From: Bacillota bacterium
GTDB lineage: Bacteria; Bacillota; SHA-98; UBA4971
Direction of reading: 5' to 3'
Length of the DNA stretch: 64,000 bases
Assembly: GCA_030024085.1 (NCBI GenBank)
Contig: JASEJE010000002.1
Coordinates: 124,001-188,000 of the forward strand
In this document: piece by piece, positions 1 through 64,000 of the stretch
Layout of the letters: the number at the start of each line of letters is the position of its first letter
How positions within the stretch are numbered: the first letter of the stretch is position 1
Program-made: the position numbers and the translations under genes
Notes under the pieces: generated by a model
Seen by the model: the letters and a program-made list of their open reading frames with translations, nothing else
The model's database searches: none
What the model was told of the DNA's origin: nothing

Positions 1-29
1 CAGTCCAAATCTGAGGAGGGGAAGACGAT

Positions 30-1232
30 ATGAGAAGGTTCACGCTGATTGTGGGAGTGTGCCTTGTGGCGGTCCTGATGGCCAGCCTCGCGGGTGTGCC
101 CGCGGCGGGCCAGGTGCCCGGCGTTACCGCTGACCAGGTGCTCATCGGGGCATTCCAGGACCAGTCGGGGCCGGCTGCTGTGGTCGGGATCAACATGCGC
201 AAGGGAATGGAGGCTTACCTCAACTGGCTGAACGCCCAGGGCGGGGTGAACGGGCGCAAGATCAAGCTTATCGTGGAGGACGACGGGTTCCAGGCCTCAC
301 GGAGCATCGCCGCGGTCAAGAAACTGGTGGAGCAGGACAGGGTGTTCGCGCTCGTGGGCACGCTCGGGACCCCCGGGGTGGTCGCCACCATCGACTACAT
401 CATGGAGAAGCAGGTGCCCTCGGTGTATCAGGGAACCGGCGTGAGCATTCTGGCTTTCCCCGCGAAGAAGTACTTCTTCCCGGTGCAGCCCAACTATATC
501 AGTGAGGGACGCATCATAGCCCAGTACGTCGTGGAGAACCTGAAGATGAAGAGGGTCGCCGTCGCTTGCGAACAGACCGACATCGGCTCTGAGGGCCTGC
601 GGGGCGTGAAGGAGCAGCTTGCCCAGTACAAGATGGAGCCGGTGGCCGTCGTCAACTTCGGCGCTGCCGACGTGGACTTCAGCTCCCAGGTGCTCAAGCT
701 CATCCAGGTGAAGCCGGATGCGGTGGTCATCTACTCGACGATCAAGCCCTGCGCAGGCTTCCTGAAACAGGCTGCCACGATGGGGCTCACCGCGCAGTTC
801 CTGACGACCTACGTGAACGCTGACCCGGTCCAGATGCCCAACCTTGCCGGCGAGGCTTGCATCGGGCTCATCGCCCCTGGCTGGGTGCCCGTTCTGGGCA
901 CCGATCCGGATTCCCAGAAGTATCTGGAGATCTACCAGAAGAGCTTCCCGAACGAGATGCCGAGCGCCTTTGCGGCCGCAGGATTCATCGCCGCGGAGGT
1001 CTTCTCTGAGGGCCTCAAGCGAGCTGGCAGGGACGTCACCCGTGACAAGCTCGTCACCGCCCTCGAGACTCTCGACGACTGGCATGGCGTAATGGCGAAG
1101 GGGATAACCTATACGCCGGAGTGGCGGTCAGGCAAGACCTCAATGTACTTCATGAGGTTCGAGAAGGCGAAATTCGAGGAGGGATCGGTGAAAGTCATAT
1201 CCGACTGGGTGAAGCTCAAGATCCGACGATGA
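30..1232 (+). CDS. ABC transporter substrate-binding protein, branched-chain amino acid (LivJ/LivK) type
   Basis: The 400-residue product starts with a typical signal peptide (basic MRR, hydrophobic core, cut near PAAGQ) and continues with a Peripla_BP_6 fold. The start of the mature part, VTADQVLIGAFQDQSGPAA, and the segment GGVNGRKIKLIVEDDGF are characteristic of this family. It should bind a small amide or amino acid outside the membrane and deliver it to a LivHMGF permease. The ATG is supported by GAGGAGGGG about 8 bases upstream. No permease follows it; the nearest Liv permease set is at 13.6-17.0 kb with its own binding protein. It may be the last gene of an operon that begins left of the window, or an orphan receptor. 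The ligand is unknown. Confidence 0.9.
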   Translation: MRRFTLIVGVCLVAVLMASLAGVPAAGQVPGVTADQVLIGAFQDQSGPAAVVGINMRKGMEAYLNWLNAQGGVNGRKIKLIVEDDGFQASRSIAAVKKLVEQDRVFALVGTLGTPGVVATIDYIMEKQVPSVYQGTGVSILAFPAKKYFFPVQPNYISEGRIIAQYVVENLKMKRVAVACEQTDIGSEGLRGVKEQLAQYKMEPVAVVNFGAADVDFSSQVLKLIQVKPDAVVIYSTIKPCAGFLKQAATMGLTAQFLTTYVNADPVQMPNLAGEACIGLIAPGWVPVLGTDPDSQKYLEIYQKSFPNEMPSAFAAAGFIAAEVFSEGLKRAGRDVTRDKLVTALETLDDWHGVMAKGITYTPEWRSGKTSMYFMRFEKAKFEEGSVKVISDWVKLKIRR

Positions 1233-1352
1233 GCCGTTCCGTTCCCTTTCGTTCTGCTGTAACGGCGGACTATTGGCTGCGTGGCGCCGGGTGCTTCGCG
1301 TACCCGGCTCTTTCTATTGCTTACATGGTAGTGCAGTCACTTGAGCCGACGG

Positions 1353-1740
1353 CTGACGTACGTCACGGGTCCCTCCGGAGCCGTTCCCTACTTCACGCTT
1401 GAGAGCGATCCACTGATGTACATCACTGATCCGGGCCTTACCCGTTCTCTACGTCACACATGCAAGGGGGAGGACGACGCACGTCACTCGTCAGGCTCTG
1501 CCCGTTCCGTGCATCACGCATCCACGCCGAATCGGTGACGTACATCATCGTTGTCGCTTGGCGGGTCCCCTGCGTCACGGATCCTCCACGAATCGTTCCC
1601 CACATCGCTCGTCGAAGCGGGACGGGTGATGTACATCACGGGTCCCTCCTCAACCGTGCCATGCGCCACGCTTGAGAACCATCCAGTGACGCGCATCACC
1701 TGTTCGGCTCTCACCCGTTCCCCACATCAGGGGTCGAAGT
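1353..1740. repeat. 30-bp-periodic array of palindromic GTGA-N6-TCAC-like motifs
   Basis: About 13 contiguous degenerate units repeat every 30-31 bases. The TCAC-like tetramer recurs at 1363, 1393, 1423, 1454, 1484, 1514, 1545, 1575, 1605, 1636, 1666, 1696 and 1727 (mean step 30.3). Units alternate between two types, giving a ~60-bp higher-order repeat. One type carries a palindrome such as GTGATGTACATCAC (1627-1640, perfect). The other begins with CCGTTCC and has only the right half-site. The 30/31 alternation breaks codon phase, so it is not coding. The array ends about 85 bases before the promoter of the FMN-binding protein gene. Spacing near three helical turns suggests cooperative binding of a dimeric regulator on one DNA face, which is inference. 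Confidence 0.75.
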
Positions 1741-1751
1741 GACAGATCCCC

Positions 1752-1815
1752 AAATCCGCAAATCCGCAAATCCGCAAATCCGCAAGTCCGCAAGTCCGCA
1801 AGTCCGCAAGTCCGC
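1752..1815. repeat. 8-bp tandem repeat, 8 copies
   Basis: Four copies of AAATCCGC are followed by four copies of AAGTCCGC, then a degenerate copy (AAATCACGC). The run sits between the palindrome array and the -35 box of the promoter at 1826. Short tandem repeats like this can change copy number by slippage and so alter spacing upstream of the promoter. There is no sign that it is translated. Confidence 0.9.
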
Positions 1816-1825
1816 AAATCACGCA

Positions 1826-1854
1826 TTGCGAGCCGGGGCATGCCATAGTATAAT
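1826..1854 (+). promoter_or_regulatory. Sigma-70-type promoter for the FMN-binding protein gene
   Basis: TTGCGA (1826-1831) and a perfect TATAAT (1849-1854) are separated by 17 bases. Transcription would start near 1861, leaving a leader of about 160 bases before the preferred start at 2020. The palindrome array and the 8-bp repeat lie directly upstream. Confidence 0.75.
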
Positions 1855-2019
1855 TGTTGTGGCGTGCTAGCCGGAGCGGACTATCCGTGGTAGTCGCCGC
1901 ATGCAGGCGTATGACGCTTGTGAAATACGGCACATACCAGGGGGGATGCATGTAGGAGGGATATAGGGGCGGTTGTGAAAAGTATCACTTTCACAAGTTC
2001 GAAAGGAGATGCAGCGAAA

Positions 2020-2703
2020 GTGAGAAAGACCTTTGTGTTTCTGGCGGTTGCGATTGCCGTGGTTACGCTCGCGGGCGCGGCGGCATCGGGGGCTTCGGCA
2101 CCATCGTACAAGGATGGTTCCTACATAGGGTATGTTCCCAACGACCATGGTGATGTGGTCATCGAGGTCGTCATTCAGTTCGGCAAAATAGTCGATGTCA
2201 ACATGATAAACCCGGACAAGCCTCAGGCGTACAAGCATGAACCTGCTAAGGCTTTGTTCCGCGAGTATCCCCTCATGGTCGTCAAGAGTCAGAAGGCCGA
2301 GGTAGACGCTTTTAGCGGCGCCACCAGCTCGCGCAACGACTACATCAAGGCGACCCAGATGGCTCTCGATATCGCGAGCGGCAAGTACAACGGAAAGGTC
2401 TTCTACGGGCTTGCCAAGAACCCCGTCAACGGGCACACGCTTCTTGCGGTGACCGTGGAAGGCAAGAAGGTCACCAAGGTCGAGTTCATAACCAAGAAGG
2501 CTGATTACGATACCCTCATGCCTGCGAAAGGTGCGGATTACAAGTCCAAGCCGGCGAAGGAGTTCTTCGACAAGTTCCCCGGAATGGCCGTGAAGGCGCA
2601 GACCGACCTCAAGAAGATCGACGCCATAAGCGGCGCGACTCATAGCTACCACGAGTACCTCTACGCATACGAGAACGCATTGAAGCAGGCCGGCCTTCTC
2701 TAG
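2020..2703 (+). CDS. Exported protein with two FMN-binding domains (PplA-like flavoprotein)
   Basis: From a GTG at 2020 the product is 227 residues with a signal peptide (MRKTFVFLAVAIAVVTLAGA, cut near ASGASA). It carries two FMN_bind domains, each ending in the flavinylation motif: DAFSGATSS (Thr about 102) and DAISGATHS (Thr about 197). In this family ApbE attaches FMN by a phosphoester bond to the Thr of SGAT. The protein would be an extracytoplasmic one-electron shuttle like Listeria PplA, but no lipobox is visible. A longer start at GTG 1975 adds 15 residues before the signal peptide; I prefer 2020 because AAGGAG lies about 12 bases upstream and it gives a normal signal peptide. ApbE and NDH-2 partners lie at 7.4-10.9 kb. 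A strong terminator follows. Confidence 0.9.
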   Translation: MRKTFVFLAVAIAVVTLAGAAASGASAPSYKDGSYIGYVPNDHGDVVIEVVIQFGKIVDVNMINPDKPQAYKHEPAKALFREYPLMVVKSQKAEVDAFSGATSSRNDYIKATQMALDIASGKYNGKVFYGLAKNPVNGHTLLAVTVEGKKVTKVEFITKKADYDTLMPAKGADYKSKPAKEFFDKFPGMAVKAQTDLKKIDAISGATHSYHEYLYAYENALKQAGLL

Positions 2704-2738
2704 CAGTGCTTTTGCGGCTTGCGGAGATCTAGAGGATT

Positions 2739-2774
2739 AAGGCCCGGTCCCTCCAGGTGGAGGGACCGGGCCTT
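2739..2774 (+). terminator. Rho-independent-like terminator after the FMN-binding protein gene
   Basis: A perfect 16-bp stem (2739-2754 with 2759-2774) encloses the loop AGGT. The stem begins AAGGCCCGGTCC and ends CCGGGCCTT. The 3' T tract is short (TTTCGGTT), so termination should be efficient but not textbook. The 220 bases from here to 2994 hold only GC-rich degenerate repeats (GGTAGCCGGG copies) and no gene. Confidence 0.8.
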
Positions 2775-2994
2775 TCGGTTCCGTCAGGTAGCCGGGGGTA
2801 GCCGGGTAGCCAGGTGCCCGGTCACCGGGCCGCCGGGGCGGTCGCTGGGGTGATCGCCCGGGCATGGGTTGGTCCGTCAAGCTGCCGATTGTCCCCGGGA
2901 CCAGCCGGCTGCCCCCGGTCCTGGTCGCGGTCCGTCCCCGAACCCCGACCCTACATGCCTTTTCCCGCATCGCGTCCCGCATGGGATCACGAGG

Positions 2995-3993
2995 TCACGG
3001 GATGATGAGCCGCTGGCCGACCCAGAGGGTGTTGGCGTCGGCGATGCCGTTGGTGTTCATGATGGCCTCCACAGAGGCGTTGTACTTCAGCGCTATGCGC
3101 CAGAGGGTGTCTCCAGGCTCGACGATGTGCACCGCTCTCCCTGACGTGGCGCCGGAGCCCGCGTTGCTGCCGGACCCGGAGCCGGAGCCGGGCACCGTCC
3201 ACACATCTCCGGAGTCACGCACGATTATGACCTGGCCCACCCAAAGAGCGTTTGCATTAACGTTGGGGTTGAGCTGGATGAGCCTGTAGAGGGTGACTCC
3301 GTTCCTCACCGAGATCGCCCACAGGGTATCGCCGGGCTGCACATAGTAGACGCGCCCCGACTGCACAGGCGGTGCCTGCGGCGGCCTGGGAGATTCGTTC
3401 CACCATGCAGCCACGGCCGGCCCGTATGGGCTGCGGTACCGGAAGGTGATCCACGCCTGCCGCGCAATTCTGTTTGCCTCGTCAGGCGAGGTGATCTCGC
3501 GCACGGAGTTGATGGTCCAGATCAATCCCTGGCCTGGGCCGAAGGGCTGGATGAGTTGCACCAGGTACGCCCGCCCAGAGTGCTCCACGAGCACCTGTGC
3601 CGCGCCGGTGCCAACGTACTGCTGGAGGTCTGCCCTGCTTATCAGGGTGTACGTGTCCTGCGACGGGCTAAAGCCGATCGCCACGCCCTCGACGCGCGCA
3701 ACCTGTACCGGGTCAAGCCTCCAGGCGTCGTTCCCCTGGTTCACGCTCATCTGCGCCTCGTACAGCGCTTGCCAGTCCAGGCTCGCCGGACCTGTAACGA
3801 CCTCGCGCGGCACATCCGGCGTTCCACGGTAGTAGACCTGGCCGTTCTGACCGGCCCGGAACGACGGGTGGGCGAGGGACTTGAGCCCAGGACCCTGGTC
3901 GGTGGATGGTGCCGCCGCAGCCGTCACCGACAGCGCGAGCGCTGCGATGAGGGCCAGTCCCGGAATGAGTGAATGCCGCATGATTCGATGCAA
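2995..3993 (-). CDS. Secreted protein with two C-terminal LysM domains
   Basis: The 332-residue product has a signal peptide (RHSLIPGLALIAALALSVTA, cut near AAAAP). A central region of unknown function (about residues 30-225) mentions no catalytic motif I recognise. Two LysM peptidoglycan/chitin-binding modules follow: YYVQPGDTLWAIS...LWVGQVIIV and HIVEPGDTLWRIA...LWVGQRLIIP, ending at the C-terminus. A linker of Gly/Ser (GSGSGSGSNAGSG) separates them. The TTG at 3993 is chosen because GGAGAG lies about 8 bases upstream; ATG 3981 is the alternative. It should sit in the cell wall or spore envelope. A well-formed promoter lies at 4069-4097. Confidence 0.8.
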   Translation of the reverse strand: MHRIMRHSLIPGLALIAALALSVTAAAAPSTDQGPGLKSLAHPSFRAGQNGQVYYRGTPDVPREVVTGPASLDWQALYEAQMSVNQGNDAWRLDPVQVARVEGVAIGFSPSQDTYTLISRADLQQYVGTGAAQVLVEHSGRAYLVQLIQPFGPGQGLIWTINSVREITSPDEANRIARQAWITFRYRSPYGPAVAAWWNESPRPPQAPPVQSGRVYYVQPGDTLWAISVRNGVTLYRLIQLNPNVNANALWVGQVIIVRDSGDVWTVPGSGSGSGSNAGSGATSGRAVHIVEPGDTLWRIALKYNASVEAIMNTNGIADANTLWVGQRLIIP

Positions 3994-4068
3994 GAAGCAT
4001 CTCTCCTTTCGCGTGACCGATATCAGATGGAAGATAACGGCATCATGGGTGCCTACACCCTCACGGTT

Positions 4069-4097
4069 ATGATACCTGGGTTGTTGGGGCCTGTCAT
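4069..4097 (-). promoter_or_regulatory. Promoter for the LysM protein gene
   Basis: Read on the minus strand, ATGACA (4097-4092) and TATCAT (4074-4069) are spaced by 17 bases, each one mismatch from consensus. Transcription would run toward the LysM gene at 3993. The rest of 3994-4350 shows nothing further I can name. Confidence 0.65.
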
Positions 4098-4350
4098 CCT
4101 TCAGATGCTGCCATCTCAAGAGACGTCTGGCAAACGAGGGCATCTGCTACTGGGTTCGAGGGGCGGTGCGGCCGGGGTCGCCGCTCGGCCTCCGCGTAAC
4201 CGGGGCAGGCAAAGGGGGCTACGCCAGGTCCCTCCCAGCCTTCGGATATGGCCGTACGCCCACGGCTTTACGCGCCGCGCGGCCGTATCCACGGTGCGGC
4301 GGATGTGGTATTATGGTATGGCCGAGACATGAGTTGGGGGAGGGAAGACC

Positions 4351-5073
4351 ATGCTGACACTAAAGGACATCCAGGGCAATCCCAGCTTTCGGCTGCTCAT
4401 TAGCAAGGCCAACGAGTACCTGTCGCTGCTCGGCTACACCGAGCACGGGTTGCGCCATGTGACTTATGTGTCCACGATGACGGCTTATATCCTCAGGAGC
4501 CTGGGGTATAACGGAAGAACGGTCGAGCTGGGGGCCATTTCGGGTTACCTGCACGACATAGGGAATATGCACAATCGCAAGTATCACGGCCCCACCGGCG
4601 CGAACATCGTGTTCACGGAGCTTCGCATGCTGGGAATGCCGCTCGAAGAGATCTGCACGATAACGACGGCCATCGCCAACCATGAGGAGGAGATCGGGAT
4701 CCCGGTGAGCCCGGTTTCGGCCGCGCTCATAATCGCCGACAAGAGCGACGCCCATCGCACCCGCGTCCGGATGCGGCGGGACCATGACATCCACGACAGG
4801 GTGAACCTGGCCATAACGGATTCGTCTCTCACCGTGGACAGCGAGGCCAGGACAGTCACCCTTGACATATCATTCGACACCACGGAGTGCCAGATCATGG
4901 ACTACTTCGAGATATACCTGACGCGGATGGAGATGTGCAAGCAGGCCGCATCGCTCCTGGGATGCAGGTTCAGGCTGGTCATAAACGGGCTGGAGCTTCT
5001 CGGGCAACTCCAGCGCGAACCGGCCGCCCCCCAGGCAGTCTCCGAGGTTCCGGCCTCGCAGGCCGGCGCCTGA
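4351..5073 (+). CDS. HD-domain phosphohydrolase
   Basis: The 240-residue protein has an HD domain: the metal-ligand motif YLHDIGN (about residue 69), an upstream conserved His in EHGLRHV, and a downstream ANHEEE plus ADKSDA. These match the H...HD...H...D pattern of metal-dependent phosphohydrolases acting on nucleotides or phosphorylated small molecules. It is cytoplasmic, with no signal peptide. The ATG follows GGGAGGGAAGACC. It converges with the polyprenyl synthase gene 30 bases away. Conserved HD proteins of this length are common in Bacillota; the substrate is unknown. Confidence 0.85.
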   Translation: MLTLKDIQGNPSFRLLISKANEYLSLLGYTEHGLRHVTYVSTMTAYILRSLGYNGRTVELGAISGYLHDIGNMHNRKYHGPTGANIVFTELRMLGMPLEEICTITTAIANHEEEIGIPVSPVSAALIIADKSDAHRTRVRMRRDHDIHDRVNLAITDSSLTVDSEARTVTLDISFDTTECQIMDYFEIYLTRMEMCKQAASLLGCRFRLVINGLELLGQLQREPAAPQAVSEVPASQAGA

Positions 5074-5102
5074 CGGGCGACGGAGACCTCTCACCACGCG
5101 GC

Positions 5103-6155
5103 TCAGTTGCTCCGATGCACGGCGCTTGCCAGGATGCCGGTGAGGATATCCTTTCCCGCGCCGCCCGGAAGGGGGGCAAGGCAGCGCCTTGCCCTGGCGG
5201 CGTACCTCTCGGCGACCTTCGACGCCCGGCCAAGGGCGCCGGACTCTCTCACGATCTCCAGGATCCGCTCGCGCTCTATGATGCGCCCGCGATCCTCCGA
5301 CTGCGATTGCGCGCCGCCGGCTCCGCCGCCCGCGCCGTTCGGCCCCACGAGGAGATCCCGGAGTTCCTCACCCCATCTGTCGCTGCCGAGTGCGTATATC
5401 ACAGGCAGGGTGTACACCCCGCACACGAAATCGTGTCCGGCAGGTTTTCCGGTTGCTGCGCTATCTGCGGAGAGGTCCAGGATGTCATCGACTATCTGGA
5501 ACGCGATACCAAGATGCATGCCGAAGCGACGAAGCGCGTCCGCCGTCGCCCCTGGAGCTTCCGCCGCAATGGCGCCTGCGTAGCAACTGAGCCCGAAGAG
5601 CATGGCGGTCTTCTGGCGTATCCTCCGCAGATACTGCCCGAAACAAACGCTGGTGCTGTGCCTCGCCTCATACTGCTCTATCTCGCCCTCGCAGACCTCC
5701 TGAACGGCCCTGGCCACGGAGGACAGCATGTCCTGGCTCGCGTACCCCGAGAGAATCTGGAAGGCCCGCGTGAAGAGGTAGTCGCCGGTGAAGACGGCGA
5801 CGTCGGCCCCGTACCGCGCGTGAATCGTGCGAACTCCCCTGCGAGTGTCGGCGTCATCGATGATGTCGTCATGAATCAGGGTAGCCATGTGGACTATCTC
5901 GATGGCTGCTGCGATAGGGACCAGGCTGGCAGAGTAACCCCTGCCGAACATCCCGGACGCCAGCACGAGGGCGGGGCGAATGCGCTTTCCGCCCGCTTGC
6001 AAGAGGGACAGCACCGCGTCCGAAATGAGGCTGTGACCGGTGGAGAGTTGCTCTTCGAGGTATGCCTCGACCTTGCCGAGGCCCTCGGCGAGCGCAGGAC
6101 AAGACGACCACCCGGGTATCAAGACTCTCTCCATCTCCCCTCGTGCCGGGCTCAC
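5103..6155 (-). CDS. Polyprenyl (heptaprenyl-type) diphosphate synthase, DmkB-like
   Basis: The 350-residue trans-prenyltransferase makes the isoprenoid tail of menaquinone or demethylmenaquinone. Both Asp-rich motifs are present: LIHDDIIDDADTRRG (first DDxxD type) and FQIVDDILD (second), plus GGKRIRPAL near the N-terminus and KPAGHDF. The GTG at 6155 overlaps the TGA of the upstream gene (GTGA), which suggests translational coupling; ATG 6134 is the alternative. Upstream genes on the same strand are EetB-, EetA- and ApbE-like, matching the dmkB context of the Listeria electron-export locus. The open frame runs much further upstream, but that part is the shadow of the EetB-like gene. Confidence 0.88.
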   Translation of the reverse strand: MSPARGEMERVLIPGWSSCPALAEGLGKVEAYLEEQLSTGHSLISDAVLSLLQAGGKRIRPALVLASGMFGRGYSASLVPIAAAIEIVHMATLIHDDIIDDADTRRGVRTIHARYGADVAVFTGDYLFTRAFQILSGYASQDMLSSVARAVQEVCEGEIEQYEARHSTSVCFGQYLRRIRQKTAMLFGLSCYAGAIAAEAPGATADALRRFGMHLGIAFQIVDDILDLSADSAATGKPAGHDFVCGVYTLPVIYALGSDRWGEELRDLLVGPNGAGGGAGGAQSQSEDRGRIIERERILEIVRESGALGRASKVAERYAARARRCLAPLPGGAGKDILTGILASAVHRSN

Positions 6156-6715
6156 GGCGTCCTCGCGACGTGGCGGACGTCTGCGTTCTCCGGCCACCCG
6201 CCGGCAGCCGATCCCGCGAGGGCTTTCGGCAGAAACCTCAGGATGAACCCGGCGGTGATTCCAACGAAGTACCCTGTGGCGACCCCCGCTACGAGCAGCA
6301 CAGGGAGATAACTGTAGATCTCCATGGTTCCCACGACCACCCCGGCCACGAGAAGTTGACCGATGTTGTGCGATACCGCTCCGAGAACGCTCACACCCAC
6401 GAGGCCGAACACGCGCCCGAGGCGTCTTTGGGCGACCGACATGACTACGGTAGCTAGCAGGCCGCCGACTATGCTGAACGCGAAGCTGGTGAGCGCCCCG
6501 GAGAGGAGCGACCCCAGAAACGTGCGCAGGGCGACCACGACGAGAGCGTCGTATGCGCCGGACAGCACGATCACGATGAGCGTGATTATGTTGGCAAGGC
6601 CGAGCTTGGCCCCGGGAACCATGAATGGCACGGGTATGAAGCTCTCGGTCACGTGGAGCACGAGAGCGAGCGCGACGTATATCGCTATGTGTGTGAGTCT
6701 CCGTGTTCTCGTCAT
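6152..6715 (-). CDS. Gx transporter / Hpre_diP_synt_I family membrane protein (EetB-like)
   Basis: The 187-residue protein is almost entirely hydrophobic, with five or six predicted membrane spans (for example LTHIAIYVALALVLHVTESF and LANIITLIVIVLSGA). The sequence PFMVPGAKLGLANI is typical of the family once annotated as heptaprenyl diphosphate synthase component I. In Listeria the homologous EetB is required for flavin-based extracellular electron transfer. ATG 6715 is preferred (MTRTRR before the first helix); GTG 6733 is possible. It lies between the EetA-like gene (with a repeat element in the gap) and the prenyl synthase, overlapping the latter by four bases. Confidence 0.82.
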   Translation of the reverse strand: MTRTRRLTHIAIYVALALVLHVTESFIPVPFMVPGAKLGLANIITLIVIVLSGAYDALVVVALRTFLGSLLSGALTSFAFSIVGGLLATVVMSVAQRRLGRVFGLVGVSVLGAVSHNIGQLLVAGVVVGTMEIYSYLPVLLVAGVATGYFVGITAGFILRFLPKALAGSAAGGWPENADVRHVARTP

Positions 6716-6815
6716 CCCTCGAGGCACCTGCACGTGCTACTGGAGCCCGCTCCCAGGTGCAGGCCCGGAACTGTCTCCGCTGTGCACGTGCGGGAGACCT
6801 TCTTCCTCCCTGTCC

Positions 6816-7033
6816 CAAGTAGATCGCCACAAGGTCGCGCTGCTTTTCAGCGCGCAAGTCCTGTCCGGGCCGGGGTTGCCGGTATTTGCACTCCGGGGAC
6901 GGCGCGCTTGCGGCGCGCCTCTTTCGAATTTGGCGCTTAAGGCTAGCCAAATTCCAGGCGCCCCGCCCTAGCAAGCACCGGCAACCCCAACACCCTCAGG
7001 AGAAGTGGCGCAAACTTACGGCGCCATACTTAA
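6816..7033 (-). repeat. ~210-bp inverted-repeat element, copy 1
   Basis: This copy lies within the ApbE-EetA-EetB-prenyl synthase operon and runs opposite to the 28181 copy. It begins CAAGTAGATCGCC (one base of the usual CTAAGTA end is lost) and ends at GCGCCATACTTA. Its internal stem GGTTGCCGGT...ACCGGCAACC is intact, as is the second stem TTTGGCGCTTAAGGCTAGCCAAA. The stop codon of the EetA-like gene (7030-7032) is formed by the element end. Confidence 0.9.
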
Positions 7034-7449
7034 TAGGCGATGCCGTCGAGCGTGGGCCCGGGGTCCTGGGGACCGCCCTGGATCCTCACCACTACCCTGT
7101 TGGGCAGGCATACGATGGCTTCGCCCGGGCGTTCGATCCAGCCAGTCCTGACGCACACCTTGTCGGGACAGTCCGAGTCGCTTACCCTCGCGCGGCCGTC
7201 CCCGGCGATCTCGACGACCACGGTGTGGCCGCGGCCCGCGGGCACGTTGACTGTCATGACCCCTGTGACCTGCGAGAATGGAACCGTGCGGAAATGCTTG
7301 CTGTTTACCTCTATTACCACCTTGCGCGCGCCTGCGGCGCCCTGATCGGTGTCCAGGCCGAGGCTTCGCCCCGCCACAAAGACGGCGGCGACGGCGACGA
7401 TGACGATCGCAAGGATGATATCAGCTTTCTTGAGCGTCACTGGCACCAT
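7030..7449 (-). CDS. NusG domain II protein (EetA-like)
   Basis: The 139-residue product has one N-terminal membrane helix (about residues 9-27, IILAIVIVAVAAVFVAG) and an outward-facing NusG_II domain. The domain contains the paired-Cys segment DSDCPDKVCVRTGWI and CLPNRVVVRI, both typical of the family. Homologues are called EetA in the Listeria electron-export locus. It overlaps the 3' end of the ApbE gene by 29 bases, which suggests coupled translation. The TAA stop is built by the end of repeat copy 1, so the last residues (DGIAY) abut the element. Confidence 0.85.
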   Translation of the reverse strand: MVPVTLKKADIILAIVIVAVAAVFVAGRSLGLDTDQGAAGARKVVIEVNSKHFRTVPFSQVTGVMTVNVPAGRGHTVVVEIAGDGRARVSDSDCPDKVCVRTGWIERPGEAIVCLPNRVVVRIQGGPQDPGPTLDGIAY

Positions 7450-8617
7450 AGAACCTGATCGTCCACCCCTTGCTGACTTCTATCACACCTCGCAGGCCTG
7501 GTGACGCCATCACCTGCCGGTCCTGCGTCACGATCACCGCTTGGACCCCTGGAAGTTGCGTGACGAGCCTCATGCCATTGGACGGCCCGAGCAGGAACAC
7601 CGTGGTTGAGAGGGCGTCCGCGTCCACGGCGCGGCGGGCGAGGACCGTCGCGCTCACGATGCCTGTTTCGGCAGGGTAGCCCGTGTCGGGATCGATTATG
7701 TGGTGGTAGCGCGTGCCTGCCTGCTCGAAGAACCGCTCGTAGGTGCCGGACGACACGACGGCCATGTCACGCACCGGCACCACGGCAAAGGTGGCCCCGC
7801 GTTCTTTCCACGGGTTCTGAATCCCGACCCTCCACGGCGAGCCATCAGGCTTCGACCCCAGCACCAGGATGTTCCCGCCGAGGTCGATGAAGGCGCTCTT
7901 CACGCCCTGCTGCAACAGCGCTTCCGCGGCTCTGTCCGCAGCGAAGCCTTTTGCGATGGCGCCGAGGTCGAGGGCCATGCCGGCCCTGCGAAGCCGCACC
8001 GTGCCGCGAGTCTCGTCGATCTCCACGTCCCGGTGATCGACGAGGGACCTCGCTGCGGCCACCTCCTCCGGCGAAGGCACCCTCGCGTGGTTGGTGCCGA
8101 TGCCCCACAGCCGGACGAGCGGGCCTATCGCCATGTCGAACCTCCCGCGGCTGAGGTCCCCGTATCTCCTGGCCTTCTTTACCACATACAGTGTATCGTC
8201 CGCTACCCTCGTTGGCAAGCCTCCCGCCTCGCGGTTCACCGCTGCGACGTCGCTCGTGGCGACGTTCGCGCTCATCAGCGCCTCGACCGCCTCGATGCGG
8301 TCGAAGGCGTCGCTGACCGCTTCCCGGGCCTTGCTGCCGTACGCCCGAATCTGCACGAGGGTCCCAAGGGCGAAGCTTGTGCGCACCGAAACGCCGGGGG
8401 CGCCGCCGGGCCGATTGCAGCCGGCGACCGCGACAACGACGGCTGCGAGCATGAACCAGAACGTAAGCCGGGGTAAGGCCGCGGTCCACCTGTGCGCGCG
8501 GCTCCATCCGCGCGCGTAACGCCCCTTTGCATATCGCGCGGGCGCACCGCCGGGCTTGTGCGTTTCCTTGTGCGTTTCAACGTGCGTGGTTGTGCTCGTG
8601 TTCACATTCACACCCAT
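7421..8617 (-). CDS. apbE: FAD:protein FMN transferase (ApbE family lipoprotein)
   Basis: The 398-residue protein attaches FMN from FAD onto Thr of FMN-binding domains. It has a lipobox (VAVAGC, Cys near residue 67) after a long basic N-terminal tail, so it should be anchored outside the membrane. Family signatures include FALGTLVQIRAYG, the segment RGRFDMAIGPLVRLWG, LDLGAIAKGFAADRA, FIDLGGNILVLG and the metal-site region DADALSTTVFLLG. The likely substrate is the double FMN-binding protein at 2020. It is the first gene of an operon with EetA-, EetB- and prenyl synthase genes, driven by the promoter at 8716-8744. The ribosome site of ATG 8617 is weak, so a start nearer the membrane helix is possible. 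Confidence 0.92.
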   Translation of the reverse strand: MGVNVNTSTTTHVETHKETHKPGGAPARYAKGRYARGWSRAHRWTAALPRLTFWFMLAAVVVAVAGCNRPGGAPGVSVRTSFALGTLVQIRAYGSKAREAVSDAFDRIEAVEALMSANVATSDVAAVNREAGGLPTRVADDTLYVVKKARRYGDLSRGRFDMAIGPLVRLWGIGTNHARVPSPEEVAAARSLVDHRDVEIDETRGTVRLRRAGMALDLGAIAKGFAADRAAEALLQQGVKSAFIDLGGNILVLGSKPDGSPWRVGIQNPWKERGATFAVVPVRDMAVVSSGTYERFFEQAGTRYHHIIDPDTGYPAETGIVSATVLARRAVDADALSTTVFLLGPSNGMRLVTQLPGVQAVIVTQDRQVMASPGLRGVIEVSKGWTIRFYGASDAQES

Positions 8618-8715
8618 ATGTCACGGTGCCCCGGCCCGTGCGCGGCACGCGACGCTCGCGCACTCCGTACATGCGGGCGGGGGCGAGTGAGCTTTCCGAA
8701 CCCCGGAACACTGCG

Positions 8716-8744
8716 ATTGTACCATTGTATAGCGAAACTGTCTA
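8716..8744 (-). promoter_or_regulatory. Promoter for the apbE operon
   Basis: On the minus strand TAGACA (8744-8739) and TACAAT (8721-8716) are spaced by 17 bases, each one mismatch from consensus. Transcription would start near 8709, about 90 bases before ATG 8617. It overlaps a plus-strand promoter candidate, so the two directions may compete. Confidence 0.7.
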
Positions 8745-8753
8745 TGGTATAGT
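8725..8753 (+). promoter_or_regulatory. Divergent plus-strand promoter candidate toward NDH-2
   Basis: TTGTAT (8725-8730) and TATAGT (8748-8753) are spaced by 17 bases. The -10 box is good and the -35 box is weak. It overlaps the apbE promoter and lies within an imperfect inverted repeat (ACCATTGTATAG/CTATGGT). Transcripts would cross repeat copy 2 before reaching the NDH-2 gene about 400 bases on. Confidence 0.45.
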
Positions 8754-8909
8754 TGAAATGGTTCGCGGCGACACGCACCGACAGGAGGATTGTGCGTTCA
8801 CGCGGCGAAACGGAAAATAGCTGGGATGGCGTGTGTGATAGTCGTCACAATCACAAACTGGCGGCCCGCGTTGAGGCATGGCGGTTCAGCCGGAACGTGG
8901 CGGTTCATG

Positions 8910-9121
8910 CTAAGTATGGCGCCATAAGTTTTCGCCACTTTTCTTGAGGGTGCTAGGGTTGCCGGTGCTTGCTAGGGCGGGGCGTCGAGAATTTGGCTGG
9001 CCCGTGCGCCAAATTCGAACGAGGCGCGCCGCGAGCGCGTCGTCCCCGGAGTGCAACACCGGCAACCCTGGAGAGCCCCTGCACGCTGAAAAGCAGCGCG
9101 GATTTCTGGCGATCTACTTAG
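8910..9121 (+). repeat. ~210-bp inverted-repeat element, copy 2
   Basis: The element runs from CTAAGTATGGCGCC to GATCTACTTAG and lies between the apbE promoter region and the NDH-2 gene. With the copy at 57859 it forms a closely matching subfamily, sharing TTTTCGCCACTTTTCTTGAG, GGCTGGCCCGTGCGCC and a GAGAGCCCCTGCACGC segment. Confidence 0.93.
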
Positions 9122-9161
9122 TTCGCTGCGATGCGAGATGAACGCGTGGGAGGAATGGTGG

Positions 9162-10916
9162 ATGGCTGACAGGAAGAGGGTCGTCGTTCTCGGTGCCGGT
9201 TACGGGGGAATCCATGCAGCACAGACCCTAGAGAAGCTGCTCGGACGCGACGAGGCTGAGATCACCCTCATCGACAGGCGAGATCGGCACATACTCCTGA
9301 CCGAACTGCACGAGGTGGCAGGGGCGCGCGTCCATGAGGACAGTGTGCAGATCCCGCTTGCCGACATCTTCCGCAGGAGCAGGGTGCGAGTAGTGCAAGA
9401 CACCGTCACCGGCATCGACCTGGAGAACAAGGTGGTGCGCTCGGACTCGGCCGAGTATCCGTACGACCACCTTATTCTTGCATGTGGAAGCGAGCCGGAG
9501 TTCTACGGCATCCCTGGTATGTCGGAGAACGCGCTCACTCTATGGTCGCTGGAGGACGCCCGCAAGATCAAGGCCCATGTGCGGAGCATGTTCGAGCTTG
9601 CCGCGGCGGAGTCCAGCCCGGTCAGGCAGCAGGAGTTGCTCTCATTCGTTGTCGGCGGCGGCGGTTTCACCGGGGTCGAGATGGCGGGCGAACTTGCTGA
9701 ATGGGTTCCGGATCTCTGCAAGGAGTTCGGGATCTCACCATTCTCTGTGACTATCTACGTGGTGGAGGCGCTGCCGCGGATACTGCCGACACTCGCGGAG
9801 AATCTCGCGGGGAGGGCCGCCCGGGCTATGCAGGCCAAAGGGATTACGGTCCTCACCAATTCCCCTATAGTGGAGGTCAAGCCCGATGAGCTGGTGCTCA
9901 AATCGGGGGCGAAGATACGCACCCGCACGGTCATCTGGACGGGCGGGGTCCGGACCACGACGTTCCTGAAGGACAAAGGGTTCAATTGCAAGAAGCGCGG
10001 GCGTCTCGCGGTCAACGAGTACCTCCAGGTGGACGGCCACGACGACGTGTACGCGGTCGGCGACAACTGCTTCTTCGTGGACCAGAACGGGGAGCTCCCA
10101 GCGCTGGTTGAGTCGGCGCTCCAGGGTGGGGCCTGTGCTGCCCGGAACATAGTCGCCGATATCAAGGGCAAGCCCAAGCGCGAGTTCAGGCCGCGGCTGC
10201 ACGGGGTGATGGTGTCCATCGGAAGCCACTACTCCGTCGCCGACCTCATGGGGATCTCGCTGTGGAGCTATCCTGCGACAGCCATGAAACATCTCGTGAA
10301 CCTCCACTACCAGTGGGGCGTCGGGGGTCTCGGGGTCATACTCAAGTATCTCAGACACGAGATGATAAACGCGAGAGGGGTGCTTTCGGGTCTCATGAAA
10401 CACGTAAACGTCAAGGTCAGCCTCTTGTGGCTCGTGATCCTGCGCGTGTTCCTCGGGTACGAGTGGCTCGCCTCGGGCATTGGCAAGATCCGCGACGGTT
10501 TCCTCATCTCCGGTGACAAGCTGGTATCGGGCTCCTCCCTGATGCCGATGGGGCCTGGAACGCCGGAATGGTACAGGTGGATCATGGAGACGTTCGTCTT
10601 CCCGCACGCGCTCTTCTTCCAGTGGGTCGTCACCCTTACTGAGCTTGCGCTGGGCCTGGCGCTCATCTTCGGCCTATTCACGAGCTTGGCGGCGCTCGGG
10701 TCGATCTTCATGAACATCAGCTTTGCTCTTGCAGGGGCCGGCGGGAACATCTGGTTCGTGATGGTTTCCATAGCGATGCTGGGTGGAGCCGGGCGCGCGT
10801 TCGGACTCGACTACTACGTGATGCCTTTCCTCGGCGAGATTGTAAAGGGCGCGCTTCCGAAGAGATGGGTTGCCCTGGGCGACCGAGTCGCTTCAGCCGG
10901 CGGCGGTGCCAGTTAG
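9162..10916 (+). CDS. ndh2: Type II NADH dehydrogenase with C-terminal membrane (DoxX-like) domain
   Basis: The 584-residue protein oxidises NADH and reduces quinone without pumping protons. The first ~400 residues form a two-dinucleotide-domain flavoprotein: FAD site VVLGAGYGGIHAAQ, NAD site VVGGGGFTGVEMAGEL, and the late FAD motif DDVYAVGDNC. The last ~170 residues contain about four hydrophobic segments (LLWLVILRVFLGYEWLASG, then FFQWVVTLTELALGLALIF and others) resembling DoxX/DoxD. Listeria Ndh2 of the electron-export locus likewise has an added membrane tail. ATG 9162 follows GGGAGG by about 9 bases; ATG 9138 lies upstream of this site and is less likely. It would feed electrons to the quinone made with the nearby prenyl synthase. 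Confidence 0.92.
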   Translation: MADRKRVVVLGAGYGGIHAAQTLEKLLGRDEAEITLIDRRDRHILLTELHEVAGARVHEDSVQIPLADIFRRSRVRVVQDTVTGIDLENKVVRSDSAEYPYDHLILACGSEPEFYGIPGMSENALTLWSLEDARKIKAHVRSMFELAAAESSPVRQQELLSFVVGGGGFTGVEMAGELAEWVPDLCKEFGISPFSVTIYVVEALPRILPTLAENLAGRAARAMQAKGITVLTNSPIVEVKPDELVLKSGAKIRTRTVIWTGGVRTTTFLKDKGFNCKKRGRLAVNEYLQVDGHDDVYAVGDNCFFVDQNGELPALVESALQGGACAARNIVADIKGKPKREFRPRLHGVMVSIGSHYSVADLMGISLWSYPATAMKHLVNLHYQWGVGGLGVILKYLRHEMINARGVLSGLMKHVNVKVSLLWLVILRVFLGYEWLASGIGKIRDGFLISGDKLVSGSSLMPMGPGTPEWYRWIMETFVFPHALFFQWVVTLTELALGLALIFGLFTSLAALGSIFMNISFALAGAGGNIWFVMVSIAMLGGAGRAFGLDYYVMPFLGEIVKGALPKRWVALGDRVASAGGGAS

Positions 10917-10960
10917 CGTCTACGTTGCGCCCCCTGGGAGGGGATCTCCATGCGGGAAAT

Positions 10961-11001
10961 CGGGTGCCAGGTGCTCACTGCGTGAGGGCACCAGGCACCC
11001 G
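10961..11001. terminator. Strong hairpin between convergent NDH-2 and FmdB genes
   Basis: The arms CGGGTGCC and GGCACCCG pair perfectly. After an A/A mismatch the stem continues with GGTGC/GCACC and TCAC/GTGA around a small loop. It lies between two convergent genes and lacks a T tract, so it may act as a bidirectional terminator or RNA-end stabiliser. Confidence 0.55.
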
Positions 11002-11044
11002 AAACCGTGCCGGGGGAGGGAGGAAGATATCGCGGAGGCGGACC

Positions 11045-11320
11045 CTAGACGCCCGCGGCATCCGGTGTCTTCGATGAGCCGTTCGATGAGCCGGAAGAAG
11101 ACACGGATTCGCCATCCTTCCTGGCCTTGTCCTTGTATTCGGAGCTGCGGTTGTCTGTGGTGTAGAATCCGGATCCCTTGAAGACGATGCCAACGTTTCT
11201 GCTGATGAGCCGCCTGACCGGGCCGCCACACGTGGGACAGCGGGAGAGGGGCTCATCCGACATGCGCTGGAACTCCTCGAAACGGCCGCATTTCTCGCAG
11301 CGGTATTCGTAGGTAGGCAT
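11045..11320 (-). CDS. FmdB-family zinc ribbon protein
   Basis: The 91-residue protein begins MPTYEYRCEKCGRFEEFQ and continues SRCPTCGGPVRRLISRN, the CxxC...CxxC zinc ribbon of the FmdB regulatory family. The segment GIVFKGSGFYTTD is also typical. The C-terminal third is a charged, Ser-rich tail (SVSSSGSSNGSSK). The role is unclear; some members regulate C1-amide genes, but the family is widespread. A near-consensus promoter lies at 11408-11436. The ATG follows AAAGGAGGGATTATCTCGAC. Confidence 0.92.
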   Translation of the reverse strand: MPTYEYRCEKCGRFEEFQRMSDEPLSRCPTCGGPVRRLISRNVGIVFKGSGFYTTDNRSSEYKDKARKDGESVSSSGSSNGSSKTPDAAGV

Positions 11321-11407
11321 GTCGAGATAATCCCTCCTTTAACGTAACTCGGCGCATCGTGGACGCCCCTGCGCGGCGGAGCGTCGCGAGTCCTGCGCCA
11401 ATTACGT

Positions 11408-11436
11408 ACTATACGCTGCTCTTTGCTTCCTGTCAA
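11408..11436 (-). promoter_or_regulatory. Near-consensus promoter for the FmdB gene
   Basis: On the minus strand TTGACA (11436-11431, perfect) and TATAGT (11413-11408) are spaced by 17 bases. Transcription would start near 11401, giving an ~80-base leader. Confidence 0.8.
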
Positions 11437-11616
11437 GAACGATAGCGAACGATGCGGATAGCGATGGCGAGTAACGACAAGGACTAACGATGCCGAATAA
11501 CGGCGACGAACGATGACGAAGGGGCGAGACCACGACCTTCGTGCTTCCCGGATGCGCGCTCAGCACCGGGCCGGGGCGCACGGGCAGGCCAAGTCCCGTT
11601 TCGGGCCAAGTCCAGT

Positions 11617-11645
11617 TTGTGAATGAAGCCGCAAAGTGCTAGAAT
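11617..11645 (+). promoter_or_regulatory. Promoter candidate for the triple-HTH regulator
   Basis: TTGTGA (11617-11622) and TAGAAT (11640-11645) are spaced by 17 bases, about 80 bases upstream of the ATG at 11726. The stretch 11437-11616 between the two promoters has only short imperfect repeats of AACGATG and no gene. Confidence 0.55.
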
Positions 11646-11725
11646 GAGAACGACATGGGTTGTGCCTGACGTCACAATGGTCTTGAAGACCGGGCCATGC
11701 CTGGGCCTAGAGGGGGGCTGGGCGA

Positions 11726-12511
11726 ATGATATCGGGTGAACGAGTAAGGGCTGCTAGAAGGGCGAAGGGGCTGACTCTCGTCGATCTTGCTTCCAGGGCC
11801 AGGCTGTCCTATTCCTACTTGAGTGAGATAGAACGCGGCGCCAAGAGCCCTTCGCTCGATACCCTTTCCAGGCTGGCGGACGCACTTGACCTTAACAGGG
11901 CCGAGCTTGTGGAGATATCGGAGGACGAGGATGGCAGAGGCGTCGGTCTCGGCGAAAAGCTTCGCGTGGCACGCGAGGATCGCGGGATGACGCTGCGCGA
12001 TGTTGCGTCCGCGGCCGGTATCTCCAGCACGTATTTGAGCGAGATTGAACGCGGCAACGTTCAGCCTGCTCTCAGGGTTTTGAAGAGGCTCGCTCATGTG
12101 CTTCACGTGCCTCTCTCGTCGTTCATGTCTTCTGTCGAACGCAAGGGGTTCATCGGCGACAAGCTCAGGAGCATCCGGGAGAAGCTCGGCCTGACCCAGG
12201 CGGAGGTGGCGGCGAAAGCCGGGGTCTCGGCCGCCCTCATCGGCCAGATCGAGCTCGGACGCGTTTCTCCGTCGCTCAAAACCATAAACAAGGTGGCATC
12301 GGCCCTTGGCGTGTCCCCATGTTACCTGGTTCTCGACAACGAGGGCATGGACGAGATCGTCCCGGCCATGAGCAAGGATCTCCGTGATATGCTGCAAGAC
12401 TCAAACGTTCAGATGCTCCTCAGCGCCGTGTGCTCGCTGGACAAACGTGAGATGCGGTTCATCTTCGAAGTCATAGCGCTTCTCAAGCGCTCGGGCCTCA
12501 GCCGGGCGTAG
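11726..12511 (+). CDS. Transcriptional regulator with three tandem XRE-type HTH domains
   Basis: The 261-residue protein contains three HTH_3 domains in a row, at about residues 1-65, 72-132 and 141-205. Each shows the family pattern: RVRAARRAKGLTLVDLASRA...SYLSEIERGAKSPSL, KLRVAREDRGMTLRDVASAA...TYLSEIERGNVQPAL, and KLRSIREKLGLTQAEVAAKA...LIGQIELGRVSPSL. The last ~50 residues are helical without a known effector domain. Three tandem DNA-binding domains in one chain are unusual; most family members have one and dimerise. It is transcribed alone and faces the lipoprotein gene. The target is unknown. Confidence 0.88.
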   Translation: MISGERVRAARRAKGLTLVDLASRARLSYSYLSEIERGAKSPSLDTLSRLADALDLNRAELVEISEDEDGRGVGLGEKLRVAREDRGMTLRDVASAAGISSTYLSEIERGNVQPALRVLKRLAHVLHVPLSSFMSSVERKGFIGDKLRSIREKLGLTQAEVAAKAGVSAALIGQIELGRVSPSLKTINKVASALGVSPCYLVLDNEGMDEIVPAMSKDLRDMLQDSNVQMLLSAVCSLDKREMRFIFEVIALLKRSGLSRA

Positions 12512-12584
12512 CCCGCACAGGGATCTTCCCTGCCACGTGCCGCCGAACGGTGAAACGGTGCGCCGGAGACGCCATTCCTTATGC

Positions 12585-13250
12585 TCAGATCGAGAAGGAC
12601 ATCTTGACCACGCGAGAGCCGTCAAGGATGACCTCCACCACCCAGATCCCTGGGAGCGAGGCAGGCGCCGGTACGTTCCAGCCAGGGGAGACCTGGAGCG
12701 GCAGTCCGGGCGCGGATATCAGCGACACGCTGCCGGGCGTGCGGGCAAAGGGAGGAAGCGCTTCCTCCCTGTAGAGCGCTCCGTCGGGCCGGTACCATCT
12801 CGTGGTTTGGTAATGAAGGTTGATGTCGTTGATGTTCCACCTGACCCAGGCCACGACCTGCGGGTCGAGAGGGGTGTAGCTCCAGCCTGGCCCGATAGGG
12901 GTTCCCTGCATGTCAATGCCGCGACAGAGCACAGCGTCGGCCACGAGGGGGCTGTAGATGCGCCTGTAGGCGACCAGCCGGACCGGGGGCACGTCTGCCG
13001 ACCCCACGGTGATGGTGGTCAACACGGGGTGATGATTCGGCGAGCTGATAATGACCTGGTAATCGCCTGGGGCTATGTTCATGGTCTGGAGCGTCGGGAT
13101 GTCGTAGGTCACGCCCTGATAAGTGATGAGCGCATCATTCACCGTCTCACCTGACCAGGAGTCTACAATGGGATTGATGCAGCCGGCGGCTGAGAGAGCA
13201 GCAATCACGAGAATCGCTGCGCCGAAGGCCCGGGACAAGTTTCTCTTCAC
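12585..13250 (-). CDS. Predicted lipoprotein of unknown function
   Basis: From GTG 13250 (AGGAGG 10 bases upstream) the 221-residue product has a lipoprotein signal: KRNLSRAFGAAILVIAALSAAGC, with the lipidated Cys at about residue 24. The first half resembles PEGA-like carbohydrate-binding repeats (LQTMNIAPGDYQVIISSPNH). The C-terminal part (WRPDG-type strand pattern, PGIWVVEVILDGSRVVKMSFSI) looks like a beta-sandwich. No catalytic motif is visible. It converges with the triple-HTH regulator. I do not recognise a named family with confidence. Confidence 0.7.
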   Translation of the reverse strand: MKRNLSRAFGAAILVIAALSAAGCINPIVDSWSGETVNDALITYQGVTYDIPTLQTMNIAPGDYQVIISSPNHHPVLTTITVGSADVPPVRLVAYRRIYSPLVADAVLCRGIDMQGTPIGPGWSYTPLDPQVVAWVRWNINDINLHYQTTRWYRPDGALYREEALPPFARTPGSVSLISAPGLPLQVSPGWNVPAPASLPGIWVVEVILDGSRVVKMSFSI

Positions 13251-13589
13251 AATGATTCGCCTCCTATAGCGAGATTTGCGGTAGTCTTCAGATCTATGGC
13301 AATATCCAGGACAGCATCCATATGATAGCATCACCGGATGCCGGAGGCAAGCGCGGAAGAAGAAGGACAGGAGGGGCGGGAAGCAGGAGTTGATGAGAAA
13401 CGGTCAATAACAGCTGTTGATGGGAACTGGCCACGAAAAGAGCGAGGGACCTACCCGGCCTGCACGACGGGCGGTCCCGATCGTTTTCATGTTCCTGTCC
13501 TGGGTCGCGCCGGACACCCGCCCTGGTTGAGCCGGGGCGGCGCGCCGCACGAAGCCGCCGGTCCGGGCAGTCCTGGCGGTCCTTGCGAC
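13251..13589. other. Intergenic stretch, no gene recognised
   Basis: Between the lipoprotein start and the LivF stop. The left part is leader DNA for the lipoprotein. The right part is GC-rich and open in some frames only because of composition. No repeat element, RNA gene or convincing terminator was seen. Confidence 0.5.
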
Positions 13590-14294
13590 CTACTCTCCCA
13601 GATACGCCTTGCGCACGGCTTCGTTCTGGAGAAGCTCCGGCCCTGGCCCTTCCATCGTAATGGAGCCGGTCTCCAGCACGTACGCGTAGTCCGCCAGCTT
13701 CAAGGCAGCTTTGGCGTTCTGCTCGATGAGGAGGATTGTGCATCCCTCCTCGTGTATCCTGGTGAGCGCCCTGAAGACCTCGTGCATCAGCACCGGCGCA
13801 AGCCCGAGCGACGGCTCGTCGAGGCAGAGAAGCCTCGGTCGCGACATGAGGGCGCGCCCTACCGCGAGCATCTGCTGCTCGCCGCCGGAAAGGGTGCCGC
13901 CCTTCTGGGAGAAGCGCTCTTTGAGCCTGGGGAAGAGGGTGGTGACCCATTCCAAGTCCTGCTGAATGCCTGCGTTGTCCTGCCGGGGGTAAGCCCCCAT
14001 CATCAGGTTCTCGCGGACCGTAAGGTTGCGGAATATCTTCCGGCCCTCCGGCACCATCGCCACGCCAGAGCGGACTATGTAGTGGCTGGGCCTGCCGGTG
14101 ATGTTCTTGCCCTTGAGTTCTATGGAACCCCGCCGGGCCTTTACGAGGCCTGTTATGGCACGCAGGGTGGTGCTCTTCCCGGCGCCGTTCGCCCCTATCA
14201 GGGTGATGATCGCCCCTTCAGGCACGTCCATGGAGATCCCCTTGAGAGCATGAATGCCACCGTAGTAGACGTGGAGGTCTCTGAGCTTGAGCAT
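13590..14294 (-). CDS. livF: Branched-chain amino acid ABC transporter ATP-binding protein LivF
   Basis: The 234-residue ATPase has Walker A GANGAGKSTT (about residue 35), the ABC signature LSGGEQQMLAVGRAL and Walker B LLCLDEPSLGLAP. The opening MLKLRDLHVYYGGIHALKGI and the length are those of LivF. It energises uptake with LivG, LivM and LivH encoded just upstream. One base separates it from livG, so translation is likely coupled. Confidence 0.95.
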   Translation of the reverse strand: MLKLRDLHVYYGGIHALKGISMDVPEGAIITLIGANGAGKSTTLRAITGLVKARRGSIELKGKNITGRPSHYIVRSGVAMVPEGRKIFRNLTVRENLMMGAYPRQDNAGIQQDLEWVTTLFPRLKERFSQKGGTLSGGEQQMLAVGRALMSRPRLLCLDEPSLGLAPVLMHEVFRALTRIHEEGCTILLIEQNAKAALKLADYAYVLETGSITMEGPGPELLQNEAVRKAYLGE

Positions 14295-14295
14295 C

Positions 14296-15084
14296 CTAGT
14301 CCTCCTCCTCTCCCAGGTACGCCGCGATCACTCCCGGGTCCGACTGGATCTCCTGTGGTGTGCCCTCGGCGATCGAGACTCCGTAGTCGATCACGCGTAT
14401 TCGCTCGCAGATGCCCATCACGAGCCGCATGTCGTGCTCTATGAGGAAAACGGTGAGACCGAACTCGTCGCGGATGCGGCAGATGAACTTCATGAGCTGA
14501 GTTGTCTCCTCGGGGTTCATGCCCGCTGCGGGCTCGTCCAGGAGGAGTAGCCGGGGGTTGGTCGCAAGGGCCCGCGCGATCTCGAGGCGCCTCTGCTGGC
14601 CGTAGGGAAGGCTCCCTGCCTGCTCCCTGGCGAGGTCTGCAAGCCCCACCCGTTGGAGGAGATCCATCCCGCGCGCGCGCGCTTCGGCGTCTTCCTTGGC
14701 ATAACTGGGCAGCCGGAACGCCGCCGAGAGGAATGACGACTTCAGCCTGAGGTGCTGGGACACGAGGACGTTGTCGAGGACCGTGAGCCCCGTGAAGAGG
14801 CGCACATTCTGGAATGTCCTCGCGATGCCTGCTGCGGCCACGAGGTCGGGGCGCCACCCCGTGATGTCCTGTCCTTCGAACAGCACGCGGCCGCTCGTGG
14901 GCGCGTACTGCCCCGTGACTATGTTGAAGACCGTGGTCTTGCCCGCGCCGTTGGGGCCTATGAGGCCGACGAGCTCGCCCTTTCGTATGTCGAGGCAGAA
15001 GTCGTTCACTGCCACGAGCCCGCCGAACTTGATGGTTACGTGATCGAGAGTCAGGACGACTCCGTTTTGCGTTCTTGCTTCCAC
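14296..15084 (-). CDS. livG: Branched-chain amino acid ABC transporter ATP-binding protein LivG
   Basis: The 262-residue ATPase carries Walker A GPNGAGKTTVFN, signature LPYGQQRRLEIARAL and Walker B LLLLDEPAAGMNPEE, with the LivG-type C-terminal extension VIDYGVSIAEGTPQEIQSDP. The GTG at 15084 is preferred because a G-rich ribosome site (AGGGGGG) is 8 bases upstream. The longer frame to 15132 adds residues unlike the family. It overlaps the end of livM by 34 bases. Confidence 0.94.
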   Translation of the reverse strand: MEARTQNGVVLTLDHVTIKFGGLVAVNDFCLDIRKGELVGLIGPNGAGKTTVFNIVTGQYAPTSGRVLFEGQDITGWRPDLVAAAGIARTFQNVRLFTGLTVLDNVLVSQHLRLKSSFLSAAFRLPSYAKEDAEARARGMDLLQRVGLADLAREQAGSLPYGQQRRLEIARALATNPRLLLLDEPAAGMNPEETTQLMKFICRIRDEFGLTVFLIEHDMRLVMGICERIRVIDYGVSIAEGTPQEIQSDPGVIAAYLGEEED

Positions 15085-16139
15085 TTTCGCACCCCCCTGG
15101 TAGCTCGGAGCACGGACAGGACCCAGTCCCACGACAGCTCAAACTGCCCGAAGAGACCCCGCCTATAGAAGATCATGAGGAGTATGAGGAGGACCGAGAA
15201 CACGACCATCCTCATGCCGGCAACACCCGGGATGTGGATCGGCCCCAAGTCGATGGGGGCTTCCACAACCCGCAGCACCTCCGACATGATGGCGAACCCG
15301 AGCCCCGTGACGACCGAACCGGTTATGCTCCCGAGGCCTCCGAGCACGATGATGATGAGCAGGTTGAACGTCATCGCGAAGGTGAAGAGCGTCGGCGAGA
15401 TGGTGGTGATGAGAGACGCCAGAAGCCCTCCCGCCACCCCTCCGAAAAACCCGCTCGTTACGAATGCCAGCATCTTCGTGCGGAACACGTTGACGCCCAT
15501 GGCTTCGGCGGCCACCTCATCGTCCCTTACCGCCTTCATGGCCCGACCGAAGCTGGAATTGGCGATGTTGCTCACTACGAGCGTTGCCACGATGGCCGTG
15601 CCGAAACACCAGAACACACTGGCGTACTCGGGTATGCCCTTCATCCCGAGAGGCCCGTTGGTCAGTGGGATGAGGTTGTTGGCCAGCACGAAGATTATCT
15701 CGCCGAAGCCAAAGGTGGCGATGGCGAGGTAGTCGCCGCGCAGCCTGAAGGACGGGATCCCCACGACAAGGGCTCCGAGAGCACCCACCACGCCCGCGAG
15801 CAGAAGGGCAAGGCCGAACAGGTACCATGGGAACGAGAACGAGTTGAACGGCCACATCTGCGGCTCCAGGAACCACACGAACTGCTTCTGCTGAAGCGGC
15901 AATATGAGTAGTGCGGTGGTGTACCCGCCGAGCGCCATGAATCCGTTGGGACCCAGCGAGAACTGGCCTGTGATGCCGTTCACGAGGTTGTACGCAACGG
16001 CTGCGACCACATATATCGCGCCCGTGCGCGCTACCCGCAGGGGGAACTCCCCGAGGTGCCTGTCGGCCCACCAGAGGACAAGCAAGAGCACACCTATGAG
16101 CGCAACTGTCAGAATGAGGTGCAGATGTCTTCTCTTCAT
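15051..16139 (-). CDS. livM: Branched-chain amino acid ABC transporter permease LivM
   Basis: The 362-residue protein has about 9-10 membrane spans. Typical LivM segments are GQFSLGPNGFMALGGYTTALLI, LRGDYLAIATFGFGEII and GGLGSITGSVVTGLGFAI. The EAA-like loop MGVNVFRTKMLAFVTSGFFGG contacts the ATPases. It is the second gene of the livHMGF run, one base after livH. The basic C-terminal tail (RGVRKWKQERKTESS) extends into livG. Confidence 0.95.
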   Translation of the reverse strand: MKRRHLHLILTVALIGVLLLVLWWADRHLGEFPLRVARTGAIYVVAAVAYNLVNGITGQFSLGPNGFMALGGYTTALLILPLQQKQFVWFLEPQMWPFNSFSFPWYLFGLALLLAGVVGALGALVVGIPSFRLRGDYLAIATFGFGEIIFVLANNLIPLTNGPLGMKGIPEYASVFWCFGTAIVATLVVSNIANSSFGRAMKAVRDDEVAAEAMGVNVFRTKMLAFVTSGFFGGVAGGLLASLITTISPTLFTFAMTFNLLIIIVLGGLGSITGSVVTGLGFAIMSEVLRVVEAPIDLGPIHIPGVAGMRMVVFSVLLILLMIFYRRGLFGQFELSWDWVLSVLRATRGVRKWKQERKTESS

Positions 16140-16140
16140 G

Positions 16141-17040
16141 TCACACCTTCTCCTTCAGGGGCTCACCAAGGATCCCGGTCGGTCGGATGAGAAGGAAGAC
16201 CAGGAGCAACGTGAAGATGATGCCGTCCCGGTAGCCTGAGAGACCCGGCAAGACCGCCACGGTCATGATCTCGACGAGCCCGATGAGAAAGCCGCCGATC
16301 ATCGCCCCGGTGATATTGCCTATACCGCCAACGACTGCTGCGGTGAACGCCTTCCACCCCGGGTATATGCCCATGAGCGGGTTGATCTGCGGGTACTTGC
16401 AAGCCCACATTATGCCCCCTGCCGCTGCAAGGGCCGAGCCTATGGCGAAGGTGTACGATATGACCCTGTCCACGTCCACTCCCATGAGGCGTGTGGTCTC
16501 GATGTCTGTGGAGACGGACCTCATCGCCATGCCGACTTTGGTGCGATGCACGATGAACAATAGCAGGGCCAGCAAGGCGAGGCTGAGGATGGGCACCCAG
16601 ATGGACACGCCTGAGACGGCTGCCGGGCCTATCGGAACCACCTTCGACATCACGTCCGGTCTTTGAAACGCCTTCGGCCGCGCCCCGACGGTCACCAGGC
16701 CGAGGTTCTCCAGGAAGAACGATACCCCAACGGCCGTTATGAGGGCCGATATCCTGGGGGCGTTTCTCACAGGCCGGTAAGCCGCCCTATCCACGATCAT
16801 ACCGACGGCGGCCGTCAGCACGACGGCGAGGATGGCGGACACGGCCCAGGGCAGATGAAAGACGGCGACGAAGAAGAACGCGAAATACGCGCCCACCATG
16901 AAGATGTCGCTGTGCGCGAAGTTGATGAGGCGCAGTATCCCGTACACCATCGTGTAACCGATCGCTATGAGAGCGTAAAGGCTTCCGAGGGAGATGCCGT
17001 TCATCAACTGTTGGATGAGAGTCTCAAGCGTCATGCGCAT
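16141..17040 (-). CDS. livH: Branched-chain amino acid ABC transporter permease LivH
   Basis: The 299-residue permease begins ETLIQQLMNGISLGSLYALI and contains GYTMVYGILRLINFAHSDIFM, the classical LivH N-terminal signature, then GVDVDRVISYTFAIGSALAAAGG and GKAFTAAVVGGIGNITGAMIGG-like sequence. Two in-frame ATGs (17040 and 17034) follow AAGGAG; the second has better spacing. It starts the livHMGF run. Repeat copy 3 separates it from its binding protein gene upstream. Confidence 0.95.
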   Translation of the reverse strand: MRMTLETLIQQLMNGISLGSLYALIAIGYTMVYGILRLINFAHSDIFMVGAYFAFFFVAVFHLPWAVSAILAVVLTAAVGMIVDRAAYRPVRNAPRISALITAVGVSFFLENLGLVTVGARPKAFQRPDVMSKVVPIGPAAVSGVSIWVPILSLALLALLLFIVHRTKVGMAMRSVSTDIETTRLMGVDVDRVISYTFAIGSALAAAGGIMWACKYPQINPLMGIYPGWKAFTAAVVGGIGNITGAMIGGFLIGLVEIMTVAVLPGLSGYRDGIIFTLLLVFLLIRPTGILGEPLKEKV

Positions 17041-17073
17041 CTACTCCTTAAAAAGGGCGGTGATGCCGGCCGG

Positions 17074-17283
17074 CTAAGTAGATCGCCGCAAATTCGCGCT
17101 ACTTTTCAGCGCGCAGGTCCTCGCCAGGGTTGCCGGTGTTGCCCTCCGGGGACGGCGCGTGCGGTGAGATGCGTTCGAATTTGGCGTACAGGCTAGCCAA
17201 ATTCCAGGCGCCCCGCCCTAGCAAGCACCGGCAACCCCAACACCCTCAGGAGAAGTGGCGCAAACTTATAGCGCCATACTTAG
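17074..17283 (-). repeat. ~210-bp inverted-repeat element, copy 3
   Basis: It runs from CTAAGTAGATCGCC to GCGCCATACTTAG, between the binding protein gene livK and livH on the same strand. If the two share a transcript, this copy would be in the mRNA as a long folded hairpin. Confidence 0.93.
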
Positions 17284-17613
17284 CCGTCGCGCCGTGGCTC
17301 CCGCAGCCTGTGCGCGAAACGCCAACGTGCGACGGGCCCGGGCATCCCGTCAGTAACTGCATGTCCGGTCCCAACCCGGGCGAACCCACAGGCATCCAAC
17401 GGGGGCAGGGAGGAACCATGCAACCTTTACGGCTCTGGCCCTCCTTGCCCCCTGCGATGCGCCGGGACCCGCCCGGCCCGGCTCGGTGCTGCACTGTCCG
17501 TGCGAGGCAAATGCCTGCGCTCGCGCCGGGATCCGGCTACGGCCGGGTCTGCCTGACGGCCCTTTCCCGGGTTCAGGCAGGGCAGGGGCCCGCGTGGTTC
17601 GAAGGACTACTTG
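17284..17613. other. Intergenic stretch downstream of livK
   Basis: No gene recognised. The segment 17547-17582 can form a stem with arms TGCCTGA and TCAGGCA around a GC-rich loop, just after the livK stop on the minus strand. It lacks a T tract and could be an attenuator separating high livK expression from livHMGF. Confidence 0.4.
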
Positions 17614-18741
17614 TTACGGGTACACGATGGACTTGTAATCCCACTTGCCATTCTTGACGACCCGGAACACCACAGGCTTCACCGCGTCACCGTTCTGGAT
17701 CGTGACAGGCCCCGTGACTACCTGCAGGTCCTTCGTGTCTTCAATGGCCTGGGCGACCTTCTTCGGATCGGCCGAGCCGGCCCTCTTGATGGCATCCAGG
17801 ACGATCATGTAGCAGTCGGCCGTCAGAGCACCGAAGACGTTGACCTCGCTATCGGCCCCGAATCTCTTCTTGTAGAGTTCGACGTACTTCTTGCCGATGT
17901 CGGTGACAGCCGCCTTCTCGTGCCAGAAGGTAGTGTGCTGCACGCCCTCCACGGCCTTTCCGCCGATGGCGAGGAATTCCTCGGTGGCTATGCCGTCAGC
18001 CCCGAAGACCGGCTGGGTCAGGCCGAGGTCTCTCGCCTGGACCACTGCGAGGGCTGTCTCTTGATAGTAGTTGGGGATGTAGATGACGTCGGGGTTCTGC
18101 TTCTTGATCTCGGTAAGCTGGGCGCTGAAGTCCTGGTCGCCATACTTACACTTCTGGTGGGTGACCACTTTGCCTCCGAGTTTGGTGAACTCCTTCTCGA
18201 ACATGGTTCCGAGGGCGATACAATAGTCGTTGGCGATGTCAGAGAGGATCGCAGCGGTCTTGGCCTTCAGGTCTCTGTAGCAATAGGTCGCTGCTATCGT
18301 GGCCTGGAACGGGTCTATGAAGCACGCGCGGAAAACGTACTTCTTGCCCTGGGTGCAGAGGGGGTTCGTCGTCGTCGGCCCGATGATCGGGACCTCCCTC
18401 TTCTCGCAGATCTCGCCAGCGGCGAGCATGTTGCCACTGATGGTGGGCCCGATTATGGCAACGACCTTGTCGTTCTCGATGAGGCGAGAGGCTGCGTTGG
18501 CCGCCTCCACCTTATCCGACTTGTTGTCGAGGAGCTTGAAGACAACCGGCCTCCCCAGGACCTCCGGCTTGACAAGCTCCTTTATGAGGTTGGCGCCTTC
18601 CCATGCTGCCTGGCCGTACGCGGCCACCTGACCCGTCATCTCGAGGTTGAACCCGATGACGATGGGCTCCGCCGAGTACGCCACCGCTCCCAGCGAAACA
18701 AGGGCAATAACCAGAACGGAGCTCAGTATGAACCTTCTCAC
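17614..18741 (-). CDS. livK: Branched-chain amino acid ABC transporter substrate-binding protein
   Basis: The 375-residue product has a signal peptide (MRRFILSSVLVIALVSLGAVAYSA) and a Peripla_BP_6 fold, beginning EPIVIGFNLEMTGQVAAYGQ. Segments AIIGPTISGNMLAAGEICEK and PVFGADGIATEEFLAIGGKA fit the ligand-binding cleft region of amide-binding receptors. It is encoded just upstream of livHMGF on the same strand and is the likely receptor for it. AGGAGG lies upstream of the ATG. No lipobox is seen. Confidence 0.92.
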   Translation of the reverse strand: MRRFILSSVLVIALVSLGAVAYSAEPIVIGFNLEMTGQVAAYGQAAWEGANLIKELVKPEVLGRPVVFKLLDNKSDKVEAANAASRLIENDKVVAIIGPTISGNMLAAGEICEKREVPIIGPTTTNPLCTQGKKYVFRACFIDPFQATIAATYCYRDLKAKTAAILSDIANDYCIALGTMFEKEFTKLGGKVVTHQKCKYGDQDFSAQLTEIKKQNPDVIYIPNYYQETALAVVQARDLGLTQPVFGADGIATEEFLAIGGKAVEGVQHTTFWHEKAAVTDIGKKYVELYKKRFGADSEVNVFGALTADCYMIVLDAIKRAGSADPKKVAQAIEDTKDLQVVTGPVTIQNGDAVKPVVFRVVKNGKWDYKSIVYP

Positions 18742-19604
18742 TGCTCACTACCTCCTCGTTTTGGGCGATCCGTTTTGTCTCCGATTCTCCATTAGGAAAG
18801 ACCATTACAAAGGTATTGCGCCGGCGTTGTGGCCGATGTGTCACCTCCTCTGTGGCCAGGGGGCATTACCCTCTCCCACTGCTTCAAATTCCCTCTCGAT
18901 GTGGCCTTGCTCTTACGTCGTGGCCCTGCTCTTACGTCGCGACGCAAGGCGGGCAAGACGCGCATGCAATGGCATGTCAGAGCGAGCCGCACCAGCACCT
19001 CCAGGCATTACTACTCACGCTGGCAGGACTGGTATAACTTGTTTCAGTCACTATATCACGGCAGGTTTGCCGAGTCAAGCAGCGCCTTTTGCAAGCCTTC
19101 GGCAGGCGCGTGACCCAAGTAGTGGGAGGCGCCGCCGAATACAATGCTCTATTCGCCGTCGGGTGGCCGATTCCCTTCTTGAAAACGGGTCGCTCTTAGC
19201 ACTTTACGTTGCAGATCTCTGCTGACAACCGGCTTTCCCCCGTGCCAACCGATCGATGATGTCATCGTGCAGGAAACGGCGCCGGGGCCGTAGAAGTAGC
19301 AGGCCATGTGAAAACGTGATCGAACGTGAATCGAATGTGATCGGTAGTCGTGATGCGGCAGACGTGGCCTGATGCCTTGGGCCCCTGGGCCTGCGCCGGC
19401 ACGCCACAGGCATTCTGGTTGCCCGTGGTCCCACGACATGGCCTCTGGGATCCCGTAAACCTGGCGCCCGGTTTCACGGAGGAGCGCTCCAGGCACGCGG
19501 TCCCCTGGGCGCAATACAGCGTTCTCTGGAATGCAGGAGTTGTCTATGAAACCCGCGCGTATTCCGGAAAGAAGGATGGGAATTCGGAGTTGGAGGGCTA
19601 TCCG
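18742..19604. other. 863-bp divergent intergenic region
   Basis: It separates livK (minus) from the DUF3006 gene (plus). No frame gives a credible protein. It holds a 19-bp direct duplication near 18900-18937 (repeats of GCTCTTACGTCG) and four loosely spaced copies of a GTGATCG-like motif at 19314-19357 (CGTGATCGAA, CGTGAATCGAA, TGTGATCGG, CGTGATGCGG). No repeat element or RNA gene was recognised. Confidence 0.5.
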
Positions 19605-19829
19605 ATGGAAATGAGGGTGACCGTGGACAGAATCGAGGAAGGCACCGCCGTGCTGCTTGTCCGCGAGGCGGAGACCGATGCCATCCTGTGGCCCATTGGA
19701 GTGCTGCCCGAGGGCGTACGCGAGGGGATGATCCTAAAGATCCGCGTCGAGCCTGACGAGGAGGCGACCCACGCCGCAAAGGAGCGCGTTGAGAGCCTCC
19801 TGAAGAAGCTGGTCTCAAAGGGCCCCTAA
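19605..19829 (+). CDS. DUF3006 domain protein
   Basis: The 74-residue product begins MEMRVTVDRIEEGTAVLLVR and contains LWPIGVLPEGVREGMILKI, the compact beta fold of DUF3006 (a small Bacillota family). GGAGGGC lies about 8 bases before the ATG. The longer open frame to 19350 is not family-like. The TAA stop is made by the first bases of repeat copy 4 (CTAAG), so the C-terminus LVSKGP lies against the element. Function unknown. Confidence 0.82.
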   Translation: MEMRVTVDRIEEGTAVLLVREAETDAILWPIGVLPEGVREGMILKIRVEPDEEATHAAKERVESLLKKLVSKGP

Positions 19830-20036
19830 GTAGATCACCACAAGTTCGCGCTACTTTTCAGCGGGTGAGTCCTGTCCAGGGTTGCCGGTACTGCCCTCCG
19901 GGGACGGCGCGTGCGGTGAGATGCGTTCGAATTTGGCGCTTAAGGCTAGCCAAATTCCAGGCGCCCCGCCCTAGCAAGCACCGGCAACCCCAATAGCGTC
20001 AAGGAAGATGGCGCAAACTTATGGCGCCATACTTAG
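19826..20036 (-). repeat. ~210-bp inverted-repeat element, copy 4
   Basis: It spans CTAAGTAGATCACC to GCGCCATACTTAG and lies between the convergent DUF3006 and OadG genes. Its left end provides the stop codon of the DUF3006 gene. Confidence 0.93.
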
Positions 20037-20212
20037 CAGAAACCCGCGTCTATGGCTACAAGTTACGTCGCCAACAGGTGGCGCGAAGGCAAGCGAGTCG
20101 CCGGGGCGTGCATGCAAGCGATGGCCGCAGGCTTGCCAGCGGCGCGCAATGAGCGAATCGCCGAGCAGCTGCCGACTCCTCCTCGAAGCCTGCAAGGGGC
20201 CGTGACACGGGC

Positions 20213-20332
20213 TTAGTCCTCCCGCCATATCTTGAGCATCGCCTTGATCATAGCGTAGAAGATGAGGATCACCCCGAATACTGTCGCCATGCCGATGCCC
20301 AGTATCTGCCAGCTTCTGACCACTGCGCTCAT
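20213..20332 (-). CDS. OadG-like small subunit of a Na+-pumping decarboxylase
   Basis: The 39-residue product is a single membrane helix with the OadG signature LGIGMATVFGVILIFYAMIK followed by a charged end (KIWRED). OadG is the gamma subunit that tethers the biotin-dependent carboxyltransferase to the OadB pump. Most OadG proteins have a soluble tail; this one stops just after the helix. It follows oadB on the same strand after a 185-base gap. Its ribosome site is weak. Confidence 0.65.
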   Translation of the reverse strand: MSAVVRSWQILGIGMATVFGVILIFYAMIKAMLKIWRED

Positions 20333-20517
20333 GTCAGGTTGTGGCCGGCGGCGTGTCCCAGCCCGTCGTCGCGCCTCGCGCCTGGCGCCCCACACCCCGT
20401 GCCTTTCGACCTCTGGGTGTCTACTGGCGCGGGCCGACACGCCTGCCGCCTGTCGCTCCTCCCCTCTGTTCAGTCTTCGGTGTCCTGGTTTCGCTCTGCG
20501 TCCGTGGACCGACGGCG

Positions 20518-21570
20518 TTACGACACGAGCGCCAGAATCAGGCCGCCCGCGACGATCGACGCGATCTGGCCCGCAACGTTTGCCCCCACCGCATGCATCA
20601 CGATGTAGTTCGTTGGGTCCTCCTTGAGCGCCATCCTGGCGATGACCCGCGCCGACATCGGGAACGCCGAGATCCCGCATGCTCCTATCATCGGGTTGAT
20701 TTTGCGACGGAGCGCCAGGTTGAGGGCTTTCGCGAACAGCACGCCCCCTCCGGTGTCGAAGATGAAGGCGAGCAGGCCCATACCCATTATGAGCAACGTC
20801 CTGTAGTTGAGGAACGACTCCGCCTGCATCGAGGAGCCGATGGTGATGCCCAAAAGGAGCGTTACGAGGTTCGCGAGCTCATTCTGAGCGGCCTTCGACA
20901 GCCTCTCGAGAACCCCGCTCTCCCTGATGAGATTGCCGAACATGAGCATTCCCACAAGGGCGACGCTGATGGGGGCGATGATGCCTGCTACCAGGGTGAC
21001 GCCGATCGGGAACAGGATCCGCACTATCTGCGGCACCTTGACCTCTTTAGCATCCATGCGGATCCGCCGTTCCGCCGGGGTCGTAAGGGCTTTCACGACA
21101 GGTGGCTGAATGATCGGCACGAGCGCCATGTATGAGTATGCAGCCACGGATATCGGCGCGAGCAGGTGGCTTGCGAATTTGGTGGCGACGTAGATGGACG
21201 TGGGGCCGTCCGCTGCGCCGATGATACCTATGGAGGCTGCCTCCTTCAGGCTGAAGCCGAAATACGATGCTACAAGCATGGTGGCGAATACTCCGAACTG
21301 CGCTGCCGCGCCGAAAAACAATGTCTCGGGCCTTTGCAAGAGGGGTGTGAAGTCGATCATCGCGCCGACGGCGACGAAGATGAGGATGGGGAACAGTTCG
21401 GTTCGGATTCCGGCTTTGTAGAGCAACTCGAGCACGCCATGGTCACCCAGCACTGACGTGAACGGGATGTTCGCGAGGATGGCGCCGAATCCGATGGGGA
21501 GCAACAGCATGGGTTCGTAGTCGCGCCTTACGGCGAGGTATATGAGAAAGCCGCCAATGGCGAACATCAC
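20518..21570 (-). CDS. oadB: Na+-translocating decarboxylase beta subunit (OadB/MmdB/GcdB family)
   Basis: The protein of at least 350 residues has about ten membrane spans. Diagnostic sequences are IYLAVRRDYEPMLLLPIGFGAILANIP (split here), GAADGPTSIYVATKFA and the Na+-site region GNLIRESGVLERL. It couples decarboxylation of a carboxybiotin to Na+ export. ATG 21570 leaves the usual N-terminal helix short. The frame continues upstream through NELLAGIRGLGLGNVV, and a CTG at 21621 with GGAGG 9 bases before it would give the full family N-terminus. No carboxyltransferase alpha subunit gene lies in the window, so the substrate acid is unknown. Confidence 0.9.
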   Translation of the reverse strand: MMFAIGGFLIYLAVRRDYEPMLLLPIGFGAILANIPFTSVLGDHGVLELLYKAGIRTELFPILIFVAVGAMIDFTPLLQRPETLFFGAAAQFGVFATMLVASYFGFSLKEAASIGIIGAADGPTSIYVATKFASHLLAPISVAAYSYMALVPIIQPPVVKALTTPAERRIRMDAKEVKVPQIVRILFPIGVTLVAGIIAPISVALVGMLMFGNLIRESGVLERLSKAAQNELANLVTLLLGITIGSSMQAESFLNYRTLLIMGMGLLAFIFDTGGGVLFAKALNLALRRKINPMIGACGISAFPMSARVIARMALKEDPTNYIVMHAVGANVAGQIASIVAGGLILALVS

Positions 21571-21888
21571 GACGTTCCCGAGACCAAGTCCCCGGATACC
21601 AGCCAGGAGTTCGTTCAGGGTTATCAGCCTCCTTCGGCAGTACTACGGCGGCGACTGCGCCTGCATATCGTGTGGGCCCTGGCGAGACCGAGCCGCGCCG
21701 GGAGATGCTGCGCCGCCCCTGCACCCGGCCGCCCGGCCGCCCGGATCTTAGCCCGGCGGCAGGTCACCGCTTCTTGCGAAATTCGCCGCTGTGTGTGGTT
21801 TTCCTGCTCTACGATCCCCCTGTGAATGCTCGATGCTTTGCGACCCCGGGAACTGCCCCGGGCTGTTCGGACAGTCTTTACTGTGCCA

Positions 21889-22081
21889 AGTGAGGGTGCG
21901 TTAATCCTTGTCCGTTTTCCAGTAGTTGCTGGGTTGCCGGTGATTGCACGAGGGGTGTCAAAATCCGGCCACTCGCCCGACGGGCCGGATTTTGGCGAAG
22001 CGCGCCCCGCTTGGGGCGCCGTCCCCGAGTGCAACACCGGCAACCCCTCCCAAAAGTCGGGAGCATTTCTGCACCCTCACT
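21889..22081. repeat. Second-type inverted-repeat element, ~193 bp
   Basis: The terminal inverted repeats are AGTGAGGGTGC (21889-21899) and GCACCCTCACT (22071-22081). Inside, GGGTTGCCGGTG and CACCGGCAACCC match the core of the 210-bp element. The middle differs: AAAATCCGGCC...GGGCCGGATTTT is a strong stem, followed by GGCGCCGTCCCCGAG as in the main family. It lies between oadB and the TAXI-TRAP operon. It appears to be a sister family with the same core but other ends. Confidence 0.85.
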
Positions 22082-22224
22082 CAGAAGGCCCTGCATCCCG
22101 GCCATGCTCGGAACCGCAAAACCCAGTGATTAGTTTGGGGACCAGGGGGAGGAACATCGCTGGGTGCGTCGAATAACCAGGGGAGCGATTTTGCGAAATC
22201 CCCATGCGCGAGGAGGCAGAGAAA

Positions 22225-23184
22225 ATGAGAAGAGTCGTGTTGGCCGCTGTTACCGTGTGTCTCGTGCTCGCCGTCGCGTCATCGTCGTTCGCTGCCGTGG
22301 CGCAGCTCGTCATGGCGACAGGTGGAACGGCGGGCACCTACTACCCGCTGGGAGGGGCCATGGCCCAGCTCATCAACGGGAAGGTCAAGGACGTCAGTAT
22401 CACCGTGCAGAGCACAGGCGCCTCGATTGCGAACCTGAGGATGATCCACAGCAAGGAAGTCGATCTCGCCCTGGTGCAGACCGACACTGCGGATTACGCA
22501 TGGAACGGCACTGAGTTCTTCGAGAAGGACGGAAAGCTACAGAGTTTCGGCGTGATAGCATCGCTCTATCCGGAACTCATCCAGATTGTGGCGGGCGCAG
22601 ACTCGGGGATCAATTCCGTGGCCGACCTCAGGGGCAAGAGGGTGTCGGTGGGAGCGCCGGGCAGCGGCACCGAGGCAAACGCAAGGCAGATTCTGGAGGC
22701 ATACGGCCTCGCCTACAAGGACCTCGGCCAGGTGCAGTACCTGAGCTTCGCCGAGTCGGCGGAGGCGTTCAAGGACAAGCACATCGACGCGTTCTTCGTC
22801 ACTGCGGGCATACCGAACGCGGGGATACAGGACGTGGCGACGCAGCACAAGGTCAAGATCGTCGAGGTCAGCGACGACATGTACAAGAAGCTCCACAATA
22901 AGTATGGATTCTACGGGCAGGCGGTGATCCCGGCCGGCACGTACGTCAACCAGACCAAAGACGCGAAGACCGTCGCCGTCCAGGCCGTGCTCATCGCCAG
23001 GTCGGGTCTGGACGCAGGCCTCGTGTACGAGATGACCCGGGCGCTCTTCGAGAACCTTCCCGAGCTTGCCCAGGCCCACGCCAAGGGCAAGGAGATAACC
23101 CTTGCGGGCGCCCTTACAGGCGTCAGCACGCCGCTGCATCCTGGCGCGGAGAAGTACTTCAAGGAGAAGGGCGTTGTGAAGTAG
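22225..23184 (+). CDS. TAXI-family TRAP transporter substrate-binding protein
   Basis: The 319-residue exported protein has a signal peptide (MRRVVLAAVTVCLVLAVASSSFA). Its TAXI fold shows the family opening MATGGTAGTYYPLGGAMAQLIN, then SVGAPGSGTEANARQILEAYGL and DAFFVTAGIPNAGIQDVA. It captures a small organic anion (for example a dicarboxylate or glutamate; ligand not predictable). ATG 22225 has AGGAGG about 9 bases upstream and gives a normal signal peptide. It is followed at once by DUF1850 and the fused TRAP permease genes. Confidence 0.93.
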   Translation: MRRVVLAAVTVCLVLAVASSSFAAVAQLVMATGGTAGTYYPLGGAMAQLINGKVKDVSITVQSTGASIANLRMIHSKEVDLALVQTDTADYAWNGTEFFEKDGKLQSFGVIASLYPELIQIVAGADSGINSVADLRGKRVSVGAPGSGTEANARQILEAYGLAYKDLGQVQYLSFAESAEAFKDKHIDAFFVTAGIPNAGIQDVATQHKVKIVEVSDDMYKKLHNKYGFYGQAVIPAGTYVNQTKDAKTVAVQAVLIARSGLDAGLVYEMTRALFENLPELAQAHAKGKEITLAGALTGVSTPLHPGAEKYFKEKGVVK

Positions 23185-23188
23185 GCAA

Positions 23189-23758
23189 ATGAGTGGCTAC
23201 GGGTGCGTCCAGACCGGGCGCGGACCTGTGCTCACCCGGCGCCAGGGCGGCGCTCTGGCCGCCCTGGCGCTGGCCGTTCTTGCCGGGGCGATAGCCGCGC
23301 TTGTGCCCGCGTTCGTGGTTCTTGAAGTGAGAGAGTGGCGCAGCGGAAGGCTTCTCTATCTGGCCCCGGTGAGGCCGCAAAGCAGGTTCGAGGTGACGTT
23401 CGTCCATTCGGTGGAGAGGACACCTGTTCGCGAGGTGTTCACGGTCGGCCCTGACCTCGACATCTACCTTGTGGAGACGGTTTACGAGTCTTTCGGGGCA
23501 GGGTTGCCCACCACCGCGGAAGAGGGGGCCCGATTCGTCCTCGAGGGCGGCACGATGCGGATCACCGGGATGCACCGGCGCATCGGCCAACTGGTTCTAT
23601 CTGTGAGCCCAGTGCCCGGGCACGTGCTTCGAGTCGCAAACAGGGCGGTGACGCTGGCGAATCTGGCGGATCCCGGGACGGCGCTCGGCATAAAGGTGGT
23701 CCGCGTGCCCGCGGCGGCATTCTTTTTCAGGGGGAGATGCTGGTGGATGAGAAGATAG
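23189..23758 (+). CDS. DUF1850 domain protein of a TRAP operon
   Basis: The 189-residue product has one N-terminal helix (GGALAALALAVLAGAIAAL) and a DUF1850 domain with the characteristic VTFVHSVERTPVREVF and YESFGAGLPTTAEEG. DUF1850 genes typically sit between TAXI binding proteins and TRAP permeases, as here, so a transport-accessory role is inferred. It starts four bases after the TAXI stop and overlaps the permease gene by 22 bases. Confidence 0.85.
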   Translation: MSGYGCVQTGRGPVLTRRQGGALAALALAVLAGAIAALVPAFVVLEVREWRSGRLLYLAPVRPQSRFEVTFVHSVERTPVREVFTVGPDLDIYLVETVYESFGAGLPTTAEEGARFVLEGGTMRITGMHRRIGQLVLSVSPVPGHVLRVANRAVTLANLADPGTALGIKVVRVPAAAFFFRGRCWWMRR

Positions 23759-25743
23759 AGAAGGCACAGAGAGCAAACGCCCCGGCGTCAGGCGTGGTGG
23801 AAAGCGAGCCCGTGAGCCAGGCGGAGATCGAAGAGATCCTGATGAAATATGACAGGGAGTCTGCCTACCGCAGGATCCCCGGGGTATACTCGGTTGTGAT
23901 TAGCGTCATTGCCATCGCATTCTCCCTGTTCCAGCTGTATACAGCGGCGTTCGGCGTGCTTCCGGCGCAGATTCAAAGGGCCACTCACCTGGGGTTCGGG
24001 GTGCTGCTGGCGTACCTGCTCTATCCCGCGTCGCGCAAGGGTGTGCGCAGGCTTGCGTGGTACGATGTGGCTCTGGCAGTGATCGGGGCCTTCATCATGA
24101 GCTATCTCGTCTGGAACTTCAAAGGGCTCCTGGTTCGCGCCGGGGCGTACACTACCGTTGACATAGTCATCGGCGCCATAGGCATTCTGCTCGTGCTCGA
24201 GGCCACCAGGCGCGTGGTGGGGACTCCCATCCTGGTGGTCGTGTGCTGCTTCCTGGCTTACGCTTACTTCGGACGGTACATTCCTGGGTTCTTCCAGCAC
24301 CGCGGTGCGTCCATCCAGAGACTCGTCGGGCACATGTTCTATACCACGGAGGGGGTGTTCGGCATCCCCCTCGGCGTGTCGTCCACGTTCATATTCCTCT
24401 TCATCCTCTTTGGGGCGTTCCTCGAGAAGACGGGTATAGGGCAGTTCTTCATCGACATAGCCAACTCCATCGCCGGCCACGCCGCAGGAGGCCCGGCGAA
24501 GGTCGCGGTCATCACCAGCGCCTTCGAAGGAACCGTATCTGGCAGTTCCGTCGCAAACACCGTTGGTTCAGGCAGTTTTACCATCCCCATGATGAAAAAA
24601 CTCGGCTACAGGCCCGAGTTCGCCGCGGCCGTCGAGGCCTCGGCTTCCACGGGCGGCCAGATCATGCCTCCGATCATGGGCGCGGCGGCGTTCCTCATGG
24701 CCGAGTTCATAGGCGTGCCTTACCTGCAGATCGTTAAGTCGGCGGTGATCCCCGCCATCCTCTATTTCACCGGGGTGTTCATCGTTGTACATCTCGAGGC
24801 GAAGAAGACGGGGCTTCGCGGCATGCCGCGTGAGAGGATGCCGAGGTTCTGGAGGATCATGCGCGAGCGAGGGCAGCTTTTCCTGCCTCTCGTGGCCATC
24901 ATATACCTGCTGGTCGAAGGCAGCACTCCCATGAAGGCCGCCCTCTTTGGCCTCATCGTGGCGGTGCTGGCGAGCTATATCTCGAGGGCGACCAGGATGA
25001 AACCGCAGGACATCCTCGCCGCGCTGGAGCAGGGCGCACGCAACGCCCTCGGCGTAGTGATCGCCTGTGCCGCCGCGGGCATGATCGTGGGGACGGTGAC
25101 GCTTACTGGCCTCGGGCTGAAGCTGGCGAACGGCCTTATCCTGCTGGCGCGGGGGCAACTCTTGCCGACACTCTTTTTTACCATGCTTACGTCCCTGGTG
25201 CTCGGCATGGGCGCTCCGACAACGGCAAACTATGTCATCACGTCGACGATTGCCGCACCCGCCCTCCTTAAGCTGGGCGTGCCTGTTGTCGCGGCCCACA
25301 TGTTTGCGTTCTACTTCGGCATAGTGGCCGACGTAACGCCCCCGGTCGCGCTTGCGGCATTGGCAGGGTCCGGGATCGCGAAGTCCAACCCTCTTCGCAC
25401 CGGCATAGAATCGACCAAGCTTTCGATCGCAGCATTCCTAATACCGTACTTTTTTGTATATTCGCCTTCCCTCCTGTTACTCGGAGGTGTGCACTGGCTG
25501 GAAACGGCCAGGGTCATCCTGGGCGCTGTGATAGGTATGATCGGTGTAGGCGCTGCGCTCGAGAGTTGGCTCATGACGCGGACGAGGGCAATTGAACGGC
25601 CGCTACTGCTCGTTGGCGGGCTCATGCTCATCCACCCGCACCTTGCCACTGACGTCGTGGGTCTGGCTTTGATAATGGTCGTGTATCTCACACAAACGGT
25701 GCGGTTGCGGCGCGAAAGCCAGGCGGGAATAGTCTCCGGCTAA
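23737..25743 (+). CDS. TRAP transporter permease with fused small and large subunits
   Basis: The 668-residue protein joins a DctQ-like four-helix part (about residues 50-190) to a DctM large permease (about 200-640). Typical sequences include ILFGAFLEKTGIGQFFIDIA, EGTVSGSSVANTVGSGSFTIP, ASTGGQIMPPIMGAAAFLMAE and LVLGMGAPTTANYVITST. With the TAXI protein it imports an organic acid using an ion gradient. ATG 23737 is very close to its AGGGGGAG site; GTG 23743 has better spacing. No stop separates the two subunits, as usual for TAXI systems. Confidence 0.95.
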   Translation: MLVDEKIEKAQRANAPASGVVESEPVSQAEIEEILMKYDRESAYRRIPGVYSVVISVIAIAFSLFQLYTAAFGVLPAQIQRATHLGFGVLLAYLLYPASRKGVRRLAWYDVALAVIGAFIMSYLVWNFKGLLVRAGAYTTVDIVIGAIGILLVLEATRRVVGTPILVVVCCFLAYAYFGRYIPGFFQHRGASIQRLVGHMFYTTEGVFGIPLGVSSTFIFLFILFGAFLEKTGIGQFFIDIANSIAGHAAGGPAKVAVITSAFEGTVSGSSVANTVGSGSFTIPMMKKLGYRPEFAAAVEASASTGGQIMPPIMGAAAFLMAEFIGVPYLQIVKSAVIPAILYFTGVFIVVHLEAKKTGLRGMPRERMPRFWRIMRERGQLFLPLVAIIYLLVEGSTPMKAALFGLIVAVLASYISRATRMKPQDILAALEQGARNALGVVIACAAAGMIVGTVTLTGLGLKLANGLILLARGQLLPTLFFTMLTSLVLGMGAPTTANYVITSTIAAPALLKLGVPVVAAHMFAFYFGIVADVTPPVALAALAGSGIAKSNPLRTGIESTKLSIAAFLIPYFFVYSPSLLLLGGVHWLETARVILGAVIGMIGVGAALESWLMTRTRAIERPLLLVGGLMLIHPHLATDVVGLALIMVVYLTQTVRLRRESQAGIVSG

Positions 25744-25791
25744 TGGGCGAAGGGGTAAGGCCGTCAAGCGGCGAGCGACGGTCTCCCGGCT

Positions 25792-26259
25792 ATGAGTGGA
25801 GGGAAAGCGCGGGAGATGCCCGAGTTCAAGGAAGCCATAGAAGGATTTGTGAACAGTATGTCGAAGGAAAAGCCCGTGACGCGGCGAACAATGTTCTTCG
25901 GCGGATACGCGAAACTGCCTACCGGGATCACGGCGGAGGAGCTGTACAAAGTGGTGGGGGTGGGTCTCGAGATCGACCCTGCCACCGGCGAGATCGTGGA
26001 CGCCGATTGCACCCTCGCCACGTCCACGGCGAAAAAGGTATTCCGGCAGCTCATTACCGGGCGGAGGATAGACGCCGACATGCGAGCGATCGTGGACGAC
26101 CTCCGGGCGTACTATCACGGTGCCGCTCAGAAGGCGCTGATAACTGCCCTGAGGGCGATCCACGAGAAATACAGGGCGACGTGCCTCGACCCGACGCGCG
26201 GCCTCACAGAAGGGCCGGACGACGATGATGGCACGACGGGCGAAGGAAACGAGGGCTGA
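25792..26259 (+). CDS. DUF3870 domain protein
   Basis: The 155-residue protein contains TRRTMFFGGYAKLPTGITA and VVGVGLEIDPATGEIVDADCTLAT, the signature of DUF3870. Genes of this family commonly follow TAXI-TRAP permeases, as here. AKKVFRQLITGRRI and YYHGAAQKALITALRAIHEKY complete the domain. The role is unknown. An overlapping frame (25743-26228) is an Arg-rich shadow and was left out. Confidence 0.82.
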   Translation: MSGGKAREMPEFKEAIEGFVNSMSKEKPVTRRTMFFGGYAKLPTGITAEELYKVVGVGLEIDPATGEIVDADCTLATSTAKKVFRQLITGRRIDADMRAIVDDLRAYYHGAAQKALITALRAIHEKYRATCLDPTRGLTEGPDDDDGTTGEGNEG

Positions 26260-26392
26260 TGACACCCGAATACAACCGCCGGCAGGGACACGCCAGCAGC
26301 CATCGCAAGCGTGGAAGTGCCGGCTGCCACCCTGGCCGCGGCGCGCGGGGGACGACCCCGGGCCGCAGAGCGGACACGGCCTGGCTACACTC

Positions 26393-26414
26393 GGTCCGAC
26401 AGGCTTGTCGGACC
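26393..26414 (+). terminator. Terminator candidate after the TRAP operon
   Basis: A perfect 9-bp stem GGTCCGACA/TGTCGGACC closes the tetraloop GGCT. A T-rich stretch (TTTTACTTTTG) follows about 14 bases later, just before repeat copy 5. No gene is seen in 26260-26846. Confidence 0.5.
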
Positions 26415-26439
26415 ACGTGGGGTCAGGTTTTACTTTTGT

Positions 26440-26651
26440 CTAGGTATGGCGCCATAAGTTTGCGCCACTTCTCCTGACGGTGTCGGGGTTGCCGGTGCTT
26501 GCTGGGGCGGGGCGCCTGGAATTTGGCTAGCCAGTGCGCCAAATTCGAACGAGGCGCGCCGCAAGCGCGCCGTCCCCGGAGTGCAACACCGGCAGCCCTG
26601 AACAGGACTTGCGCGCTGAAAAGTAGCGCGGATTTGTGGCGATCTACTTAG
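26440..26651 (+). repeat. ~210-bp inverted-repeat element, copy 5
   Basis: It runs from CTAGGTATGGCGCC to GATCTACTTAG, between the TRAP operon and the malic enzyme gene. Like copy 8 it has CTAGG in place of CTAAG at the left end and GTC just before it. Confidence 0.93.
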
Positions 26652-26846
26652 TGTGAGTTCGGAGGTGTCCAAGACGCCGGCAACCGGGAACGCGCCGGCA
26701 GACCGGCCGCGACAGACGGACCCATACTCGGACGATGCGTTGGAGGGGATGGTGGTCGGGTAACGGGCGCAGCGACAGAGAGTTCGTTCCCACAAGCGCG
26801 GTCATCATGGCCATGAAGGACTCGAGACAAGGAGGTATCGTGGGAC

Positions 26847-28184
26847 GTGAGCCAGAAGGAGGAGCTTCTTGCCAAGGCGAAGAAGCCTGCAGAGGACGCG
26901 CTCAAGCTTCACCCGTTCTACCGGGGAAAGATCGAGACCACTCCAAAGTGCGAGGTCCGCGATTTCCAGGACTTCGCCGTGTGGTATTCACCTGGCGTCG
27001 CGGCTCCCTGCAAGGAGATCGCGCAGAACAAGGAGCTTGTGTACTCGTACACGAACAAGTGGAATACCGTCGCCGTGGTGTCAGATGGCACGAGGGTGCT
27101 CGGTCTCGGCGACATCGGGCCTGAGGCCGGCCTCCCCGTGATGGAGGGCAAAGCCCTGCTTTTCAAGTACCTGGGCGGGGTTGACGCCTTCCCGATCTGC
27201 CTCGCCACCAAAGACCCGGATGAGATAATCGCGGCGGTGAAGTGGATCCAGCCGTCCTTCGGCGGGGTGAACCTCGAGGACATCGCGCAACCCAAGTGCT
27301 TCTATGTGCTGGAGCGACTGCGCGAGGAGGCCGAGATCCCTGTCTGGCACGACGATCAGCAGGGCACAGCCGCCGTCACTGTGGCGGGCCTCGTGAACGC
27401 CCTCAAGCTCGTGGGCAAGGACATCGACAAAGCGAACATCGCCATGATTGGGGCGGGGGCCGCCAACATCCGCACAGCATGGCTCGTAATCGCGGCCGGG
27501 GCCGACCCAGGGAAGATCGTCATGTGCGATACGAAGGGCACGCTTCACAAGGGGCGCACGGACCTTGTGAAGACCCACAAGGAGAAGTGGGACCTTGCGC
27601 AGCGGACCAACGAACGGGGCATCGAAGGCCAGATCCCCGACGCCATGCGCGGAGCCGACGTCGTGATAGCGCTCTCGAAGCCCGGGCCTGGCGTGATACA
27701 CCCTGAGTGGGTGCGATCGATGGCGAAGGACGCAGTCGTGTTCGCGTGCGCGAACCCCGTGCCCGAGATATGGCCGTGGGACGCGGTGGAGGCCGGGGCG
27801 GCCGTGGTGGCCACGGGCCGGTCGGACTTCCCGAACCAGGTGAACAACTCCCTCGGGTTCCCCGCGATATTCAGGGGTACCCTCGACGTCAGGGCGAAGA
27901 CCATCACCGACGAGATGTGCATAGCCGCCGCCCTGGAGCTTGCGAGATGCGCCGAGGACAAGGGCCTTTCGCGCGATTACATCATTCCCACCATGGACGA
28001 GTGGGAGGTGTACCCGCGGGAAGCAGCGGCCGTCGGCACGAAAGCCGTTGAGCAGGGGGTTGCACGACTTACTCCGACCTGGGATGAGCTTTACAGGAAC
28101 GCCGAGGCGATGATCGCGCGGTCGCGGGAGACGACCAAGCTGCTCATGAGTAACGGGATCATACCCGAAGCACCCAGGGGCTAA
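26847..28184 (+). CDS. NAD(P)-dependent malic enzyme
   Basis: The 445-residue enzyme converts malate to pyruvate and CO2 with NAD(P) reduction. It carries the malic motif VWYSPGVAAPCKEI, TVAVVSDGTRVLGLGDIGPEAGLPVMEGK, the metal-site VWHDDQQGTAAV, the nucleotide loop MIGAGAANIR and FACANPVPEIWP. The GTG start follows AAGGAGG by 11 bases. The TAA stop is formed by the first bases of repeat copy 6. It leads the long plus-strand run that includes fumarate reductase, 2-oxoacid oxidoreductase and succinyl-CoA synthetase genes, so a TCA-type role is likely. Confidence 0.95.
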   Translation: MSQKEELLAKAKKPAEDALKLHPFYRGKIETTPKCEVRDFQDFAVWYSPGVAAPCKEIAQNKELVYSYTNKWNTVAVVSDGTRVLGLGDIGPEAGLPVMEGKALLFKYLGGVDAFPICLATKDPDEIIAAVKWIQPSFGGVNLEDIAQPKCFYVLERLREEAEIPVWHDDQQGTAAVTVAGLVNALKLVGKDIDKANIAMIGAGAANIRTAWLVIAAGADPGKIVMCDTKGTLHKGRTDLVKTHKEKWDLAQRTNERGIEGQIPDAMRGADVVIALSKPGPGVIHPEWVRSMAKDAVVFACANPVPEIWPWDAVEAGAAVVATGRSDFPNQVNNSLGFPAIFRGTLDVRAKTITDEMCIAAALELARCAEDKGLSRDYIIPTMDEWEVYPREAAAVGTKAVEQGVARLTPTWDELYRNAEAMIARSRETTKLLMSNGIIPEAPRG

Positions 28185-28393
28185 GTATGGCGCCATAAGT
28201 TTGCGCCACTTCTCTTGACGGTGTTGGGGTTGCCGGTGCTTGCTAGGGCGGGGCGTCGAGAATTTGGCTAGCCTTAAGCGCCAAATTCGAACGAGGCGCG
28301 CCGCAAGCGCGCCGTCCCCGGAGTGCAACACCGGCAACCCTGAACAGGACTCACCCGCAGAAAAGTAGCGCGAACTTGTGGCGATCTACTTAG
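28181..28393 (+). repeat. ~210-bp inverted-repeat element, copy 6
   Basis: A good reference copy: CTAAGTATGGCGCCATAAG at the left, GGCGATCTACTTAG at the right, GGTTGCCGGTG/CACCGGCAACC as inner stem and GAATTTGGC...GCCAAATTC as second stem. It lies between the malic enzyme and hdrC genes. Its second to fourth bases are the stop codon of the malic enzyme. Confidence 0.95.
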
Positions 28394-28426
28394 TCTCGGC
28401 CGGGTTCGGCGAGGGAGCGATGGACT

Positions 28427-28825
28427 TTGAGGCTCACGCGCGATGTGGTGAGCGGTGAGAACAGGCGTAAACTGCGCGATATCAGCGGCGAGGAGGTCGC
28501 CTCGTGCTACCAGTGCGGCAAGTGCTCCGCAGGGTGTGCGATGACCGGGATGATGGACCTCCTCCCCCACCAGGTCATAAGGCTCGTCCAGCTCGGGCAT
28601 ATCGAGGAGGCAGCTGCGTCGCGTACTATCTGGCTGTGCGCATCATGCCTTGCGTGCAGCGCCCGCTGCCCGAGGGGCGTGAGCCTCCCGAATGTCATGG
28701 AGTCCCTCCGGGTGACGCTGTTGCGTCCGGGCGAGCGGCATCTGGATCCTGCGGGTCTCCCGGCCGAAGTGCTCGAGAACGCACCGGAGCAGGCGCTGGT
28801 GGCGGGGCTTCGGAAGTACACGTGA
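28427..28825 (+). CDS. hdrC: Heterodisulfide reductase subunit C-like iron-sulfur protein
   Basis: The 132-residue protein holds two [4Fe-4S] motifs, CYQCGKCSAGC and CASCLACSARCP, in the HdrC arrangement. It would carry electrons between HdrA and HdrB. The TTG start has GGGAG 9 bases upstream. The gene opens the hdrC-hdrB-hdrA run just after repeat copy 6. It is soluble, without the cytochrome b partner of HdrDE-type systems. Confidence 0.9.
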   Translation: MRLTRDVVSGENRRKLRDISGEEVASCYQCGKCSAGCAMTGMMDLLPHQVIRLVQLGHIEEAAASRTIWLCASCLACSARCPRGVSLPNVMESLRVTLLRPGERHLDPAGLPAEVLENAPEQALVAGLRKYT

Positions 28826-28889
28826 TTGCGTGACCGTCAGGTGGCAGCACCCGGGCCCGTGCGTGGCTGCAAGGTGTGGCTTCACAGGT

Positions 28890-28950
28890 CCGCGTCGCTT
28901 TGTCGAAGCCCCTGGGTTCCCGGTGTTGTACTCCAGGGACGGCGCGTCAA
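28890..28950 (-). repeat. Degenerate fragment of the inverted-repeat element
   Basis: The stretch GGGTTCCCGGTGTTG plus CTCC-GGGACGGCGCG resembles the core of the 210-bp element in the copy-3 orientation with several mismatches; weaker likeness extends left to TCCGCG...GCTTT. The right half is not recognisable. It lies in the 350-base gap between hdrC and hdrB, which holds no gene. Confidence 0.55.
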
Positions 28951-29175
28951 GCGAGTCGCCTTGACGGAACCTGGCCCGTGGGCAAGCGGCCGGGTATTGC
29001 GGCCCTGTTGCGCGGGCGTCGCCTACCCCTGGAGGGCTGGCAGTGGTTCGTGAACTCATGTCCGGAGTTGCTGCGCCCTTGCTGGCAAGGCTTTTTCCGT
29101 GCGGACGAGGACGAATGGAGGGGGGTTACCGCGAGCCTTCCGCCGGACGGCGGGCAGGGCTTGCGGGAGAGGCGG

Positions 29176-30057
29176 ATGAGATACCCGTACTTTCCTGGAT
29201 GCACGCTTCGGGCGAAAGCCAGGGGCTTTGAGTCGTCGGCCCTTGCATCCGCGGGCGCCCTCGGCGTCCAGCTCGATGAGCTTCCGAACTGGCAGTGCTG
29301 CGGCGCCACGTTTCCGCTGCAGGCGGATAACTCCTTTTCGCTCGTGTCTCCCGCTCGTACCCTCGCGTCGGCGAGGAAGATGGGCGAGCGGCTCGTGACC
29401 CTGTGTTCTGCCTGCTACAACGTGCTTAAGCGCACGAACCACGTGATGCGCACCGACGCCGATCGCCGGGATAAGGTGAACGCCTTCATCGAGGAGGACT
29501 ATAGGGGGGATCTCGAGGTCGTGCACTTCCTCGAGGTGCTCCGCGACGATATCGGGTTTGACGCGCTCGCCCGCAGCGTGAAGGTGCCCCTCGGTGGCCT
29601 CGCTGCGGCCCCGTACTACGGGTGCCTGCTCCTGCGGCCCGCCGACGAGCTTGCGTTCGACGACCCGGAGGCTCCGCATATCCTGGAGGACTTCCTCTCC
29701 GCGCTGGGCTGCAGGGCAGTGGACCACCCTTACAAGATAGAGTGCTGCGGCAGTTACGTGGCGCTCGAGCCCGGCGACCTTGCGTCAGGGCCGAGCAGGA
29801 TGGTGGTGGAGTCGGCGAGGACAAGGGGCGCCCAGGTCATTATCACAAGCTGCCCCCTGTGCCAGTATAACCTCGACATATCGCAACAGGGCGCCCGCGG
29901 GCATAGCGGGGTCGGAGTCCCGGTTGTCTATTTCACTCAACTTCTCGCGATCGCCCTCGGTCTCTCCGAGGATGTGCTGGGCTTCGAGGGCCACGTGATC
30001 TCTCCGGGGCCGCTCCTGCGGTCCATCGGGGCCATGGGAAGTGAGGCTACGGCATGA
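29176..30057 (+). CDS. hdrB: Heterodisulfide reductase subunit B-like protein
   Basis: The 293-residue protein has two CCG domains that bind the unusual [4Fe-4S] clusters of HdrB: LPNWQCCGATFPL with LCSACYNVLKRTNH, and IECCGSYVALE with TSCPLCQYNLD. It would be the disulfide- or thiol-active subunit. ATG 29176 (MRYPYFPGCTLRAKARGFE) is the family start and has GGGAGAG upstream; the longer frame is not family-like. Its stop overlaps hdrA by four bases (ATGA). Its true substrate here is not known, since coenzyme M/B are not expected outside methanogens. Confidence 0.92.
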   Translation: MRYPYFPGCTLRAKARGFESSALASAGALGVQLDELPNWQCCGATFPLQADNSFSLVSPARTLASARKMGERLVTLCSACYNVLKRTNHVMRTDADRRDKVNAFIEEDYRGDLEVVHFLEVLRDDIGFDALARSVKVPLGGLAAAPYYGCLLLRPADELAFDDPEAPHILEDFLSALGCRAVDHPYKIECCGSYVALEPGDLASGPSRMVVESARTRGAQVIITSCPLCQYNLDISQQGARGHSGVGVPVVYFTQLLAIALGLSEDVLGFEGHVISPGPLLRSIGAMGSEATA

Positions 30058-32003
30058 GGACAGGCGTGTTCGTGTGCTGGTGCGGCCTTAACATCGGCGG
30101 GGTCGTGGACGTCCCGAGGGTGGTCGAGGAGATTTCGCACTACCCGGGAGTCGCCCGCGCCGTGGACTACCGTTATATGTGTTCCGACCCCGGCCAACAG
30201 CTCATAAAGGACGTCATTAGGGAGGAGCGCCTCGACAGCGTCGTCATCGCCGCGTGCTCTCCGGGTATGCACGAGGCCACGTTCCAGAGCGTTGCCGCAA
30301 GTGCCGGAGTGAACCCTTACAGGTGCGAGATCGCGAACATCCGCGAGCAATGCAGCTGGCCCCATCAGAACGAGCCCGGGGAGGCCACGAGGAAAGCTAT
30401 CGAACTCATCCAGGCCGCCATCGAGAAGGTCCGGGGCGATGAGGCCCTCTCGGCCCTCTCCATCCCCGTGACCAGGCGCGCTCTCATCATAGGGGCGGGG
30501 ATCGCCGGCATGCAAGCCGCCCTCGACATCGCCGAGGCCGGGCACGAGGTGGTGCTGGTGGAGCGCCTCCCGCACATCGGCGGGCACATGGCGCAGCTTT
30601 CGGAGACATTCCCCACGCTCGACTGCTCGCAGTGCATCCTCACGCCGAAGACCTCGGAGGTCGGCAGGCATCCCAGGATCAAGCTGCTTACGAACAGCGA
30701 GGTGGAGTCGATCTCGGGGTATGTCGGCAACTTCACGGTCAGGATCCGCAGAAAGGCGACTTATGTAAACTGGGACCTCTGCACGGGCTGCGGCCTGTGC
30801 ACTGAGAAATGCCCGTCGAGGGCATCGTCCACGTTCGAGCGGGGCCTTGTGAAGGAGCCTGCCATCTCGATCGCCTTCCCGCAGGCAGTGCCCCACAAGC
30901 CCGTGATCTCCGCCGAAGCGTGCGGGCATTTCACGAAGGGCAAGTGCGGGGTCTGCGAGAAGGTGTGCCCCGTGGGGGCCATCGATTACCAGCAGCAGGA
31001 CGCGCTTTTCGAGGAGAAGGTCGGGGCGATCGTGGTGGCGACCGGCTACGACCTGCATCCCAAGGCGAAGGTGGGCGAGTACGGGTACGGGGTGTATCCC
31101 GATGTCATCGACGGCCTGGAGTTCGAGCGCCTCAACTCGGCGTCAGGCCCGACTCAAGGGCAGATAAGGCGTCCGTCCGACGGGAAGGTGCCCAAAGAGG
31201 TCGTGTTCATCCAGTGCGTGGGGTCCCGCGACCAGGAGAACGGGTATCCCTACTGCTCCAAGATATGCTGCATGTATACGGCCAAGCACGCTCGCCTTTA
31301 CAAGCACAAGGTGTCCGATGGGCAGCCCTACGTGTTCTATATGGACATCCGTGCGGGCGGCAAGGGCTACGAGGAGTTCGTGCAGCACGCCACGGAGGAG
31401 GAGGGCGTGCTTTATCTGAGGGGTAGGGTGGCAAGGGTCTTTCAGGACGGCGATGCCCTGGTGGTGTTCGGCGTGGATACTCTCTCCGGCAAGAAGGTGG
31501 AGATCCGTGCCGACATGGTGGTCCTCGCCACGGCCATCGTGCCCGCGAGCGGCGCGAAGGAGCTTGCGCGGGTCCTCAAGACAGCGACCGACCAGTACGG
31601 CTTCTTCTCCGAGGCCCATCCCAAGCTGCGGCCGGTGGAGAGCCTCACGCGCGGGATATACATCGCCGGATGCGCGCAGGCGCCCAAGGACATCCCTGAC
31701 ACCGTGACGCAGGCTGGGTCTGCCGCAGCAAAGGTGCTGGCGCTCTTCTCGGCCGAGCGTCTTTCGCATTCGCCGGCGGTGGCCGCGGTTGACGAGGAGC
31801 TGTGCAGCGGGTGCGGGGTGTGCGTCGAGGCCTGCGCGTATGACGCCCGCACCCTCGATACGAGGCGGCGCGTGGCGGTGGTGAACGATGTCCTGTGCGA
31901 GGGGTGCGGCGCGTGTGCCGTGGCGTGCCCGAACGGAGCGACCCGCCAGAAGAACGCGTCGCGGTCGCAGGTATTCTCCATGATCGACGCGGTGGTCGGA
32001 TGA
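30054..32003 (+). CDS. hdrA: Heterodisulfide reductase subunit A-like flavoprotein
   Basis: The 649-residue protein carries an N-terminal Cys motif (VFVCWCGLNIGG), FAD site LIIGAGIAGMQAALDIAEAGH, the insert DCSQCILTPKTSEV, four ferredoxin-type clusters (CTGCGLCTEKCP, CGVCEKVCP, CSGCGVCVEACAYDA, CEGCGACAVACP) and VFIQCVGSRD. HdrA flavin can split electrons between high- and low-potential acceptors. It is translationally coupled to hdrB and followed after 24 bases by a double-HdrA fusion. It is likely the core of a soluble complex. Confidence 0.93.
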   Translation: MRTGVFVCWCGLNIGGVVDVPRVVEEISHYPGVARAVDYRYMCSDPGQQLIKDVIREERLDSVVIAACSPGMHEATFQSVAASAGVNPYRCEIANIREQCSWPHQNEPGEATRKAIELIQAAIEKVRGDEALSALSIPVTRRALIIGAGIAGMQAALDIAEAGHEVVLVERLPHIGGHMAQLSETFPTLDCSQCILTPKTSEVGRHPRIKLLTNSEVESISGYVGNFTVRIRRKATYVNWDLCTGCGLCTEKCPSRASSTFERGLVKEPAISIAFPQAVPHKPVISAEACGHFTKGKCGVCEKVCPVGAIDYQQQDALFEEKVGAIVVATGYDLHPKAKVGEYGYGVYPDVIDGLEFERLNSASGPTQGQIRRPSDGKVPKEVVFIQCVGSRDQENGYPYCSKICCMYTAKHARLYKHKVSDGQPYVFYMDIRAGGKGYEEFVQHATEEEGVLYLRGRVARVFQDGDALVVFGVDTLSGKKVEIRADMVVLATAIVPASGAKELARVLKTATDQYGFFSEAHPKLRPVESLTRGIYIAGCAQAPKDIPDTVTQAGSAAAKVLALFSAERLSHSPAVAAVDEELCSGCGVCVEACAYDARTLDTRRRVAVVNDVLCEGCGACAVACPNGATRQKNASRSQVFSMIDAVVG

Positions 32004-32027
32004 AAGGATATTCGTTGGCAATGAGGT

Positions 32028-35000
32028 GTGAGGCTAACGGTGGTGCCTGAAACGCAGTTGAGAAGGTCCGTGCTGGTGGTGGGCGGCGGCGTGGCAGGGA
32101 TGCACGCCTCGCTCATCCTGGCCGATGCTGGGGTGCAGGTGTACCTGGTGGACTCGTCCCCGACGGCGGGCGGTCTGTGGAGCCTGCTCGACAGGACGTT
32201 CCCCACCCATAGTTGCGGGGTCTGCCATATGTCCCCGAGGAACCCTGCGTATTGCCCGGTGATCGAGGTCGAAAGACACCCACGCATCACGCTCATGGTG
32301 AACAGCAGCGTGAGCGAGGTCTCCGGTGACATCGGCGAGTTCCGCGTGCGCGTCACGCGAGGCCCCGAGTTCATCAGGCGTGACATGTGCGACGGCTGCG
32401 GCGCGTGCGAGAGGGCGTGCCCGGTCGACGTGAGCGTGCCGTCTTACCTCGGGTCGAGCGGCCACAAGGCGATCTATAGACCGGGCCATCGCGCAGTGCC
32501 GGGCGGGTTTGCCCTCGACGAGGCGGCGTGCACCCGGTGCGGAGAGTGCGCGGAGGCATGCCCGAGGGGAGCTATAAACCTCCAGGCTGAGAGCACGTGG
32601 ACGGATCTCGAGGTAGGGGCCATCATTGCAAGCCCCGGGATGACCATGTGCGACCCGCATGTGCGGCTTGAGTACTCGTACGATCCTTCGCGGAACGTCA
32701 TCACAGGCCTGGAGTTCGAGAGGCTCGTGAGCGCCTCCGGGCCTACAGGAGGGCGCCTCACGCGCCCGGCGGACGGTGAGGTACCCGGCAGCATTGCATT
32801 CATTCAGTGCGTCGGCTCGCGAGACAGGTCCGCCGGGAACCCCTACTGCTCGTCGGTTTGCTGCATGTACGCCATCAAGGAGGCCATCATCGCGAAGACA
32901 CTCGCTCCGGACGCGCGGGTGAAAGTCTTCTACATGGACCTGAGGGCCCTCGGAAAGGGCTACGACGAGTATTACGCCAGGGCGAAGTCCCTGGGTGTTG
33001 AGTTTGAGAACTGCAGGGTTTCGGGGGTGGAGGGGGAAGGCGATTCGCTCGAGGTGTGCTCCGAATCGGGCGGGGAGGCGAGACGCGAAGGGTTCGACCT
33101 CATAGTGCTCTCGAACGGCCTCGTTCCAGGCAAAGACCTCGGCACCCTCGCATCCGTGCTCGGAGTCGAAACGGACGAGTTCGGATTCATAAGGCCGCTT
33201 TCCCAGGGGCGGTCGCGGGTCAAGACTTCACGTTCGGGGATCTTCGTGTGCGGCGGGGCCGCAGGGCCGCAGGACATCCCCACGGCGATAACGTGGGCGG
33301 GGGCGTGCGCGCTCCAGGCGCTCCGCGTCGTCGGCCCGGAGGCGGATGGCGATGAATGGCCTGTCTCCCAGGATGCCGCGGCGGCGTCCAGCGTCCCCGG
33401 GCGCGACGACGACCGTGCCTCGGGGCTTGCGCGACCGGAGCCGACGCCGGGAGTCGAAGCTGAGGAGCCGAGGGTCGGGGTCTTCGTGTGCAGGTGCGAC
33501 TCTCCCATGGGCGGTCTCGACCCGGGCGGCCTTGCCAGTGCCATAGCTGCGAAGGCCATGGATGACGTGGTCGTCGTGCGGGAGATGCCGGCCCTCTGCA
33601 GGCGGGAAGGCCTCGAATCCCTCGCCCGGGAGGTGGCGGCGCACCATGTCAACCGCGTGGTCGTTGCCGCGTGCTCGCCGAGAGCCATCCAGGGCGCCGT
33701 CGAGGGGGAGCTTTCGAAGGTGGGCGTGGCTTCGGGGCTGGTTGAGGCTGCGAACGTCCGCGAGCAGTGCGGCTGGGTCCACAGCGATCCCGGCGAGGCC
33801 ATGCGAAAGGCTTCTGACCTTGTGGCCATGGCCGTTGCAGGCGTGCGGCTGGCGCGACCGCTCGCGGAACACGTAAGGGCGATCCCTGCGGGCGCGCTGG
33901 TTATCGGGGGCGGCCCGGCCGGGATGCAGGCGGCCGCATCCCTCGCTGACCTCGGCCACGATGTCCATCTCGTGGAGAGGGACGACGCGCTCGGGGGCAG
34001 GGCCAGGGCTCTTGCTCGTACGCTTGATGGGACCAACGTTCGGGATATCCTTGAAAAACTCGAGGGGCGCGTTCGGTCCGACACGCACATCACGGTCCAC
34101 ACATCGTCGCAGGTCGCGTCTATCGGTAGGAAGGACGGCGGGTTCCGTGTCTCCATCGTCCGGGACCATGGTACGGAGGGGGCGGGCAGAGGGCCGGGCG
34201 ACGCCGGGCCGGCCCGCGGGAGCGCGGTGGAGATCGAGTGTGGCGCTGTGATCTTGGCCACCGGCGGGGTGGAGGCGCCAGCGCCGACGCCGGCATACGG
34301 TGCGCAGGCGGATGGCAGGCGGGTTGTGACCCAGACAGAACTCGAGGCGCGCCTGTGGCCGTCGTGCGACGTCCCGGGCGGTGTGCAGAGCGTGGTCATG
34401 ATACAGTGCGCGGGCTCGCGCGACGAGGCAAGGCCTTACTGCAGCCAGGTTTGCTGCTCCCATGCCATCAAGAACGCCATCAGGCTGAAGGCGGAGCGTC
34501 CCGACGTCGAAGTCTACGTGCTGCACCGCGACATCCGCGTGCCGGGTCTGTCCGAGGTCTACTACGAGCGGGCCCGCGACATGGGCGTGGTATTCGTGAG
34601 GCACCCTGACGAGGCACAGCCCAAGGTGGTTGAGGATGCCCATGGCTCCGGCTGCGGGCGGCTCGTAGTGGAGGTCTGCGACCAGGTCCTTGGTGAGACA
34701 ATCCTCGTGCCGGCGGACCTCGTGGTGCTGTCCACGGGAGCTGAGGGCGGTGCCGACCCGGAACTTGCGAGGGCACTCGGGGTGCCCGTCGGCGACCACG
34801 GATTCTTCACCGAGGCCAATGTGAAGGTTCAGCCTGTGGACTTCCTCGTGCCCGGCGTGTACGTCTGTGGGCTTGCGCGCGCGCCGGGATTCATCACCGA
34901 CGCGCTCATCTCGGCGCAGGCTGCTGCGGCGCGTGCAGGGGTGTACCTTGCTGCGAAGGAGGCGCGCAGCGTGGCGAACGTCGCGCGCGTCCGTCCAGGG

Positions 35001-35204
35001 CGCTGCTCTGGCTGTGGCGTGTGTGTGGATGTGTGTCCCTATGATGCGAGGTCCATCGACGTGGAGACGAATGTTGTGGTTGTGGACGAATACCTGTGCC
35101 GCGGCTGTGGGGCATGCCAGACGGCGTGCCCCTCGGGCGCGGCCTGGCATGCCGGGTTCGAGACGGAGCGCGTCATGTCCGCGCTGGACGTGGCGTTCGG
35201 ATGA
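32028..35204 (+). CDS. Tandem HdrA-HdrA fusion flavoprotein
   Basis: The 1058-residue protein holds two HdrA-like units. Unit 1 (about 1-450) has FAD site VLVVGGGVAGMHASLILADAG, clusters CDGCGACERACP and CTRCGECAEACPRGA, and FIQCVGSRDRSAGNPYC; it lacks the N-terminal Cys domain. A low-complexity linker (about 450-490) follows. Unit 2 (about 490-1058) has VGVFVCRCDSPMGG, FAD site LVIGGGPAGMQAAASL, MIQCAGSRD and C-terminal clusters CSGCGVCVDVCPYDA and CRGCGACQTACP, but no mid-domain ferredoxin. The halves together thus carry one full set of clusters and two FADs. It is a QmoA/QmoB-like architecture in one chain, placed between hdrA and mvhD. Confidence 0.88.
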   Translation: MRLTVVPETQLRRSVLVVGGGVAGMHASLILADAGVQVYLVDSSPTAGGLWSLLDRTFPTHSCGVCHMSPRNPAYCPVIEVERHPRITLMVNSSVSEVSGDIGEFRVRVTRGPEFIRRDMCDGCGACERACPVDVSVPSYLGSSGHKAIYRPGHRAVPGGFALDEAACTRCGECAEACPRGAINLQAESTWTDLEVGAIIASPGMTMCDPHVRLEYSYDPSRNVITGLEFERLVSASGPTGGRLTRPADGEVPGSIAFIQCVGSRDRSAGNPYCSSVCCMYAIKEAIIAKTLAPDARVKVFYMDLRALGKGYDEYYARAKSLGVEFENCRVSGVEGEGDSLEVCSESGGEARREGFDLIVLSNGLVPGKDLGTLASVLGVETDEFGFIRPLSQGRSRVKTSRSGIFVCGGAAGPQDIPTAITWAGACALQALRVVGPEADGDEWPVSQDAAAASSVPGRDDDRASGLARPEPTPGVEAEEPRVGVFVCRCDSPMGGLDPGGLASAIAAKAMDDVVVVREMPALCRREGLESLAREVAAHHVNRVVVAACSPRAIQGAVEGELSKVGVASGLVEAANVREQCGWVHSDPGEAMRKASDLVAMAVAGVRLARPLAEHVRAIPAGALVIGGGPAGMQAAASLADLGHDVHLVERDDALGGRARALARTLDGTNVRDILEKLEGRVRSDTHITVHTSSQVASIGRKDGGFRVSIVRDHGTEGAGRGPGDAGPARGSAVEIECGAVILATGGVEAPAPTPAYGAQADGRRVVTQTELEARLWPSCDVPGGVQSVVMIQCAGSRDEARPYCSQVCCSHAIKNAIRLKAERPDVEVYVLHRDIRVPGLSEVYYERARDMGVVFVRHPDEAQPKVVEDAHGSGCGRLVVEVCDQVLGETILVPADLVVLSTGAEGGADPELARALGVPVGDHGFFTEANVKVQPVDFLVPGVYVCGLARAPGFITDALISAQAAAARAGVYLAAKEARSVANVARVRPGRCSGCGVCVDVCPYDARSIDVETNVVVVDEYLCRGCGACQTACPSGAAWHAGFETERVMSALDVAFG

Positions 35205-35339
35205 GCGGGTGACCCGACAGCCGGTGGAAAAGAAGGATGGACTGACGAGCCCTCACTTAGTCGGCGGATTGCAACACCGCGAGGCCCGGAAGAGCGGCGA
35301 GGGTCTATGGGCTTACTCCTGTGCAGGGGAGGACGGGTT

Positions 35340-35771
35340 ATGGGATCTGGCGAAGAGTTCGAACCGAGGATCGTCGCGTTCCTGTGCAACTGGTGCACCT
35401 ATACCGGCGCGGACCTCGCAGGCGTGTCGAGGATGCAGTACCCGCCGAACGTGAGGCCCATCCGCGTCATGTGTTCGGGGTCGGTGGACCCGATGTACAT
35501 CCTCAAAGCTCTCCTCGACGGCGCAGACGGCGTCCTCGTCGGGGGGTGCCATCCCGGCGACTGCCACTACGTGAGCGGGAACTACAAGGCCAGGCGGCGC
35601 CTGGCGGTTCTCGGGGCGATCCTCGACGAGTTCGGGATCGGACGCGACCGGGTGTGGTTTCGGTTCATCAGCGCAAGCGAGGGCGCGCTTTTCGCGAATA
35701 CCGTGCGCGACATGACGGCCGCCCTGAAGGCGCTCGGGCCAAATCCCGCACGAGCGCTCTGGCTCGCATAG
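35340..35771 (+). CDS. mvhD: MvhD-family hydrogenase iron-sulfur (delta) subunit
   Basis: The 143-residue protein shows the MvhD signature FLCNWCTYTGADLAGVSRMQYPP, VRVMCSG-type sequence (IRVMCSGSVDPMYILKAL) and GGCHPGDCHYVSGNYKARRR, binding a [2Fe-2S] cluster. MvhD passes electrons from a hydrogenase or dehydrogenase to HdrA. ATG 35340 has GGGGAGG 8 bases upstream. No hydrogenase large subunit is encoded nearby, so the electron donor is probably the FrhB/FdhB-like protein encoded next. Confidence 0.92.
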   Translation: MGSGEEFEPRIVAFLCNWCTYTGADLAGVSRMQYPPNVRPIRVMCSGSVDPMYILKALLDGADGVLVGGCHPGDCHYVSGNYKARRRLAVLGAILDEFGIGRDRVWFRFISASEGALFANTVRDMTAALKALGPNPARALWLA

Positions 35772-35805
35772 CGCGGCCCAAGACACGCAGCATCGAGGTG
35801 TGGCC

Positions 35806-36948
35806 ATGAAAGACCTTCTGATCGCAAGTGGACAGGATGGGAGAGAAAAGGCGCTTTCGAGGTTCCTCGCGAAGTTGCTGGAGGTCGGGGCCGTGGACGG
35901 TCTCGTGGTCCCGGTCGAGGCGGCAGCCGGCGTGATAACGCACGTTCTCGCGAAGGACCCGCGCCTCGTGGAGCGGGCAGGCCGGCCCCTCGCGCCTGTC
36001 ATGCCTTCGAGCGCGGCGACCGTGGTGTCGGAGATCGTGCGCAAGCGGCCCTCGGGCAGGGTGGCGGCGCTGCTCCGGCCGTGTGAGGCGCGGGCGCTCG
36101 TGGAGCTCATCAAACTGAAACAGGCGACACCCGAGAACGTCGTCGCCATCAGCATGGACTGCGCGGGCACGTACGATCCCGTGTTGTACAGGGAGGCGGG
36201 CGGGAACGTCGATGGCCTGGAGGCGAGAGAGGCATGCCGGGTCTGCCTGAACCCGGCCCCGCTCGAGGACGCGCTCCCCGGCATGGTGCTCGGACTCATC
36301 GGTCTCGACGACTGCGAGGACGTCGTCGTGTCCGTACATGAGCGGCTCGACCCGGCCGTGGCCGCGGTGGTGGAGGAGCTTGGGCTCGCGAGTGGCGAGG
36401 ATGCCGGGCGAAGACGCAAGGCGTCCGTACAGGCGCTCGTCCAGGAGAGGCAAAGGGCTTACGATCGTTTCATCGAAGATGCGCGGCGAAAGGCGGTGTC
36501 CGCGGGATCAGGTCCGACGGTGCGAGACGTCTCCGGGGTTTCGGATAGATTTGGGCTCGAGGCGTTCGCGAGGGAGCTTGCGGCGTGCACGGGCTGTCAC
36601 AACTGCCGGGTCGCGTGTCCGGTGTGCTATTGCAAGGAGTGCGTCTTCGACACCGATACCTTCGAATACGAGGCAGGACAGTTCCTGCGGAAGGCCGGCA
36701 GGAAGGGCGCGCTGAAGATGCCCTCTGAGACCGTCCTTTACCACCTTACCAGGATGAACCACATGTCCCTGTCGTGCGTCGGATGCGGCCAGTGCGAGCA
36801 GGCATGCCCGGCCCACCTGCCGCTCTTCCGTCTGTTTGCGATGGCTTCCAGGCGCACGCAGGAAGTCTTCGGGTATGTCCCTGGCATGAGCCTGGACGAT
36901 AAGCTGCCATTTTCGACCTTCAGGGAGCAGGAGCTGGAGCCCAGGTAG
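35806..36948 (+). CDS. FrhB/FdhB-family flavin iron-sulfur oxidoreductase subunit
   Basis: The 380-residue protein has an FrhB/FdhB-type domain (RPCEARALVELIKLKQ, VVAISMDCAGTYDP, ACRVCLNP) and two C-terminal [4Fe-4S] motifs in ACTGCHNCRVACPVCYCKECVF and CVGCGQCEQACPAHLP. Relatives bind FAD and exchange electrons with F420, NAD(P)H or formate dehydrogenase. With MvhD and HdrABC it could be the electron input of the complex; NAD(P)H as donor is inference. ATG 35806 is preferred over GTG 35800 for spacing to GAGG. Confidence 0.85.
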   Translation: MKDLLIASGQDGREKALSRFLAKLLEVGAVDGLVVPVEAAAGVITHVLAKDPRLVERAGRPLAPVMPSSAATVVSEIVRKRPSGRVAALLRPCEARALVELIKLKQATPENVVAISMDCAGTYDPVLYREAGGNVDGLEAREACRVCLNPAPLEDALPGMVLGLIGLDDCEDVVVSVHERLDPAVAAVVEELGLASGEDAGRRRKASVQALVQERQRAYDRFIEDARRKAVSAGSGPTVRDVSGVSDRFGLEAFARELAACTGCHNCRVACPVCYCKECVFDTDTFEYEAGQFLRKAGRKGALKMPSETVLYHLTRMNHMSLSCVGCGQCEQACPAHLPLFRLFAMASRRTQEVFGYVPGMSLDDKLPFSTFREQELEPR

Positions 36949-36977
36949 GCCCGGGGCACCGGCAGGAGGTGATCTGC

Positions 36978-37658
36978 GTGGCGCAGGAAATGGTCAGGGT
37001 CTTCATCATGGGGAAGGCGTACGAGGTTCCGAAGGGTCTCACCATCATGAAGGCGATGGAGTACGCCGGCTACCAGTTCATCCGCGGCTGCGGGTGCCGT
37101 GGGGGCTTCTGCGGTGCGTGCGGCACGGTGTACCGCATGCCCGGCGACTACAGGATAAAGGTCGGCCTCGCCTGCCAGACGATAGTGGAGGACGGGATGT
37201 ATCTTACGCAGATACCCGTCTTCCCCGCGAACAAGGCTACCTACGATATCGAGGAGATGCGCCCGACCCTGGGTGACATGCTCAAGATGTACCCGGAACT
37301 GTCGAGGTGCCTTGGGTGTAACACATGCACGAAGGTCTGCCCGCAAGATCTGGACGTCATGAACTATATGGCCGCCGCCATGCGTGGCGACATCGCTCGC
37401 ACGGCTGACATGTCCTTTGACTGCCTCATGTGCGGCCTATGCGCCGCCCGCTGCCCGGCGGAGACCGTCCAGTACAATATCGCGATCCTTGCCCGCAGGC
37501 TCTACGCGAGGCACATAGCGCCGAGGGCGCAGCACCTCGCCACGAGGGTTCAGGAGATCCTCGACGGCAAGTTCGACGAGGCCCTCGACGACATGACCAT
37601 GTTCGGCCGGGCCGAACTCGAGAGGCTCTACAACGAGCGCGACATCGAGCCGGAGTAG
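36978..37658 (+). CDS. Fumarate reductase/succinate dehydrogenase iron-sulfur subunit, TfrB-like
   Basis: The 226-residue protein begins with a plant-type [2Fe-2S] domain (GCGCRGGFCGACGTVYRMPGD) followed by two [4Fe-4S] motifs, CLGCNTCTKVCP and CLMCGLCAARCP. Classical SdhB/FrdB has a [3Fe-4S] cluster as third centre; here the four-Cys pattern is complete. The layout matches the N-terminal part of thiol:fumarate reductase TfrB, whose C-terminal CCG part is here the separate HdrB. GTG 36978 has AGGAGGTGA upstream. It is 11 bases before the flavoprotein gene. Confidence 0.85.
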   Translation: MAQEMVRVFIMGKAYEVPKGLTIMKAMEYAGYQFIRGCGCRGGFCGACGTVYRMPGDYRIKVGLACQTIVEDGMYLTQIPVFPANKATYDIEEMRPTLGDMLKMYPELSRCLGCNTCTKVCPQDLDVMNYMAAAMRGDIARTADMSFDCLMCGLCAARCPAETVQYNIAILARRLYARHIAPRAQHLATRVQEILDGKFDEALDDMTMFGRAELERLYNERDIEPE

Positions 37659-37669
37659 GAGGGATAGAG

Positions 37670-39301
37670 GTGTCTTACACCCCTGAGATGATGGAATCGA
37701 TTCGCCTCGTGGAGGCGTCGCGCGAGAGGCGGTACGCGGAGAGGCACCCGAGGCTGAGCCCCGCGGAAAAGCAGGACCTGCTCCGGAAGTTCCACCCGGA
37801 CTTTCGTCCGGATACCATGCGTCCGGTGAAAGTGGGGGCATCGCGGGGCGCGATGATGCCTCACGAGCTCGTGGACGTTCTCGAGGCCAGGAGCAGGCTG
37901 GACCCTGACACCTTCCCCCTCGACCGGATAGACTACGACGTGGACGTGCTCGTGGTGGGAGGGGGCGGGGCGGGCTCGTCGGCGTCGCTCATGGCCCACG
38001 CAGCAGGGGTTAACGTGCTTCAGGTCACCAAGCTGCGGCTTGGTGATGCCAACACCATGATGGCCCAGGGTGGCATCCAGGCCGCTGACAAGGCCAACGA
38101 CTCACCGATGATCCACTACCTGGATGTCATCGGCGGCGGCGGGTTCGTAAACAAGCCCGATCTCGTGAGGGCGCTCGTCCATGACGCGCCTCTCGTGATA
38201 AAGTGGCTCGAGGACCTCGGGTGCATGTTCGACAAGGAGCCCGACGGCACCATGGTCACCCAGCACGGCGGGGGCACGTCGCGAAAACGCATGCACGCTG
38301 CGCGCGACTACTCCGGCGCTGAGATCATGCGTACGCTCCGGGACGAGGTACGAAACAGGCAGATCCCGGTCATCGAGTTCTCGCCCGCGGTGGAGCTTCT
38401 ATCCGACGGCGAGGGGCGGTGCACTGGGGCTGTCCTCATGAACCTCGAGACGAAAGACTTCTTCGTGGTGCGGGCGAAGACCGTCATCCTGGCGACAGGC
38501 GGGTTCGGGAGGCTCCACGTCGCAGGATTTCCTACCACGAACCACTACGGCGCCACCGCCGACGGCCTGGTCATGGCGTACCGCATGGGCGCAAACCTCA
38601 TATTCCTCGACGCGACGCAGTTCCACCCGACGGGAGCGGCGTATCCCGAGCAGATCGTCGGCCTCCTCATCACCGAGAAGGTCCGCGGCCTCGGCGCGCA
38701 GCTCGTGAACGTCGGCGGGGAGCAGTTCGTATACCCACTCGAGACGAGGGACGCTGTATCCAGCGCAATCCTGCGCGAGTGCCTGGAGCGGGGCAGGGGC
38801 TCGGTCACCGAGACCGGTCAGCACGGCGTGTGGCTCGACTCGCCCATGATAGAGCACATCCACGGCGATGGCACGATCCAGAGGGCGCTTCCGGCCATGT
38901 TCCGCCAGTACAAGCGGTTTGGGATCGACATGCGGAAGGAGCCGATCCTCGTGTACCCCACGCTGCACTACCAGAACGGTGGCGTGGAGATATCCGACGA
39001 CACGAGCACATGCATCGAGAACCTGTTCGTGGCGGGGGAGACGTCTGGCGGTGTCCACGGGAGGAACCGTCTCATGGGGAACTCCCTCCTCGACGTGGTG
39101 GTCTTCGGCAGGCGCGCGGGCGCAGCCGCGGCGGAGCGGGCGCGGAGAGTGAAGCCTGGTCGGCTCACCCTCGAGCATGTGAGGCGCTATCACGGGGAAC
39201 TCGATGAGGCGGGCATTGGGAAGGACAGGGTGTCGCCGATGGTTTTGCCGTCCTATGCGCGCCGCCAGGCGATGCCCGGGGCCGACTCTACGGTATCATA
39301 G
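37670..39301 (+). CDS. Soluble fumarate reductase/succinate dehydrogenase flavoprotein subunit
   Basis: The 543-residue protein has FAD site VDVLVVGGGGAGSSASLMA, the active-site regions FHPTGAAYPEQ, ITEKVRGLGAQLVN, PTLHYQNGGVEI and the Arg-containing GRNRLMGNSLLDVVVFGRRAG. In membrane-bound complex II a His binds FAD covalently at the position before TxxAQGG; here it is Asn (about residue 128, DANTMMAQGG), so FAD should be non-covalent. It would interconvert fumarate and succinate in the cytoplasm. The GTG follows AGGAGGGATAGAG. No membrane anchor subunit is encoded anywhere near, so electrons must come through the TfrB-like and Hdr proteins. Confidence 0.9.
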   Translation: MSYTPEMMESIRLVEASRERRYAERHPRLSPAEKQDLLRKFHPDFRPDTMRPVKVGASRGAMMPHELVDVLEARSRLDPDTFPLDRIDYDVDVLVVGGGGAGSSASLMAHAAGVNVLQVTKLRLGDANTMMAQGGIQAADKANDSPMIHYLDVIGGGGFVNKPDLVRALVHDAPLVIKWLEDLGCMFDKEPDGTMVTQHGGGTSRKRMHAARDYSGAEIMRTLRDEVRNRQIPVIEFSPAVELLSDGEGRCTGAVLMNLETKDFFVVRAKTVILATGGFGRLHVAGFPTTNHYGATADGLVMAYRMGANLIFLDATQFHPTGAAYPEQIVGLLITEKVRGLGAQLVNVGGEQFVYPLETRDAVSSAILRECLERGRGSVTETGQHGVWLDSPMIEHIHGDGTIQRALPAMFRQYKRFGIDMRKEPILVYPTLHYQNGGVEISDDTSTCIENLFVAGETSGGVHGRNRLMGNSLLDVVVFGRRAGAAAAERARRVKPGRLTLEHVRRYHGELDEAGIGKDRVSPMVLPSYARRQAMPGADSTVS

Positions 39302-39378
39302 TTGTAGGTAGCGATGAGGGAGTCGTCCGAGGTTCATTTTCCGGCACAGAATACGCGCATCGCGCAAGGAAGGGGCGG

Positions 39379-39669
39379 GTGACGGTGCCTGGAAGCATTG
39401 AGGCAGGGCCGGCCATCGAGGGTCGGCCGACGGATAACCCGGTGGAGATCAACCAGAAGTGGTGCAAGGGGTGCGACATCTGCGTAGCCTTCTGTCCGAA
39501 GGAGGTCCTGACAAGGCCGGAGGGGGGGAAGGCGCAGGCAGCGCACCCTGAAAAATGTACACGGTGCGGGCTGTGTGAGGTTCTATGCCCCGACCTGGCT
39601 ATCGTGGTAACGCCGGCAGCCCGAAAAGGAGCGTCTCCGCGGGGGCAGGGAGGTGTCTCTGATGCCTAG
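39379..39669 (+). CDS. korD: Ferredoxin-type subunit of 2-oxoglutarate:ferredoxin oxidoreductase
   Basis: The 96-residue protein has two [4Fe-4S] motifs, CKGCDICVAFCPKEVL and CTRCGLCEVLCPDLAI, the spacing of KorD/PorD. It overlaps the start of korA by eight bases. It would shuttle electrons from the TPP subunit to free ferredoxin or to the upstream Hdr system. The N-terminus is Gly/Pro-rich; the GTG start is not certain. Confidence 0.9.
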   Translation: MTVPGSIEAGPAIEGRPTDNPVEINQKWCKGCDICVAFCPKEVLTRPEGGKAQAAHPEKCTRCGLCEVLCPDLAIVVTPAARKGASPRGQGGVSDA

Positions 39670-40798
39670 CAAGGCTGGCGCCAGGCTCATGCAGGGAAAC
39701 GAGGCCTGTGCCGAGGGGGCTATGGCTGCAGGATTGCGGTTCTTCGCAGGCTACCCGATAACGCCGTCCACCGAGATAGCGGAGGAGCTTGCGCTGCTTC
39801 TTCCGAAGGCGGGCGGGAAGTTCATCCAGATGGAGGATGAGATCGCCAGCATATCCGCGATTATCGGGGCATCGCTCGCAGGGGCGAAGGCCATGACCGC
39901 CACGAGCGGACCGGGGTTCTCGCTGAAGCAGGAGGGGATCGGGTTCGCATCGTACACCGAGGTGCCGTGCGTCATCGTGAACGTCCAGCGGGTGGGCCCA
40001 AGCACCGGCGTGCCCACCGCGCCCGCACAGGGCGACGTGATGCAGGCGCGATGGGGAACCCACGGTGACCATCCTATCGTGGTGCTGTGCCCGTCGTCGG
40101 TGGCCGAGACGTTCGCGCTCATAATCGAGGCTTTCAACATCTCCGAGCGCTGGCGGATGCCGGTCGTCTTCCTCATGGACGAGGTCGTCGCCCACATGCG
40201 GGAGAAGGTCACGGTGCCAGACGTAAGTCAGATCGCGGTCGCGGAGCGGCCGCGACCCCAGGTGAGTCCGGAACAGTATCTCCCCTACGCCGCGGGCGAG
40301 GATCTCGTGCCTCCCATGGCCGACTACGGCACCGGATACCGCTACCATGTCACAGGGCTGACCCACGACCAGACGGGCTTCCCTACCACCAAACGCATCG
40401 AGGTCGACGCGCTCACGCGGCGCCTGGATGCCAAGATGAGGATGGCGGCGCCGCACGTCACCTTTGTGGATGAGATACTCGTGGACGATGCTGAGGTGGT
40501 GGTGTTCGCCTACGGCATAACGGCGAGGGCTGCGTCCAGGGCTGTGCGCGACGCGCGGGCGCAGGGGCTGAAGGCGGGTCTCATAAAGGCGAAGACCCTT
40601 TGGCCGTTCCCGGATGAGCACGTGCGGAAGGCGGCGGAGCGGGCGCGCGCCATAGTCGTCCCGGAGATGAACATGGGACAGCTCGTGCGGGAAGTCGAGA
40701 GAGCGGCAGCCGGCCGGGCGAGGGTCGTGGGGCTTTCACGTGTGGACGCGGAGCCCATCACGCCCGATGAGATCCTGGCAAGGCTACGGGAGGTGTGA
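39662..40798 (+). CDS. korA: 2-oxoacid:acceptor oxidoreductase alpha subunit (KorA)
   Basis: The 378-residue subunit contains the pyrimidine-binding family signature FAGYPITPSTEIAEEL, MTATSGPGFSLKQEGIGFA and TGLTHDQTGFPTT. It binds the substrate side of 2-oxoglutarate (or related) oxidoreductase. ATG 39662 has GGGAGG nine bases upstream; GTG 39653 would lie next to that site. It is three bases from korB. The specificity for 2-oxoglutarate is inferred from the adjacent sucCD genes. Confidence 0.93.
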   Translation: MPSKAGARLMQGNEACAEGAMAAGLRFFAGYPITPSTEIAEELALLLPKAGGKFIQMEDEIASISAIIGASLAGAKAMTATSGPGFSLKQEGIGFASYTEVPCVIVNVQRVGPSTGVPTAPAQGDVMQARWGTHGDHPIVVLCPSSVAETFALIIEAFNISERWRMPVVFLMDEVVAHMREKVTVPDVSQIAVAERPRPQVSPEQYLPYAAGEDLVPPMADYGTGYRYHVTGLTHDQTGFPTTKRIEVDALTRRLDAKMRMAAPHVTFVDEILVDDAEVVVFAYGITARAASRAVRDARAQGLKAGLIKAKTLWPFPDEHVRKAAERARAIVVPEMNMGQLVREVERAAAGRARVVGLSRVDAEPITPDEILARLREV

Positions 40799-40801
40799 TC
40801 G

Positions 40802-41638
40802 ATGGCGATGCCTGTAAGCTACTACCTGCGGACGAGCAAGATGCCCCACATATGGTGTGCGGGGTGCGGGCACGGGATAGTGCTCGGCGCCGTGCTACGG
40901 GCCATAGACTCGCTGGGCCTCGACAAGGACCAGGTGTGCGTGGTCTCGGGGATAGGGTGCGCCTCACGGGCGCCCGGGTACCTCGACTTCAACACGCTCC
41001 ATACGACCCACGGCAGGGCCATAGCCTTCGCCACTGGTATCAAGATGGTGAAGCCGGAGATGAAAGTCATCGTGCTCACCGGCGACGGTGACGCCGCCGC
41101 AATAGGCGGAAACCATCTCATCCACGCCGCGCGCCGCAACATCGGCATCGCTACCGTGTGCTTCAACAACAGCATCTATGGGATGACGAACGGCCAGTAC
41201 TCGCCCATGACCCCGACGGGCAGTTATGCGAGCACGGCGCCGTACGGGAATATCGAGGAGCCCTTCGACCTGTGCGACCTGGTATACGCGGCCGGGGCAA
41301 GCTACGTCGCCCGCGGCTCCGCATATCACGCCATACTCCTTTGGAAGCTCATCGCGAAAGCCATCGCCACCGACGGGTTCTCGTTCGTGGAGGCCATTAC
41401 GCAGTGCCCCACCTACTACGGGAGACGCAACAAGATGAGGTCCGCCGTGGAGATGCTGAAATGGCAGAAGGAGCATGGAGTGACTGTGGCCGGTGCGGCG
41501 AAGATGCCCGCCGAGGATCTCGCGGGGAAGTTCAGGATAGGCGAACTCGGCGCGAGGACCAGGCCGGAGTATACGCGCCGCTACGCAGCCATCATCGACG
41601 CGGCCCAGCGGGGAGAGGGTGGTGAGCGGGATGCATAA
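40802..41638 (+). CDS. korB: 2-oxoacid:acceptor oxidoreductase beta subunit (KorB)
   Basis: The 278-residue subunit carries the cluster/TPP region WCAGCGHGIVLGAVLRAI, the TPP-Mg motif GDGDAAAIGGNHLIHAARRN and NNSIYGMTNGQYSPMTP. It performs the decarboxylation and CoA-dependent oxidation with ferredoxin as acceptor. The ATG follows GGAGGTGTGATCG. Its stop overlaps the korC start by eight bases. Confidence 0.95.
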   Translation: MAMPVSYYLRTSKMPHIWCAGCGHGIVLGAVLRAIDSLGLDKDQVCVVSGIGCASRAPGYLDFNTLHTTHGRAIAFATGIKMVKPEMKVIVLTGDGDAAAIGGNHLIHAARRNIGIATVCFNNSIYGMTNGQYSPMTPTGSYASTAPYGNIEEPFDLCDLVYAAGASYVARGSAYHAILLWKLIAKAIATDGFSFVEAITQCPTYYGRRNKMRSAVEMLKWQKEHGVTVAGAAKMPAEDLAGKFRIGELGARTRPEYTRRYAAIIDAAQRGEGGERDA

Positions 41639-42227
41639 GGAGATCAGGCTCTCAGGCACAGGGGGGCAGGGACTGATCCTCGCGGGCATAATCCTCGCTG
41701 AGGCTGCCGTTCACGACGGCCGCGAGGTCATCGAGACGCAGTCTTACGGCCCCGAGGCGCGCGGCGGAGCGAGCCGGGCCGAGGTCATCATCGCCGATGA
41801 GGCCATCGACTACCCCAAGGTCGGCGTGGCCGACGTGGTGCTGGTGATGTCACAGGAGGCGTGCAACAGGTACGCCGCCCAGGTGAAGCCCGGCGGGCTT
41901 GTGGTAGTTGATGAGACAAACGTGAAGTCTGTGCCCGACGTGGCAGGTGCCCGGGTAGTGCGCCTCCCGATCACCGACATCGCGAGGCACGAGGTGGGGA
42001 GGCAGGTCACTGCAAACATGGTGGCCCTTGGCGCGCTCGTGGGGATTGCGGGCCTGGCGACGCCGGAGGCGGCCGAGCGGGCTGTGAGAGAGCGAGTGCC
42101 GAAGGGAACGGAGGAACTGAACCTCAAGGCGTTCAGGCTCGGGATGGAACTGGCGATGGAACGGGCGAGGGAACGGGCGAGGGAACGGGCGAGGGAACGG
42201 GTGAGGGAGGCTTCGGATGCGACATGA
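41631..42227 (+). CDS. korC: 2-oxoacid:acceptor oxidoreductase gamma subunit (KorC)
   Basis: The 198-residue subunit starts HKEIRLSGTGGQGLILAGIIL and contains QSYGPEARGGASRAEVII, both KorC/PorG signatures. The C-terminus is unusual: after LGMELAM it ends in four copies of an Arg/Glu-rich tetrad (ERAR) encoded by a 12-bp tandem repeat. The GTG at 41619 is the alternative start. Its stop overlaps the sucC ATG (ATGA). Confidence 0.92.
   Translation: MHKEIRLSGTGGQGLILAGIILAEAAVHDGREVIETQSYGPEARGGASRAEVIIADEAIDYPKVGVADVVLVMSQEACNRYAAQVKPGGLVVVDETNVKSVPDVAGARVVRLPITDIARHEVGRQVTANMVALGALVGIAGLATPEAAERAVRERVPKGTEELNLKAFRLGMELAMERARERARERARERVREASDAT
42159..42206 (+). repeat. 12-bp tandem repeat within korC
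   Basis: Four adjacent copies of GAACGGGCGAGG (the last has one change) encode a charged helical tail. Copy-number change would keep the frame and only lengthen or shorten the tail. Confidence 0.9.
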
Positions 42228-43366
42228 AACTCCACGAATATCAGGCCAAGGAGACAATGAGGCGCTACGGGATCCGGACCCCGCGCGGAGAGGTCGCGTG
42301 CACCGCCGATGAGGCGGGCGAGATCGCGACGAGGCTCGGGTGCCGGGTGGCCGTGAAGGCGCAGGTGCACGTCGGGGGCAGGGGCAAGGCGGGCGGCATT
42401 GCGATTGCGGCCACCCCGGCGGAAGCGAGGGTCGCGGCATCTCGGATCCTCGGCATGAGCATAAAGGGCCTCACGGTGACGAGGGTACTCGTGGAGGAGG
42501 CCGTGAAGGCCGCGAGGGAGTATTACGCAGGCATGACTGTGGACCGCGCCCGCCGCTCCATCGTGGTGATGGCGAGCAACGAGGGTGGGGTGGACATCGA
42601 GGAGGTGGCCGCCTGGTCGCCGGAGAAGATCGTTCAGGTCTGGGTGAGCCCCCGGGAAGGTCTCGAGCCGTGGCAGGCGAGGTCGCTTGCGCTTGCAGCA
42701 GGGTTCGACCGGAGAGCGGTGAGCGGGGCGGGCACCTATCTCGCCAGTCTCTTCCGCCTCTTTGTGCGGGAGGATGCGTCTCTTGCCGAGATCAACCCGC
42801 TCATGCTCTCCGAGGATGGTGCCGTGATCGCGGCCGACGCCAAGATCACCATCGACGACAACGCCATCATGCGCCATCCCGAGTATCGTGCGCTTTCGGA
42901 TGAGGACAGCGATGACGAACTCGAGCGCGAGGCCCACAGGCGGGGCCTCACCTACGTCAAGCTGGACGGCGACATCGGCGTCATCGGGAACGGGGCCGGG
43001 CTTGTCATGGCAACGCTCGACGCCATCAGCTCGCAAGGCGGCCGGGCCGCGAACTTCCTCGACATCGGCGGCGGCGCCAGGGCTGACGTGGTAAGGAATG
43101 CGCTTGAGCTCATCCTGATGGATAGCCGCGTGAAAGCCATCCTCATCAATGTCTTCGGCGGCATCACCAGGTGCGATGAGGTGGCCTCCGGGCTTCTCAC
43201 CGCTGCGGAGTCGGTGGGCGTGCGCGTGCCCATGGTCGTAAGGCTTGCGGGCACCAGGGAGGAAGAAGGCAGGGCACTCCTGCGCAAGACTTCCGTTGTG
43301 GCGGCCGAGGGCATGGCGGATGCTGCGAGGCAGGCGGTGGCGCTTGCGTCGGGAGGGGTGAAGTGA
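42224..43366 (+). CDS. sucC: Succinyl-CoA synthetase (ADP/GDP-forming) beta subunit
   Basis: The 380-residue ATP-grasp subunit begins [17 protein letters not shown] and contains [42 protein letters not shown] and the CoA-side loop [15 protein letters not shown]. It makes succinate plus nucleoside triphosphate from succinyl-CoA, or the reverse. It is coupled to korC (ATGA overlap) and sucD (TGATG overlap), giving a 2-oxoglutarate to succinate module. Confidence 0.96.
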
Positions 43367-44241
43367 TGGGCATCTTCGTGGACGATGATACCAGGCTCGT
43401 GGTGCAGGGGATCACCGGCAGGGAAGGTCGGTTTCACGCCGGCCGCATGAGGGAATACGGCACGAATGTAGTCGCAGGAGTCACCCCCGGGCGGGGAGGC
43501 GTCGATGTCGACGGCGTTCCCGTGTTTGACACCGTGTCGGAGGCTGTGAGGCAGACGGGCGCCAATGCGTCATGCATATTCGTGCCGGCCTCGGCAGCGG
43601 CCGACGCCGCGACCGAAGCCCTCGCCGCCGGGATCGAGACCGTAGTGTGCATCACCGAGGGCATCCCGACGCTGGACGTGATGAACCTTCTCGACACCGC
43701 AAAGGCGCGGGGCTGGAGGGGACGGGTCATCGGCCCGAACTGCCCGGGGCTTGTGACCTGTGGCAAGGCCCTGGTCGGCATCATGCCCGGGCGCATCTTC
43801 ACTCCCGGACCCGTGGGCCTTGTGTCGAGGAGCGGGACCCTTACTTACGAGGTGGTGAACCTCCTCACGTCGAGGGGAATCGGCCAGTCCACCTGCGTGG
43901 GGGTCGGGGGCGACCCGATAATCGGGACGAATTTCGTGGGTTGCCTGGCCGAGTTCGAACGCGACTCTGATACCAGGGCCGTGGTGCTCATCGGTGAGAT
44001 CGGCGGTCAGGATGAAGAAGACGCCGCGGCGTTCATCCGCGACAATATGACCAGGCCGGTCATCGCATTCGTGTCAGGCCGCACTGCTCCGCCAGGGAAA
44101 CGTATGGGACACGCAGGCGCAATAGTGTCGGGCAACATGGGGACTGCGGAGTCGAAGGTGAAGGCGTTCCGTGAGGCGGGGGTGCCTGTCGCAGACAGCA
44201 TCGCCGAGATCGCGGACCTGGTGGCGAAAGCGTTGGGATGA
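43366..44241 (+). CDS. sucD: Succinyl-CoA synthetase alpha subunit
   Basis: The 291-residue subunit has the CoA-binding start [58 protein letters not shown] and the phosphorylated His in [13 protein letters not shown]. It forms the synthetase with SucC. ATG 43366 overlaps the sucC stop and has GGGAGGGG upstream; GTG 43363 is possible. It ends the 17-kb plus-strand run; a strong hairpin follows at 44453. Confidence 0.96.
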
Positions 44242-44452
44242 GGACGGCCGACTGTAGGACCTGCCAGGCATGCGGTTCACTGGTCCGCGTCGGTTGGCCG
44301 GCGGATCACGGATTGCCGACGCCTGCGCTGCGGGGCCTTTGACTCCAGGTAGAGGAGGGCGATACCGGCACCACGTGATAAATGCCGCCCGCCTCTGGAC
44401 TCACACTCAGCAGGCTTTCGGCTGCAGGACACTGGCTGCTCGGCAAGAGCGC

Positions 44453-44494
44453 GACCGAGGGGTGGGCCGCCGGTGGGGCGCCCACCCCTCGGTC
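44453..44494. terminator. Bidirectional terminator candidate after sucD
   Basis: A perfect 14-bp stem GACCGAGGGGTGGG/CCCACCCCTCGGTC encloses a 14-base loop. It lies between the convergent sucD and tiny membrane protein genes. No T tract follows on either strand. Nothing else is recognised in 44242-44533. Confidence 0.6.
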
Positions 44495-44533
44495 ATGACG
44501 TGGCGGTGGCGCTGCTCTTCCGCATCAGCCGCA

Positions 44534-44644
44534 TCAGCTTGCCTTCGAGCCAAGCGGGATGAAGAAGAACAGGAACATGATGGGTATGAACACGATGACG
44601 AAGATAAGGACTATCCATATTATCGTAAAGAACTCCTGGGTCAT
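44534..44644 (-). CDS. Tiny single-helix membrane protein (36 aa), family member 1
   Basis: A short frame starts at ATG 44644 with AGGGAGGT 8 bases upstream and ends at TGA 44534. The product starts MTQEFFTIIW, continues with a long hydrophobic segment containing IFVIVFIPIMFLFFFIP, and ends LGSKAS. It shares the start MTQE, the Pro near residue 21 and the final (W/G)SK motif with the two proteins at 46893 and 47134. The conserved start region and good ribosome site argue that it is real. It resembles small sporulation-type membrane peptides in size and pattern only; function is unknown. Confidence 0.75.
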   Translation of the reverse strand: MTQEFFTIIWIVLIFVIVFIPIMFLFFFIPLGSKAS

Positions 44645-44697
44645 CTAGGATACCTCCCTTCGAAGTCGGACGCCTCGCGCCCCCCGGTCCCGGGTGG

Positions 44698-45450
44698 CTA
44701 ATCGATAGGCATTGCCGTGTCCGGGTCCGCGTCCTTGAGGAACTGAGTGAGCATGCCTGCAACGAACCTCTGGAACTGCGGCGTCTTCGCGAGCTCGAGG
44801 AGGAGCGTGAGAGAGCCGCCAGGGATGGGCAGCGACCCAGCCTCCCGGACTCCAGCACTTTCAGCCAGCGATGCCTTGACCATGGCGCTGATCTGCGCGA
44901 GCGCCCCTGCTGCCTCATCGGCCAGCTTGATAGACGACTGGACCTTGTCGAGCGTGCTGTTCACGCTGCCGTCCGCGATGGCCCCGCGAAGCACCACTTT
45001 CGCACGAGAGATCAGGTTTGGACGCGACGCCGGCGCTGTCTCCTTTCCGATGTCGCTGGGCTTCGCCTCGTTGCCGGGAGCGCCATCCCCGTTCCCGGCC
45101 GGGGCGTTCCCACCCGGGGTCGGCTCGACCGCCGGGCCGTTTTGACGGTGCTGGTGAGCCCCGCGCGCCGTCTCCCTGTTCTGGATGGCGGCCCTCATGA
45201 AGCCTCCAGACGCGGCAACACGTCCTCTCTCGGCCCCTCTCTCAACCGGGGGCGCCGCTGATGTCGTCTCCTCGCCGCCCGGTGCACAGGAGGATTCGAC
45301 GGCATCAAGCCTGGATGAGACCTTTTCGTATGACTCCTCGAGTCGCCGAAGGCTCCGTTCGAGCCGTTGCAGCACCTGGTTTTGCTGCACTACGGCTTCC
45401 TGCAGCATCTGCATTTCTCGACGGGAATCCCTCGTATCCTGAACCTCCAT
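44698..45450 (-). CDS. Coiled-coil protein of unknown function
   Basis: The 250-residue product has an N-terminal coiled coil (about residues 10-50, MLQEAVVQQNQVLQRLERSLRRLEESYEKV split by heptads), a low-complexity Gly/Pro/Ala middle (about 55-145) and a conserved-looking C-terminal region (about 150-250) with LLLELAKTPQFQRFVAGMLTQFLKD. No signal peptide or membrane helix is present. It lies 53 bases upstream of tiny membrane protein 1 on the same strand and diverges from the 45686 gene. I do not recognise the family. Confidence 0.7.
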   Translation of the reverse strand: MEVQDTRDSRREMQMLQEAVVQQNQVLQRLERSLRRLEESYEKVSSRLDAVESSCAPGGEETTSAAPPVERGAERGRVAASGGFMRAAIQNRETARGAHQHRQNGPAVEPTPGGNAPAGNGDGAPGNEAKPSDIGKETAPASRPNLISRAKVVLRGAIADGSVNSTLDKVQSSIKLADEAAGALAQISAMVKASLAESAGVREAGSLPIPGGSLTLLLELAKTPQFQRFVAGMLTQFLKDADPDTAMPID

Positions 45451-45685
45451 AGAAAACCACCCCGCTGCCTACCTGCGCCCTGGGAGTCGCGTTGTCAGTC
45501 GGCATTACATTATATGAGCCTCCGTCCGGAGTGTGTGCGAAGCCACGGGCGCTTGGAAGATGCGGCTGTACCCGCACCAAGGTGCGTCCATATGAATAGA
45601 ATCTATCAGCACAGGGCAGCGTCCCTGCACGACTCATTCGGTGCAGGCCGGCGGACCAGCACCGGGAAGGTGGGGTATCACGTAC

Positions 45686-46054
45686 ATGACAGGCGGAATG
45701 GACGAACTCGCTTCCGAAATCCGTAAGAAGCTGGAACATAACGAAGGGGGGGCTATCGCGGGGATCCTGCATGACATGGGAGTCTCCCTGGATGACCCGG
45801 ACCGGATCAAGGGACTTCTCGGGGGGCTCGGATACGGCGATTCCCAGCTCTTTGACCCGGCACAACTCGTGAAGATCGCCGAGAGCTTCCTCGCGTCTAT
45901 GCCCGAGGAGACCAGACGCCAGCTTCTCGGCGTCGTATTCCAGGTGGCTGCCGACATGGGTCCGGGGAACGTGCCGAAAGAGATCCTGGGGGCACTATCG
46001 TCCGCCTCGACCAAGGATGGCGCGGATACCTCACCCGGCGAACACCAGGGTTAG
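45686..46054 (+). CDS. Helical protein of unknown function (122 aa)
   Basis: The product (MTGGMDELASEIRKKLEHNE...) is soluble and rich in helices, with LLGGLGYGDSQLFDPAQLV and MPEETRRQLLGVVFQVAADMG. The latter segment loosely echoes the C-terminal helix of the divergent coiled-coil protein. ATG 45686 is preferred although its ribosome site (GGAAGGTGGGG) is distant; ATG 45698 is possible. The divergent pair suggests a shared process. Function unknown. Confidence 0.65.
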   Translation: MTGGMDELASEIRKKLEHNEGGAIAGILHDMGVSLDDPDRIKGLLGGLGYGDSQLFDPAQLVKIAESFLASMPEETRRQLLGVVFQVAADMGPGNVPKEILGALSSASTKDGADTSPGEHQG

Positions 46055-46254
46055 GCACCAGATCAGGGAATCCTGCGGCCTATGGGCCGTCGGGCATCTT
46101 CTGCGGTTTCACGTGATCGTGCAGGCCGCGCGCACCGGACCTGGTGCCGACGACGCCCGTAGATGCTGCGGAGTCCCTGGGGTTTTCACTCAAAGCAGGC
46201 AACCGGGGTGGGGCATCCCGGGAGGCGGTCGCCTTTGAGGGGGGTGACCATGAG

Positions 46255-46458
46255 ATGCTCTTCGGCAGACTACGGGGGAAGATCGCTGAGCAGACGAGCC
46301 TGGACAGGATCATCGACGTGCTCGACCTTCTAGGTAGCATATTCTTTTTGATAGCCGCGATCCTCGCCTTTTTCGTTCCGCGGCCCGCTCCTTCTCCGCC
46401 CCCCGTATCCGGCAGTGGCCCGCGATTGCCGACGGATCGGGCACTGGACAGGAGGTGA
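46255..46458 (+). CDS. Small membrane protein (67 aa)
   Basis: ATG 46255 follows GAGGGGGG by about 9 bases. The product begins MLFGRLRGKIAEQTSLDRII, has one hydrophobic segment (LLGSIFFLIAAILAFFV, about residues 26-42) and a Pro/Ser-rich tail. It lies just before truncated repeat copy 7 and upstream of the tiny membrane protein genes. I know no family for it. Confidence 0.55.
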   Translation: MLFGRLRGKIAEQTSLDRIIDVLDLLGSIFFLIAAILAFFVPRPAPSPPPVSGSGPRLPTDRALDRR

Positions 46459-46490
46459 TGGCGCCGGCAGTGGAGACGGCGATAGTGACA

Positions 46491-46627
46491 GGCGCGGCGC
46501 GCTCGCGGCGCGCCTCGTTCGAATTTGGCACACGGGCCAGCCAAATTCTCGACGCCCCGCCCTAGCAAGCACCGGCAACCCTAACACCCTCAAGAAAAGT
46601 GGCGCAGACTCATGGCGCCATACTTAG
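46491..46627 (-). repeat. Truncated inverted-repeat element, copy 7
   Basis: Only the right two thirds of the element are present, from GGCGCGGCGCGC through the stems to GGCGCCATACTTAG; the end with CTAAGTAGATC and the GTTGCCGGTGTTG arm is missing. The gap 46628-46892 after it holds no gene. Confidence 0.85.
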
Positions 46628-46892
46628 AACCCGCCAGGGACCGCGATGCCGCGCCGGATCGGCCAGTAGAGGCAGAGCGCAGCGCGGGGCATTCCTGAAC
46701 GTAAGGTCCGATAGCGGTGACGGGGCGGCCAGTGACGCAGAAAGCAAGGAGCAAACCGGCGCAGCGCCCCATATTATAGTAGCGAGGCAGGCGCCATCCG
46801 AGGTATCACCCGTAGCCAAAGGGGCTGCACGACAGAACTTCGAGAGGTCCTTCAGGCGCCTCTGCGCACGGAAATGAAGGGAGGTATGACAG

Positions 46893-47000
46893 GTGACGCA
46901 AGAGATCGAGTTCTGGTGGATAATCATACTGCTCTTCGTCTTGCTGGTTCCGATGTTCATTATCATCTTCCCGATCTTCCCGTGGAGCAAGAAGGCCTGA
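46893..47000 (+). CDS. Tiny single-helix membrane protein (35 aa), family member 2
   Basis: GTG 46893 lies 8 bases after GGGAGGT. The product opens MTQEIEFWWIIILLFVLLVP and ends PWSKKA. Its nucleotide sequence is nearly identical to member 3, with differences mostly at silent or conservative positions, so selection acts on the protein. The Trp-Trp pair at the membrane edge is conserved in members 2-4. Single membrane segment, short charged ends; likely a structural or regulatory membrane peptide. Confidence 0.8.
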   Translation: MTQEIEFWWIIILLFVLLVPMFIIIFPIFPWSKKA

Positions 47001-47133
47001 TTTCATCAAGGCCTCCATGCGGGGAGGCAGGGCAGTGGAGGTGTCCGGCGGTCCGTTCGGGTCGGCCGATTTGAAACGGTCTACCCCAGGACGGCGCCGG
47101 ACCCCATGACAGACCAGGAAAGGAGGTCTTCGT

Positions 47134-47241
47134 ATGACCCAGGAGATCGAGTTCTGGTGGATAATCATACTGCTCTTCGTCTTGCTCGTCCCGATGTTCC
47201 TGATCATCTTCCCGATCTTCCCATGGAGCAAGAACGCGTAG
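47134..47241 (+). CDS. Tiny single-helix membrane protein (35 aa), family member 3
   Basis: ATG 47134 follows AGGAGG by 8 bases. It opens MTQEIEFWWIIILLFVLLVP and ends PWSKNA; only a few residues differ from member 2. The two are a recent tandem duplication, each with its own ribosome site. Confidence 0.82.
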   Translation: MTQEIEFWWIIILLFVLLVPMFLIIFPIFPWSKNA

Positions 47242-47288
47242 CGCGCGCGGCGGGTGGGTGAAGTCAGGCAGACGGGGAGGAGCAAAAG

Positions 47289-47402
47289 GTGGTACAGCAA
47301 CTCGAACACTGGTGGCTCATCATATTCCTGTTCGTTCTGTTGCTGCCGCAGCTCGTCGCGTTCTCTACGGCGCTCGCCGCGAGCTACGCCTGGGGAGCAT
47401 GA
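47289..47402 (+). CDS. Tiny single-helix membrane protein (37 aa), family member 4
   Basis: GTG 47289 follows GGGGAGGAG. The product begins MVQQLEHWWLIIFLFVLLLP, matching members 2 and 3 at Q3, E6, W8, W9 and the LFVLL-P core, but its C-terminal part (AFSTALAASYAWGA) has diverged. It ends 166 bases before the S8 peptidase gene. Confidence 0.72.
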   Translation: MVQQLEHWWLIIFLFVLLLPQLVAFSTALAASYAWGA

Positions 47403-47428
47403 TCTGGCTACCAACTCACAGCCTCCTC

Positions 47429-47468
47429 GCAGAAGGGCCTTCGGCCTTCACGGCCGGGGCCCTTCTGC
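47429..47468 (+). terminator. Hairpin between the tiny membrane protein genes and the S8 peptidase gene
   Basis: Arms GCAGAAGGGCC and GGCCCTTCTGC pair perfectly around an 18-base GC-rich loop. No T tract follows. It could terminate or attenuate the small-protein transcript. Confidence 0.5.
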
Positions 47469-47568
47469 GCGATGTGAATGGTGCGCGGGACGTCCCCACT
47501 CACCGCCCCTGGAGTTCAGGAATATCATTTATCGTCACGGAAGTTCGCCATGAAGGAGGACCTGGCAC

Positions 47569-48741
47569 ATGCTTCCGACTTACGTCGTCTACATTATGGC
47601 ACTTGCCGCCCTCGCGCGCAGATCGCGCCAGGGTGCCGGGCCCCGGCCGGTCCGAAAGATCATCCTGTTTGAGCCTGGCGTGGACCCTGACCGGGTCCGC
47701 TCCATCGTGGAGGAATGTGGAGGGAAGCTCAGGAAATCGCTCCCGATCGTCAACGGAGTGGCCTGCGTGCTTCCCAAGGAAGCCACGGCCATGAGCCTTC
47801 TTTCGCGCGCTGGCGAGGTGGCGTGGGTTGAAGACGACTTCATCATTTCCATATCGACCGCCTGTTTCTTCGTTCTCAGGCCGCGCCCCCGACCCCGGAA
47901 GCAGAGTATGCCGTGGGGAATCACGAAGGTGAAGGCCCCGGAGGCATGGGGGAGCGCCACCGGGAAAGGTGTGCGGGTAGCCGTGCTCGACACGGGCATA
48001 GACATGACCCACCCCGACATCAGGGCGAACATCGCGGGCGGGTTCGACTGCATCAACGAGACCACCAACGTGGTTGACGACAATGGCCACGGCACCCACG
48101 TGGCGGGCACCATCGCGGCCCTCGACGACGACTTCGGGGTCGTGGGTGTGGCCCCCGAAGCGAGGCTCTATGCCGTGAAGGCTTTCGGTTCGGGGGGTCA
48201 GGGGCAGGTGTCCGACATCGTGCAGGGCATGGAATGGTGTATCGCAAACCGCGTGCAGATCATCAACATGAGCTTCGGGACTGTCGATTCCAGCAAGGCT
48301 CTCACCATGGCCATCGAGAAGGCGGCCCAGGCGGGCATTGTCATGGTCGCCGCGGCCGGCAACGACGGCAGACGTGACGGCGTGCTCTACCCTGCCCGCG
48401 ATCCCAACGTCATTGCCGTGGCGGCGTCAACACGCGACGACCGTATAGCCTCGTTCAGCAATTCGGGCGGGCAGGTGGCTATTGCCGCTCCGGGGGAAGA
48501 CATCTATTCGACTTACAGGGACGGCGGTTACAAGAGCTTGACCGGCACATCGATGGCCTGCCCTCACGTTACAGGAGTTGCCGCATTGCTTCTTTCAGTC
48601 TCGCCTGGCCTCGCCAGGGACGACGTGCGAGAGATCGTGTGCGGGACAGCCACGAAGCTGTCAGGGTTTTCCCCGGACCAGCAGGGGTCGGGCGTTGTGA
48701 ACGCCGGGGCGGCTGTTGCGCGTGTGCGGCTGTCCGCGTAA
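47569..48741 (+). CDS. Subtilisin-like (S8) serine peptidase
   Basis: The 390-residue protein has a propeptide-like N-terminal region (KIILFEPGVDPDRVRSIVEE...WVEDDF) and a catalytic domain with the triad Asp141 (VAVLDTGIDMTHPD), His174 (NGHGTHVAGT) and Ser328 (GTSMACPHVTGVAAL). The oxyanion region AAAGNDG is present. The N-terminus is weakly hydrophobic (YVVYIMALAALA) before a basic stretch, so export is uncertain. The ATG follows AAGGAGGA. It lies in a block with tiny membrane proteins and a second peptidase, which suggests envelope or spore processing. Confidence 0.92.
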   Translation: MLPTYVVYIMALAALARRSRQGAGPRPVRKIILFEPGVDPDRVRSIVEECGGKLRKSLPIVNGVACVLPKEATAMSLLSRAGEVAWVEDDFIISISTACFFVLRPRPRPRKQSMPWGITKVKAPEAWGSATGKGVRVAVLDTGIDMTHPDIRANIAGGFDCINETTNVVDDNGHGTHVAGTIAALDDDFGVVGVAPEARLYAVKAFGSGGQGQVSDIVQGMEWCIANRVQIINMSFGTVDSSKALTMAIEKAAQAGIVMVAAAGNDGRRDGVLYPARDPNVIAVAASTRDDRIASFSNSGGQVAIAAPGEDIYSTYRDGGYKSLTGTSMACPHVTGVAALLLSVSPGLARDDVREIVCGTATKLSGFSPDQQGSGVVNAGAAVARVRLSA

Positions 48742-48802
48742 GAGAGCCGGGCCCGTGTTTTCATGTCCGGATGCATCCCGATGCATGACGAGGTGATCCG
48801 GT

Positions 48803-49885
48803 ATGGCCGACATGTCCCGTGTCCTCGAGGATGCGAGGTGGAGGCTGATGGGCCTGCCGAACGTGGTGGGCGTCGGGCGCGGGTACAAGGCTACGGCAGG
48901 CGTCCGTGGCTCCACTGAGTGTATCGTGGTGTTGGTGAAGAAGAAGTTCCCGGGAGCCGTCCTCGGGACCCAGGCGACGGTCCCCGCCGAGGTACGTGGG
49001 GTCCCCACTGACGTGGTGGAGGTCGGGGAGATACGATTCCTCGACACCGGTGCGGAAGGCATGGACGACGCAGCAACCGGCACGGCCGGTCCGACCAAGC
49101 GGACTCGCAGGCAAGAGCGGATGCGGCCGGCAAGGCCAGGTGCGAGCATCGGGCACTACCAGGTCACGGCGGGTACAATGGGCGCGGTCGTGTGGGACAG
49201 AAGGACCCGCGAGCCTCTCATCCTATCGTGCAATCACGTGCTTGCCAACGCCACCTCGGGCCGCGACGGCCGGGCGAAAGTGGGCGACCCCATCGTCCAG
49301 CCGGGCGCGGCCGATGGAGGGACCGTCGAACGTGACCAGATCGGCGTTCTTGAAAGGTTCGTTCCTATCCGGATGTCGGGGCGAGTGCCCGCGTGCATGG
49401 CGTCCAGGGTCGCGGAGAGGGTCTTCAACAACTGGCTGCGCATCACCGGTGCGCCGGCCCGGGTGGAGATGGTCACGGTATACTTCCCCCTGGCAGTGAA
49501 CACCGTTGACGCGGCGCTGGCCCGTCCCTTGCACCCGGAATCCATTGAACCCGGGATCCTCGAACTCGGCGAGTTACTGGGAACGGCCGAACCGGAACTG
49601 GGCATGCCGGTGAGAAAGAGCGGGCGGACCACCGGGGTGACCGCCGGTGAGATAACATCTGTCGATACGACTGTGAGCGTGGTGTATTCGGGCAACACCA
49701 CTGCGACGTTCAAGGACCAGATCATGACGGGGGTCATGGCCGACGGGGGCGACTCGGGGTCGGTTCTCGTTGATGAGAATATGCGCGCGGTGGGGCTTCT
49801 ATTCGCTGGGTCCGACAAGTCCACGCTGTACAACAAGATGACCAGCGTGATGGACGCGGTCGGCGTGACCCTCGAACGCCCGTGA
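48803..49885 (+). CDS. Trypsin-like (S1-fold) serine peptidase-like protein
   Basis: The 360-residue protein contains a nucleophile motif DGGDSGSVLV (Ser about 318) and a catalytic-His motif LSCNHVLAN (His about 145), plus GMPVRKSGRTTGVTAGEI, typical of a chymotrypsin-fold family found in many bacteria without signal peptides. The N-terminal part (LPNVVGVGRGYKATAGVRG, VVLVKKKFPGA) is also characteristic. No export signal is seen. It follows the S8 peptidase gene by about 60 bases and is likely co-transcribed. Confidence 0.82.
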   Translation: MADMSRVLEDARWRLMGLPNVVGVGRGYKATAGVRGSTECIVVLVKKKFPGAVLGTQATVPAEVRGVPTDVVEVGEIRFLDTGAEGMDDAATGTAGPTKRTRRQERMRPARPGASIGHYQVTAGTMGAVVWDRRTREPLILSCNHVLANATSGRDGRAKVGDPIVQPGAADGGTVERDQIGVLERFVPIRMSGRVPACMASRVAERVFNNWLRITGAPARVEMVTVYFPLAVNTVDAALARPLHPESIEPGILELGELLGTAEPELGMPVRKSGRTTGVTAGEITSVDTTVSVVYSGNTTATFKDQIMTGVMADGGDSGSVLVDENMRAVGLLFAGSDKSTLYNKMTSVMDAVGVTLERP

Positions 49886-50005
49886 TGCAAGGGGCAAAAG
49901 GGGGCGGCCACCGATCCAAAGCAGGAAAACGACGCCAAATGACGAAAAGTGATAAGCAGGGGAGCGACTCATGCCCGGCGGGCCAGCCCCGGAGGTGACG
50001 AAACG

Positions 50006-50593
50006 GTGAAGGCGCTTGCCATCGCTCTGTTGAGTTACGTCATAGGCTCGATCCCATTTTCCTACATGGCTGCAAGGGCCTTCAAGAAAATCGACCTGAG
50101 GACGGTGGGATCGCGGAACGTCGGCACGACCAACGCGCTGAAATCCGCTGGCTTCATTCCGGGCTTCCTCGCCGCGCTGGGCGACTGCGGCAAGGGAGTC
50201 GTGGCCGTGCTCATCGCAAGAGCCACGGCGCCCGAGCTGCCCTGGGCGGCGTTCGCGGCAGCCCTGATCGCGGTTATCGGCCACAACTGGCCGGTCTGGC
50301 TCGGGTTCCACGGAGGGGGAGGCCTTGCGACATGCATCGGGACTCTGCTCGTGCTGTCAGCGGCCTCCGTGTTCTACTTACTCGCGCTGTGGGGCGCCTC
50401 GTACGTGCTCACCAGGCACAAGTATGCGAGTTCCGTGTTCGGCTGCGCGTCACTCCCGGTATTCCTCGGAATATACGAGCAGTCATGGGCGTACTTTACC
50501 TTTGGGCTCGGCATGGGCGTGTTACTCGGGGCAAAGCAGGTGCTCGCCTGGGTAAGGTACGGGAAGAAGCCAGACACCATCGCTGCATGCTGA
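50006..50593 (+). CDS. plsY: Acyl-phosphate:glycerol-3-phosphate acyltransferase (PlsY family)
   Basis: The 195-residue membrane protein contains GSIPFSYMAARAFKKIDLRTVGSRN-type sequence, NVGTTNALKSAGF, and HNWPVWLGFHGGGGLATCIG, the three conserved loops of PlsY that bind acyl-phosphate and glycerol-3-phosphate. In typical PlsY the last loop reads GGKGVAT; here GGGGLAT lacks the Lys, so activity may be altered. GTG 50006 has GGAGGTGA upstream. It catalyses the first step of phospholipid synthesis if active. Confidence 0.85.
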   Translation: MKALAIALLSYVIGSIPFSYMAARAFKKIDLRTVGSRNVGTTNALKSAGFIPGFLAALGDCGKGVVAVLIARATAPELPWAAFAAALIAVIGHNWPVWLGFHGGGGLATCIGTLLVLSAASVFYLLALWGASYVLTRHKYASSVFGCASLPVFLGIYEQSWAYFTFGLGMGVLLGAKQVLAWVRYGKKPDTIAAC

Positions 50594-50704
50594 CAGTCGT
50601 CCCGGTCCGCTCTTCTGCGGGCAGTGCACGGTGGAAAACCCGGGAGCGGCGCGGGCCCAGGGTCCCGGCCGCTCCCGCTGAATTTGCCCGGAAGGGGGAG
50701 CAAG

Positions 50705-51823
50705 GTGTCAAGTAAGGTATACTTCACGAATATGCGCACTCGGAGCGGCCTTTCCCTCGTGGACAAGGTGGGCCTATTGTTTGACGCGGCGGGCTTCTCG
50801 AAGTTCCTGTCCAGGGAGGATCTCGTTGCCATCAAGCTGCACGTGGGTGAGCCGGGCAATCTTGCATACATCCATCCGCCGCTGGTGCGGAAGGTCGTCG
50901 ACAGGGTGAAAGCTGTCGGCGCCCGGCCGTTCCTCACCGACTCGAATACGCTGTATGTGGGCAGGCGGTCGAACGCCGTGGATCATACAGTTTCGGCGCT
51001 AGAGAACGGCTTTACGTACGCGACCGTGGGGGCGCCCTTCATCGTGGCCGACGGGCTCGGCGGCCACGAGCACATGAAGGTGGCCATCGAGGGCGTGCGC
51101 CTCAAGGAAGTCCGCATAGGCGCGGCCATCGCCCAGGCGGACGCCATGATAGCCCTCTCGCACTTCAAGGGCCACGAGGCCACGGGCTTCGGAGGCGCCC
51201 TCAAGAACGTGGGCATGGGGTCGGCAAGCCGCACGGGCAAGCAGGAGCAGCACTCCGGCCTCAAGCCGGCCGTGCGCCCGGAGAAGTGCACCGGGTGTGG
51301 GCGGTGCGTCAGGTGGTGCCCTGCCGGGGCGCTCTCGGTAGGCGAGGACAGGAAGGCGCGTATAGACCCGGAACGGTGCATCGGGTGTGCGGAGTGCACC
51401 ATCACGTGCAACAACAGGGCAATCAGGGTACAGTGGGGAGAAGGCCAGGAGGGCAGCCTGCAGGAGAAAATGGCCGAGTACGCGCTGGGAGTCGTAAAGA
51501 CGAAGGAAGGCAAGTGCGGATTCATGAACTTCGTGATGAACGTGTCGCCCCAGTGCGACTGCTATGCCTGGAACGATGCCCCCATCGTGCCGAACATCGG
51601 TATCCTGGCGTCGGAGGACCCCGTCGCGATCGATGCGGCTTCGGCCGATCTCGTGAACCATGCGCACGCCCTTCCGGGCTCGGCCATCTCTCATGCGGAG
51701 CACAGCGCGGACAAGCTTGCCGCCCTGTATCCGGAGGTGGACTGGACAGTGCAGCTAAGGCACGCCGAGCGGATCGGCCTCGGCACGCGCGAGTACGCGC
51801 TGGTGGAAGTGGGCGTGGTCTAG
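50705..51823 (+). CDS. DUF362 iron-sulfur protein
   Basis: The 372-residue protein has a DUF362 domain (VAIKLHVGEPGNLAYIHPP, ALSHFKGHEATGFGGALKNVGMG) with two inserted [4Fe-4S] motifs, CTGCGRCVRWCPAGAL and CIGCAECTITCNNRAI. The C-terminal half continues with DCYAWNDAPIVPNIGILAS. DUF362 proteins are cytoplasmic and redox-linked; the reaction is unknown. The GTG follows GAAGGGGGAGCAAG. It precedes the maltokinase gene by 28 bases. Confidence 0.88.
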   Translation: MSSKVYFTNMRTRSGLSLVDKVGLLFDAAGFSKFLSREDLVAIKLHVGEPGNLAYIHPPLVRKVVDRVKAVGARPFLTDSNTLYVGRRSNAVDHTVSALENGFTYATVGAPFIVADGLGGHEHMKVAIEGVRLKEVRIGAAIAQADAMIALSHFKGHEATGFGGALKNVGMGSASRTGKQEQHSGLKPAVRPEKCTGCGRCVRWCPAGALSVGEDRKARIDPERCIGCAECTITCNNRAIRVQWGEGQEGSLQEKMAEYALGVVKTKEGKCGFMNFVMNVSPQCDCYAWNDAPIVPNIGILASEDPVAIDAASADLVNHAHALPGSAISHAEHSADKLAALYPEVDWTVQLRHAERIGLGTREYALVEVGVV

Positions 51824-51851
51824 GTGGAGCGTCACGAGGGGGAGCGGCGGG

Positions 51852-53612
51852 GTGAGGGCCGGAAGACCCGGGTTGATGCGGCATACTGCTGTGGATATGC
51901 GATGGTGCGGCGGCATGGAGGACGAGATAGTGTCCGATAGCTGTACAGAACCAGGTTTCGGCCATGTTGTAGCTGGGCTCTACAGCGTTGTAGCGCGTGC
52001 GGCCCCGCAGTGGCTTGCAGGCGCAAGATGGCTCCAGCGAAAGGACGTACCCATCGGCGAGGTCAGGGTGACGGATATCGCACCTCTGGCGCAGGAAGAC
52101 GGCATGTTCTGCGTGCTGGCAGTGCTGCAGATCGGGTTTGGCGCGCACGACGGCGCGAGAGGAGACGGCTCAGACCTGTACAACGTTCCCCTGGTCCTGG
52201 CGGGGGAAGGGGCGCGGCTGGAGGGAGATCCGCTTTTCAGGATAGAGGAGGCCGGCTGCAGGGGGCTGGTGTATGATGCCACGGCCACCGCTCTGTTCGC
52301 CAGGGCGGCGCTGGGCGGGGTGAGGAGCGGGGCGCGCGCCGCGGCGCGCGAGGGGACGTTTGAGTTCCACAGCGTCGGTGCTGGCGTTCCTGCCGGGGCC
52401 TGCGTCGCCACGAAACTGCCGGACACCTCCACGAACACCCTCGTCATCGTCGACTCGAGGCAGGTGATAAAAGTCTACCGCAGGATGGTCCAGGGTCCGT
52501 CCCCGGACCTCGAGATGAGCGTGAACCTTACAGAGGCGGGCTTCCGCTACATGCCCACTGCCACCGGGTATGCGGTGTATCGCGCTCGAAGGGGTGGATC
52601 ATTTCCGATCCTCCTTGTGCAGCGATTTGTGCCGAACCAGGGGGAGGCATGGCGGACTGCCTTTGCCGACGCTTCAGCGTTCGTCCGGGGCGCCCAGGCG
52701 CGAGGCGCGGGCCCGGAGGAGGCCTGGCAGGCGCGTCTCGGTGAGATAACCGCGGACCTTCACAGCGCATCCGCCGGCATTGGCGGTGACGCGTTCCGTC
52801 CCATGGATTTCGGGGTTGATGACGTGGTTGCGCTTGAGCAAGGCCTGGTCGCGTCTGTGGGCGAGTCCATGGAGGCTCTACGGCGGGCCCAGCAACGCTA
52901 TGAGCCTCCTTATGTCCTGAGAATCCGCGACGTTGCAGGGCGCGAAGGCGACCTTCTCGCGCTTGTGAAGCGGGCCGGCCACCGCCTTGCGTCCTCGCGG
53001 GACCTGGGCAAGCGGATCCGTATCCACGGCGACCTGCACCTCGGTCAGTTCCTGAGGACGGCCGCGGCCGGGGAGGCTGAAAGCGGCGATGGCGACGAGA
53101 CCGGCGGTGGCGGTGGCGGGGGCGACAGTGAGGACTTTGTCATGATCGACTTCGAGGGCGAGCCGTTGCGCCCGGCGGAAGAGAGGCGACGAAAGGCAAG
53201 TCCCCTGCGCGATGTTGCGGGCATGCAGAGGTCGTTCGACTACGTCGCCTACTCAGCTGCGTTCGCCCTGCGCGACGAGGGCGTGGAGTGCGGTGGTGGC
53301 GGAACGCGCGCCGGCGGTGGTGGCGAGGCTGCGGGGCACCCGGGGGATCCGTGCGAGAGGGCAAGGGCCTGGGGCAGGCGGGCGGGGAGGGCATTCCTAG
53401 CGGGATACCTCCGGAGGATGCGCCGCGACGCCCGAGGCCTCGTGCCCGGGGATGACAGTGATTTCGGGCTTCTGCTCACGGGCCTGAAACTGGAGAAGGC
53501 CCTCTACGAAGTGAGATACGAACTGGGAAACCGTCCCACATGGGTGGAGATCCCCCTCGCGGGGGTGCTGGACTGTATGGAGGAGTTGCGTGGCCTTGTG
53601 GGATCGCCGTGA
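51852..53612 (+). CDS. Maltokinase-like sugar kinase
   Basis: The 586-residue protein is of the aminoglycoside/maltokinase fold with the catalytic loop IHGDLHLGQFL (Asp394) and the metal motif MIDFEGEP (Asp433), exactly as in maltokinases acting with GlgE/TreS. An N-terminal cap domain (WLAGARWLQRKDVPIGEV) is also typical. Two Gly-rich insertions (about 415-428 and 475-500) are unusual. It would make maltose-1-phosphate from maltose and ATP. A glycogen synthase-type gene follows, separated by repeat copy 8. Confidence 0.85.
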   Translation: MRAGRPGLMRHTAVDMRWCGGMEDEIVSDSCTEPGFGHVVAGLYSVVARAAPQWLAGARWLQRKDVPIGEVRVTDIAPLAQEDGMFCVLAVLQIGFGAHDGARGDGSDLYNVPLVLAGEGARLEGDPLFRIEEAGCRGLVYDATATALFARAALGGVRSGARAAAREGTFEFHSVGAGVPAGACVATKLPDTSTNTLVIVDSRQVIKVYRRMVQGPSPDLEMSVNLTEAGFRYMPTATGYAVYRARRGGSFPILLVQRFVPNQGEAWRTAFADASAFVRGAQARGAGPEEAWQARLGEITADLHSASAGIGGDAFRPMDFGVDDVVALEQGLVASVGESMEALRRAQQRYEPPYVLRIRDVAGREGDLLALVKRAGHRLASSRDLGKRIRIHGDLHLGQFLRTAAAGEAESGDGDETGGGGGGGDSEDFVMIDFEGEPLRPAEERRRKASPLRDVAGMQRSFDYVAYSAAFALRDEGVECGGGGTRAGGGGEAAGHPGDPCERARAWGRRAGRAFLAGYLRRMRRDARGLVPGDDSDFGLLLTGLKLEKALYEVRYELGNRPTWVEIPLAGVLDCMEELRGLVGSP

Positions 53613-53669
53613 AGCGGGGCAGAGGAGGTGCGGGGCGCGGAAGGGGAGGTCGCACGCAGCGCTCACTGT

Positions 53670-53880
53670 CTAGGTATGGCGCCATAAGTTTGCGCCATCT
53701 TCCCTGACGGTATTGAGGTTGCCGGTGCTTGCTAGGGCGGGGCGCCTGGAATTTGGCTAGCCTTAAGCGCCGAGTTCGAACGAGGCTCACCGCACGCGCC
53801 GTCCCCGGAGGGCAACACCGGCAACCCCGGACAGGACTCACCCGCTGAGCAGTAGCGCGAACTTGTGGCGATCTACTTAG
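53670..53880 (+). repeat. ~210-bp inverted-repeat element, copy 8
   Basis: It runs from CTAGGTATGGCGCC to GATCTACTTAG between the maltokinase and glycosyltransferase genes on the same strand. The CTAGG left end and preceding GTC are shared with copy 5. Confidence 0.93.
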
Positions 53881-53974
53881 GAAGTGGCTTGCGCGCCTGC
53901 GTTTTCGTGCTACGGTGGTGGCTGCCGGGGTCGCCATGGACGAGTTGCAAGCAATGAGGAGGCCGGTGGAAACG

Positions 53975-55138
53975 ATGGAGAATCGGCTATCTGTGACATT
54001 GATGACCAACGAGTACCCGCCGGATATATATGGCGGCGCCGGGGTGCATGTGGACTACCTGTCGCGGGCGCTCGCGAAGATGATGAACGTGGAGGTGAGG
54101 TGTTTCGGAGACCAGCGGCCCGGGCCGGGCGGCATAGCTGTGCGGGCGTACAGGCCCTGGGAACTCATGAACACGGGCGGCGACGCGCGCCTGGCGAAAG
54201 CCCTCTCGCCACTCTCGACCGACCTCGCAATGGCAAAGGACAGCGTGACATCTGATGTCGTCCACTGCCACACGTGGTATACGTTCATGGCGGGGTTCTA
54301 TGCGAAAGAGCTGTACGGCAAGCCGCTCGTCACCACCATCCACAGCCTGGAGCCGCTTCGTCCGTGGAAGGAGGAGCAGCTTGGCCCGGCATACAGGCTG
54401 AGCCGTTGGATGGAGCGCACCGGGGTGCTTGCGTCCGATAGAGTGGTGGCGGTCTCGAAAGGGATGAAGGACGACATCCTCAAGTGCTACACCATCCCGG
54501 AGGATCGCATCCGGGTCATCCACAACGGTATCGACCTGGACGAGTACAAACCCGTCCACAGCGACGAGGCGCGCCGCGAGTACGGCATCGGCGACAAATA
54601 CGTACTCTTTGTCGGCAGGATGAGCAGGCAGAAGGGGATCGTGCACCTTCTGGACGCCGTCCCTTACCTGCCGGCGGACGTCCAGGTGGTGGTGTGCGCC
54701 GGTGCGCCTGACACCGAGGAGATCGAGCGCGAGGTGGCGGAGCGCGCGGCCGGCAAGCCCAATGTCGTGCTCATCCGCGAGATGGTGCCGAAGCGCAAGG
54801 TCATCGAGCTGTACACGAACGCCCGCGTGTTCTGCTGCCCGTCCATTTATGAGCCGTTCGGAATAATCAACCTCGAGGCCATGGCGTGCGAGACCCCGGT
54901 GGTGGCGTCCGCGGTGGGCGGCATACTCGAGGTCGTGGTGAACGGCGAGACGGGATTCCTTGTTGAGCCGGGCGATCCCCAGGCGCTCGCTCGCGCCATC
55001 AACACGCTGCTAGCGAACCCGGAGCTTGCCCGATCCTTCGGCAAGGCCGGTCGAAGGCGTGTCGAGGCGAACTTCAGCTGGGACTCCATCGCTCAGAAGA
55101 CGAAGGCTCTCTACGCCGAGCTGGTCGCGTGCGCCTGA
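53975..55138 (+). CDS. glgM: GT4 glycosyltransferase, glycogen / alpha-maltose-1-phosphate synthase (GlgA/GlgM type)
   Basis: The 387-residue enzyme opens LMTNEYPPDIYGGAGVHVDYLSRAL, the N-terminal Gly-rich loop of the actinobacterial-type glycogen synthase. It continues VVHCHTWYTFMAGF, RVIHNGIDLDEYKP, FVGRMSRQKGIVHLLDAV and the donor-site EPFGIINLEAMACETPVVASAVGG. With maltokinase upstream it points to maltose-1-phosphate-based alpha-glucan synthesis; GlgE and GlgB are not in the window. ATG 53975 is the family start; ATG 53954 is possible. Confidence 0.87.
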   Translation: MENRLSVTLMTNEYPPDIYGGAGVHVDYLSRALAKMMNVEVRCFGDQRPGPGGIAVRAYRPWELMNTGGDARLAKALSPLSTDLAMAKDSVTSDVVHCHTWYTFMAGFYAKELYGKPLVTTIHSLEPLRPWKEEQLGPAYRLSRWMERTGVLASDRVVAVSKGMKDDILKCYTIPEDRIRVIHNGIDLDEYKPVHSDEARREYGIGDKYVLFVGRMSRQKGIVHLLDAVPYLPADVQVVVCAGAPDTEEIEREVAERAAGKPNVVLIREMVPKRKVIELYTNARVFCCPSIYEPFGIINLEAMACETPVVASAVGGILEVVVNGETGFLVEPGDPQALARAINTLLANPELARSFGKAGRRRVEANFSWDSIAQKTKALYAELVACA

Positions 55139-55297
55139 GCCGGGCTTGCGGGGCCGGAAGAGCCAGATCGGTCAGAACGCGTGCTCCTGGATATGCAGCA
55201 GGACGAGCCTGACGACATCGCCCGCTCGCTCTGGGTCCACCTTGTCGGGTGTGTCCGCCGGGCAGAAGTGCAGCGGAGTCTGCTGCTCCTGACCGGG

Positions 55298-57421
55298 TCA
55301 CAGGTGAGGCGCCTCACCTCCGGCCCCATCTCCGGCTCCGGCTTCTGTTCCAGCTCCAGCTCCAGCTCCAGCTCCAGCTCCCGTCGCGGCGTCCGTCGCA
55401 AGGGATGTCCCGGCCTCGGGCCCGGGACCAACCCCGGTTCCAGTGCTGTCCCCATGCCCACTCACAGCCTGATCCCCGGCCTTGGCCTGGGCCGAAGGAG
55501 CGGCGTCAGTGGCAGTCCCGGTGCCGCCGCCGGCCTCCGCACCAGGTTTGGCTTTCGTCCCTGCGACCTCGGCTTCCAGGCGCCACTCAAAATAGCTCCA
55601 AATGCCGTCCACGATGCCGCGCGCAGCCTTATCGCGGAAGGCGGGGTCGATGAGGAGCACTTCCTCGGCAACGTTCGACATGAACACTACTTCCACAAGG
55701 CACGAGGGCATCTTCGCCTCTCTGATTACGTATAGGTCAGGCCTTTCTCGTATGCCACGGTCCAGAAGGCCGATTTCCTTCACGAGGCTCGCCTGCACGT
55801 GCTCAGCCAGCCGCTGGCTCATGGGCACGTTCGTGCAAAAGAGCGTCTCGGTGCCTGAAGGTCCGTCGGTTTTGCCGGCGTTGGCGTGCACGCTCACGAG
55901 GGCGTCGGCCCGCGCGTCGGCCGCGACCTTCACTCGCTCTGGCAGGAACAGGCTCACATCGTCGCTGCGCGTGAGGACTGCCTTTGCCCCGGCCTCGCGC
56001 AGCCTGGCGGCGATGAGCTTGGAGATGTCCAGGGTTACGTCCTTCTCCCGCAACCCCGTGGAGCCGATGGCTCCGGGGTCGCTGCCGCCGTGCCCGGGGT
56101 CTATCGCTATGGTTTTCTTGTAGAGTGGGGACCTTCTGATTTCGACGGCGGTCTCGCTCCACGGGCTGCCGTCGAGCGCGGGTCCTCCCCCTCCTGGCGC
56201 CTCGGAGTGGCCAACGTAGTAAGGGAGGTCCACCACGACCCTTACCGTCATCGGGCCGAACTGGGCAAGACGTATCCTGTCGACGGTGCCGTCCCCGACT
56301 TCAATGGTGCAATCGGGCGAGTCGAGCACGGAGTCCTCGAAGTCCATGACGAGCCTATGCGGTTCAACAAGGCGCGCGATTTTGACCTCCGGCAGGCCGG
56401 TCGACTTCACGCTCACACGCGTGGACTTGAGGCCCGTGGCGAACGCCGCCCCCAGGATGCGGTGTCCGAAGTCTACTACCACCTCACCGGGCCTGTCCGA
56501 CGACGTGAACACAGAGTATGTCGTCTCCCTGGCGAGGTCCACGACCACACGTACGGTTTCTGGCGAGTGCTGGCTCGCCCGGATCTGGCGCGCTATTGCG
56601 TGGGATACGGGCATCGGGGTGGTGTTGCCGACGAGAACGGCCCCTGCGAGGTCAACGACGATCCGCGGTGGGCTGATAAGGATGGAGGTCTTGTACTCGA
56701 GCTTGCCTGTGCCTCTGATGACTGCCTCAGCGCGGCCGTCCACCTCATGAAACTCTATCCCGGTCACTCGCTGGGGAAACACGACCGCGATCTTGTGAGG
56801 GTCTTCATCAGGCCGGCTTATGGTGTATGCCGCGTCCTGACGGAGATCGATGACCAGGCGCACCACGTTCGGGTTGAACTGGGCGATCCTCACTCGGTCG
56901 ATGATGCCGTCGCCGACCGGGAGTGGCTCGGGGCGAGACAGAAGCACGGCGCCCTCGATATCCACGACGAGCCTCAACGGGTTCTTCAGGACGAAGGACT
57001 CCCAGGTGGCCTTGCCTGGGCCTGCCAGCGACACGGTGACGGTGCCGCGCCCGTTCGCCTCGGCGTAGCTCACTCCGAGGACGCGTGCCGGCCCGTCCGC
57101 GCCACCGGCGGAGGGCGATGCGGGTGTGCCTGCACCCGCGCCTTGATTGCCACCCGCGCCTCCATCGACACCTGCGCCTGAACTGGCGCCTGCGCCGGTG
57201 CCTGCACCAGGACCTGCACCGGGACTTACGCCTGCGCCTGCGCCTGCGCCTGCGCCTGCGACTGGGCCTGCTACCGCGGTCATGGCGACGCTCGCCTCTG
57301 CGATTGCACCCGCGCCTGCGCCCACGCCCGCCGCACGCACCGGCGGGGGGGCCATGACCGCCGCCACAAAGAAGATTATGAGGAGTAGCCAGGTTTCCTT
57401 GCTGTGGCCTCCGGGTCCCAC
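55298..57421 (-). CDS. N-acetylmuramoyl-L-alanine amidase with three AMIN domains
   Basis: From GTG 57421 (TGGAGG 8 bases upstream) the 707-residue protein has a signal peptide (WLLLIIFFVAAVMAPPPVRA). A Gly/Ala-rich stretch follows, then three AMIN domains (each with a DIEGAVLL/DLAGAVLV/DFEDSVLD strand), and an Amidase_3 zinc domain (IAIDPGHGGSDPGAIG, VSVHANA, CLVEVVFMSN). A second Gly/Ala tail ends GAGAGAG...APHL. It cuts stem peptides from peptidoglycan. The frame stays open upstream through repeat copy 9, but those ~61 codons are element sequence and not part of the gene. Confidence 0.9.
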   Translation of the reverse strand: MGPGGHSKETWLLLIIFFVAAVMAPPPVRAAGVGAGAGAIAEASVAMTAVAGPVAGAGAGAGAGVSPGAGPGAGTGAGASSGAGVDGGAGGNQGAGAGTPASPSAGGADGPARVLGVSYAEANGRGTVTVSLAGPGKATWESFVLKNPLRLVVDIEGAVLLSRPEPLPVGDGIIDRVRIAQFNPNVVRLVIDLRQDAAYTISRPDEDPHKIAVVFPQRVTGIEFHEVDGRAEAVIRGTGKLEYKTSILISPPRIVVDLAGAVLVGNTTPMPVSHAIARQIRASQHSPETVRVVVDLARETTYSVFTSSDRPGEVVVDFGHRILGAAFATGLKSTRVSVKSTGLPEVKIARLVEPHRLVMDFEDSVLDSPDCTIEVGDGTVDRIRLAQFGPMTVRVVVDLPYYVGHSEAPGGGGPALDGSPWSETAVEIRRSPLYKKTIAIDPGHGGSDPGAIGSTGLREKDVTLDISKLIAARLREAGAKAVLTRSDDVSLFLPERVKVAADARADALVSVHANAGKTDGPSGTETLFCTNVPMSQRLAEHVQASLVKEIGLLDRGIRERPDLYVIREAKMPSCLVEVVFMSNVAEEVLLIDPAFRDKAARGIVDGIWSYFEWRLEAEVAGTKAKPGAEAGGGTGTATDAAPSAQAKAGDQAVSGHGDSTGTGVGPGPEAGTSLATDAATGAGAGAGAGAGTEAGAGDGAGGEAPHL

Positions 57422-57449
57422 CTCTCTGCCTCCAGACGTTCGACTGCTA

Positions 57450-57660
57450 CCAAGTGTGGCGCCATAAGTTTGCACCACTTCTCCTGACGGTGTTGGGGTT
57501 ACCGGTGCTTGCCAGGGCGGGGCGTCGGGAATTCGGCTAGCCTTGAGCGCCAAATTCGAACGCATCTCACCGCACGCGCCGTCCCCGGAGGGCAACACCG
57601 GCAACCCTGGCGAGGACCTGTGCGCTGAAAAGTAGCGCGAATTCGTGGCGATCTACTCAG
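57450..57660 (+). repeat. ~210-bp inverted-repeat element, copy 9
   Basis: A diverged copy (CCAAGTGTGGCGCC at the left, GATCTACTCAG at the right) just upstream of the amidase start. It is 198 bases from copy 10 in the same orientation. The segment between (57661-57858) has no gene. Confidence 0.9.
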
Positions 57661-57858
57661 GTGTTCCTTCGACTTCGTTCAACAATTTCCTCTTCCTCCA
57701 CTTGAATACCTGCCCCGGGAGCACACAAATCCCAGGTAGCGGCCTGGGGCCGCAAGAGCGCAACGGCGCCCCGTCGAGGGCGCGTCGGAAGCGCAGCGAG
57801 ATACAGGTGCGCCTGTTACCGTGCTGTTGGAATACCGCTGGGGCGGTCGCAATATGAT

Positions 57859-58070
57859 CTAAGTATGGCGCCACAAGTTTTCGCCACTTTTCTTGAGGGT
57901 GTTAGGGTTGTCGGTGCTTGCTAGGGCGGGGCGCCTGGAATTTGGCTGGCCCGTGCGCCAAATTCGAACGAGGCGCGCCGCGAGCGCGCCGTCCTCGGAG
58001 TGCAACACCGGCAACCCTGGAGAGCCCCTGCACGCTGAAAAGCAGCGCGGATTTCTGGCGATCTACTTAG
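57859..58070 (+). repeat. ~210-bp inverted-repeat element, copy 10
   Basis: It runs from CTAAGTATGGCGCC to GATCTACTTAG, upstream of the LysM gene. It is most similar to copy 2 (49 kb away), including GAGGGTGTTAGGGTT-like and GAGAGCCCCTGCACGC segments. Confidence 0.93.
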
Positions 58071-58114
58071 CGAACAAGTACAGGCACCGAAAACCGTCAG
58101 GAGGTGTGTGACCG

Positions 58115-58543
58115 ATGATCGTCTACACTGTTCGACGAGGAGACACGCTGTGGGACATCTGCCAGCGATTCGGCGGCACGTTTGAAGCCACGGTGAGGCT
58201 CAACGACCTCGCCCACCCGGACCACATCTATCCGGGGCTTGAGCTCACCGTCGAGACACCCGACACCGCGGGCAAGACGTTTTGCGTGGTGCAGAGCGGC
58301 GAGACCCTGTGGGACATCGCCCAGCGTCACAGGGTGTCCATGGAGGCTCTCGTTGCCCATAACGGGTTGCGACACCCGGACGAGATCTACCCGGGCAGGC
58401 TCATCTTGATAGCGGAGGCCCCGCAGCCCGACAAGCCTGATATGTCCCACGAGGCTGGGAAGGAGCAGCAAGGCGACGACGAGACCCAGGGAGCGGAGAC
58501 CCGGGGGGAACCCAAGGAAGAGGCAGAGGCAGAGGCAGAGTGA
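58115..58543 (+). CDS. Protein with two LysM domains
   Basis: The 142-residue protein consists of two LysM modules, VYTVRRGDTLWDICQRFGG...HIYPGLELTV and FCVVQSGETLWDIAQRHRV...EIYPGRLILI, and an acidic tail (GEPKEEAEAEAE). No signal peptide is present, as in some spore-coat LysM proteins. The ATG follows AGGAGG. It would bind peptidoglycan. Confidence 0.9.
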   Translation: MIVYTVRRGDTLWDICQRFGGTFEATVRLNDLAHPDHIYPGLELTVETPDTAGKTFCVVQSGETLWDIAQRHRVSMEALVAHNGLRHPDEIYPGRLILIAEAPQPDKPDMSHEAGKEQQGDDETQGAETRGEPKEEAEAEAE

Positions 58544-58902
58544 CGACCGATCCGACGATCCCGTCACGGAATGTCGAGCGGCCGGGCGGGGCAGCAGCCT
58601 CGCATCTGGCGGGTGTTGGCCTCGCCGCTGATGCCGGTGCTGGCGCCCCCGCCGCCGTCGACGCCACCGCCACCGCCACCGCCACTGCCACTGCCGCCGT
58701 CACCGCTGATCCTGCTCCTGATGCTGGTACCGGTGCTGGCGCTCACGATGGCACCGGGGCTGCCGCTACTCCTGTCGCTGGTACCGGCGCAGCACAGCCG
58801 CGCGTCCCGGTCTGGCCCGTGCCCTTGCGGCGCGCATGGTCCTGGCTGGGCGCCGTGGCTCTTGGGCGTTCTGGGTTCGGAGGGGGACGACCGGCCCAGT
58901 AG
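58540..58902 (+). CDS. Low-complexity Ala/Thr-rich frame, doubtful gene
   Basis: A GTG overlaps the LysM stop (GTGA) and opens a 120-codon frame with ATATATAT and GAGA-like runs encoded by 6-bp repeats (ACCGCC). The end (PVPLRRAWSWLGAVALG) has one hydrophobic patch. The overlap hints at coupling, but the composition could keep any frame open. A Pro-rich frame in another phase covers the same DNA. The rest of 58903-59079 holds nothing I can name. Confidence 0.3.
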   Translation: MTTDPTIPSRNVERPGGAAASHLAGVGLAADAGAGAPAAVDATATATATATAAVTADPAPDAGTGAGAHDGTGAAATPVAGTGAAQPRVPVWPVPLRRAWSWLGAVALGRSGFGGGRPAQ

Positions 58903-59079
58903 TCCGGCTGGTGGGACAGAACCACCGTAGTTCGTGGGCGAGAGGGCGCCCGGCGTCCCCTCACGGTGGATCGCGGGTTGCATATGTGCAGGCAGCATAG
59001 ATCTGCATCCAGCCGGCATGCTGCACGCTTCTTCACTTCACCTGGACAGGCCGGTAATATGATGTAGGAGGTGAGCAGG

Positions 59080-59469
59080 TTGGATGGGAGTTTCGAGCAC
59101 ACAGGCCGTCGTATCAAACGGCTTCGGCGCATGAGACGCATTACTCAGGAGGATCTCGGAGAACTCACCGGCCTGCACGCCAGCTACATCGGCCAGATCG
59201 AACGGGGACAGAGGACCCCGTCTGTCAAGACCCTCGATGCGATCGCAAGAGCCCTCCAGGTTGACCCGGCGCTCCTGGTGAAATCCGCCGATGCCGATGA
59301 CGCCGATTCCCCTGTCGAAGACCTCCTGACTCTCGTAGCCGGAGCCTCACCCGAGCAGGTGCGCCTTATCACGAGGATAGCCGAGACCGTCCTTTCGTCA
59401 GGCTACCGCGTGGAGATTCGCCGCAGGGGCTCCAACGTGGAATCCCCGTCCGACGCCGGAGGGAGATGA
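59080..59469 (+). CDS. XRE-family HTH transcriptional regulator
   Basis: The 129-residue protein has one HTH_3 domain (RIKRLRRMRRITQEDLGELTGLHASYIGQIERGQRTPSV) and a C-terminal helical tail (EDLLTLVAGASPEQVRLITRIAETVLSS) as in small regulators of this type. The TTG at 59080 is preferred, since GTG 59071 overlaps the AGGAGGTGA site itself. It may control adjacent envelope genes; targets unknown. Confidence 0.88.
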   Translation: MDGSFEHTGRRIKRLRRMRRITQEDLGELTGLHASYIGQIERGQRTPSVKTLDAIARALQVDPALLVKSADADDADSPVEDLLTLVAGASPEQVRLITRIAETVLSSGYRVEIRRRGSNVESPSDAGGR

Positions 59470-59764
59470 ATCCCTACCTGCTCTTCTCCCCTCACGAGCG
59501 CGCATTCTTCTGGAATTGGCTACATATTCCTCGCAAAACCTCCCCAGCATGCGTACGTATGGGCTATTCACATCAACTCGGTCACTTTCATCGAACGAGG
59601 TGGATGATTGTCGATCAGATCACACCTGGCAGGTGGCTGAAAACCTTCCACCCGCACTCGCATCCGCATCCGCGTTCCGGCACCTTCTGCACCTTCTGGC
59701 CCGAGGTGCTTTGCCTTGAGGCTGGCGCTCGCCGCCCGGGGCGCTCGCGGCCTGGATGCGAGTG

Positions 59765-59794
59765 TTGCGATGAGCCCCGCCGGATGCATATAAT
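59765..59794 (+). promoter_or_regulatory. Promoter for the murI operon
   Basis: TTGCGA (59765-59770) and a perfect TATAAT (59789-59794) are spaced by 18 bases, about 40 bases before the start of murI. The same TTGCGA hexamer is used at the FMN-binding protein promoter. The remainder of 59470-59835 shows no gene. Confidence 0.75.
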
Positions 59795-59835
59795 AAGCAT
59801 CGCAGCATTGTGTGGGGGTGTGGGAGGCGAATCCG

Positions 59836-60630
59836 GTGGATGGCAGGCAGATAGGGATATTCGACTCCGGCGTCGGAGGGCTCACTGTGGTGCGCGAGGT
59901 ATGGCGCCGGCTTCCGAACGAGCGGATCCTGTACTTCGGCGATACTGCGAGGGTGCCTTACGGTGGTAGGACCGCCTCCGAAATCGAGGGCTTCGCGAGG
60001 CAGATCATATCCTACCTTCAGGCGTGCGGGGTCAAGCTCATCATCGTTGCATGCAACACGACCTCAGCCCTCGCGCTGGACAAGGTCGAGCGTGAGTTCG
60101 ACCTGCCCCTCGTGGGCGTGCTTCGGCCTGGTGCGCGCGCCGCGGTGAAGGCGACGCGCACCGGAAGGGTCGGGGTCATCGCCACCGAAGGGACGGCCCG
60201 CAGCGGCGCCTACGAGCGTGCGATAAAGGAACTCATGCCAGGGGCAGAGGTGCTCTCCCAGGGGTGTCCATTGCTGGTTCCGCTGGTCGAGGCGGGACAG
60301 GCTCACTCGCGCGAGGCCGAGGAGGCCCTGCGTGGCTACCTCGCTCCCCTCCTGGATCGCGGCATCGATACGCTGGTGCTCGGCTGCACTCACTACCCGT
60401 ACTTTGAGGACGAGATCAAGCAGATCGTCGGCCCAGACGTTGCCATCGTGGACCCCGCCGGGGAAACCGTGGAGGCTGCGTCTGAGCTCCTCGATCGCCT
60501 CGACCTTGCAAGCCCCGCCGGGACGGGCCCCGACGAGTTCACGGTGAGCGGCGATCCTGAAGGATTTGCGCGCGTCGCGGAGAAGCTACTTAAGAGCCGG
60601 TTACAGCGGGTGACCAGGTCAGCCTGGTAG
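59836..60630 (+). CDS. murI: Glutamate racemase
   Basis: The 264-residue enzyme makes D-glutamate for peptidoglycan. It contains IGIFDSGVGGLTVVREV, the two catalytic Cys in IVACNTTSALAL and VLGCTHYPYF, and YFGDTARVPYGGRT. GTG 59836 has GGGAGG about 9 bases upstream; the upstream GTG codons are less well placed. It starts the common Bacillota order murI-rph-rdgB. Confidence 0.95.
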   Translation: MDGRQIGIFDSGVGGLTVVREVWRRLPNERILYFGDTARVPYGGRTASEIEGFARQIISYLQACGVKLIIVACNTTSALALDKVEREFDLPLVGVLRPGARAAVKATRTGRVGVIATEGTARSGAYERAIKELMPGAEVLSQGCPLLVPLVEAGQAHSREAEEALRGYLAPLLDRGIDTLVLGCTHYPYFEDEIKQIVGPDVAIVDPAGETVEAASELLDRLDLASPAGTGPDEFTVSGDPEGFARVAEKLLKSRLQRVTRSAW

Positions 60631-60749
60631 ATGGCCTCGCTCGAGGCCACGGGCGGCACCAGGCGCAAGGTCGTTAGAGCAGAGCGAGAGCAGAGCAGGA
60701 GCAGCGGGGCAAGGGTAGAGAAGGGTCGGGCCAAAGAGGAGGTCGCGAT

Positions 60750-61517
60750 GTGCCGAGGAGAGACGGTAGAGCAAACGGTGAGATCCGTCCGGTCGAGATC
60801 ACAAGAGGCTACATGAAGTACGCCGAGGGATCGGTGCTGATAGAGGTCGGCGACACGCGAGTTGTGTGCACGGCCACCATCGAGGACCGGGTTCCCCAGT
60901 TCCTGAAGGGGTACGGCAAGGGCTGGGTGACCGCGGAGTACGGGATGCTGCCGCGTGCCACCAGCGAGCGGAACCCGCGCGAAGCGGCGAAGGGCCGGTC
61001 CGGCCGAACTTACGAGATCCAGAGGCTGATAGGGCGAGCGCTCAGAGCCGTGGTTGACCTCGAGGCCATCGGGGAGCGTACGGTGTGGATCGACTGCGAC
61101 GTGATCCAGGCGGACGGCGGCACGCGCACCGCCGCCATCACCGGGTCTTTCGTCGCCCTCGTGGAGGCGCTTTCGCATATCGAATCCAATGCTACAGGCA
61201 CTCACAGCGAGGTCGGAGCGAGGTCGCTCCCGGGCCGCCTCCCCGTCAAGGACTTCATAGCCGCTACAAGCGTCGGCATCGTCGACGGCCAGCTTGTGCT
61301 GGACCTGTCCTTCGACGAGGACTCCCGTGCCAGCGTTGACATGAACGTCGTGATGACGGGCGGCGGCAAGTTGGTGGAGGTCCAGGGGACCGCGGAAGGC
61401 AGCCCGTTCTCCACCTCGGATCTGGACAAGATGCTGAGGCTGGCCTCGGATGGCATCGATAAGCTCATCGCCATCCAGAAAGAGGCCCTCGGCGACCTCG
61501 CCTCGAGGCTTGGTTAA
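60750..61517 (+). CDS. rph: Ribonuclease PH
   Basis: The 255-residue 3' exoribonuclease trims tRNA ends using phosphate. It shows [46 protein letters not shown] and [18 protein letters not shown], all RNase PH signatures, with the RNA-binding [14 protein letters not shown]. The GTG follows GAGGAGG. It sits between murI and rdgB. Confidence 0.96.
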
Positions 61518-61521
61518 TGAC

Positions 61522-62202
61522 ATGCCCAGGCTCGTGCTTGCCACACGGAATCCCGGCAAAGTAGCTGAGATGCTCGATATCATGCGGGCGAGCGGGTTCG
61601 ACAGCGGGTTCGACGGCGTCGAAGTGCTCTCGTGCGCCGACTTTCCCGGCCTTGCTGACGTCGCGGAGGACGGCGAGACGTTCGAGGAAAACGCGACGAA
61701 GAAGGCTGTCGCCGCAGCGAGGGCCACGGGCGAGGTGGCGCTCGCCGACGACTCGGGGCTCGAGGTTGATGCCCTCTGCGGCGCCCCGGGAGTGAGGTCG
61801 GCGAGGTTCGCAGGGGAGGACCTCCCACGCGGGGCCTTGCGCGATAGGACCAACTATGAGAAGCTGCTATCGCTTCTCGCAGGCGTGCCAGACCTCGAGC
61901 GGACTGCGCGTTTTCGGTGTGCCGTGGCGGTGGCGACGCCAGAGGGCCGGGTGCGATGCGCCGAGGGCAGGTGCGAGGGTCGCATCATCCGTGAGCCACG
62001 CGGCTCTGACGGGTTTGGGTACGACCCGGTGTTCGTTCCAGACGGGTACGATAGCACGTTCGCGGAGCTTGGCCCGGAGGTGAAGAACTCCATCAGCCAC
62101 AGGGCGAGAGCTTTACGGGCGGCCATCCCGGCCATCCGCGAATTGCTTACTGACCCCGACACCGGAGAGCCGGACCCGCGAAAGCCCGAAGGCCGGACCT
62201 GA
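61522..62202 (+). CDS. rdgB: XTP/dITP (non-canonical purine NTP) pyrophosphatase
   Basis: The 226-residue HAM1 family enzyme removes dITP and XTP from the nucleotide pool. Motifs: LVLATRNPGKVAEM, GETFEENATKKAV, ADDSGLEVDALCGAPGVRSARFAG and SDGFGYDPVFVPDG with SHRARAL. It begins five bases after the rph stop. A short terminator candidate follows. Confidence 0.95.
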   Translation: MPRLVLATRNPGKVAEMLDIMRASGFDSGFDGVEVLSCADFPGLADVAEDGETFEENATKKAVAAARATGEVALADDSGLEVDALCGAPGVRSARFAGEDLPRGALRDRTNYEKLLSLLAGVPDLERTARFRCAVAVATPEGRVRCAEGRCEGRIIREPRGSDGFGYDPVFVPDGYDSTFAELGPEVKNSISHRARALRAAIPAIRELLTDPDTGEPDPRKPEGRT

Positions 62203-62256
62203 AGCCGGGGAGAGGAGGGAGAGGGAGCCACGGTGAGGCCCAAAGCCTGGGCCGAA

Positions 62257-62280
62257 CGGGCCGAAGCCCGGCGGGGTTTT
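62257..62280 (+). terminator. Terminator candidate after rdgB
   Basis: CGGGC and GCCCG pair around CGAA, followed within five bases by TTTT. The stem is short. It lies just before the tRNA-Pro promoter. Confidence 0.45.
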
Positions 62281-62307
62281 GACTTTCCACGGCGTTTGCG
62301 GTAGAAT
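62279..62307 (+). promoter_or_regulatory. Promoter for tRNA-Pro
   Basis: TTGACT (62279-62284) and TAGAAT (62302-62307) are spaced by 17 bases, each one mismatch from consensus. The expected start is about 25 bases before the tRNA. Confidence 0.8.
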
Positions 62308-62339
62308 GGGGACTTGGAAAGAACATCACGTCTTGAATT

Positions 62340-62417
<78 letters not shown>

Positions 62418-62568
62418 TCTTTTCTCTGCATCCCTCTTTCGTATCCCACCAGAGACTCGCTCCAGATCTGTAACACAAAGTTCGCACACCCGCCCGGCAG
62501 GGGAAACCACCCCGGCGGAGAATTATCCGCAGGGGGAGTTTCCTAATACTTGCACAGGAGGGGTGCTG

Positions 62569-64000
62569 ATGTATCCGTTCTCATTGCGTTCCAGGAGGCT
62601 TCTGGGCATCGGGGTACTCGTGCTCGTGCTTTCGGCGATGTGCGTCCTGCCTGCGGTGGCTGCGTCGTCCGCGAGCGGCCGTATCGTCATCCTCTACACC
62701 AACGACGTCCACGGCAGGCTCGAGGCCTTCAAGGCGTCGGGGGCAGACCAGCCTGCCGCCGGCATGACCAAGCTCGCGACTCTCGTGGACGACATCGTCG
62801 CAAAGGAAGGCAAGAACATCCTCATCCTCAACGCCGGGGACTCCATCCACGGCACGAACATCGTGAACCTGTTCAACGGGAAGTCCATGATCGAGGTCAT
62901 GGAGGCCGTCGGCATCCAGGCCATGGCCGTGGGCAACCACGAGTTCAACTACGGCCAGCCGGTGCTCCTCGAACGGGCAGCGGAAGCCGACTTTCCGTTC
63001 CTGTCGGCCAACACCGTTAAGGTGGACGGCGGTCAGGCGCTCCTTCCGGGGGTCGTCATCCTGTCGGTAGGCGGCGTCCGCGTCGGCATCTTCGGCCTTT
63101 CGCCACTGGACACCTACACGTCCACCCACCCCAAAAACGTGGTCGGCCTCGAGTTCGTGGACCCCATCAGGGTGGCGAGCTGGATGGTGCCGTTCCTGCG
63201 GGAGCAGGAGAAGGTCGACCTCGTGATCGCTCTCACGCACATCGGATATGAAGACGACAAGAGGCTCGCCGCCGCGGTGCCCGGGATCGACGTCATCGTG
63301 GGCGGGCACAGCCATACGAGGCTTGAGAAGCCCGAGAAGGTCGACGGCACCATCATAGTCTCGGCCGGCGAGTATGCGAAGGACCTCGGAAGGCTCGATA
63401 TCACAGTGGAGGACGGCAAGGTCGCCGAGTTCTCCGGAGAGCTTGTCCCCGTGGCTGCAGGAGTGGCCGACAACGCCGAAGTGAGCGGTATCGTCGCCAC
63501 CTACAAGAAGGAACTCGACGAGAAGCTCTCCGTGGCGGTGGGCGAGTCCCTGGTGGCGCTCGACGGCGAGCGCGCCAACGTGCGCACGCGTGAGACCAAC
63601 CTCGGAAACCTCATCGCCGACATGATGCGCGAGGCAGGGCAGGCTGACATCGCCCTCACGAACGGCGGCGGCATCCGCGCCTCCATAGACAAGGGACCCA
63701 TCACCGTCGGAGAGATCTTTACGACACTGCCGTTCGACAACACCCTCGTGGTGCTCGAGGTCAGCGGGGCCGACATCAAGGCCGCGTTGGAGCGATCCGT
63801 GAGCGCTTACCCCAAGGAGCTCGGCGCGTTCCTGCAGGTCTCGGGCCTTGCGTTCGAGTTCGACCCGTCCGGGGCGGCGGGCGAGCGCGTAACGGCCGTG
63901 ACGGTGCAGGGTGCGCCCCTTGATCCGAAGAAGCTCTACAAAGTGGCCACCAACGACTTCATGGCCGCCGGCGGCGACGGCTACGACATGCTGAAAGGCG
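62569..64000 (+). CDS. 5'-nucleotidase / 2',3'-cyclic phosphodiesterase family protein (partial, cut by window end)
   Basis: ATG 62569 follows AGGAGGGG. The product starts with a signal peptide (LLGIGVLVLVLSAMCVLPAVAA) and a calcineurin-like metallophosphatase domain with ILYTNDVHGRLE, NAGDSIHGT, GNHEFNYG and VGGHSHTRL. The 5'-nucleotidase C-terminal domain begins near VAVGESLVALDGERANVR and includes NGGGIRASI and TLPFDNTLVVLEV. It hydrolyses extracellular nucleotides. The frame is open at the window edge, so the C-terminus is missing. Confidence 0.93.
   Translation, partial: MYPFSLRSRRLLGIGVLVLVLSAMCVLPAVAASSASGRIVILYTNDVHGRLEAFKASGADQPAAGMTKLATLVDDIVAKEGKNILILNAGDSIHGTNIVNLFNGKSMIEVMEAVGIQAMAVGNHEFNYGQPVLLERAAEADFPFLSANTVKVDGGQALLPGVVILSVGGVRVGIFGLSPLDTYTSTHPKNVVGLEFVDPIRVASWMVPFLREQEKVDLVIALTHIGYEDDKRLAAAVPGIDVIVGGHSHTRLEKPEKVDGTIIVSAGEYAKDLGRLDITVEDGKVAEFSGELVPVAAGVADNAEVSGIVATYKKELDEKLSVAVGESLVALDGERANVRTRETNLGNLIADMMREAGQADIALTNGGGIRASIDKGPITVGEIFTTLPFDNTLVVLEVSGADIKAALERSVSAYPKELGAFLQVSGLAFEFDPSGAAGERVTAVTVQGAPLDPKKLYKVATNDFMAAGGDGYDMLKG

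Follow-up and report, generated by a model that had tools for sequence, protein, structure and literature searches.

Introduction

The closest described counterparts of the genes reported here are very small proteins made during sporulation. YjcZ is a tiny protein with one hydrophobic helix and a Gly-rich N-terminus and is encoded in multiple copies, while SpoVM and CmpA are tiny sporulation proteins of Bacillus subtilis, mother-cell micropeptides of <40 residues, of which SpoVM forms an amphipathic surface helix. Transcription of spoIVA in B. subtilis is σE-dependent. yjcZ is a member of the B. subtilis σK regulon, and σK promoters show a spacing of 15 ± 1 (PMC517825). The σE and σK factors recognize nearly the same -10 element and differ in the -35 element (ATA versus AC), and yabG is under σK control in C. 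difficile (PMC3789822). A further point of comparison is provided by BofA and the other regulators of the SpoIVFB complex, which are small mother-cell membrane proteins tied to a protease (PMC9042235).

Here we describe four short genes (a, b, c, and d) in a 64-kb stretch of DNA, referred to as the window, from a 65-contig draft genome (G000), and assign them to what we call the WW micropeptide family. The family shares with YjcZ and SscA tiny size, a single hydrophobic helix, multiple copies per genome, and, in some members, a Gly-rich N-terminus, but differs from them in that a W-W(-W-W) block precedes the helix, the second half is rich in Phe and Cys, and the recurrent neighboring genes encode a subtilase and two proteins of 122 and 250 residues (p122 and p250). 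The initial annotation had noted a loose resemblance to YjcZ-type sporulation peptides. The sporulation half of that comparison is supported by σK-type promoters and by occurrence only in sampled genomes that carry spoIVA, but membership in YjcZ is not supported: neither PF09680 nor TIGR01732 was among the matches at E ≤ 1 for 21 family members, and PF09680 found nothing over its cut-off in G000 and 60 relatives (one sub-threshold match in a distant genome), while the B. subtilis control was found. Peptides a to d, which begin with MTQE or MVQQ, have no Gly block, although some other family members do, and both results speak against YjcZ membership; the peptides are probably YjcZ-like in their mode of working. 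The likeness to SpoVM and CmpA is one of description, namely that of micropeptides of <40 residues made, probably so in the WW family, by the mother cell, and SpoVM differs in that its helix lies on the surface, whereas the helices of the WW family are hydrophobic and of membrane length. With regard to the SpoIVFB regulators, the protease there is an intramembrane metalloprotease, whereas here it is an S8 subtilase, and the link is one of gene neighborhood alone. No mention of the WW family was found in the papers searched on YjcZ, SscA, small sporulation proteins, and UBA6811.

Results and Discussion

Four micropeptide genes in the window

Four short frames with strong ribosome sites, encoding 35 to 37 residues each, had been proposed in the initial annotation, and we find all four at the same positions and in the same reading, each preceded by a GGAGG-type site. 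Micropeptide a (44534..44644, minus strand; 36 aa, MTQEFFTIIWIVLIFVIVFIPIMFLFFFIPLGSKAS) lies 53 bases downstream of the p250 gene on the same strand. On the plus strand follow b (46893..47000, GTG start, 35 aa, MTQEIEFWWIIILLFVLLVPMFIIIFPIFPWSKKA), c (47134..47241, ATG start, 35 aa, MTQEIEFWWIIILLFVLLVPMFLIIFPIFPWSKNA), which is a tandem copy of b, and d (47289..47402, GTG start, 37 aa, MVQQLEHWWLIIFLFVLLLPQLVAFSTALAASYAWGA). The earlier description of a near-identical tandem pair and of W8-W9 and LFVLL-P in three of the four peptides is borne out: two substitutions separate the 35-residue peptides b and c, and both features are common to b, c, and d, while a, in which TIIW replaces W8-W9 in this genome, has no such pair. 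Gene finders tend to miss genes of this length. A filter for frames of 25 to 60 residues that follow a ribosome site and reach a mean Kyte-Doolittle value of >2.2 over 19 residues returned, over the whole window, a to d and the tail of one longer frame, and returned no frame in 20 dinucleotide-shuffled windows.

All five congeners encode the peptides, as do four of seven genomes of the sister genus. Conservation of the reading frame, whose absence the annotation had named as grounds for refutation, is thereby seen in nine relatives, with two gaps within the genus: a is kept at the same place in G001 to G004 and was not found in G005 or in the sister genus, and b was not found in G004. The peptide order is constant, b, c, and d are kept in the sister genus as well, and in both genera the block lies between sucCD and the genes for the subtilase, a trypsin-like peptidase, and PlsY. 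When the filter was applied to 10 to 12 kb around the peptides in each of the nine relatives, it found the same peptides and nothing else. Substitutions are mostly silent or exchange one hydrophobic residue for another; based on approximately 20 to 28 silent sites per pair, pN/pS pooled over congeners was 0.29 for b, 0.56 for c, and 0.52 for d, and the comparison of the b and c copies that had been suggested as a check gave 0.10, indicating constraint.

Judged by their sequences, a to d are genuine genes. Their shortness and their position outside standard families could be read as signs of chance or non-coding frames, a reading whose probability we regard as close to negligible, as shuffling produced no chance equivalents, replacements are constrained, ribosome sites occur throughout, and the frames are kept across families.

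A wider family across the Bacillota

By profile matches and shared features, a to d belong to a wider unnamed family of single-helix membrane peptides of 25 to 45 residues in spore-forming Bacillota. We defined this family by a length of 25 to 45 aa, a ribosome site, an acidic or neutral N-terminus, an aromatic block, a strongly hydrophobic helix, and a profile match. Peptides b, c, and d show all of these features; a belongs by profile, position, and size, with TIIW in the place of W8-W9, and its profile match (E 2.8e-6) is partly by construction, as a is itself a row of the alignment. A second peptide type (MAEITKP..GGG-WWW-IIII) contributes two further copies to G000, e (C22:89773, near a tmRNA-like gene) and f (C62:42346-42468), and also occurs in relatives.

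At the level of the class, a profile of both types matched in 15 of 17 genomes, in each case inside a short open frame, and in 27 of 250 sampled genomes of the phylum, representing 15 genera. Recovery of many of these genomes is by construction, as many profile rows were drawn from the same genomes; G013 to G016, G093, G185, G231, G233, and others are new matches beyond the profile rows. Of the newly matched frames that were read, nearly all combine a ribosome site with a W block ahead of the helix, while the weak match in G241 shows no such pattern. All 27 peptide-positive genomes carry spoIVA, and the 39 of 250 genomes without spoIVA have no match; since 211 of the 250 sampled genomes carry spoIVA, this association is weak alone (probability approximately 0.01 on the assumption that genomes are independent). 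Among the 61 nearest genomes, spoIVA was too common to serve as a discriminator and was dropped for that use.

Pfam and NCBIfam contain no model that matches the peptides, and weak matches (such as Doppel or poxvirus membrane segments) were dismissed as hydrophobic-helix matches. This result bears on the possibility that the peptides are toxins of type I toxin-antitoxin systems, which would fit their size, single membrane helix, tandem copies, and, in some members, C-terminal lysines; since no toxin family of either database matches, synteny is kept across genera and families, and the promoters described below are of sporulation type, we consider a toxin function highly improbable.

Predicted promoters and transcripts

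The two-block motif mACm-N15..17-CATA was found upstream of 17 of 32 family members on the coding strand and of 1 of 32 on the reverse strand, compared with a mean of 0.9 and a maximum of 4 in shuffles; these counts are to be read with the facts that the consensus was recognized while reading the same regions and that the 32 regions are partly non-independent. The motif is absent from the other 15 upstream regions. In the window, a predicted promoter for b-c-d (46748..46778, plus strand) consists of GGAGCAAA (46748-46755), 14 bases, and CATATTATA (46770-46778). At its -10 element, CATATNATA is kept in congeners and in the sister genus, and GGAGCAAA is kept in nearly all of them. Four congeners carry GGAGCAAA-N14-CATATNATA or a near form ahead of b, and four genomes of the sister genus carry it ahead of their first copy; G005 has a variant -35. 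In both genera, e and f are preceded by GTGTCA-N16-CATATNATAT or a near form. Ahead of b, e, f, and their orthologues the pattern is xCA-N16-CATATNATA, and distant members show plainer forms, including AACC-N16-CATAGTATA in G231 and AACC-N16-CATATGCTA in G028. A separate promoter predicted for p250-a (45508..45535, minus strand) combines a -35 element CACA (45532-45535), 15 bases, and a -10 element CATATAATG (45508-45516); CATATAATGTA is invariant in six congeners, CACA is kept too, and the promoter is σK-like by consensus.

As a check within this lineage, the spoIVA promoter reads AATAAT-N-CATATACATT and the yabG promoter CACC-N15-CATAGTATG. G000 carries sigK (342 bits versus a cut-off of 299) as well as spoIVA. 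The fit of the two-block motif to the published σK -35 and spacing, this lineage check, and the presence of sigK together favor σK for the peptides; as the -35 elements of b (GGAGCAAA) and of e and f (GTGTCA) depart from the AC of σK, σE or another factor may still be responsible. Late mother-cell expression of the peptides is quite probable. As a regulon finder in G000, CATATNATA is suggestive at most: it occurs 3 times in the window versus 0.23 expected, but genome-wide its 17 sites equal the 17 of the reversed pattern and show no overall enrichment. Three of these 17 sites lie ahead of family genes, one ahead of a YtxC-like gene, and one ahead of a SPOCS-like gene, the last two as identified by eye.

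A strong hairpin downstream of d (47428..47469, plus strand; z -5.85) is nearly identical in congeners, and in the sister genus its place is taken by another GC-rich inverted repeat. It has no clear T run and may act as a terminator or a stabilizer, probably marking the 3' end of a single transcript that, as we infer from the promoter upstream and the hairpin downstream, covers b, c, and d.

A late mother-cell promoter type, short hydrophobic helices, and multiple copies would also be expected of holin-like peptides that aid mother-cell lysis at the end of sporulation. We find this improbable, as no recurring endolysin gene was seen beside the peptides, genomes carry several divergent paralogues whose W-W interface residues are strongly conserved, and pore formation is not suggested by any of the data.

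Helix, topology, and proposed role

That each peptide has a single helix, as originally described, agrees with the presence of one hydrophobic stretch in each and with an AlphaFold2 model of c, which shows one helix (residues 2-25, mean pLDDT 89), a lone hydrophobic helix being an easy prediction. Over 32 members, the flank charge averages -0.9 on the N-terminal and +0.6 on the C-terminal side, and the C-terminal flank is the more positive one in 27 members and the less positive one in 2. By the positive-inside rule, a more positive C-terminal flank implies an external N-terminus and a cytoplasmic C-terminus, and the peptides are thus predicted to span the membrane once with the N-terminus out.

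Similar size and topology are found in accessory subunits of vegetative membrane enzymes of the CydX or KdpF kind. A role of this kind is nevertheless very unlikely, though a shade less so than a toxin function, given that no recurring membrane enzyme was seen beside the peptides, that promoters and distribution point to sporulation, and that solved-structure chains yielded no useful match (best E 0.43, a designed channel).

The account that we favor, and regard as probable, is that the peptides are σK-driven micropeptides of a sporulation membrane, with the N-terminus out, that assemble or anchor a coat- or protease-related complex. One σK transcript would run from the promoter at 46748-46778 through b-c-d to the hairpin beyond d, and a separate σK transcript would cover p250-a. 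The products would insert in the membrane around the forespore, or in the mother-cell membrane, where they could contribute to maturation of the coat or cortex, either as membrane-embedded anchors or as assembly factors, and work with the neighboring subtilase, p122, and p250. Taken by itself, the anchor or assembly role is put forward more tentatively than the time and place of expression. If this account is true, several Bacillota families use unnamed late mother-cell membrane micropeptides with a linked subtilase, and the combination of a short frame, a ribosome site, and a σK motif offers a recipe for finding spore micropeptides elsewhere.

Neighboring genes and their recurrence in distant genomes

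The p250 gene (44698..45450, minus strand; 250 aa), a probable operon partner of a, encodes a protein with a predicted N-terminal coiled helix, a disordered middle, and a helical C-terminal domain (partly confident helices, mean pLDDT 63). p122 (45686..46054, plus strand; 122 aa) is soluble, probably helical, and a member of a GI(S/T)P(D/E)NP family. Neither protein matches a Pfam family over its cut-off; p122 aligns with its homologues from peptide loci of other families (hhalign probability 98.9, E 3e-17), and the C-terminal domain of p250 with proteins near peptides in G079 and G180 (hhalign probability 96.3). The two serine peptidases noted earlier among the neighbors are a subtilase (S8) with a hydrophobic N-terminus (47569..48741, plus strand; PF00082, 211 bits) and a trypsin-like serine peptidase (48803..49885, plus strand), which falls below the cut-off of its model (PF13365, 24.3 bits versus 27.6). 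Like the Csp germination proteases, the window subtilase has a subtilisin fold in a spore-former and weakly matches CspBA (52 bits) and CspC (41 bits), but these scores are far under the NCBIfam cut-offs (1250 and 675 bits), with the common S8 domain alone being shared.

A subtilase homologue (42-48% identity to that in the window) lies near peptides in seven genomes from three other families, as labeled by the search tool (G028, G246, G145, G111, and G222 in f15; G093 in f39; G231 in f108), and G188 has a subtilase homologue, p122, and a peptide together. p122 homologues (GITPDNP) occur near peptides in f15, f30 (G185, G233, and G156), f39, and f23; the homologues of G246 and G145 are non-adjacent, approximately 5.5 kb from the peptide. 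In G079 (f23), an a-like peptide (MAQEVWFWW...) lies behind a p250-like gene that is divergent from a p122-like gene, matching the layout in the window; G180 shows the same arrangement of p250-like and p122-like genes, with a further W-rich peptide beyond p122. The peptide in G036 faces sucD, as a does in the window. With p122 as the starting query, 29 of 250 genomes were found; of the loci that came to light in this way, those of G036, G188, and G204 have a family-like peptide at a distance of no more than 1.5 kb, and those of G188, G236, G052, G129, and G162 have the subtilase. No peptide lies within 1.5 kb at several of the p122-subtilase loci and many peptides sit away from subtilase, p122, and p250, so the linkage is recurrent, not obligatory: these genes recur in shifting combinations and orders, and there is no fixed operon.

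Alternatively, the peptides might regulate the linked membrane-anchored subtilase as inhibitor, activator, or membrane adaptor, in the manner of small membrane proteins that restrain sporulation proteases. The hydrophobic N-terminus of the subtilase, the homologues near peptides in the seven distant genomes, and the locus in G188 all agree with such a role, but e, f, and the class-level and f30 members lie away from such a subtilase in the stretches read, and the p122-subtilase loci that have no nearby peptide also count against it; we thus consider a dedicated subtilase regulator unlikely. Somewhat less unlikely, though still doubtful, is a reading in which a membrane-anchored subtilase, soluble p122 and p250, and a multigene set of W-rich micropeptides, holding the protease at the membrane around the forespore or regulating it there, would form an unrecognized late-sporulation membrane system, and hence a spore-maturation or germination pathway new relative to the Bacillus models.

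Two other genes of the block differ in how widely they recur. The trypsin-like peptidase gene is in the block in both genera, and none was seen in the distant loci. p67 (46255..46458, plus strand) encodes a small protein in which a single membrane helix is combined with a Pro-rich tail and is present in G001 and in the sister genus, with similar-looking frames recognized by eye near p122 in G246 and G188.

Neighbouring genes and distribution of the family

Three proteins encoded beside the micropeptide genes of the window, p122 (45686-46054), p250 (44698-45450), and p67 (46255-46458), are conserved and accompany the peptides; a Pfam search of the three assigned no family above its cut-off. p122 and the subtilase gene (47569-48741) also occur together in genomes without a peptide nearby. 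Two sister-genus genomes that carry the spore gene spoIVA (G006 and G012) yielded no family member at E 1e-3, an absence that may reflect either loss or incomplete assembly.

Predicted promoter element and dispersed repeat

The predicted promoter element CATATNATA is also found in the source genome (G000) upstream of a YtxC-like gene (locus L098; G000:C50:3067) and of a SPOCS-domain (DUF3794)-like gene (locus L089; G000:C12:35376), both resemblances being visual judgements based solely on the beginning of the sequence. The 64-kb window holds 10 copies of a dispersed repeat that includes GGCGCAAACTTATGGCGCCATACTT when up to 3 mismatches are allowed (at 7007, 8912, 17257, 20010, 26442, 28183, 46601, 53672, 57452, and 57861), with 0 copies in shuffled controls for this count; among 247 loci compared, its core, GGCGCCATACTT, was confined to the source genome's own loci. 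Upstream of family peptide e, which lies outside the window, a tmRNA-like gene (L004:660-1000; recognized by eye, tag ANNEYAYAA) adjoins an smpB-like frame.

Follow-up and report, generated by a model that had tools for sequence, protein, structure and literature searches.

To our knowledge, most of what has been learnt about how the spore coat matures comes from Bacillus and a small number of Clostridium species. Several described systems resemble parts of the locus analysed here. The YjcZ family (Tiny_TM_bacill) of Bacillus, whose members have a glycine-rich N-terminus, shares with the tiny proteins of this locus a very short length, one hydrophobic helix and an origin in spore formers. The Csp proteases of clostridia (CspB, CspA and CspC) are S8 subtilases, as is the larger peptidase described below, and are made in the mother cell. 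The coat-processing protease YabG belongs to a different protease family from that S8 peptidase and resembles it in role only. The gene yjcZ has been placed in the sigma-K regulon (PMC517825), YabG processes coat proteins under sigma-K control, and the csp operon of C. difficile is sigma-E dependent (both PMC3789822). Secreted subtilisins, such as pro-subtilisin E (3whi), share with the S8 peptidase an I9-like pro-domain followed by a catalytic domain. For the NAL1-type trypsin-like peptidases, which the second peptidase of the locus weakly resembles, we know of no bacterial function.

Here we analyse a block of genes within a window of 64,000 nucleotides (the whole stretch of DNA examined) from a Bacillota bacterium. 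The joint travel of these genes in many spore formers, together with their promoters of late-sporulation type, points to an undescribed module for making spores.

Layout of the locus and its tiny proteins

The initial annotation had described tiny membrane proteins, a coiled-coil protein, a 122-residue helical protein, a 67-residue membrane protein and two peptidases clustered between metabolic genes. All of these genes are present where it had placed them, flanked by korC/sucC/sucD and plsY (gene names read from translations):

44534-44644, minus strand: tinyA, one-helix membrane protein of 36 residues
44698-45450, minus strand: CC250, with an N-terminal coiled coil, a variable linker and a conserved helical C-terminal part carrying the motif LAKTPQFQRF
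45506..45535, minus strand: sigma-K-type promoter-like site for CC250-tinyA
45575..45605, plus strand: sigma-K-type promoter-like site for hel122
45686-46054, plus strand: hel122, helical protein of 122 residues
46255-46458, plus strand: TM67, one-helix protein of 67 residues
46770..46781, plus strand: conserved -10-like element CATATTATAGTA upstream of tinyB
46893-47000, plus strand: tinyB, one-helix membrane protein of 35 residues, GTG start
47134-47241, plus strand: tinyC, 35 residues, near copy of tinyB
47289-47402, plus strand: tinyD, 37 residues, diverged copy, GTG start
47501..47531, plus strand: sigma-K-type promoter-like site for S8
47569-48741, plus strand: S8 pro-subtilase
48803-49885, plus strand: S1-like peptidase with a NAL1-like N-terminus

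The tiny proteins are more than chance open frames: in related genomes their genes have strong ribosome sites, and purifying selection acts on them, with pN/pS at about 0.2 to 0.55. They are strongly hydrophobic and present in several copies, and their acidic N-terminus and tryptophan-rich start set them apart from the glycine-rich YjcZ family, although a fifth tiny protein of the same genome does have, as in YjcZ, a glycine-rich stretch ahead of its helix. No Pfam or NCBIfam match was found for those of the window; YjcZ/Tiny_TM_bacill in particular gave none, either for the four proteins of the window (Pfam and NCBIfam, limit E 1) or for three taken from other loci (Pfam, limit E 5). When hel122, CC250 and tiny proteins of distant loci were scanned against Pfam, the matches were weak, scattered and below cut-off, except that one 38-residue tiny protein (locus L115) fell just above the cut-off of OapA_N. 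TinyA itself is present in four same-genus genomes (G001-G004), with no tblastn match in G005 or the sister genus. A profile search for the tiny proteins in 249 genomes gave 35 at E <=0.1, and because these were mostly low-scoring fragments, linkage was used as the criterion instead. A mechanical detector of one-helix open frames of 26-50 residues with a strong ribosome site, its thresholds set after the tiny proteins had been seen, found at least one such frame less than 3.5 kb from hel122 in 19 of 33 hel122 loci and none in 193,959 background bases.

Neither hel122 nor CC250 has a Pfam or NCBIfam match above cut-off. The AlphaFold model of hel122, of low confidence (pLDDT 53.5), was too poor for a structure search. 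TM67, weakly YrhK-like below cut-off, is the weakest member of the block: tblastn found it in only one of the five same-genus genomes and in four of the sister genus, and, with relatives in three other loci (L099, L116 and L199), it is loosely conserved.

An anchored pro-subtilase

The S8 peptidase matches Pfam Peptidase_S8 at 2.9e-62 (211 bits against a cut-off of 21.8) and consists of an N-terminal helix (residues 4-20), an I9-like pro-domain (about 29-94) and a catalytic domain from about residue 112. An aspartate, a histidine and a serine at the triad positions are aligned in 11 homologues; we take D141, H174 and S328 to be the catalytic triad. Residues 29-94 form a beta-alpha-beta-beta-alpha-beta fold in the predicted structure (pLDDT mostly >80), as expected of an I9-like pro-domain, with no separate Pfam I9 match. 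The top Foldseek match is pro-subtilisin E, and 3whi is the best PDB match both by sequence and by fold. Unlike secreted subtilisins, however, the peptidase has a helix in place of the signal peptide, with positive residues only after it, and a different genome context. No positive residue precedes the hydrophobic helix in any of 13 aligned N-termini, and the charge following it is +2 to +8; a Sec signal peptide with a positive N-region is thus not seen, which bears out the earlier remark that this peptidase lacks a clear export signal. From sequence, such a topology predicts a cytoplasmic catalytic domain.

Two known assignments were tried and rejected: T7SS mycosin (TIGR03921, 190.9 bits against a cut-off of 278.75) and Csp germination protease (CspBA, 52.3 against 1250 bits; CspC, 40.8 against 675). 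From the Csp proteases the window S8 differs also in its N-terminal helix, its sigma-K-type promoter and its partners. Passages on the spore proteome of M. thermoacetica do not list the S8 protease, a point against a spore module.

Conservation and reclustering of the module

The order and strand of the block are kept in all five same-genus genomes and in four of seven from the sister genus, while in the genomes G006 and G012 the block is absent at the corresponding place and in G008 no match to it was found. Before counting, two marginal hits were dropped (hel122 in G057, E 8e-4; CC250 in G072, E 1e-3), leaving hel122 in 29 genomes (not 30) and CC250 in 24 (not 25). Of the 249 genomes, 21 contain both, where 2.8 would be expected (p 4.6e-21, kinship being ignored in this p); outside the family of the window genome the figure is 16 against 1.8 expected. 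An S8 with both anchor and pro-domain was found at E <1e-30 in 16 of the 249 genomes, every one a carrier of the module (chance 9e-17); the S8 of genome G093 and that of family f62 have no anchor. In families f37 and f62 a trio occurs, made up of an S8, a helical protein of about 105 residues and a coiled-coil protein of about 215 residues; by profile comparison the helical protein is similar to hel122 (hhalign 90.6%) and the coiled-coil protein weakly so to the C-terminal motif of CC250 (42.9%).

Could these be accessory spore genes under common regulation, loosely co-located and with no common machine? That reading would suit the differing order and strands, the loci of f23 and f30 that have no linked S8, the separate contigs on which CC250 and hel122 lie in f30, and the frequent absence of TM67. 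We nevertheless judge it unlikely, as the anchored S8 always accompanies the module and the same gene types come together again, rearranged, in distant families of the phylum (f15, f23, f30, f39 and f92). The clustering of the tiny proteins, hel122, CC250 and S8 is not due to chance; these four parts make up a single, real module.

The S1-like peptidase is probably an independent neighbour. It carries catalytic-like H, D and S motifs (H145, D236 and S318 are presumably the catalytic residues), and its resemblance to NAL1-type peptidases stops at matches below cut-off, both for Trypsin_2 (24.3 bits against 27.6) and for the weak NAL1_N. Although it adjoins the block in all five same-genus relatives, it does not travel with it: S1 occurs in 31 of 61 genomes and hel122 in 12 of the same 61, one further link was found (G155, locus L111), and S1 persists beside sucD in G006 and G012, where the block is missing. 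The neighbourhood comparison that had been proposed as a check therefore separates the genes, S1 scattering and the tiny proteins, hel122, CC250 and S8 staying together.

Sigma-K-type promoters

At -35, promoters of sigma-K have AC and those of sigma-E have ATA (PMC3789822). In the window, an AC -35 and a CATA-type -10 at 15-17 spacing stand ahead of CC250, hel122 and S8, the sites of S8 and hel122 having AATA, not CATA. The pattern AC-N15-17-[CA]ATA..TA, loosened after the module promoters had been seen, lies upstream of 44 of the 82 starts in the module, as compared with 4 of 303 other genes and with 2.6 in shuffles, and the literature form AC-N15-17-CATANNNTA upstream of 8 of 82 against 1 of 303, the related genomes in these counts not being independent of each other. 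Before the tiny proteins of Moorella thermoacetica there is a CATATGCTA site. A shared promoter for tinyB was rejected, no AC-type -35 being found at the right spacing in the window genome. That genome has a sigma-K gene over cut-off and six sites of the pattern in all: three inside the locus, one ahead of an AAA+lid gene (read as spoVK-like), one between SipL/SPOCS genes, and one on contig C63 with no sensible gene. A sigma-K promoter, P2, has been described for spoVK (PMC517825).

Link to sporulation

Because each of the 249 genomes has a sigma gene that the sigma-K model matches, the score was used to decide on presence. Of the 215 genomes in which the sporulation sigma is matched well, 31 carry the module, as does 1 of the 34 others (p 0.045). 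In these 34, called "asporogenous", the best sigma-K score is weak (about 1e-14 to 1e-21, and 3e-8 in one case); three genomes borderline in this score (G180, G225 and G249) were counted along with the remaining ones. In distant loci, Coat_F genes adjoin CC250 or hel122.

Some observations count against a spore reading. Judged by best E, nine of the 32 genomes that carry the module lack a sigma-K match close to the cut-off; G203 has hel122 and no good spore sigma; and Thermosediminibacter oceani has S8, hel122 and CC250, with sporulation "not observed" in its paper. Nor did loss of the block together with sporulation lend support, since all 13 members of the family have SpoIVA, including G006, G008 and G012; as these three lack the block, it is accessory, not core.

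Together with the promoters, the Coat_F neighbours and the sigma association lead us to infer strongly that the module is linked to the spore. Of the envelope, spore or signalling-peptide roles suggested at the outset, the spore thus gains ground, and signalling loses it, the tiny proteins barely exceeding one membrane helix.

A proposed mechanism

We think it probable, with some reserve, that the block is a late mother-cell sporulation module whose S8 and tiny proteins act at the forespore surface. Following engulfment, sigma-K RNA polymerase of the mother cell would transcribe CC250-tinyA in one direction and hel122, the tiny genes and S8 in the other. The tiny proteins and the S8 anchor would then insert into the mother-cell or outer forespore membrane, N-terminus outside and C-terminus in the mother-cell cytoplasm, the site of coat building. 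There the I9-like pro-domain may hold S8 as a zymogen until self-cleavage before about residue 112 detaches the catalytic domain from both the anchor and the pro-domain; the freed enzyme might trim coat or cortex-related proteins, with hel122 and CC250 as putative soluble coat-side partners or adaptors.

The same late mother-cell promoters, the hydrophobic multi-copy tiny proteins and a zymogen predicted to face the cytoplasm would also suit mother-cell lysis or membrane remodelling, in which the tiny proteins would be holin- or toxin-like and S8 would degrade mother-cell proteins; we hold this to be improbable, given that Pfam finds no lysis domain in the block and that lysis offers no obvious role for hel122 and CC250. 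Least probable of all is an envelope or peptide-signalling system outside sporulation, in which the peptidases would release signals by cleaving the tiny proteins: a protease beside several tiny hydrophobic frames and the S1 gene next door invite the idea, but the near lack of residues beyond the helix, the predicted cytoplasmic side of the S8 catalytic domain, the sigma-K-type promoters, the separability of S1 and the several hel122-tiny loci with no S8 nearby all speak against it.

If the late mother-cell module is taken further, the locus may represent a machine of the spore surface, so far undescribed, in the deeper spore-forming Bacillota, an extension that we offer tentatively and consider rather doubtful: a sigma-K-controlled, inside-facing pro-subtilase, tethered to the outer forespore membrane amid tiny tryptophan-rich one-helix proteins and joined by two unnamed families of helical adaptors, would release itself by cleavage of its pro-domain and mature the coat. 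The locus also reveals tiny proteins of a kind that may escape standard annotation; linkage, selection and promoters all support them.

Organization of the locus

The locus comprises nine small genes, flanked by korC-sucC-sucD on one side and plsY on the other:

Minus strand: tinyA (tiny one-helix membrane protein); CC250 (coiled-coil protein)
Plus strand: hel122 (122-residue helical protein); TM67 (67-residue membrane protein); tinyB, tinyC and tinyD (tiny one-helix membrane proteins); S8 (subtilisin-like peptidase); S1 (trypsin/NAL1-like peptidase)

The tiny proteins (35-37 residues) consist of an acidic start and a single hydrophobic helix; their genes are preceded by ribosome-binding sites across related genomes, and synonymous changes exceed other changes (pS 0.20-0.46 vs pN 0.07-0.19). 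Of 33 hel122 loci, 19 have one-helix tiny ORFs no more than 3.5 kb from hel122, against a background of 0 in 193,959 bases. The proteins of tinyB, tinyC and tinyD (46893-47402) are identical in sequence in the window and in G002 (L048), where S1 is only ~71-74% identical. A fifth tiny gene (44 residues; L004 1450-1584, G000:C22 from ~89773), with a Gly-rich stretch and WWW ahead of its helix and with smpB nearby, lies outside the window in the source genome, and G002:C42 carries a relative of it.

Conservation and linkage of the module

Among uncultured Bacillota MAGs, block order, strand and flanking metabolic genes are kept in all five same-genus genomes, apart from minor losses (hel122 and TM67 in G002, one tiny in G004); of these five, G005 yielded no tinyA match and only G001 a TM67 match. 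In the sister genus the block is present in 4/7 genomes (G007, G009, G010 and G011; tinyA was found in none of these four), the search of G008 gave no match, and in G006 and G012 sucD directly adjoins S1, the block being absent. S1 thus stands independently of the block in these two genomes. It shows a relationship to NAL1 and to trypsin-like peptidases, with scores below curated cut-offs, and is spread through 31/61 genomes; we left it out of the module. In G155 an S1 NAL1-like gene adjoins CC250 (L111 7785-9720), the sole further case in which S1 is linked to the module.

Across the phylum, the CC250 profile matched in 25/249 genomes and a broad hel122 profile in 30/249. Portions of the module recur in distant neighbourhoods, as read with a simple gene caller:

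f39: CC250 against S8-hel122
f92: TM67-hel122, tiny, S8, CC250-tiny
f15: S8, two tinies, hel122; CC250 a few kb off or elsewhere
f23: tiny-CC250 against hel122 and another tiny; without S8
f30: three of the loci read carry tinies next to hel122; no S8

In f15, Coat_F genes (PF07875) lie next to CC250 or hel122. In families f37 and f62 a weaker-matching S8 adjoins a ~105-residue helical protein and a ~215-residue coiled-coil protein, which in profile comparisons matched hel122 at 90.6% and, weakly, over motif K[TS]PxFQ, CC250 at 42.9%. A DUF3870 gene lies near this trio in f62 (L239, L240, L243; identity tested in L239 only). At L115 5425-8008 (G138, f77) a CC250-like gene closes a series of genes for small helical proteins and tiny membrane proteins, possibly another form of the module.

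hel122 (29 genomes) and CC250 (24 genomes) have 21 genomes in common, and by our reading S8 lies within ~8 kb of hel122 in 20/33 hel122 loci. The anchor-plus-pro-domain form of S8 was found at E <1e-30 in 16/249 genomes, every one a module genome; the next match is G230 (4.5e-18), where a tiny also adjoins S8, and the matches below it are mostly to the pro-domain alone. As the genomes share kinship, all p-values are too small; the argument rests on several families with differing gene orders.

Promoter-like sites of sporulation type

Intergenic alignment within the genus revealed conserved blocks, CAC-N16/17-[CA]ATANNATNTA, upstream of CC250, hel122 and S8, and a conserved CATATKATA upstream of tinyB. 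Genome-wide, the former pattern occurs at six sites, three of them in the module locus (reversed-pattern controls: 0 and 1 sites); of the others, one precedes an AAA+lid gene read as spoVK-like, one lies between SipL/SPOCS genes, and the sixth has no sensible gene. At the second of these (L120 1501-1531; G000:C12:48706-48736), the sigma-K-like site accompanies a small hydrophobic ORF between the two SipL/SPOCS genes, which are of spore coat type.

Sites of this form also occur in distant loci, for instance upstream of the f15 tinies (ACC-N16-CATATGCTA) and of the f39 S8 (ACC-N16-AATAATGTA). The form occurs at 44/82 module starts (shuffle mean 2.6, maximum 9) vs 4/303 for non-module genes from the same loci. 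Outside the family of the source genome it occurs at 18/43 module starts; a stricter literature form gave 8/82 vs 1/303. In published work, the -35 element is AC for sigma-K, the late mother-cell factor, and ATA for sigma-E (PMC3789822); the gap is given as 14-16 bases, yjcZ is sigma-K regulated and spoVK has a sigma-K promoter (PMC517825). The spoIVA promoter region of the genus, unlike the module sites, has a conserved GGTAATAAT ahead of CATATACATT, as sigma-E would need. The source genome has a sigma-K gene above cut-off. SpoIVA is present in 13/13 family genomes. For Thermosediminibacter oceani (G052), the species paper states that sporulation was not observed.

A putative tethered protease

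In the AlphaFold model of S8 (mean pLDDT 59), residues 4-20 form an N-terminal helix and an I9-like pro-domain is well modelled; pro-subtilisin E is the top match in both fold and sequence searches. In 13/13 homologues no positive residue precedes the helix and the 15 residues after it carry +2 to +8; an N-out, C-in topology is therefore predicted. S8 of G093 and of f62 is without the helix. On the predicted topology, the catalytic domain would be cytoplasmic, tethered until cut at the pro-domain junction.

Conclusions

No Pfam or NCBIfam family scored above cut-off for the window tinies, hel122 or CC250 (distant members were searched against Pfam), and no description of the module was found in openly accessible papers. 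The module is real and conserved, accessory and not essential, and apparently both undescribed so far and of sporulation type, and a membrane-tethered zymogen mechanism is plausible for its S8 peptidase.
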